Source: a virus
Length of the DNA: 25,711 bases
Direction: 5' to 3' (one strand)
IMG/VR virus record: IMGVR_UViG_3300035698_005000
Span: 1-25,711 of that record
Each line of letters opens with the position of its first letter. Within the stretch, counting starts at the first letter, position 1. The notes below the pieces were generated by a model, which ran no database searches, had not been told where the DNA came from, and saw nothing but the letters and a program-made list of their open reading frames with translations. A program made the translations under genes and the position numbers. Shown piece by piece: positions 1-25,711 of the stretch.

Positions 1-102
1 GATTCTAAGCAAATCTTCCAATCCGATGACGAAATAGGTTGGTTTTTTACAGGGATTAAAGAAATCCAATCACTAATCAACGATTACAATATCAACAAGT
101 AA
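1..102 (+). CDS. C-terminal end of an unidentified protein (5' truncated)
   Basis: An open frame runs from the first base to a TAA at 100-102 and encodes the last 33 residues of a protein (begins DSKQIFQSDDEIGW, ends NDYNINK). The gene continues left of the window. A single base separates its stop from the ATG of the sigma factor gene at 104, so the two are probably co-transcribed and translationally linked. The fragment is polar and probably helical and carries no motif I recognise. No function can be assigned. That it is real rests on the open frame and the tight junction. Confidence 0.6.
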   Translation, partial: DSKQIFQSDDEIGWFFTGIKEIQSLINDYNINK

Positions 103-103
103 T

Positions 104-907
104 ATGTCTGAAGAATTAACTGAAACCATTGGTGGGAAAATTCTATCTGTTCCTCAAAATGATGAAGGACCCCAATATACTAAAAAAGGAACTTTACGTA
201 AACGTCGCCCTAAGACGAAAAAAATGTACTTTACTCAAGATACCGAAGATGCTATTATAGAGTATTTGGCTATGGAGGATGGTTTACAACGTAATATATT
301 ATATAATGATCGTATTAAATATGCTTTTTTTAAGTTAACTGAAAATATAATTCATACCTTTAAATTTTATTATACTGAAGTAGAGACAATAGGAGAATTA
401 CAACACGAGGTTACTACTTTTCTATTAGAAAAACTCCACCTATACCAACAAGATAAAGGTAAAGCCTATTCTTATTTTGGCACAATCGCTAAACGTTACC
501 TTATTTTATACAACAACACCAATTACAAGAAACTAAAATTAAAAGCCGATGTGATGGCTGTAGATGAGGATCAAACAATTACCATTGATTTATCTAACAA
601 TTCAACCCAGCCTTTAGAGAACGAACAAGTAGCGTTTTTAGATTACTTAGTTAAATATATGGACATTCATTTATTTACTTTGTTTCCAAAACCACAAGAT
701 GCTAAAACAGCAGACGCTATAGTTGAATTATTCCGTAAGAGGGAAAATTTAGATTTGTTTAACAAAAAAGGAATATACATATATATTAGAGAGATTACAG
801 ACCAATCTACTCCACAGATTACCAAGGTAATTAAGAAAATGAAAAAGACATATGTCAAACTAATGTCCCAATATGTTGATAGTGGGTATGTTAGTATGAG
901 ATTATAA
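104..907 (+). CDS. 55: T4 gp55-like late-transcription sigma factor
   Basis: Probable phage sigma factor that redirects host RNA polymerase to late (virion) promoters. The 267-aa protein starts with a basic stretch (residues 27-40, KKGTLRKRRPKTKK). A sigma-2-like helical core follows at about residues 60-135, including ELQHEVTTFLLEKLHLY and the gp55-family-like KGKAYSYFGTIAKRYLI. A basic C-terminal helical region (about 217-253, IYIYIREITDQSTPQITKV) looks like the helix-turn-helix-like end of marine T4-type gp55 proteins. Length is larger than T4 gp55 (about 185 aa), mainly through the N-terminal extension and a middle insert. No Shine-Dalgarno precedes the ATG. The call rests on recognising the family pattern and on the gene's position before a small acidic gene and the baseplate block. 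An unrelated regulator is less likely. Confidence 0.65.
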   Translation: MSEELTETIGGKILSVPQNDEGPQYTKKGTLRKRRPKTKKMYFTQDTEDAIIEYLAMEDGLQRNILYNDRIKYAFFKLTENIIHTFKFYYTEVETIGELQHEVTTFLLEKLHLYQQDKGKAYSYFGTIAKRYLILYNNTNYKKLKLKADVMAVDEDQTITIDLSNNSTQPLENEQVAFLDYLVKYMDIHLFTLFPKPQDAKTADAIVELFRKRENLDLFNKKGIYIYIREITDQSTPQITKVIKKMKKTYVKLMSQYVDSGYVSMRL

Positions 908-921
908 TTCTTTCCTACAAT

Positions 922-931
922 TATATTTATA
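922..931 (+). promoter_or_regulatory. Candidate late promoter box TATATTTATA
   Basis: This is an exact TATATTTATA in the 40-bp gap between the sigma gene and the next gene, 16 nt before the ATG at 948. The same 10-mer occurs in the gaps before 15564 and 24820. No TTTG-like -33 element is visible upstream. Inference: the -10 element of a gp55-type late promoter. Confidence 0.5.
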
Positions 932-947
932 TCCATATCATAATATT

Positions 948-1319
948 ATGGATTTTACACAAGTAACTTTATTCGGTAAGAAAACTTACGCGGATCTATT
1001 AAAAGAAATTCACACTAACCAAAAGGATAAAGAAGTTCAATTACGTTCGTTAATTGAAGGTCTTAAGCCTATGGTTACTTCTGCTGGAGATGCAGTTATA
1101 ATGGTTCCTCTAATTAAGGAATACATGGAACTCGCTATAAAAAACGATGACGCTTTAATTAAAATGGCGGGTATTATACAACGTGCCATGAATACTAAAA
1201 TGGCTGATAGCGATGAACTATTATCTGAAGAAGATAAGGAAATGTTATTCTCATCACTTCAGGAATTAGATACGAAAGTTGTAGAAATGAAAGTAGAGGA
1301 AGTAAAGGATGCCAATTAA
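948..1319 (+). CDS. Small acidic helical protein next to the late sigma factor
   Basis: A 123-aa soluble, largely helical protein with no signal peptide or membrane segment. The middle (residues about 40-80, containing VPLIKEYMELAIKNDDALI) is predicted helical. The C-terminus is strongly acidic and amphipathic (LSEEDKEMLFSSLQELD). I recognise the general type as a conserved small neighbour of baseplate genes in marine T4-like phages, but know no proven function. Size, acidity and position beside a gp55-like gene would fit a gp33-type late-transcription co-activator, though no diagnostic gp33 motif is visible. Its last 11 bases overlap the start of the following hub/spike candidate, so a small chaperone or assembly role is equally possible. 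A candidate late box lies 16 nt upstream of the ATG. Confidence 0.6.
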   Translation: MDFTQVTLFGKKTYADLLKEIHTNQKDKEVQLRSLIEGLKPMVTSAGDAVIMVPLIKEYMELAIKNDDALIKMAGIIQRAMNTKMADSDELLSEEDKEMLFSSLQELDTKVVEMKVEEVKDAN

Positions 1320-2613
1320 CAATACAGCTCCTACATTAGGTAATTCTGCTCTAGGGGGAGGACCTACTACTGCCCCCTCTGTAGGTGGTAGTGGTATATT
1401 TCCTGTTAGGGTAATAGATATCTCTTTATCTGAAAACACTAATGGTAAATCTTTATTTCAAATAACTAAAAAATGGGCGGGGATAGGGGCTATAAGGTTT
1501 GAATTATTAACTAAAGGCTCCCAACCCGAAGAATTCCCTCAAGGAAACATAGCTTACCCCTTAGATAACAATTTTAAAAAACTACCTTTAATAGGAGAGG
1601 TAGTATTTGTTACTTCGGGTCCTTCTGTAAGACAACTTACTGAAGGTAATTCTGATGCTATAGATTTTTATTATTTAAACGCTACTAATATATGGGGTAG
1701 AAGTCACTTAAATTTATTTCCTTCCCCTAACGCTAACTATTCTTCAAATAGTAATACAATAAAGAACACCGATGTAGATAAGGGGTTAGAAAATAGTAGT
1801 GATAATAAATTAACTGAACCTAAACCTGGGAGAACATTTGTTGAAAAAAACAATATTAAGAATTTATGGCCCGTTGAGGGAGACGTTATATTAGAGGGTA
1901 GGTGGGGTAATTCACTTAGATTTAGCTCAACAGCTAAAGCACCTTCGGGTAGTATATATAAAAACCCATGGAGTGATGTAGGCAATGATGGGGATCCTAT
2001 AACAATTTTGCGAAATGGTCAATCATCTGTAGATTTACCTATAAATAATTGGTATCCTATATATGAAGATGTTTCAACAGACGATTCATCTATTTATATG
2101 ACTTCAAAACAACGCATAGAATTTGAGTTAGCTTCAACTAACTTTGCTACTTTTGGGATAGATGCACTTTCGGGTACAAATACCACACAATTATTACAAG
2201 ATGTTCCTTTAGAAAATCCTAACAAATCAAATAAAGAAGCAGATTCAACAGGTAGTATTTCGGATTCTATAGAAACCCAACCAAAATTGGCTACAAAAGA
2301 AGAAACAACAACTCTACAAGGTAGCATTCTACCAGGTAGTGTATCAAATGAAAAAATACCTACCCCTAATTTAAATCCTAAAACATCAGGTTTAAAGAAA
2401 ATAACTCCTAAAATTAAAGTAGAAGCTCTTATATTAAAGAAATTCGATGGTTCTTATAGAGTATATTTAAGTGGGGAAGGTTTAACTAGTTTATCAGGTG
2501 AAAGTTTAGACCCAGAACAATTATATGCTGATTTAGCAGCGGAGCTAGTAAAGGCTAGTGAAGGAAAAGAATTAGACTTTTTAGCATTTAAAGACGTACC
2601 AATACAAGGATAA
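1309..2613 (+). CDS. Putative baseplate hub/spike protein with gp5-like OB-fold region
   Basis: A 434-aa virion protein. After a Gly/Pro/Thr-rich leader (1-30), residues about 30-140 have the beta-strand pattern of the gp5/gpV-type OB fold, including LPLIGEVVFVTSGP and YYLNATNIWGRSHLN. A second conserved block at about 187-260 contains VEGDVILEGRWGNSLRF and the strand-rich SSIYMTSKQRIEFELA. The rest is a Ser/Thr/Pro-rich linker (about 285-365) and a C-terminal part with lysine-rich strands. T4 gp5 carries a lysozyme domain between the OB fold and the beta-helix. I see no lysozyme-like catalytic motif here. The gene overlaps its upstream neighbour by 11 bases and is followed after 3 bases by a short spike-like protein, so the pair may correspond to gp5* and gp5C. 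Assignment rests on pattern and synteny only. Confidence 0.5.
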   Translation: MPINNTAPTLGNSALGGGPTTAPSVGGSGIFPVRVIDISLSENTNGKSLFQITKKWAGIGAIRFELLTKGSQPEEFPQGNIAYPLDNNFKKLPLIGEVVFVTSGPSVRQLTEGNSDAIDFYYLNATNIWGRSHLNLFPSPNANYSSNSNTIKNTDVDKGLENSSDNKLTEPKPGRTFVEKNNIKNLWPVEGDVILEGRWGNSLRFSSTAKAPSGSIYKNPWSDVGNDGDPITILRNGQSSVDLPINNWYPIYEDVSTDDSSIYMTSKQRIEFELASTNFATFGIDALSGTNTTQLLQDVPLENPNKSNKEADSTGSISDSIETQPKLATKEETTTLQGSILPGSVSNEKIPTPNLNPKTSGLKKITPKIKVEALILKKFDGSYRVYLSGEGLTSLSGESLDPEQLYADLAAELVKASEGKELDFLAFKDVPIQG

Positions 2614-2616
2614 AAT

Positions 2617-3045
2617 ATGGCTTATCAACCTCAATTTCCTTATGAAGGAAGACAAATAATAATAGATTCAGGTAGAGTTACTTTAAACTCTAAGGATGAT
2701 ACTACCTTTGTTTTAGGAAGACAGGCTGTAAGTATATCATCTGGTGGTACTGTTAATATAGATAGTAATGGAGATTTTTTATTAAATTCTCCTAAAATAT
2801 ATTTTGGGTTAAAAACCGAAGACACAGATCACGAACCATTAGTTCTTGGAAATAAACTATCCCAATTATTAAATAACTTAGCGGTTACATTAGGAGAGGC
2901 AGCCTCAAACCTAACAGGATCAGTAGATTCCAATGGTGCTGATATTGCCCAAGTCCAATCCGCTGGAGGTACATTACTAATAGCTGCCAACCAGTTATCA
3001 AAGGCTATTAAAACTATGAATTCAAACAAAACCTTTACTTTATAA
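2617..3045 (+). CDS. Small beta-rich spike-tip-like protein (gp5 C-terminal-like)
   Basis: A 142-aa protein whose first half (residues about 12-65) is a run of short beta strands broken by Gly/Asn/Asp turns, such as RVTLNSKDDTTFVLG, AVSISSGGTVNIDSNGDF and LNSPKIYFG. This pattern is seen in the intertwined beta-helices of phage spikes (gp5C, VgrG). The segment EPLVLGNKLSQLL follows, then a helical, Ala/Asn/Ser-rich C-terminal half. It sits 3 bases after the OB-fold protein and overlaps the next ATG by one base (TAATG). The likely job is to form or extend the membrane-puncturing spike at the tail tip. I did not see strict VxGxxxxx octads, so the fold is inferred. Confidence 0.5.
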   Translation: MAYQPQFPYEGRQIIIDSGRVTLNSKDDTTFVLGRQAVSISSGGTVNIDSNGDFLLNSPKIYFGLKTEDTDHEPLVLGNKLSQLLNNLAVTLGEAASNLTGSVDSNGADIAQVQSAGGTLLIAANQLSKAIKTMNSNKTFTL

Positions 3046-6008
3046 TGGCTAAAACTGATTTAAAAGCATCCGTTATAAAAACTTATAATACTACTAATAA
3101 AGTAGTAAAAAAAGTAAAGGAGGTAAATACTAAAATTATATATGGCAAAGCTCGAGTACCGGCTATTATTAATTTTAGTGATCCTATAGAAAGAAGGAAT
3201 TTTACAAGTAATATAAAATCCTTTAGACAAGATCCAAGTTTAGTAAACGCCGTTTTTATATTACAAAATTTAAATAGTTTTGATTTATGTAACCCACTTA
3301 TGTTTGCTGTTAGTCAAGCATTCCCTCCTGGAAGTGGAGTAGCAAACGTATTTGGAGGTATTCAAAGTAAATTAAATGATATTACTTCTTCGTTTGAATC
3401 TTTTAGTTTAGTAGATGGAGTAAAACAAGCTAAGGCTACAGTAGTTAATTCTACAGGTAATACTATACCAACATCTACTACTTTTGGAACAGTAAGAATA
3501 CCCTTTGCCGATGGTAGGGTATCTTTAAATATTCAAACCCAAGACACTATAAACCCCGGAGCCTCTATAACCTTAACCCAAACTGAAGACACTAGAATAA
3601 CTTCTAAAATGGTAGGTAGGGTTTCTACTGTAGTTAAGGGTGAGAATTTTTCAATAGTAGATATCAATATTGATTCTGTATTCCCACCTGATGCACCTAC
3701 AAGTGAAAATGGTGAAACTAAACTAACATTTTCAAACTTTAATGTTGAATTTGAAAGTAAAATATCTACTGATATAATTAAGTTAGCCCAAGATTTAGAA
3801 AGCATTACTAGAACACTTCAATCTATTGGATTACCAGACATAGCTAATGAATTAGATAACCTCCCAGACTTTATCCCAGGGGTTGGAAAAATAAAAAAAG
3901 CCTTAAATGATGTAACCGATATTATAGATTTAGTGTCGGATCAAGCAGCTGCGGCTGCTACAGTAACAGGTACCGCTTCTAATGCTTTAGCAGGTAATTT
4001 AACAGCAAGTGAGGTTTTAAGTCGAATTAGAGTATTAAGAGATTTTTATGCTAAGATAAGACCATATACAAATTTAAATTTTGCTATAGAATCCTTTTTA
4101 GGAGACGAAATAGATAATATAAATCGTTTTTTAAGAGATGCTATACCTTACGAGGCTTTAGCTGCCATGGTAGGTTTTATCACTACATTAGGAAAAATGA
4201 TAGTAGGGGTTATTAACTTTATAATTGGTATACTTAAAATTATCTCTTCTACAATTAAAGTAATTACAACTATCCTTAAAGTAATTAAGGTAGTAGTTAA
4301 AGTACTTAAAAAGTTATTTAAAGGTATCCCCTCTATAGGAACTACTGTTGGAGTTCAAGAAGCAAGTACTAATGCTGTAGGAGGAATAGAAGATGCTATC
4401 CAACAAATCCTAGATTTATTAGAAATAATACAATGGGGGGTAGATGATGTAATTGCACAATTAGGATTAACTAGATTCTACCTTTTAGAATTTATAAAAG
4501 AGGGAGCTAAACTACAAGGTACACTAGAAAGTTGTCCACAATTAAACGATTCTGGATTTGCAGGAGCTTTAGCCCAAGCAAATAGAAGTACATTTTTAGC
4601 ATTACAAAACTTATTAACTACCATCCCACAACTAAATGTAGGGTATAGATCAGATACGGGTAAAGATGCTTTAGCTAGGGGTACAACTACATTTGTTATA
4701 GGAGAAGGTGGCATTTTAATTCCATTACGAGATAGTGTCTATGGGTTTGATGAATTTGGGAACCTTATATTTTATGGAGATTTAGTTTCTTTATCTACAG
4801 GAGTAAATTTTGAAGACACTTTAGGTACTGAATTTAGAAGTAAATTAAAATATTATACTTTTAACAAATTTAAAAATTCACAAAGACCCCTTCTTGAAGC
4901 CGCAGATAAACTATTTACCTCAAATGAGGTAATAGCTGACCCTAATGATGTATTTGGAAACTTCCAAGAATTATATTTAGGATATACTTTAAAAATCCAA
5001 GAAGAAAAACCGATAGGTTCAACTGATCAATCACTTATTAGACGAAGAGCTATTGCCTTAGATTCAACTGAAAAAATAGTAGCCTCTACAGATTTAACCT
5101 TTGCTAATGATCTATCTGGGTTAGTTCAAGAAATTAAGTTTTTAGTTAAAGTATTTGTAGACCAAGGAATTATAGGAATAAACACATTCGATGCTAACCC
5201 TAACCAAATCTCAGATGACGATGCTATAAACTATGCTGCTAGTTTGGGAACAAACCCCTTAGGATTAAATAACCTACAAGCAACTAATAATAAATCTTCT
5301 CTACAACAACCTTTAGGAAATATATCTGCTGATGAAAGTAATATTGAAGCTAGAATAGGAAACCAACCATTTGCATCCTCCGGAACAAATGGTACCCCAA
5401 CTACAGTTCAAGGTGTACCTCAAACTCCAACACAAGGTAGTCCTGCCCAATCATCAACAGCACAGTCAAGTACACAATATAAAAACATAGACGTTTCGGG
5501 TATAGCTAAAAAAGGTATAAACGATTTTATAAACGAAACACCATCACTAAAGAAAGTACAAGATACCTTTTCAATTTTATCTAAAACATCTCCAAAACAA
5601 CTAGCTGCTATTTTAAGCAAACCCGGAGCCGAAGACATAGATGAAGAACAATTAATAGCTTCTTTAAAAGTATCTATTTTAAATGATTTAGATCCTAACC
5701 CTGAACAAGTAGAAAAAGTAAAAAAACTTACTGACAAATTCTTGGAGGCTTTAGAAGGTGTTATTACATTACAATACCAATCTGAATACGCTACAGTTAA
5801 TCCAAAAAATAGACCACCATTCTTACCTTATTACGAAAGAGTAGAAAAAGATAAAATCAAAATTTTCTATCAAGGTTTAATTCAAAAAGGATTTACTGAA
5901 AATGAAATCCAACTAGGTACATCCCAAGACGAAATAAAGCAAAATTATAAGATCGTAATAGACGGTACTAAAGTAACCGTAACCGAAATTAAAAGAAAAT
6001 CAAAATAA
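3045..6008 (+). CDS. Large baseplate-region structural protein with a hydrophobic/lysine-rich segment
   Basis: A 987-aa protein that I cannot match to a named T4 protein. In order: a basic N-terminus (1-40); a strand-rich part (140-240, containing GTVRIPFADGRVSLN); helices (240-350); a striking stretch at about 370-430 rich in Ile/Val with periodic Lys (IGILKIISSTIKVITTILKV); helices (440-530); a compact region around 600-700 (NFQELYLGYTLKIQEE, then SLIRRRAIALDSTEKIV); a low-complexity Gln/Ser/Thr/Pro linker (about 775-812); and a charged C-terminal domain (813-987). Position between the spike candidate and gp25 suggests a hub, tail-tip or tape-measure-like component. The amphipathic segment could contact the host membrane. 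It overlaps its upstream neighbour by one base. A role in DNA metabolism is unlikely given the context. Confidence 0.55.
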   Translation: MAKTDLKASVIKTYNTTNKVVKKVKEVNTKIIYGKARVPAIINFSDPIERRNFTSNIKSFRQDPSLVNAVFILQNLNSFDLCNPLMFAVSQAFPPGSGVANVFGGIQSKLNDITSSFESFSLVDGVKQAKATVVNSTGNTIPTSTTFGTVRIPFADGRVSLNIQTQDTINPGASITLTQTEDTRITSKMVGRVSTVVKGENFSIVDINIDSVFPPDAPTSENGETKLTFSNFNVEFESKISTDIIKLAQDLESITRTLQSIGLPDIANELDNLPDFIPGVGKIKKALNDVTDIIDLVSDQAAAAATVTGTASNALAGNLTASEVLSRIRVLRDFYAKIRPYTNLNFAIESFLGDEIDNINRFLRDAIPYEALAAMVGFITTLGKMIVGVINFIIGILKIISSTIKVITTILKVIKVVVKVLKKLFKGIPSIGTTVGVQEASTNAVGGIEDAIQQILDLLEIIQWGVDDVIAQLGLTRFYLLEFIKEGAKLQGTLESCPQLNDSGFAGALAQANRSTFLALQNLLTTIPQLNVGYRSDTGKDALARGTTTFVIGEGGILIPLRDSVYGFDEFGNLIFYGDLVSLSTGVNFEDTLGTEFRSKLKYYTFNKFKNSQRPLLEAADKLFTSNEVIADPNDVFGNFQELYLGYTLKIQEEKPIGSTDQSLIRRRAIALDSTEKIVASTDLTFANDLSGLVQEIKFLVKVFVDQGIIGINTFDANPNQISDDDAINYAASLGTNPLGLNNLQATNNKSSLQQPLGNISADESNIEARIGNQPFASSGTNGTPTTVQGVPQTPTQGSPAQSSTAQSSTQYKNIDVSGIAKKGINDFINETPSLKKVQDTFSILSKTSPKQLAAILSKPGAEDIDEEQLIASLKVSILNDLDPNPEQVEKVKKLTDKFLEALEGVITLQYQSEYATVNPKNRPPFLPYYERVEKDKIKIFYQGLIQKGFTENEIQLGTSQDEIKQNYKIVIDGTKVTVTEIKRKSK
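4152..4334 (+). other. Amphipathic/hydrophobic helical segment within the 987-aa protein
   Basis: These codons (residues 370-430) encode about 60 residues dominated by Ile, Val, Leu and Gly. Lys recurs every few positions in the second half, and the segment ends in KKLFKGIPS. It is long enough for one or two membrane-spanning or membrane-lying helices, in a protein that is otherwise soluble. Confidence 0.55.
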
Positions 6009-6020
6009 ATATTTATAGAC

Positions 6021-6488
6021 ATGAAATTGGACGCTTTTAGAACCATTATTAGAGAGGAAGTAAGATCCGTAATTAAAGAAGAATTATCTTTGATTATGCA
6101 AACTCCTATTACAGAAACTAAGACTGTTAAAAAACCAGTTGTTGAACAAAAAACAACAAAACCTTCATTTGCCGAAATGGTAAACGAAGAAACAGTTCAA
6201 CAAACTCAAACACAAACCCCTATTGCCCCAACCGGTAACCCAATGTTAGATATTCTAAATGAAACTGCTGCTGCGGGTGAATGGAGAAATCTAAATGGAG
6301 GATATAACTCATCCCATGCTGCTGGATTCGCAGGTGGTATGTCCGGAGGAGCTACTAAAGTAGTAGATAGTGTAGATCAAATGTTAGCTGGAAAACAAGG
6401 AGCAACAGACATTACCCAAGTATCAATTGATGCTGTACCTGACTTTTCAGGTGTAATGGGTAAATTAAAAGAAACAGGTAAAATATAA
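6021..6488 (+). CDS. Small protein with amphipathic N-terminal helix and Gln/Thr-rich linker
   Basis: A 155-aa protein of unknown function. Residues 1-26 (MKLDAFRTIIREEVRSVIKE and on) form a strongly amphipathic charged helix, a kind of N-terminus that recurs in small proteins of T4-like marine phages. A Lys/Thr/Gln/Pro-rich disordered linker follows (30-75), then a Gly/Ala-rich segment (80-120, including AAGFAGGMSGGATKV) and a short C-terminal domain. The start is supported by a 12-bp gap after the upstream stop and by the conserved-looking N-terminus. No Shine-Dalgarno is present. It overlaps gp25 by one base (TAATG). Position suggests a baseplate assembly or minor virion part. The N-terminal I-R-E at residues 10-12 fits the (L/I)xE prohead-protease consensus, but that is weak evidence on its own. 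Confidence 0.55.
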   Translation: MKLDAFRTIIREEVRSVIKEELSLIMQTPITETKTVKKPVVEQKTTKPSFAEMVNEETVQQTQTQTPIAPTGNPMLDILNETAAAGEWRNLNGGYNSSHAAGFAGGMSGGATKVVDSVDQMLAGKQGATDITQVSIDAVPDFSGVMGKLKETGKI

Positions 6489-6898
6489 TGGCGTACATAG
6501 TAAGAAATGTTGATATTCTAGACCTAAATCCTAGTACGGGTGTAGGTATATCCTTACCCTTCAATGGTCCTACAGGTATCAATACAACTTACACTACTAG
6601 AGATGCTATTAAATCTAACCTATTAAATTTTATTTTAACAGGTAAAAAGGAACGCGTAATGAATCCTAGCTTTGGTTCTGGGGTTAGAGATTTACTATTT
6701 GAACCAATAACAGAAGATATAACGGATCAAGTAGAAAGTTTAATTTTTGGAGGGGTTGAACAATATTTTCCACAAGTGCAAATTAGAAGTTTAACTGTTG
6801 ATTTAACACCTGATAGAAATACTATAACAATATATCTTAATTATTCTATAATCAATACGAATATAGAAGATGAATTACAAATCAACCTCAACACATAA
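6488..6898 (+). CDS. 25: Baseplate wedge subunit gp25 (GPW/gp25 family)
   Basis: Baseplate wedge protein of the GPW/gp25 family. It nucleates sheath attachment at the baseplate together with gp6 and gp53 in T4-like particles. The 136-aa length matches T4 gp25 (132 aa). The family signature is clear: AIKSNLLNFILTGKKERVMN, directly followed by PSFGSGVRDLLFEP (about residues 37-70). A helix then reads DQVESLIFGGVEQYFPQVQI, and a C-terminal strand pair contains TITIYLNYSI. The gene overlaps both neighbours by one base (TAATG at each end), which favours coupled translation with gp6, its structural partner. The old name gp25-like lysozyme is historical; no enzymatic role is implied. This is one of the most secure calls in the window. 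Confidence 0.95.
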   Translation: MAYIVRNVDILDLNPSTGVGISLPFNGPTGINTTYTTRDAIKSNLLNFILTGKKERVMNPSFGSGVRDLLFEPITEDITDQVESLIFGGVEQYFPQVQIRSLTVDLTPDRNTITIYLNYSIINTNIEDELQINLNT

Positions 6899-8775
6899 TG
6901 GCAGAGTCTAAACAAATACAATATCTAAACAAAGATTTTGATGGATTCAAGCAAAAATTGCTTGAATTTGCCCAAGTTTACTACCCAGATACTTACAACG
7001 ACTTTTCAGAAACATCTGCTGGGTTAATGTTAATTGAAATGGCTTCATATATTGGAGACGTTTTATCTTTTTATGGTGATAATCAAGTTCAAGAAAACTT
7101 TTTAGAGTTTGCTAAACAACGAGATAGTTTATTAGCTTTAGCTTATAACCATGGGTATTTCCCTCAAGTAACAAACGCCGCTACTGTTGATGTAGACGTA
7201 TATCAAACTATACCCGCTACTATTGATGGGGGTTTAGTAACACCTGATTTCAACTATGCTATGATAGTTGAAGAAGGAGCACAGATTCAATCTGCAAACA
7301 ATACTTCTGTATTTTTTTATATAGAGGCCAAAATAGATTTTACAATTTCAGGAAGTGGAGATCCAACTGATATCTCCGTATATTCATTAGATTCAAGTAA
7401 TCAACCAAACTTCTACCTTCTTAAAAAGAAAGCAAGAGCAACAGCCGGTGATTTAAAAACAGCAGATTTTACTTTTACTACACCTGAAAGATTCTCTACA
7501 GTACAAATAGAAGATACTAACATTATTGAAATAGTTAAAATAACAGATAGTGATGGTAATAGGTGGTATGAAGTACCTTACCTTGCTCAAGAAACTATTT
7601 TTGATCCAACAACTAACATAGCTCAAAACGATCCCGAACTATATCAATATAATGAAACTACACCTTACCTTTTAAAAATTAAAAAGGTACCACGTAGATT
7701 TATAAAAAGATTTAAAACAAACAATTCCTTAGAATTACAATTTGGACCTGGAGTTTCATCTAACCCTGATGAAGTAATTACCCCTAATTCAGATAATATA
7801 GGTTTAGGATTACCTTACGGTCAAGACAAACTTACAACCGCTTGGGATCCTGCTAACTTTCTATATACCAGAACATATGGTTTAGCTCCCTCAAATACTA
7901 CTTTAACAGTAGAATATTTAACAGGAGGTGGAGCTACATCAAATGTTACCGCCCAATCCTTAACTATCTTATCAGATGGGAATATAACATTTTTTGGAGA
8001 TAATTTAGATTCTATATTACAGGATACAGTTAGAAATTCTTTAGCATTTACAAATACCAAACCCGCTTTAGGAGGAGGAGATGGAGATACAAACGAAGAT
8101 ATTAGGAGAAAAGCTATAGCTCAATACCCAACCCAATTACGTACTGTAACAAAGGACGATTATGCTATTAGAGCTTTATCTTTACCTTCAAAATATGGTA
8201 TTTTATCTAAAGTATATGTTACTCAAGATAACTCAATATCACCTAATGTATCTACTCCTGAAAGTTCATATGATACTAATGCTTTATCATTATATGTTCT
8301 TTCAAGAAATAGTAATAATAACCTAACAATAGCAGATCCTGCCTTAAAGAATAATTTAACTACTTATTTAGGTGAATATAGAATGGTAACGGATGCTGTT
8401 ACTATTAAAGATGCTTTTATTATAAACATTGGGGTTAATTTTGACGTTATAATACAACCTAACTTTAATAATAGAGTAGTATTAAATATTATCATAAACG
8501 CTTTAACAACATATTTTGATATAGATAAGTGGCAAATAAACCAACCTATCTTAATTAACAACGTTCGTAACGTAATTGACAATATAGAAGGAGTTCAAAC
8601 TGTTAAAAAACTAGAACTTGTAAACAAATCTGGAACTGACAGTAACTATTCAGAATTTGCATATGACATTAATGGAGCAACTATAAATGAAGTTCTATAC
8701 CCATCATTAGATCCAAGCGTATTTGAATTAAAATTCCCTACTACAGACATACAAGGACGAGTAGTAACAAACTAA
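6898..8775 (+). CDS. 6: Baseplate wedge subunit gp6 (Baseplate_J-like)
   Basis: Baseplate wedge protein corresponding to T4 gp6 (660 aa; here 625 aa). The N-terminal part has the family hallmarks: YLNKDFDGFKQKLLEFAQVY, then DFSETSAGLMLIEMASYIGD and FYGDNQVQENFLEFAKQR (about residues 10-77), followed by HGYFPQ. The centre is beta-rich. Around residues 390-430 the block ALGGGDGDTNEDIRRKAIA with TVTKDDYAIRALSLP matches the Baseplate_J core, in which gp6 dimers form the inner wedge ring. The C-terminal 150 residues (NRVVLNIIINALTTYFDIDK, then GVQTVKKLEL) are also typical of gp6/gpJ. It directly follows gp25 with a one-base overlap, as expected for partners in the wedge. Secure call. Confidence 0.93.
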   Translation: MAESKQIQYLNKDFDGFKQKLLEFAQVYYPDTYNDFSETSAGLMLIEMASYIGDVLSFYGDNQVQENFLEFAKQRDSLLALAYNHGYFPQVTNAATVDVDVYQTIPATIDGGLVTPDFNYAMIVEEGAQIQSANNTSVFFYIEAKIDFTISGSGDPTDISVYSLDSSNQPNFYLLKKKARATAGDLKTADFTFTTPERFSTVQIEDTNIIEIVKITDSDGNRWYEVPYLAQETIFDPTTNIAQNDPELYQYNETTPYLLKIKKVPRRFIKRFKTNNSLELQFGPGVSSNPDEVITPNSDNIGLGLPYGQDKLTTAWDPANFLYTRTYGLAPSNTTLTVEYLTGGGATSNVTAQSLTILSDGNITFFGDNLDSILQDTVRNSLAFTNTKPALGGGDGDTNEDIRRKAIAQYPTQLRTVTKDDYAIRALSLPSKYGILSKVYVTQDNSISPNVSTPESSYDTNALSLYVLSRNSNNNLTIADPALKNNLTTYLGEYRMVTDAVTIKDAFIINIGVNFDVIIQPNFNNRVVLNIIINALTTYFDIDKWQINQPILINNVRNVIDNIEGVQTVKKLELVNKSGTDSNYSEFAYDINGATINEVLYPSLDPSVFELKFPTTDIQGRVVTN

Positions 8776-8781
8776 TAAACA

Positions 8782-9840
8782 ATGGCAGTATACAAAATAT
8801 TTCCTGAAAAAGATGCTTTTATCTTATCTAACTACCCTGCACAAAACACAGGTAGAGATGAGGTATTAGAGGTTTCCAATATAAATGGTATAAACCAACT
8901 ATCATCTGCTGCTGGCGATTTACCTGCCGTTAGACGTGCGTTAGTTCAATTCAATACAACGGATATAAACAACGTAGTTACAAATAAAATAGGCGACGCG
9001 TCATTCCAAAGTAACTTAAATTTATACCTAGCAAACGCTGGAAACTTACCTTTAGATTATAATATCGAAGCATATGCCGTGACACAGTCATGGGATATGG
9101 GAACAGGAAGAGTAAGCAATTCCCCTAAAACAACCGATGGTGTATCATGGTCTTGGAGACAAGAATCAGGTTCGGGAGCATGGGCAACAGAAGGTGGAGA
9201 TTGGCTCACAACAACATCAGGTTCACAAACATTTACCTATACAAGCAACAAAGATATCTCAATGGATGTTACTCCTATAGTTCAACTATGGAATAGTGCT
9301 TCAATTGACAATAACGGGTTTATAGTTAAACTCGACGATAATATCGAATTTTCGGCTTCATACGTTGAAACTAATTTTTTCTCCGTAGATACCCATACAA
9401 TATACCCACCTGAGTTAGAATTTAAGTGGGACGATTCAACATATTCAACTACGTTATCTGCCTTAACATCAAGTGATTTTGTTTTAAAAGTAACAAACTT
9501 AAAATCTGAATTCGAAGATACAAGTGTATATAAATTTAAATTAAAGGCTAGAGATACTTACCCAACAAGAGCATTTCAAACATCATCTGTTTATTTAGAT
9601 GCTAAAGCTTTACCTACATCTTCATATTGGGGTCTAAAAGATATCAAAACAGGAGAAATGGTTGTAGATTTCGATACCACATACACCAAAATATCAGCTG
9701 ACAACGATAGTAATTACTTTACAGTTTACATGGATGGTTTACAACCTGAAAGATACTACCAAGTAGTAGTTAAAACTGAAGTTGAAGGTGAAACACTAGT
9801 TATTGAAGATAAAACAAATTATTTTAAAGTTGTAAGATAA
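8782..9840 (+). CDS. Virion protein with DNRLRE/CBM-like N-terminal domain
   Basis: A 352-aa protein whose first about 205 residues have the DNRLRE (CBM96-like) beta-sandwich pattern: KIFPEKDAFILSNYPAQNTG at the start, RRALVQFNT, a strand region with LNLYLANAG, then AYAVTQSWDMGTG, WATEGGDWL and DISMDVTPIVQLWNS followed by NNGFIVKL. In bacteria this domain occurs in secreted polysaccharide lyases and surface proteins and is linked to carbohydrate binding. The C-terminal part (about 215-352) is a second beta-rich region ending in ERYYQVVVKTEVEGETLVI, similar to an Ig/fibronectin-like domain. Lying between gp6 and a small coiled-coil protein, it is probably a baseplate-periphery or fibre-anchor protein. 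No signal peptide is seen, which fits a cytoplasmically assembled virion part. Glycan binding is inferred. Confidence 0.65.
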   Translation: MAVYKIFPEKDAFILSNYPAQNTGRDEVLEVSNINGINQLSSAAGDLPAVRRALVQFNTTDINNVVTNKIGDASFQSNLNLYLANAGNLPLDYNIEAYAVTQSWDMGTGRVSNSPKTTDGVSWSWRQESGSGAWATEGGDWLTTTSGSQTFTYTSNKDISMDVTPIVQLWNSASIDNNGFIVKLDDNIEFSASYVETNFFSVDTHTIYPPELEFKWDDSTYSTTLSALTSSDFVLKVTNLKSEFEDTSVYKFKLKARDTYPTRAFQTSSVYLDAKALPTSSYWGLKDIKTGEMVVDFDTTYTKISADNDSNYFTVYMDGLQPERYYQVVVKTEVEGETLVIEDKTNYFKVVR

Positions 9841-10187
9841 TGGCTAGCCAAGAAGTAAAATTAGAAAGGAAAGTATTTGGGAAAGTATCCTACCCTAAAG
9901 TGGTAGATACTAACTTTTCTCAACTAGTCCAACCTCAACAAACCTTAGTTATTGAAGAACCCCTATCAGTAGCTGAATTCTTTGACGAATATAATAGATT
10001 ATTTTTCGATATACCTCAAAATGGTTCTAACGGAACACATGAGGAACTAGTTAAAAGAAGCTCATCTTACCTAGGTATAACAGGACAATCAGAGGAAACA
10101 CAAGCCCTTCTTGACGAAATAAACAGTTTAAGAGCTCAATTACTCTCAGCTCAACAAGAGGTAATAAATCTTAGTTTAGATATATAA
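9840..10187 (+). CDS. Small coiled-coil virion-associated protein
   Basis: A 115-aa protein that overlaps its upstream neighbour by one base and ends one base before the 1777-aa gene. A basic N-terminal strand region (VKLERKVFGKVSYPKV) is followed by LSVAEFFDEYNRLFFDIP (about residues 42-59), then GTHEELVKRSSSYLG, and a heptad-patterned C-terminal helix (QALLDEINSLRAQLLSAQQE). The coiled coil suggests oligomerisation or attachment between the DNRLRE protein and the giant protein. I recognise the general pattern from phages of this type, but no biochemical role is known to me. It could be a wedge component analogous in position to T4 gp53 or gp7-associated factors; the sequence does not prove this. 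Confidence 0.6.
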   Translation: MASQEVKLERKVFGKVSYPKVVDTNFSQLVQPQQTLVIEEPLSVAEFFDEYNRLFFDIPQNGSNGTHEELVKRSSSYLGITGQSEETQALLDEINSLRAQLLSAQQEVINLSLDI

Positions 10188-10188
10188 T

Positions 10189-13100
10189 ATGGAGCAAATT
10201 AGTGTCTCAAATAATTCTCCGGAATCTTTAATCCCCCAAGACTACACTACAAAGGATATAAACTTATTAAATGAGTATTCCCTTAGTAGAGAATTTGGTG
10301 CGGAACAAGATGTGATTGAATTTCATATATTTTCAAATTCAAACCAATTATTAAACACTAATTACGATTTTAAGAATTATTCTGTTTTAACTACAACAGA
10401 TAATAGCTCTTTAACTAATACTTTATCTTTAGACCCTGAACGTGATACAAAGGGTGCTGGGTATACTTTAGGTAAATTTAATACTGGATATTTCTTCTAC
10501 AGAAACTTATTTCTTAGCTCAAACTCAACAAGATTCTTCATTAAAGAAATCTCAGGAGATAGAACTGAAATAAGAATATCTACTAATGATATTTCATACA
10601 ACGCTTTAGGTACATCTTATTTTAACTATCTAGTAGCAAAACAAGCAAAAAGTTTTTATTCAGATTTCCTTTTAAACTTTGGAAATAACAATACTGTAAT
10701 AGGAGTAAACTCTTTATTAGATACATCTAATGAAGCAGAACCTAGTTTATTTATTAAATTATATGAACCATTACCCGCAGGTTATAACTTAAAAGATACC
10801 TTATGGGTTGCAGAAGAAATATCTGACCCAATATCCTTTAATGTAGATATCCAATTTACATCTGAAGAAACAGAGCAAAAAAATTATTTAAGAGGTCCAA
10901 ATACAAATATAGAGTTAAACTCACAAACTAACTTTACAACTAAGTATTTTAACGTAAACGAAATACTTGATACAACACAAACCTCTTCATACCAACAAGT
11001 AAAATCCTATTTAGAGGAAACTAGTGTCAATATTAATATTGATCACGAGGATTTTTCAAACTTTGTACATTTTTCTTCTGCTGTTGAGAGATTAGAAAAC
11101 TTTAGATATAAATTAACTTTAATTCAAAATTACCAAAGCGATTTAAATTCACTTAAAGGTATAGATGAATTAACAGATGATAGTTTTGTATCTGCCTCTA
11201 AAGCAACTATACAAGACAACATAGATACATTAATAGAAAAATTCGATAATTACGAATATTACTTGTATTTTAATTCAGGATCAAAATCATGGCCCAAATC
11301 AAACGAATTCCCTCCCTATGATAATTTATCTGTAAACGATACAGGTTCATTGTTTTGGTTAGGATCTGCTGATGAATCTAGTGATTATTATGGTGGTCAA
11401 GTATTATCTGCTTCCTTATACGATACAGAAAATAGAGATTATATTTGGAATACTTTACCTTCATTTGTAAAAGATGATCCACAAAATCAAAACCTAGAAT
11501 TGCTTGTAGCGATGCTAGGACAACACTTTGATTACATATGGACTTACACTAGAGCAATAGGTGATTTACAAATAACAGATAACAGACCTGATTATGGTAT
11601 ATCTAAAGATATGGTAGCGGATTCGCTTCGTTCTTTAGGTATCAAATTATATACAAGTAACAGAACAAACACAGATATATTCACCTCTATCTTAGGACTA
11701 TCTCCATCAGGGTCACTTGTACCAGATACAGGATCTTTAAGAGTAGAAAACTACATATCAGCTTCAAATGAAGTTATATCCTACGATGATGTAAATAAAG
11801 AAGTATACAAACGTATCTACCATAACTTACCTTACCTACTTAAATCTAAAGGTTCATATCGTGGTTTAAGAGCACTCTTAAATTGTTTTGGTATAGCTGA
11901 TGATATTTTAAGAATAAATGAATTTGGGGGTAATAAGAAAAATGAAAGAAGAGTAACCCAATACTTTGAAAAATCTAATCGAATATTAGATACTAGGGGT
12001 TCTAGTTCATTAGAAGTACCTTGGTTACCAACATTAATGCCTATTGTTCCTGATTTTTGGGAGGAAGTAGATAAAGATTGGAACGATATAGAAGGTTGGT
12101 GGAACGGTATTTTAGCTGAGGATCAAGTACCGGATACAATTGAGTTTAGATTTAAAACTAAAGATATACCTTCTGCTAGTCATTTTACTCAATCTATATT
12201 CCAAGTAAATAATAGTGATTCTTCTTCACAATTTGGATTGCAACTATTATATCCTTCAGAATCTATAGCGGACTTACCAGGTACATCCTTCAATAATTAT
12301 GGTGAACTAAGATTCATACTCTCAGGTTCCCAAGGATATACTTCTACAGATCCTATTTTCTTACCTTTCTTTACAGGTAGTTTTTGGGATATAAAATTAG
12401 ACAGAAGTCCAGCAGGCCAAAATTTAAATAGTAGTGGTTCACTAAATACTACTTATGAATTAATAGCTAAATCAGGGCAATACGATGGAAATAATAATTA
12501 CATTGACTATCAATCATCTTCTAGCTTAGTAATATCGGCTTCTACCTCTGCTTCATACAATGAAGCTTGGAACACTTATACCTTCACCTCCGGTAATACT
12601 CAACTTCATGGATATTTGGGGGGAGCTAGTAGTAGCAACGTCATAGCACCTGATGGTGTTATATTTGATGGGTATTTCCAAGAATTTAGATATTGGATTA
12701 CAAATTTATCTCAATCTACATTTGACCAACACGTTTTAAATCCTACATCTTATGTAGATAATGATATAACATCTTCATATTATAATTTAATATATAGATT
12801 ACCGTTAGGAAACTATAATGAATTTTCAGGTTCTGATGGGGATAATAAAATTTATACTGTTCATCCTTTATCTACAGGTTCATTTGCTCCAACAGCCTCA
12901 TTCTTAGGTACAGGTTCTTCTACTATAAATTATGGAATTATAACAAACTTTACAACTGAAAGTTTTGTAACTTATAGCAATGTAGATTTAATGCAGGGAC
13001 CTGATGCTGGAGCTTTTACATTAAATGAAGCAAAAATACGAACAGAAAATAACCCTATAGTATCAGGATCTACCCTATCTCCTTATATTAGTGTTCAACA

Positions 13101-15522
13101 AAAACTAAAAAATGGATATACTGCTGATTTGGATAATATTGAAATATCTGTATCCCCTCAAAATAGTATAGATACTGATATAGTTAACCAATTAGGATTT
13201 TTTGATATAGATGAATATATAGGAGATCCTAAATTAGCGGCTTCGGGGTCATACCCTAAACTAGATGAATTAAAGAAGTTTTATTTTAGAAAGTATTATA
13301 AATCACAAAACGTATATGATGTAATTAAGTTATTATCTTATTACGATAGTTCTTTATTTAAGATGTTAAAGGATTTTATTCCTGCTAAAGCATCACTGAG
13401 ATCTGGTTTAGTAATTAAACCACACTTATTAGAAAGAAACAAAACAGAAAAATTCGAACCATCTTTTACCTATATAGACCATTCAGGATCAATTGATATG
13501 GTTAGTATAGAAGGTTCAACTCCAATGGGAGTACCTTTAGATACAACTTATACAGGAAACGTAGCGATACCATCCGGATCTGGAGATACAATCACAGCTT
13601 CATTTGTAGTTTATAACTTTACAGATAATGTAGAAGCATTTACCGGAGAATATAGTGGAAGTGAATTAACAGTTTATTCACAACCTACTACTAGTATGGT
13701 AACTGAAAAAAGTTTCTTTAACACAGAAACCGAATATAGTACTTCACTATCGTATTCTGCTGTTCCATTTTTACCTACTTTAAATAACGTGTTAGAAGCT
13801 AGAAAATCAACCCAATATATGGATATTGATTATTCTTCAAATATAGTCACTCCTGTTAACATAGGATTTATTACAAGTAGATCATTTGGGCAAATTACAG
13901 AACAGGATACTCCATTTTTAGATGCTCCTATTCAAGATAGTAACTATACATTATTGCGTAGCGTAAATCCAAGATATTTAGGTAGTAAAAATACATCAGC
14001 AAAATATAACGATTATACTGTAGGAGATAAATCATATGGTCAAACTGCTGCCATTGATTTAAATTCACTTAAGTTTGCTTATTTCTCTGAAATAGTAGAA
14101 ACAGGCTCACTATTCCCTGATCGTTCAAATGTATACTTAAAGTATCTAATTGATGGTAGATCTAACGTTACGGAATTAACTCGTAAAAATGAGAGCTTAT
14201 TTGAATTACAAAATATATTCAATTCAAACAAACAAGCAAACATTTCATTAGACAATAACCAACTATATTCAGATCAAAAATACCTAGATGGTTTAAAACC
14301 TATATCAGCAGGTGGGTTTAGATACTTAGCATGCTTACAAAACCCAACAGGTAGTAATGTTTTAGTATACAAATTCACATCTGGTTCGTTAACTACAACT
14401 ACAAAAACAGACTTAAAGGAATTACCTGGAAGTTTAGGTGGAGAATTTGTTAAAATATCTAACTTTACTTTAGGTACAATTAATATTCAAAGTGGTAGTA
14501 ACAATGTATCTGTAGGTGGATATCCTGCTATTACATTAACTAGAAATACTCCTGTTAATCAATCTACAATTTGGTGGGATAACGATTTAGTAGTTAACAT
14601 TGAAGGACAAGTTGAAATGGAATTAAACATTCCTAAAAACACCTCAGCTTCAATAGATAGTATTACATGGAACCCCTTTGATGGAGCCTTACCTTTAATA
14701 TCATCTTCAACTGATTTAGGAGATTTTGCTTTATTAAGAGCAACTTACCATGTAACTAATTCTGTTACTTTACCTAAAAATACTAATTCAACAGAAGCAT
14801 TATTAGACGATTCCCCATCTGCCATGGGTGGGTATTTTGAAACTATTTTCCCAACTCCCCAAATAGTAAGTGCTTCAATTAACATAGGAGCAGAATCAGC
14901 TAAATATTCAGAACCTGAATATACTTATTATTACCCTTCAGATCCAATCTTAGCTTTAACTTCAAGTATAGAAGATAGAGGAGATGCGGATAATGGAAAT
15001 GCTTTCTTTTTAAGGAACAACACAGGATCATTTAATATACTTACAGCATCCGTTTCAATGTCTTATTGGTATGGAAACTTTATACAAACATCATCTGTAC
15101 AAGAAGGATATCCTGTTGTAGATGAGGAATTTGTAATTCAACAAGGCGATTTATTTAGATTCTACGACTCAGCAAGTGGGGAGTTCCCTAAAGAATTTGA
15201 AAGACAAGTAAAACGTGTTAATACTGTATTTAGAGACGAAGTAACTAATACAAGACGTTTAACAGTTGAATTTAATAGAGATATACCTGCAAGAGCATGT
15301 GACGATTATGGAAGTGTCTCCTCACCTGAAGATGCTAGACAAATTGGTCATTTTGTTATATTGAGAAAAACATCCGATGAAACCAACATCGTGTTAGACT
15401 TTACAAAACAACCTGGACAAACATCAACAGGTATTGTTTTACCATCAGATATACCAAAATCCCTACAAGAAAGGGCGGGTAATATCGTCAAAGAACTAAA
15501 ATCACAGAACTTAATATCATAA
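10189..15522 (+). CDS. Giant 1777-aa virion protein with tail-protein-I-like and LamG-like regions
   Basis: The largest gene in the window. The N-terminal part (1-300) is beta-rich and of unknown fold. Residues about 423-457 (LPSFVKDDPQNQNLELLVAM, then GQHFDYIWTYTRAI) and 540-569 (YKRIYHNLPYLLKSKGSYRG) resemble the phage tail protein I / P2 gpI helical core that links the baseplate to fibres. Residues about 648-855 look like a concanavalin A/LamG-type sandwich (FRFKTKDIPSAS, then FWDIKLDRSP and FDGYFQEFRYWITNLSQSTF). The rest up to 1777 is Ser/Thr/Asn-rich beta structure with many TGS turns. It follows gp25-gp6, where T4 has gp7/gp8/gp10, so a fused wedge/fibre-network protein is plausible. 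Orthology to gp7 is not shown. No frameshift or stop interrupts it. Confidence 0.65.
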   Translation: MEQISVSNNSPESLIPQDYTTKDINLLNEYSLSREFGAEQDVIEFHIFSNSNQLLNTNYDFKNYSVLTTTDNSSLTNTLSLDPERDTKGAGYTLGKFNTGYFFYRNLFLSSNSTRFFIKEISGDRTEIRISTNDISYNALGTSYFNYLVAKQAKSFYSDFLLNFGNNNTVIGVNSLLDTSNEAEPSLFIKLYEPLPAGYNLKDTLWVAEEISDPISFNVDIQFTSEETEQKNYLRGPNTNIELNSQTNFTTKYFNVNEILDTTQTSSYQQVKSYLEETSVNINIDHEDFSNFVHFSSAVERLENFRYKLTLIQNYQSDLNSLKGIDELTDDSFVSASKATIQDNIDTLIEKFDNYEYYLYFNSGSKSWPKSNEFPPYDNLSVNDTGSLFWLGSADESSDYYGGQVLSASLYDTENRDYIWNTLPSFVKDDPQNQNLELLVAMLGQHFDYIWTYTRAIGDLQITDNRPDYGISKDMVADSLRSLGIKLYTSNRTNTDIFTSILGLSPSGSLVPDTGSLRVENYISASNEVISYDDVNKEVYKRIYHNLPYLLKSKGSYRGLRALLNCFGIADDILRINEFGGNKKNERRVTQYFEKSNRILDTRGSSSLEVPWLPTLMPIVPDFWEEVDKDWNDIEGWWNGILAEDQVPDTIEFRFKTKDIPSASHFTQSIFQVNNSDSSSQFGLQLLYPSESIADLPGTSFNNYGELRFILSGSQGYTSTDPIFLPFFTGSFWDIKLDRSPAGQNLNSSGSLNTTYELIAKSGQYDGNNNYIDYQSSSSLVISASTSASYNEAWNTYTFTSGNTQLHGYLGGASSSNVIAPDGVIFDGYFQEFRYWITNLSQSTFDQHVLNPTSYVDNDITSSYYNLIYRLPLGNYNEFSGSDGDNKIYTVHPLSTGSFAPTASFLGTGSSTINYGIITNFTTESFVTYSNVDLMQGPDAGAFTLNEAKIRTENNPIVSGSTLSPYISVQQKLKNGYTADLDNIEISVSPQNSIDTDIVNQLGFFDIDEYIGDPKLAASGSYPKLDELKKFYFRKYYKSQNVYDVIKLLSYYDSSLFKMLKDFIPAKASLRSGLVIKPHLLERNKTEKFEPSFTYIDHSGSIDMVSIEGSTPMGVPLDTTYTGNVAIPSGSGDTITASFVVYNFTDNVEAFTGEYSGSELTVYSQPTTSMVTEKSFFNTETEYSTSLSYSAVPFLPTLNNVLEARKSTQYMDIDYSSNIVTPVNIGFITSRSFGQITEQDTPFLDAPIQDSNYTLLRSVNPRYLGSKNTSAKYNDYTVGDKSYGQTAAIDLNSLKFAYFSEIVETGSLFPDRSNVYLKYLIDGRSNVTELTRKNESLFELQNIFNSNKQANISLDNNQLYSDQKYLDGLKPISAGGFRYLACLQNPTGSNVLVYKFTSGSLTTTTKTDLKELPGSLGGEFVKISNFTLGTINIQSGSNNVSVGGYPAITLTRNTPVNQSTIWWDNDLVVNIEGQVEMELNIPKNTSASIDSITWNPFDGALPLISSSTDLGDFALLRATYHVTNSVTLPKNTNSTEALLDDSPSAMGGYFETIFPTPQIVSASINIGAESAKYSEPEYTYYYPSDPILALTSSIEDRGDADNGNAFFLRNNTGSFNILTASVSMSYWYGNFIQTSSVQEGYPVVDEEFVIQQGDLFRFYDSASGEFPKEFERQVKRVNTVFRDEVTNTRRLTVEFNRDIPARACDDYGSVSSPEDARQIGHFVILRKTSDETNIVLDFTKQPGQTSTGIVLPSDIPKSLQERAGNIVKELKSQNLIS
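11455..11895 (+). other. Tail-protein-I-like helical region of the giant protein
   Basis: These codons (residues 423-569) encode a helix-rich block with the general layout of phage tail protein I: an early D-P motif, a long helix with HFDYIWTYTRAI, and a late motif NLPYLLKSKGSYRGLRALLN before FGI. The match is by eye and moderate. It is the main basis for placing this protein in the baseplate-to-fibre connection. Confidence 0.45.
12130..12753 (+). other. LamG/concanavalin-A-like region of the giant protein
   Basis: These codons (residues about 648-855) encode alternating strands in the order expected for a LamG-type jelly roll, with the terminal YFQEFRYWITNLSQSTFDQH segment that commonly closes such domains. 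It probably binds glycans or proteins. Assignment is by pattern only. Confidence 0.5.
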
Positions 15523-15536
15523 GAAATAAAAAATAC

Positions 15537-15546
15537 TATATTTATA
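15537..15546 (+). promoter_or_regulatory. Candidate late promoter box TATATTTATA
   Basis: An exact copy of the same 10-mer in the 41-bp gap after the giant gene, 17 nt before the ATG at 15564. No -33 TTTG is visible. It would start a new late transcript for the distal tail genes. Confidence 0.5.
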
Positions 15547-15563
15547 TACAACATTAATACACT

Positions 15564-16223
15564 ATGGGATACTTAAATAACACTACCGTTACTGTTGATG
15601 CAATTCTCACCAAAAAAGGGCGTGAGTTATTAGCTAGAAACGACGGTTCTTTTAGAATTACACAATTTTCATTAGGAGATGATGAGATTGATTACACTTT
15701 GTACAATCCAAACCACCCATCTGGGTCAGCATTTTATGGAGAAGCTATTCAAAATATGCCTATTCTAGAAGCATTCCCTGATGAAACACAAACAATGAAG
15801 TATAAGCTTCTTACCTTACCAAGAGGTACAGCTAAACTTCCTGTATTAGAATTAGGATATTCAACTATCACTCTAAAACAAGGTGCTTCATTATCTATCA
15901 CTGCTCAAACATTAAACTACCTAGGTACAGATTCAACATTTGAAGCTAGTGGTTATGTAGCAACTATTGGGGATTCTAGAACTTTATCTAAATTCGAAGG
16001 TGTAGGAGTAAATACAGCAAATGCTACTCAATTAAATTCAACTAGTACAGTTGGTACAAACGTATCCCGTACCGTAATTGGAACTACGATTAATTTAACA
16101 GCAACTACTGTAAATACACTATTCGGTACCTCAAACACTTTAAACACAATTCTAACCGTTACTGGTAGAGATTCAGGAGCAAGATTAACTGTTCCATTGA
16201 ATATCACTAGAGTAACATCTTAA
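15564..16223 (+). CDS. Conserved phage structural protein, 219 aa
   Basis: A 219-aa protein with a highly structured N-terminus (MGYLNNTTVTVDAILTKKGR, then ELLARNDGSFRITQFSLGDD) that I recognise as a recurring family in T4-like phages of this type. No function is established to my knowledge. Residues 40-100 include EIDYTLYNPNHPSG, AIQNMPILEAFPDETQTMKY and LTLPRGTAKL. The second half (110-219) is a Ser/Thr/Asn-rich beta region with GTSNTLNTILTVTGRD. The distance to the upstream stop (41 bp) and a candidate late box make this the first gene of the distal tail unit. Abundance-type composition and the strong N-terminal pattern suggest a major or repeated tail component. An Ig-like C-terminal domain is possible. 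Confidence 0.65.
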   Translation: MGYLNNTTVTVDAILTKKGRELLARNDGSFRITQFSLGDDEIDYTLYNPNHPSGSAFYGEAIQNMPILEAFPDETQTMKYKLLTLPRGTAKLPVLELGYSTITLKQGASLSITAQTLNYLGTDSTFEASGYVATIGDSRTLSKFEGVGVNTANATQLNSTSTVGTNVSRTVIGTTINLTATTVNTLFGTSNTLNTILTVTGRDSGARLTVPLNITRVTS

Positions 16224-16234
16224 GATAATAATAT

Positions 16235-17281
16235 ATGAGCTTTGTAAGTTTACAATCAAGTGATTTTGTAGTAAGTGCGGACTCTATCACATCCACATTG
16301 TGGACAGGTGGTGCCCCGATCTTAAACCAATTCTTTACTTCATCACAAACATCATCATTTAATACTTTCTTAGATGTTTACCAAACAGGATCTTTAAGAT
16401 CAGATGCTGAAGTACAATTTTCAATTGCCTACGGGCAAGTAGAAGGGTCAGGTTCTGCTCCTTATAATAACCTAGTTACAGGAAGTTCACCTTCTAGAGT
16501 AACATATGGTCAATTTAGAACATTAGTTAACGGAGACGAAAATACAAACTTCAACTTTGGAGTTGGAAATACAGATTCAAGTGATGTTTATGTACTAAAC
16601 GTTAACAGAGCAAGATATAAAGAAAAATTATTCCCTGGAACCTTTAACTTAGTATTATCTGGATCAGATGGAACAGAAGTATCTCGTTTACAATTAACAG
16701 ATAATTCAAAAGACATAACTACATTAACTTATACAGACGCAGGTCGTGTATTTGATATTGTAAGTGGTACAAATGGTAGCGCAACTAACTCTACACCTGT
16801 ATCTGCTTCAACAGTTACTCCTGGGTATACACCTTCAGGATCATATGGTAAATTTTTACCGGATGTAGGTTTAATCTTACTTAACCCAAGAGCATTACAA
16901 TTATCTGCTTCATTAGGTGGAGCAGGATTAGTAATAAATGGAGATTTAACTAATGATGCCTCTGTAGCTAACCATAGTGCTTTATTTGAATCAATTCAAT
17001 TAGCACAAACATTTTCACTTAATTCTGAAGAAACTATAACATCTGATTATATATTCGTAAGGATTAACAACTCTGATTTTAACTACTCAACTAACCCTTC
17101 TATGATAAGTGGTAGTGGAGAGTTTGTATATTCAAGTCTAATCAACAACCCACAAACATTTGTAACAACAGTTGGTTTATACAACGATTCAAATGAGTTA
17201 CTATCAGTAGCTAAATTATCTAAACCGTTAGTGAAAGATTTCACTAAAGAAGCACTAGTACGTGTAAAATTAGACTTTTAA
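16235..17281 (+). CDS. Structural protein whose C-terminal domain recurs in a later small gene
   Basis: A 348-aa protein, mostly beta. The N-terminal part (MSFVSLQSSDFVVSADSITS) is followed by QTSSFNTFLDVYQTGS, then YGQFRTLVNGDENTNFNFG and a middle rich in Ser/Thr (175-215). Residues 265-348 form a distinct module (FNYSTNPSMISGSG, then FVTTVGLYNDSNELLSVAKL) that is clearly homologous to most of the 99-aa protein at 22318. No Shine-Dalgarno precedes the ATG. The gene lies 11 bp after its neighbour and 3 bp before the 1097-aa gene. Function is unknown. Position in the distal tail block and the reused module suggest a connector or fibre-base protein. Confidence 0.65.
   Translation: MSFVSLQSSDFVVSADSITSTLWTGGAPILNQFFTSSQTSSFNTFLDVYQTGSLRSDAEVQFSIAYGQVEGSGSAPYNNLVTGSSPSRVTYGQFRTLVNGDENTNFNFGVGNTDSSDVYVLNVNRARYKEKLFPGTFNLVLSGSDGTEVSRLQLTDNSKDITTLTYTDAGRVFDIVSGTNGSATNSTPVSASTVTPGYTPSGSYGKFLPDVGLILLNPRALQLSASLGGAGLVINGDLTNDASVANHSALFESIQLAQTFSLNSEETITSDYIFVRINNSDFNYSTNPSMISGSGEFVYSSLINNPQTFVTTVGLYNDSNELLSVAKLSKPLVKDFTKEALVRVKLDF
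17027..17278 (+). repeat. C-terminal module, copy 1 (paralogous to the 22318 gene)
   Basis: Residues 265-348 share the order FN.(T).NP... then VTTVGLYND.NELL.V.K...PL with the 99-aa protein. The DNA of the two copies is well diverged, so the duplication is old rather than a recent repeat. Confidence 0.75.
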
Positions 17282-17284
17282 TGA

Positions 17285-20200
17285 ATGAGTTTTGCATACA
17301 AAAAACTAAATCCATCTGACGTAAAGTCTGTTCCCTATGTTGCTAATAAGCAATATGAGTTCTTATCATCATCATATGAGGCAGAAGGAATACAGACTTA
17401 TATAGGGGAATATTTCCCTATTACAACTGCAAATCCTTTTGATCCCCAAAATGATAACCAAACAACAGACGGAAATTATAGACGACTAATTTATGAATCA
17501 ATTCGTCATTTGTATTACCAAAACTACGTTACAAAATCTTCCTTAGATCAAGAAACAGAATCCGAAGATTTAATATACCCTAAGAATGTAGGTCAGTTTT
17601 GGCACTCATCTTCATATGATAACTTTCTACAAAACACAATGGTGTCTGGGAATTTTAACCAGAACCATAGAAGTTTTCCTTATTTTGAAAGTATAGAATA
17701 TAGATTTGATAATGTATCTTCTTCATTATATGGTACTGCTATATACTTTATAGAAAATGCTGCTAAAATTAGAGTAATTTCTATTCCTAAAGACATATAT
17801 GGGAATGGAGTACAACCCTCTACTTTTGAACTAGCTGGAGACAACTTTCTTATCAAAGATGATGGTCAAGGAAACTTATTTGACTATGCTCCTGTAATAT
17901 CTAACTATTCAGAACAAGTATACTCAGGAGATGCCTATGGGTATTCAGGAGATAATTCACTTTTAATTCCTGTAGGAAATGTATTTTATAATCAGGGTAT
18001 AGCTGTAATTACAAATGTAGATTATATTTGCTTTATAGAAGGAAACCCTGTAGCTAGAAACAATTATATTGAAATATTAAATACCCAATTAGATAAAACT
18101 ATTTTAACGTTAGAAGATGATTTTGATGATTGTGGGTTTATATTAACGGGTTCAATAAATACATTTGCTAACCCTGGTTTTACCTTCCCTGACTACACGG
18201 TTAGCTCTAGTGGTGATTTAATTATTACTCCTAACGAAACAAGTGTTGTACCTGGGGAATACCAACTATATTATAACGTAGAAAACAATTTTGGGCTAAC
18301 AAGCAACACAGGTTCAGTAGTATTAAGATTAACATCTGAGCCATTAACTTCTAATATCTTATCTTTAACAGAATCTTGTTATCAAAATACAGGAGATATA
18401 TCTGCTTCAGTAACATTCTCGGTAGATCAAGGTGTTCCACCTTATAGTTGGTCAATAGACAATACAAATTATACCCCTATAACCGATCTATTCCAACCAA
18501 TAGTATCGGCTTCAATATTTCCATCACGCTCTGTTGTTCTATCAATAAGAGACATAGATGGTACTATTGTAACACAATCCCTTAATACTGCTTTCTTACC
18601 TATAGATGGTAAATTATGGCAAAATGACGTATCATTCTGCGGTACAAGCGATGGATATATTATAGCGAGCGCAAGTGGCGACTTACCTATTACTGCGTCT
18701 TTAAGCGCCTCATTTAACGGTGGTGTTGAACTACCAAATACAATGAGTAATTTAGAGGTAGGTACTTATACTGTATACTTTAAAGATGCTAACAATTGTA
18801 CTACAACTTCACAAATTGAAATAACTAAAACTATTCCTGTAACAGCTAGTTATGTTTCTGAACATATAGATTGTTTTGGAGGCTCAACAGGTCAAATTTA
18901 TTTATACCAAATTAATAGTGAAAGCTTAGAGGAAAGAGACCAAGAATTATACTTAACAGGAGGTACAGAGCCCTTTACTTATGAATGGACAGGACCAAAT
19001 AGTTTTATAACCACTTCACAAGATATTATAAATGTTCCTTCTGGCACATACCTATTAAATATAGAAGATGCTGATGGGTGTTTTTATGGGTTTACGTTTG
19101 ATTTAACTTCTTCTGAACAAATATTATATACAGCTAGTATAGATTATATTTCAAGTGCTTACACTAGTTCATTACTTATATCTAATTTAACCGGAGGTAT
19201 AGCCCCTTATAGTGTTACTGCTTCTACCTTACTTTCAAATTATTTTTTAGAAGTTACAGAAAGCGGTACATTCTCAATTCCCTTAATAGCCGATGAATTA
19301 AATGCAGGTTCATGTAGTGTTTCTTTAATAGATTCACTGGTCTGTAGTTCGGTTACTTCAAGTGTAGAAATATTTGGAAGAACTTGGGAATTAACAGGCT
19401 CAAATTGTGAAGATGGAACGGGTAGTTTAATTGGGGAACAAGTTGGACAACGTACCTTAAACTTCTATACAAATGAAGAAACAGGGTCAGAATGGGTTAC
19501 TGTAACGATCCGCTCAGGTAGTGAATCACCAATAGAACTAGCTACATCAAGCAGTTTAACTGGTAGTTTAACATGGAGTTACAATGATACTTTATATATA
19601 GACATATACACAGGGTCGAATGATAATTTCTATTTAAGAAGGGAATTTAGCGGCTCAAATTGGGAAGAAACAGGACCTGCTAGTATAACCGGTAGTGAAA
19701 TTACATCTTCTACTATAATAGTAGGTAATGCAAATATGGTACACTTTGAGGAAAACTTAGATGTTTCTCTAGCATTCGGACCGGATTATGGAATTAAATC
19801 ATTACATTTAACTGCTAGTAAAGCAAATACCGAAAACTTAACTACAAACATTAACTTTAAGTTTGATAAACAAATACCACTATCTAAAATTAGAGATAAT
19901 TTTACAGGTAGTGCTTCAAACTTAATATTAACAGGTAGTGATGGAAGTGGTTCAAATTTTATAGCTCGTAACGACGAATTTATAGATATAGAATATGGTA
20001 ATACTGGAAGTTATATAGGGCCCAATAAATTACTCTTTAGAGAAGACTATGCTTTTGGTAATATCATAAACACAATATCAGGATCAAGCGTAGAATATAC
20101 TAGTGGATCCATATGGAGTGGATCAGTTTCTGCAAGTATATTTGGTGGAGAAAATGCACAATATTTTACTCAACGTACGGATAAAATATGGCTTTTAACA

Positions 20201-20578
20201 GCAGATGTAGATAATATTGGATTCTTTGAAGCTTATTCATATACTGATGCAGATCAATATACTAATGATCCTATAGGAACTAGAACAAATACTACTTATA
20301 CTCATAGGGAATATAAAATATTTGCAGGTTCTCAAAGAATGGAAAATGATCTTATGTATATAGGAATTATACATGAGGATGAGTTTGCAGAAATGCCTTT
20401 ACCTGCAGGATTAGGTGGGGGAGAAATATTTAATAGAAAACTTGAAAACTTAAAAGATGTTAACCGTATCTATTATTTATTCATGTCACCAATAGGATCT
20501 TCAGATTCACAGGCTGAATTAGATAGTAGAGCAATAGCAGTAGGACAATACTTTATAGATAATGTAATATATGGCTAA
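17285..20578 (+). CDS. Large tail/adhesin protein with SprB-like repeats
   Basis: A 1097-aa virion protein. The N-terminal region (1-290; starts MSFAYKKLNPSDVKSVPYVA) is likely the attachment domain. Residues about 305-350 form an Ig-like strand set. Residues about 358-695 are a series of domains of about 75-85 aa of SprB type. The best copy is 526-608: DCFGGSTGQIYLYQ, LTGGTEPFTYEWTG, VPSGTYLLNIEDADGC. Another at 447-513 has FCGTSDGYIIASASGDLPIT and LEVGTYTVYFKDANNC. Residues 700-1097 are beta-rich with many TGS turns and end in a conserved-looking domain (EYKIFAGSQRMENDLMYIGI, then NRIYYLFMSPIGSSDSQAEL). SprB repeats are known from the gliding adhesin of Bacteroidetes. Here they probably form stacked modules of a receptor-contacting tail fibre. 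The gene overlaps the next by 8 bases. Confidence 0.75.
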   Translation: MSFAYKKLNPSDVKSVPYVANKQYEFLSSSYEAEGIQTYIGEYFPITTANPFDPQNDNQTTDGNYRRLIYESIRHLYYQNYVTKSSLDQETESEDLIYPKNVGQFWHSSSYDNFLQNTMVSGNFNQNHRSFPYFESIEYRFDNVSSSLYGTAIYFIENAAKIRVISIPKDIYGNGVQPSTFELAGDNFLIKDDGQGNLFDYAPVISNYSEQVYSGDAYGYSGDNSLLIPVGNVFYNQGIAVITNVDYICFIEGNPVARNNYIEILNTQLDKTILTLEDDFDDCGFILTGSINTFANPGFTFPDYTVSSSGDLIITPNETSVVPGEYQLYYNVENNFGLTSNTGSVVLRLTSEPLTSNILSLTESCYQNTGDISASVTFSVDQGVPPYSWSIDNTNYTPITDLFQPIVSASIFPSRSVVLSIRDIDGTIVTQSLNTAFLPIDGKLWQNDVSFCGTSDGYIIASASGDLPITASLSASFNGGVELPNTMSNLEVGTYTVYFKDANNCTTTSQIEITKTIPVTASYVSEHIDCFGGSTGQIYLYQINSESLEERDQELYLTGGTEPFTYEWTGPNSFITTSQDIINVPSGTYLLNIEDADGCFYGFTFDLTSSEQILYTASIDYISSAYTSSLLISNLTGGIAPYSVTASTLLSNYFLEVTESGTFSIPLIADELNAGSCSVSLIDSLVCSSVTSSVEIFGRTWELTGSNCEDGTGSLIGEQVGQRTLNFYTNEETGSEWVTVTIRSGSESPIELATSSSLTGSLTWSYNDTLYIDIYTGSNDNFYLRREFSGSNWEETGPASITGSEITSSTIIVGNANMVHFEENLDVSLAFGPDYGIKSLHLTASKANTENLTTNINFKFDKQIPLSKIRDNFTGSASNLILTGSDGSGSNFIARNDEFIDIEYGNTGSYIGPNKLLFREDYAFGNIINTISGSSVEYTSGSIWSGSVSASIFGGENAQYFTQRTDKIWLLTADVDNIGFFEAYSYTDADQYTNDPIGTRTNTTYTHREYKIFAGSQRMENDLMYIGIIHEDEFAEMPLPAGLGGGEIFNRKLENLKDVNRIYYLFMSPIGSSDSQAELDSRAIAVGQYFIDNVIYG
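18356..19369 (+). repeat. SprB-like domain array (about four degenerate copies)
   Basis: Codons for residues 358-695. Copies 2 and 3 (447-513 and 526-608) show the full pattern: Cys near the start, G.(S/T).G, a GG/GDxP..(Y/I) core, then GTYt(v/l)...DA(D/N).C. The flanking copies, about 358-430 (ESCYQNTGDISASV, GVPPYSWS) and 612-695 (LTGGIAPYSVTAS), are degenerate. There is no DNA-level identity between copies. Confidence 0.7.
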
Positions 20579-22307
20579 TACAGGCTTCATAATAAATAAT
20601 ACAGTAAGACAATTCTTTTCTACAGGACCTGACTCAGGTAGTGCTGTAGCGACGGGATCTGATGTAGATTTAACTGTATCACCATTTTCAGCAAGTTTAG
20701 AAGATACCGATTACTATAATAGGGCATACGAACCAGATTTATGTGAACCCGGATTTGAAACTTGTGTTGTACCTTTATTAACTAGTTTAACAACAGGATC
20801 TCGTAGGGGAAGATTTGCTATAAATTACGTAACACAATCTTCTTTTAATTTTCCTATTAACATAACAGCGTCGGTATCTAACACCCCTGACTTTTCAGTT
20901 AGTGAATCATTTTATGCTGCCACAGGTAGTGGACCTATTCCTGTTTCTTCTTCATTTGTAAGTGGAACTATATATTTTAGAGCATTTATGTCTTGTAGTG
21001 GACCAGATCCATCTCCAAACTCAGATCCTTTATCTTTTACATATGACCTTTTACCCCCTCCTTTAGAGGCGGGTAGTGTAAATGTTGTATTTAAAAACAA
21101 CTACTCTTCTACTATGGAAGTTTTACTTCGTAGCACTAGAGGAAACGCTACTTATAGAATCAGTCCTGGACAATCCGTAACTTATGATTATAGTACATCA
21201 CCTGACCCTGGTGCTTGGACAGCAACAGGTCGTTCAGAAGATTTAAATATTACTATAAAAGGAGGAGCTAGAAGCGCTTATGGAAATTATGTTCAAAGAG
21301 TAACTAATGGTGTAGAAAAAGAAACATATACAACTGGAGGAGGGTTTAATAGTCCTAGTAATAGAAATGAAAATAGTTCAACATTTGCCGCTGATAAAGG
21401 ATTAGGTTTTACTATAAGACAATTAGTATTACCTAAAAATGGTACTACAACAACAACCACTTTTACATTACTAACAGTACCACCACCACCTCCACCAATC
21501 CCACCCCCACCACCACCCCCACCACCACCAGGACCTAGTGGACCACCACCTGTATATGTACCTCAACCAACAATTAAGTTTGGTTCAGCTATATTTGATA
21601 GTGAGGAAGCAGCATGTACTAATTTTAATGAAAATTATAGAGCTCAAACTTACTATCAATTTGGCAATGTCTTATATTTAAATAGAACTGATGCTTTATC
21701 TAGTACTAGAGGTACATTCCCAAATACTGAAAACTATATATTATATGGTGATGGAACTTACTATGTAGTTAATAAAGATGGTAGACTACAAAATACAGGA
21801 GCGTGTAGAAGACCTTCTATAACACTATCAACATTTAGAGGTGCTTATGCTACTCAAGAAGAAGCCTGTGCTAGACAAAAAGTAAATGGTGGAAATACTA
21901 CTTATGAAATAGGTAAAATTAGAGTATCTGGTAGATTTCCTATATATGAAGGTGTAAATGAAAGAGGTGGTAAAAACGCTATAGTAAGTGGAGGAAGAGT
22001 AGTTGCATATGAAACGTGTGGAACTGAATTAACTGACGTAACTTATAGTTCAACTGGATTTGCTTCTTCTTATGATTTAAATAACCCTTCTACTATAAGC
22101 CCTAGACTTTTAAACTATATTTGTAATTTTAGCGGAACTGAAACATACTCCATAGGTCCATCAGGAACAGTCTATTACGGGTTTAATTATAAAGGAGGAA
22201 AGTACAAATATGTACCTTTAACCTTTAATAGATGGTATAAAACCACAGACGGATCTTTTGTAAGTTTTGATCGAGGTCAAGTAACTGGAACTGCTAACCC
22301 TTGTTAA
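20571..22307 (+). CDS. Tail-tip/adhesin protein with polyproline hinge and three Cys-bounded modules
   Basis: A 578-aa protein in three parts. Residues 1-165 (start MANTGFIINNTVRQFFSTGP) are a beta-rich head with Cys58/Cys65 and a LLPPPLEAG boundary. Residues 167-300 are a second domain that ends in a Thr run (about 292-297). Residues 304-332 form an almost pure proline stretch, the likely rigid spacer. The C-terminal 240 residues contain three related modules, each bounded by cysteines: 337-412 (EEAACTNF to LQNTGAC), 423-483 (QEEACARQ to AYETC) and 494-578 (LLNYICNF to GTANPC). Overall design, an anchoring domain, a stiff hinge and repeated small terminal domains, fits a receptor-binding protein at the fibre end. 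The repeat family is not one I can name. The ATG overlaps the previous gene by 8 bases. Confidence 0.65.
   Translation: MANTGFIINNTVRQFFSTGPDSGSAVATGSDVDLTVSPFSASLEDTDYYNRAYEPDLCEPGFETCVVPLLTSLTTGSRRGRFAINYVTQSSFNFPINITASVSNTPDFSVSESFYAATGSGPIPVSSSFVSGTIYFRAFMSCSGPDPSPNSDPLSFTYDLLPPPLEAGSVNVVFKNNYSSTMEVLLRSTRGNATYRISPGQSVTYDYSTSPDPGAWTATGRSEDLNITIKGGARSAYGNYVQRVTNGVEKETYTTGGGFNSPSNRNENSSTFAADKGLGFTIRQLVLPKNGTTTTTTFTLLTVPPPPPPIPPPPPPPPPPGPSGPPPVYVPQPTIKFGSAIFDSEEAACTNFNENYRAQTYYQFGNVLYLNRTDALSSTRGTFPNTENYILYGDGTYYVVNKDGRLQNTGACRRPSITLSTFRGAYATQEEACARQKVNGGNTTYEIGKIRVSGRFPIYEGVNERGGKNAIVSGGRVVAYETCGTELTDVTYSSTGFASSYDLNNPSTISPRLLNYICNFSGTETYSIGPSGTVYYGFNYKGGKYKYVPLTFNRWYKTTDGSFVSFDRGQVTGTANPC
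21480..21551 (+). repeat. CCA/CCN-rich polyproline tract
   Basis: A low-complexity, nearly G-free, C-rich run encoding residues 304-327 (mostly Pro, with one Ile and a GPSG break). It stands out sharply from the AT-rich surroundings. The complementary strand is made of GG/GGG groups. A repeat of this kind can shrink or grow by slippage, changing hinge length. Confidence 0.9.
21579..22304 (+). repeat. Three Cys-bounded C-terminal modules
   Basis: Codons for residues 337-578. Each module has an early Cys preceded by a short acidic or hydrophobic stretch, a Tyr/Gly-rich strand region (YYQFGNVLYL; TTYEIGKIRV; TYSIGPSGTVYYG), a later Gly-rich turn and a closing Cys. Copies 1 and 2 are most alike (EEAC start). 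Copy 3 is longer and more diverged. Confidence 0.55.
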
Positions 22308-22317
22308 AAAATAAATT

Positions 22318-22617
22318 ATGGCGATAGAAGTAGGCCCAAATAAAATATCATTCAAAAACAAATATACTGTATATGAAAATGAAATCATATGCACTGTATC
22401 GGAGAATGAATTTAATATGACACAAAATCCAACTATCTCAACAGATAGTTCGGGTTCACTACGCGATTTCGCTACGGGTTCTAACTTTAAACCTTACGTT
22501 ACTACAGTAGGGTTATATAATGATAACAACGAACTACTGCTAGTGGGCAAATTTGCTCAACCACTACCAATGTCTGATGTAACAGACACAACATTCGTAA
22601 TACGATATGATCAATAA
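22318..22617 (+). CDS. Small stand-alone paralogue of the 348-aa protein's C-terminal domain
   Basis: A 99-aa protein (starts MAIEVGPNKISFKNKYTVYE) whose residues about 10-99 align with residues 265-348 of the 348-aa structural protein at 16235. Common features are the FN.(T).NP start, the near-identical VTTVGLYND.NELL run, V.K and PL. It lacks the N-terminal region of the long version. It begins 10 bp after the adhesin gene and overlaps the nuclease gene by 11 bases. The most likely role is a small structural cap or connector that uses the same contact surface as the longer paralogue. I do not know the family's function. Confidence 0.65.
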   Translation: MAIEVGPNKISFKNKYTVYENEIICTVSENEFNMTQNPTISTDSSGSLRDFATGSNFKPYVTTVGLYNDNNELLLVGKFAQPLPMSDVTDTTFVIRYDQ

Positions 22618-23059
22618 TTACTGGACAGACTTGTCCGGGAAAGTTTATAACGAAATATCCGATTTCCCGGAAGGTACCTTTGGCTTTGTATATAAAGTAA
22701 AAAATACATCCAATGGTAAAATATATATAGGAAAAAAAGTACTATATTTCAATAGAAAGAAAAAACTAACCAAGAAAGAACTAGCCGAAATTACATCCCC
22801 AGGACGTAAGCCAACTACTAAAGTAGTACAATTGGAAAGCGACTGGATGGATTATTGGGGTTCATCTAAAGACTTAATAGCCGATTTTAAAAAACAAACC
22901 GGTGAAGGTTTTGAAAGAAAGATACTAAAAGAGTGTCTAACTAAAAAAGAGTTAACATATTGGGAAATAGCCCATCAACTTAAAGAGGATGTCCTCCTAG
23001 TTGAAAGCTATAACGATAATGTCTTAGGTAAATTTTACCGAAAAGACGTGGTATATTAA
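22607..23059 (+). CDS. GIY-YIG-like endonuclease
   Basis: A 150-aa putative nuclease. Residues about 24-45 read TFGFVYKVKNTSNGKIYIGK, the spacing and sequence expected for the GIY-YIG core (GFVY at 26-29 and YIG at 40-42). A basic stretch follows (KKVLYFNRKKKLTKKE), then SDWMDYWGSSKDL (about 78-90) and a later YWEIA, where Glu120 could be the metal-binding catalytic glutamate. The C-terminus has SYNDNVLGKFYRKDV. Small GIY-YIG enzymes in T4-like phages include homing endonucleases (Seg family) and host-DNA nucleases. Which one this is cannot be told. It forms the junction between tail and replication genes, overlapping the previous gene by 11 bases. A mobile homing role is possible, but the compact 11-base overlap argues for a fixed gene. 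Confidence 0.65.
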   Translation: MINNYWTDLSGKVYNEISDFPEGTFGFVYKVKNTSNGKIYIGKKVLYFNRKKKLTKKELAEITSPGRKPTTKVVQLESDWMDYWGSSKDLIADFKKQTGEGFERKILKECLTKKELTYWEIAHQLKEDVLLVESYNDNVLGKFYRKDVVY

Positions 23060-23070
23060 ATAAGGGTTCA

Positions 23071-23080
23071 TATATTTACC
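23071..23080 (+). promoter_or_regulatory. Weak candidate promoter box TATATTTACC
   Basis: Matches TATATTTATA at the first eight positions, in the 25-bp gap before the primase. It lies only 4 nt before the ATG at 23085. With T4-type spacing the transcript would be leaderless or start inside the gene, so support is weak. Confidence 0.2.
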
Positions 23081-23084
23081 AATT

Positions 23085-24014
23085 ATGGTAAACAATGTTT
23101 TATTAGGGCTGGTTAATTCAATACTGGGGAGAGGTTCTGCTACCGCAAGGGGCAACCACTCCTACCACTGTCCTTTCTGTAACCATAAAAATCCCAAACT
23201 CGAGGTTAACCTTATACCAAATAAGAAAAACGAGAACCCTTGGCACTGCTGGGTTTGCGATACTAAGGGAAAAACGTTACACACTTTATTTAAACGACTG
23301 AAAGTTGTTCCTGAAAAGTACGCTCAACTGAACGATGTTCTAGGGACAACAGTAAAGTATGAAAGTTTACTTGAAAATGTCAAAGTTGAATTACCTAAAG
23401 AATATAAGCCTTTACATAGTATAACAAAATCCGATTTAATAGCGCGTCATGCGTTGGTATACTTGAAGAACCGCGGTTTAACACCGCTAGATATACTCAA
23501 ATACCAAATTGGCTACTGTGAAACAGGTCGATTTGCTAACAAGGTGATTATACCTACATATAATTCTGAGAGTAAGTTAGATTATTTTATAGCCCGTGCA
23601 TTTGACAAAGAACCATCAAGAAAATACGATGCACCTGTCTCAGATAAGAATATAATTGGCTTCGAAAATATGATAAACTGGAATGTTCCTGTAATATTAT
23701 GTGAGGGAGCCTTCGATGCAATTGCAATAAAACGAAATGCTATCCCACTATTTGGTAAAAACATTTCAGAAAAATTAATGAAAAAAATAGTTACAACTAG
23801 TGTAGACAAAGTCTACCTTGCCTTAGATCAAGACGCTATCAAAGCGACTTACAAAATAGCTGAAAAGCTCCTCAAGGCAGGGAAAAAACTATTTGTAATT
23901 GAATTAGAGGACAAAGACCCGGCCGATATGGGATTTGTCCAATTTACAAACAGAGTACAAGGGGCTACAGAATTCACATTCCCTGACCTGTTTAAACTCA
24001 AATTATCTTTATGA
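23085..24014 (+). CDS. DnaG/gp61-type DNA primase
   Basis: Makes RNA primers for lagging-strand synthesis, working with the replicative helicase (gp41 in T4). The 309-aa protein (T4 gp61 is 342 aa) has an N-terminal zinc-binding domain with C29/C32 (HCPFC) and C55/C58 (HCWVC). A linker with ARHALVYLKNRGLTPLDILK (about 120-139) precedes a TOPRIM core: CEGAFDA at 206-212 with Glu207, LALDQDA at 245-251 with Asp248 and Asp250, and a following KDPAD at 277-281. These are the residues expected to bind catalytic Mg2+. The gene begins 25 bp after the nuclease gene and overlaps the RecB-like nuclease by four bases (ATGA). No Shine-Dalgarno is present. Very likely the phage primase; a TOPRIM-type nuclease is excluded by the zinc finger. 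Confidence 0.9.
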   Translation: MVNNVLLGLVNSILGRGSATARGNHSYHCPFCNHKNPKLEVNLIPNKKNENPWHCWVCDTKGKTLHTLFKRLKVVPEKYAQLNDVLGTTVKYESLLENVKVELPKEYKPLHSITKSDLIARHALVYLKNRGLTPLDILKYQIGYCETGRFANKVIIPTYNSESKLDYFIARAFDKEPSRKYDAPVSDKNIIGFENMINWNVPVILCEGAFDAIAIKRNAIPLFGKNISEKLMKKIVTTSVDKVYLALDQDAIKATYKIAEKLLKAGKKLFVIELEDKDPADMGFVQFTNRVQGATEFTFPDLFKLKLSL

Positions 24015-24784
24015 TATTAAGAAAAGCAATATTCCCAAAACAGGAATATAACAAGAATTTCACCCAAATTACCACAAATGATTCTCGTTTCTACGAGGAT
24101 GGAGACATAACGTACCCATCAGTAACTTACGTTTTATCGTACTACCCTAAAGGAAAGTATTTTGAAGAGTGGCTTAAAAAAGTAGGCTATTCCGCAGATT
24201 ACATTGTAAAAAAGGCAGCCTCCGAAGGTACAGAAGTACACAATATGGCTGAACGTTATCTACTAGGTGACGAAATCAAATTAATGAAAGATGGTAGACC
24301 CATATATGATTTAAGTATATGGAAAATGTTTCTACTCTTTGTAGACTTCTGGGAAACTAGTGGAGCTGAATTACTTGAAACAGAAATATTCCTATATTCA
24401 GAGACACTTAAAATAGCAGGTACTTGTGATATAGTATGTAAAATTGATGGAGAGTTATGGGTATTGGATTTAAAAACATCTAACCATTTACAAACCACAT
24501 ACGATTTACAAACAGCCATCTACTCAAGATGTTTTGAAGAATGTTACGAGCAAAAAGTAGACCGTGTAGGTGTATTATGGCTTAAGTCAAAATCACGAGG
24601 TGAAGATAAGACAGGTAAAAAAATGAAGGGGAAAAATTGGGAAGTATACGAATCTTCTCGTACAATAGATGAAAATTTAGAGATATATTCTCACGTACGT
24701 GCCCTATTTGATTTAGAAAATCCTGTATTGAAACCTTTATCACATAAGTATCGCACAGTAGCCAAAATGGGAGTGTCTTCCTAA
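24011..24784 (+). CDS. PD-(D/E)XK nuclease of the RecB/Cas4 type
   Basis: A 257-aa putative single-strand exonuclease or recombination nuclease. Family motifs are in order: GTEVHNMAERY (Gly73 and His77), ETEIF around 123-127, the Asp140 motif GTCDIV, the PD-(D/E)XK core LWVLDLKTS (Asp153, Lys155) and motif QTAIYSRCF (Gln167, Tyr171). This matches RecB-nuclease/Cas4-like phage exonucleases. A Lys/Gly-rich loop (SKSRGEDKTGKKMKGKNWEV) follows the core and may contact DNA. The four-base overlap with the primase suggests a role at the replication fork or in recombination-dependent replication. Phage Cas4-like proteins exist, but no CRISPR context is present and the cysteines of the Cas4 Fe-S cluster are not evident. 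A true Cas4 is therefore unlikely. Confidence 0.85.
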   Translation: MILRKAIFPKQEYNKNFTQITTNDSRFYEDGDITYPSVTYVLSYYPKGKYFEEWLKKVGYSADYIVKKAASEGTEVHNMAERYLLGDEIKLMKDGRPIYDLSIWKMFLLFVDFWETSGAELLETEIFLYSETLKIAGTCDIVCKIDGELWVLDLKTSNHLQTTYDLQTAIYSRCFEECYEQKVDRVGVLWLKSKSRGEDKTGKKMKGKNWEVYESSRTIDENLEIYSHVRALFDLENPVLKPLSHKYRTVAKMGVSS

Positions 24785-24795
24785 CTTACTTTTCG

Positions 24796-24805
24796 TATAT
24801 TTATA
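24796..24805 (+). promoter_or_regulatory. Candidate late promoter box TATATTTATA
   Basis: The third exact copy of the 10-mer, in the 35-bp gap, 14 nt before the GTG at 24820. No -33 TTTG is visible. Its 3' half is part of the hairpin at 24801-24819. Confidence 0.5.
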
Positions 24806-24819
24806 TGTAAAACATATAA
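24801..24819 (+). promoter_or_regulatory. Perfect 8-bp inverted repeat directly before the kinase GTG
   Basis: TTATATGT (24801-24808), a three-base AAA loop, then ACATATAA (24812-24819), ending at the base before the GTG. It overlaps the promoter box. There is no U-run after it, so it is not a terminator. It could hide the start codon in mRNA or act as a DNA operator. Confidence 0.45.
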
Positions 24820-25620
24820 GTGATAAAATTACGACACATAATCTTAGAGCAATCCACTAATCCTAAAGCTCTTATACTTGCTGGTTCCCCGGGTGCCGGC
24901 AAGTCTTCATTCATAGAGGGAGTAAAGGACGCTCTTATATTAAACGTAGACGACTACTACATGCGTAATTTAAAGGACTTAAATGTGTCTTTAGATTTAA
25001 AAAACGCAAGTGCTGAAGATAGAAGTAAAGCAGCTAAAGCAATGGCGGCCGCAAATGCTGAATTCCGTCCTATGTCTCGTGAAATTATATTAGGTAAGAA
25101 AAATTTTATATTAGATGGTACTGCTGCATCAACCAAACCTACCTTAGAGCTTAAAAAACAACTAGAGGAACTAGGATACGATATATTAATAGTATATGTA
25201 TTTGCTTCACTGGAAAAAGCATTAGAAAGAAATGATGTACGATTTGACAAATCAGGTGGTAAAGACCGTAGTTTAGCCCCAGGTATTGTATTACGTACTT
25301 GGAATAGTGTAACTCAAAACTACGATTTATATCGAAAAGAATTTGGAAATGACTTTGTATCTGTAGTTAACGATAAAGCATTGGAGAAAGGCGAGCCTAT
25401 GAAATCCTTAGAAGATTTAGTAGACAAATATCTTACACCATATGCCCCAAAAGACACTAAACCTAAAACAGACAAGGAAAAAGAAAGAAGTGCTGCCTCA
25501 AAGGCAGAACTCGAAAAACAAATAAATGATTTTATAAATCTAAATAAAATAGAGGATATCAAATCAAGCTCTGTATCTAAAGACGAAGCAAAATCTCGTG
25601 TAAATCAATTCTTTTCATGA
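24820..25620 (+). CDS. Zeta-toxin-like P-loop kinase with short N-terminal tag
   Basis: A 266-aa ATP-binding phosphotransferase-like protein. Walker A is GSPGAGKS at 22-29. The Asp-rich strand NVDDYYMRNL (about 42-51) and the switch ILDGTAAS (about 97-104) fit the zeta-toxin/AAA_33 kinase type, as do the Arg-rich lid ALERNDVRFDKSGGKDR and the later LRTWNSV. The substrate is unknown: zeta enzymes phosphorylate UDP-sugars, while other relatives act on RNA or nucleotides. A stop codon (TAA, 24817-24819) lies in frame directly upstream and the next Met is after the Walker A, so the GTG is the only sensible start. Residues 1-10 (MIKLRHIILE) look like a separate tag. The last about 60 residues are Lys/Glu/Ser-rich. 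The stop overlaps the next ATG by four bases. Confidence 0.75.
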   Translation: MIKLRHIILEQSTNPKALILAGSPGAGKSSFIEGVKDALILNVDDYYMRNLKDLNVSLDLKNASAEDRSKAAKAMAAANAEFRPMSREIILGKKNFILDGTAASTKPTLELKKQLEELGYDILIVYVFASLEKALERNDVRFDKSGGKDRSLAPGIVLRTWNSVTQNYDLYRKEFGNDFVSVVNDKALEKGEPMKSLEDLVDKYLTPYAPKDTKPKTDKEKERSAASKAELEKQINDFINLNKIEDIKSSSVSKDEAKSRVNQFFS

Positions 25621-25711
25621 ATTACGAAAAATTAGGTAAAAATATAGTTGAGCAGCTGCTCATGGAAAACTTTACGGATAAGGTATCTTTATACCCTGGT
25701 GCGTTTAAACC
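25617..25711 (+). CDS. N-terminus of a nucleotidyltransferase-like protein (cut by window end)
   Basis: An ATG at 25617 overlaps the kinase stop (ATGA) and opens a frame that runs off the window after 31 codons. The peptide starts MNYEKLGKNIVEQLLMEN and reaches VSLYPGAFKP. YPGAFKP is the first strand and turn of the HxGH nucleotidyltransferase superfamily (cytidylyl-/adenylyltransferases), where P.H.GH normally follows. Such genes are common beside kinases in marine T4-like phages. The HxGH motif itself lies beyond the window and could not be checked. The first 17 residues form a helical N-terminal tag similar in position to that of the kinase. Confidence 0.65.
   Translation, partial: MNYEKLGKNIVEQLLMENFTDKVSLYPGAFK

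Follow-up and report, generated by a model that had tools for sequence, protein, structure and literature searches.

The repeat-carrying gene lies in a contractile-tail cluster

The window, by which we mean the whole stretch of viral DNA analyzed here (25,711 nucleotides; IMG/VR record IMGVR_UViG_3300035698_005000), is part of a contractile-tail cluster in which the genes for a gp6-like and a gp25-like baseplate protein are ordered as in Flavobacterium phage immuto (Table 1). A preliminary description, made from the sequence alone, had singled out positions 18356-19369 as SprB-type repeats in a phage virion gene; this stretch corresponds to aa 358-695 of a 1097-aa protein, here called FIB, in which four SprB-like units span aa 353-698. 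The gp6-like baseplate wedge, recognized by its phrog_219 match, is what would be expected of a T4-like contractile-tail phage, and a search for gp23 that covered sister records rather than the 25.7-kb window found it in 3 of 7. That FIB is a virion gene is likely from its slot in the tail cluster, in line with this part of the preliminary description.

Table 1. Features of the window discussed in the text, with positions in nucleotides of the window
Feature	Position	Strand	Evidence or remark
gp25-like baseplate assembly protein	6488..6898	+	46% to immuto baseplate assembly protein
Baseplate wedge, gp6-like	6898..8775	+	phrog_219, E 5e-17; 46% to immuto baseplate wedge
J219, 219-aa conserved tail-cluster neighbor	15564..16223	+	76% identity to immuto_163
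K348, 348-aa structural-type neighbor	16235..17281	+	50% identity to immuto_164
FIB, fiber-like protein, 1097 aa, repeat carrier	17285..20578	+	ORF; homolog in slot in 31/31 loci laid out (33 found)
FIB N-terminal conserved domain, aa 1-270, probable virion anchor	17285..18094	+	common to 33 loci
D1, beta-sandwich, not SprB type, aa 275-352	18107..18340	+	structure model; hhalign to SprB 3.6%
U1, weak SprB-like unit, aa 353-440	18341..18604	+	hhalign 86.8%; 10.7 bits
U2, SprB-like unit, aa 441-520	18605..18844	+	39.6 bits; hhalign 97.6%
U3, SprB-like unit, aa 521-610	18845..19114	+	46.1 bits; hhalign 99.1%
U4, weak SprB-like unit, aa 611-698, most variable part in window clade	19115..19378	+	hhalign 93.5%; 13.7 bits
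D6 and C-terminal region, aa 699-1097	19379..20575	+	differs from that of the L023-L028 clade
578-aa protein with proline run, variable companion adjoining FIB	20571..22307	+	
CT99, 99 aa	22318..22617	+	domain also C-terminal in homologs of K348 and in immuto_165

A scan of IMG/VR with the N-terminal domain of FIB found 33 loci, 31 of which were laid out. The order J219-K348-FIB was present in all 31, with CT99 downstream in 27; the other 4 end inside FIB. Among 50,697 phage records, tblastn (E ≤ 1) detected the N-terminal domain in 4, all of them immuto, a phage on Flavobacterium sp. LMO8. With an HMM of this domain, immuto_165 scored 61.4 bits and Microcystis phage Mel-JY01 gave a weaker match (30.5 bits, E 7.2e-8).

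The immuto protein (immuto_165; QQO92083.1, 357 aa, hypothetical) occupies the same slot as FIB and shares its N-terminal domain, which is followed by the CT99 domain; it therefore carries in one gene what the window splits over two. In the window (17285-22617), the sandwich string, the C-terminal region and the 578-aa protein lie between these two domains, in comparison with the immuto gene (L117:25018-26088). A search of immuto_165 for SprB gave no match, so the slot does not depend on the SprB module. The neighboring structural-type proteins of the window (16235-17281 and 22318-22617) have a C-terminal domain of about 100 aa in common, and four successive genes of the Microcystis phage (L118:23996-31162) end in that same domain.

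The host probably belongs to the Bacteroidota, as judged from sequence. The phylum is uncertain because the window's wedge resembles its counterparts in the Microcystis phage and in immuto about equally (45% and 46%, respectively, with 41% to a 484-kb uncultured phage), and because the N-terminal HMM finds Mel-JY01 too. A Shine-Dalgarno-like (SD-like) motif, sought with a simple pattern and no control, lies upstream of only 2 of 20 genes; scarcity of such motifs fits a Bacteroidota host, as weak evidence.

FIB is predicted to contain a string of beta-sandwiches

An AlphaFold model of FIB predicts sandwiches at aa 275-696, mostly at pLDDT 75-88, with both ends poorly modeled; the C-terminal model has a mean pLDDT of 49, too poor to name a tip. 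The best PDB matches of the sandwich string found by Foldseek were to GhpA of the bacterium Aureispira (E 5.7e-13). By VIA-align, GhpA (Z 8.9) is tied with cadherins (Z 8.6), and the comparison therefore shows tandem sandwiches and no more. SprB appears in none of the titles of the Foldseek and VIA-align matches listed, which says nothing either way. In BFVD, the best viral structural match (E 7.5e-17) is a protein that bears the name "SprB repeat [uncultured Caudovirales phage]".

Two units are of SprB type in their own right

Formal membership of the Pfam SprB family (PF13573) was not found for FIB, which scored 10.3 bits (E 0.57) with a cut-off of 28; no other family was listed in a Pfam scan at E ≤ 10. 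A six-frame search of the window raised the score to 15.2 bits (E 6e-4), which again misses the cut-off, and 10 of 27 FIB homologs matched at E ≤ 1, the best at 24.5 bits (E 2.1e-5) and none above the cut-off. Because the Pfam model, with 37 positions, covers less than half of the SprB repeat, a profile of the full-length unit was built from 238 non-redundant Flavobacteriales units of about 81 aa in three rounds, with zero phage sequences. The source of the bacterial SprB loci was a Flavobacteriales MAG together with genomes of its order, 20 of 40 being positive at E ≤ 1e-8; a genome scan had given two loci, a Flavobacteriales one that became the center of the bacterial set and one from Virgibacillus.

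With this unit HMM, FIB scored 85.9 bits (E 8.2e-26, Z=1000), distributed over domains at aa 363-402 (10.7 bits), 447-523 (39.6 bits), 523-619 (46.1 bits) and 633-696 (13.7 bits). Of the 27 homologs, 20 (window included) reached at least 49.8 bits, two scored 25.5 and 21.2, three scored 4.0 or less, and two were without a row. Decoys, comprising 540 shuffled and 27 reversed homologs, gave at most 7.2 bits per domain, and the 19 other ORFs of the window at most 4.3 bits. The preliminary description's claim of SprB-type repeats is thus borne out by U2 and U3; the PF13573 search that it had proposed stays below the Pfam threshold, and it is the full-length profile that recovers the repeats.

Profile-profile comparison by hhalign, using an alignment of 13 proteins with the window among them, extended the likeness to all four units (Table 1). 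Probabilities against SprB were at most 3.6% for D1, D6, two N-terminal pieces and the C-terminal region of FIB, at most 1.1% for four neighboring families and at most 11.2% for 100 column-shuffled unit profiles. U1 and U4 are placed with SprB solely by this comparison.

A comparison of the SprB profile with the PKD profile shows that the two are related (91% by hhalign). Among 60 bacterial PKD units (at least 25 bits with the PKD profile), one scored 26.6 bits with the SprB HMM, in an ORF with several SprB-like matches (locus L108), and the rest scored at most 18.4 bits; T4 Hoc reached at most 11.2 bits. The HMM scores of U1 and U4 fall inside this PKD cross-talk range. The PKD HMM gave at most 2.5 bits on FIB, and hhalign favored SprB over PKD for U2 (97.6 versus 51.7%) and U3 (99.1 versus 39.3%). 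U2 and U3 are therefore SprB-type in their own right; by HMM, U1 and U4 are not. The objection foreseen in the preliminary description, that SprB matches might be missing or the best ones be to generic PKD or Ig-like domains, fails for U2 and U3.

Two other explanations for U2 and U3 were rejected. Generic PKD identity is ruled out by the PKD HMM scores and the hhalign preference for SprB, and chance or low complexity by the shuffled and reversed decoys together with the column-shuffled profiles.

Two cysteine positions are present in 86% and 89% of bacterial SprB units. U3 retains both (C530 and C599); in U2 the second is exact (C505), and the first (C452) is one residue off its consensus place. 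U1 retains only the first cysteine and U4 only the second. The description of the repeats as protein-level copies lacking DNA identity agrees with the longest direct DNA repeat found, 24 nt at 75%.

Relatives share the N-terminus and exchange the remainder

The N-terminal 270 aa have a mean pairwise identity of 0.73 in the window clade (11 proteins) and of 0.81 in a second clade (loci L023-L028; 6 proteins). The lowest values are those of U4 in the window clade (0.41) and of the C-terminal region in the second clade (0.36); in the window clade, U2 and U3 vary less than U4. In three further loci (L030, L031 and L033), a Ser/Thr/Pro-rich tract replaces everything from unit 2 of the window onwards. 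Their FIB gene is without an SprB unit, and SprB units are found in a second gene, which matches PF13573 at 36.3 bits, above the cut-off, in L030 and at 27.9 bits, just short of it, in L033. This combination of a conserved N-terminus with an exchangeable remainder is, at the level of sequence, what would be seen in an appendage that is anchored at one end and swaps its outer parts.

The FIB proteins of loci L010 and L020 carry an insert of about 100 aa with GTHGGG and YYCxxHSxMGG motifs, in the D6 stretch and in U2, respectively; as it occurs at two different places, it is a further movable domain.

Age and origin of the units

Phage and bacterial units were compared in a tree made by a quick method from 129 units and 85 columns, in which 77 of 126 inner branches are open. 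It included 45 phage and 14 megaphage units (at least 25 bits), 60 of the 238 bacterial units and 10 of the 60 PKD units, with no Hoc or pb10 rows; 11 loci had been left out beforehand as near-copies or cut fragments or, for L004/L011, L012 and L031, to reduce its size. The tree splits PKD from the SprB units of phages, megaphages and bacteria with a value of 98. Unit 2 of the window clade, unit 2 of L023-L028 and a unit of the L030 second gene form one clade with a value of 96, and the unit therefore probably predates the clade split. Unless units were exchanged between phages, the SprB units were thus probably present in the phage group before its clades diverged; the old acquisition proposed in the preliminary description gains support from the same grouping. 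The phage units do not form one clade, but most forks are open and a single origin is compatible with the tree. The phylogeny of phage and host repeats that had been suggested as a check puts the phage units on the SprB side.

Acquisition of the units from a host is plausible and would make them bacterial in origin. Transfer may have run in either direction: the SprB consensus also matches Hoc-like profiles of the PHROGs database (phrog_2973, a Hoc-like decoration family, E 2.6e-10) and the decoration protein 5lxk (E 3.9e-5), which we take to be of the T5 type; a second PDB decoration protein, 8zvi, matches at E 1.5e-4. These matches, together with a weak one of phrog_2973 to the window (E 0.0063, covering only aa 557-692 of FIB, whose gene lies within the tail cluster) and the kinship of SprB and PKD profiles, favor a different history, in which the units come from the phages' own pool of Ig-like domains of the Hoc/pb10 type, their SprB likeness arises from similar beta-sandwich turns, and no adhesin was transferred. 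We consider this history unlikely: the bacterial profile scores U2 and U3 above T4 Hoc, the SprB cysteines are both present in U3 and one is exactly placed in U2, and the phage units stand among SprB units in the tree, albeit one built without Hoc or pb10 rows.

A proposed role for FIB

Our preferred reading, which we regard as reasonably probable, is that FIB is a fiber-like virion protein of a T4-like, immuto-related phage, with an N-terminus that docks, a stalk of SprB-type Ig-like domains and an outer part that meets the host; we infer the virion location, the stalk role and the contact sites. The conserved N-terminal domain would dock on the tail or baseplate, and the string of five beta-sandwich domains, among which four are divergent units of SprB type, would make an extended stalk. 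The fast-changing U4, the clade-specific C-terminal region or both may meet the host surface. The SprB units themselves are kin of the repeats in T9SS surface adhesins of Bacteroidota. Stalk and host contact are proposed by analogy with phage Ig-like modules: pb10-type modules have been proposed to bind bacterial carbohydrates (PMC5292684), and BACON/PKD-type modules of gut phages have been tested as adhesins to epithelial cells (PMC13370021).

The clearest units, U2 and U3, are not where change is fastest in the window clade, and contact surfaces are often the fastest-changing part of a protein. This bears on the suggestion, also raised in the preliminary description, that the units recognize or ride the gliding machinery, through putative binding to SprB tracks or SprB-bound glycans. 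Such a link is drawn because components of the gliding machinery have been put forward as receptors of Flavobacterium phages (PMC7345892) and SprB is a motile adhesin (PMC9127263). It is very improbable in our view, given that U2 and U3 do not lead in rate of change and given the failure of immuto, with its protein in the same slot, to give an SprB match. FIB-type proteins are specific candidates for testing the gliding machinery as a receptor of Flavobacterium phages.

SprB units in other virus records

A consensus scan of IMG/VR found at least 79 loci with SprB units (80 of 81 relatives; L123-L201), a lower bound from one scan and not a total of viral SprB loci; HMM matches were confirmed in all 79. 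Many of the proteins are of 700-1200 aa with 6-7 units, the maximum being 14 per protein, and in 7 of 13 proteins looked at the first unit starts at aa 13-20. Many proteins of these loci consist largely of SprB units, and a second gene with one or two units often follows. Neighbors weakly like the window's 1777-aa protein occur in 50 of the 79 loci by blastp (E ≤ 1e-3) and in 5 by HMM. HMM searches also found CT99-like domains in 13 loci, J219-like genes in 4, K348-like genes in 8 and a gp6-like gene in a single locus, but no gp25-like gene. From the 74 loci with a complete ORF, a set reduced for redundancy and size to 51 ORFs was scanned with Pfam: 50 matched SprB, 8 Por_Secre_tail and 1 CHU_C. 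Part of the 79-locus set is therefore host-like, or host DNA.

In BLAST searches of phage records at E ≤ 0.01, SprB units were found only in the megaphage records LR756502 and LR745206; at E ≤ 1, one run returned LR756502 alone and another added an Enterobacter phage (E 0.08), BLAST being weak for such units. The two records (L119:5416-10425 in LR756502.1 and L120:5029-7224 in LR745206.1) are "uncultured phage" sequences of about 640 kb that encode SprB and PKD proteins with the T9SS domain CHU_C; these are either cargo or stretches of bacterial DNA that entered the assembly.

The CHU_C proteins of the megaphages set a precedent for reading FIB, too, as a host-type T9SS-secreted adhesin carried by the phage as cargo, which we hold to be extremely improbable. 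Its C-terminus has no CHU_C or Por_Secre_tail match in Pfam or NCBIfam, so that a T9SS signal was not found by these searches; the only NCBIfam match, to Por_Secre_tail at 14.2 bits (cut-off 23), lies inside U3. The N-terminus, by eye, is unlike a signal peptide, and the gene is placed within the tail cluster.

The number of loci suggests a common theme in Bacteroidota viruses, with some of the at least 79 uncultured loci being host-like. By analogy, SprB repeats in virus contigs probably act as binding modules or as parts of a stalk. The broader idea that SprB-type units are a common building block of Bacteroidota-phage fibers, shared with T9SS adhesins and engaging host glycans or the moving adhesin track, is quite unlikely on present evidence. 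With these findings, the SprB unit would join the Ig-like modules borne on phage particles. They also show that divergent copies escape the short Pfam model.

Comparison with known systems

FIB has in common with the SprB proteins of Bacteroidota adhesins (PF13573; F. johnsoniae SprB) a unit of about 75-80 aa, the GG-PY core, the GTY...D..(G/N)C end and, in full in U3 and in part in the other units, the end cysteines. It differs from F. johnsoniae-type SprB in having four degenerate units below the Pfam cut-off, in its phage tail cluster and in that no T9SS signal was found. GhpA, the grappling hook protein of Aureispira, shares the sandwich string and is a bacterial appendage. T4 Hoc, T5 pb10 and the BACON proteins of gut phages have Ig-like sandwiches exposed on phage proteins, as FIB is predicted to have, but these are of another domain subtype. 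The capsid is the site of Hoc and pb10, whereas the FIB gene lies in a tail cluster. No paper on SprB units in phages, or on the 79 loci, was found among open-license PMC articles, screened mainly by title and opening of the abstract; one article that came up concerns bacterial toxins. UniProt already holds phage proteins named "SprB repeat", such as A0A6J5LD72 and A0A6J5LDA4 of uncultured Caudovirales phage (BFVD ranks 1 and 41), which are likened to FIB by name and structure score alone, and the units of FIB therefore fall within a known class of phage Ig-like modules.
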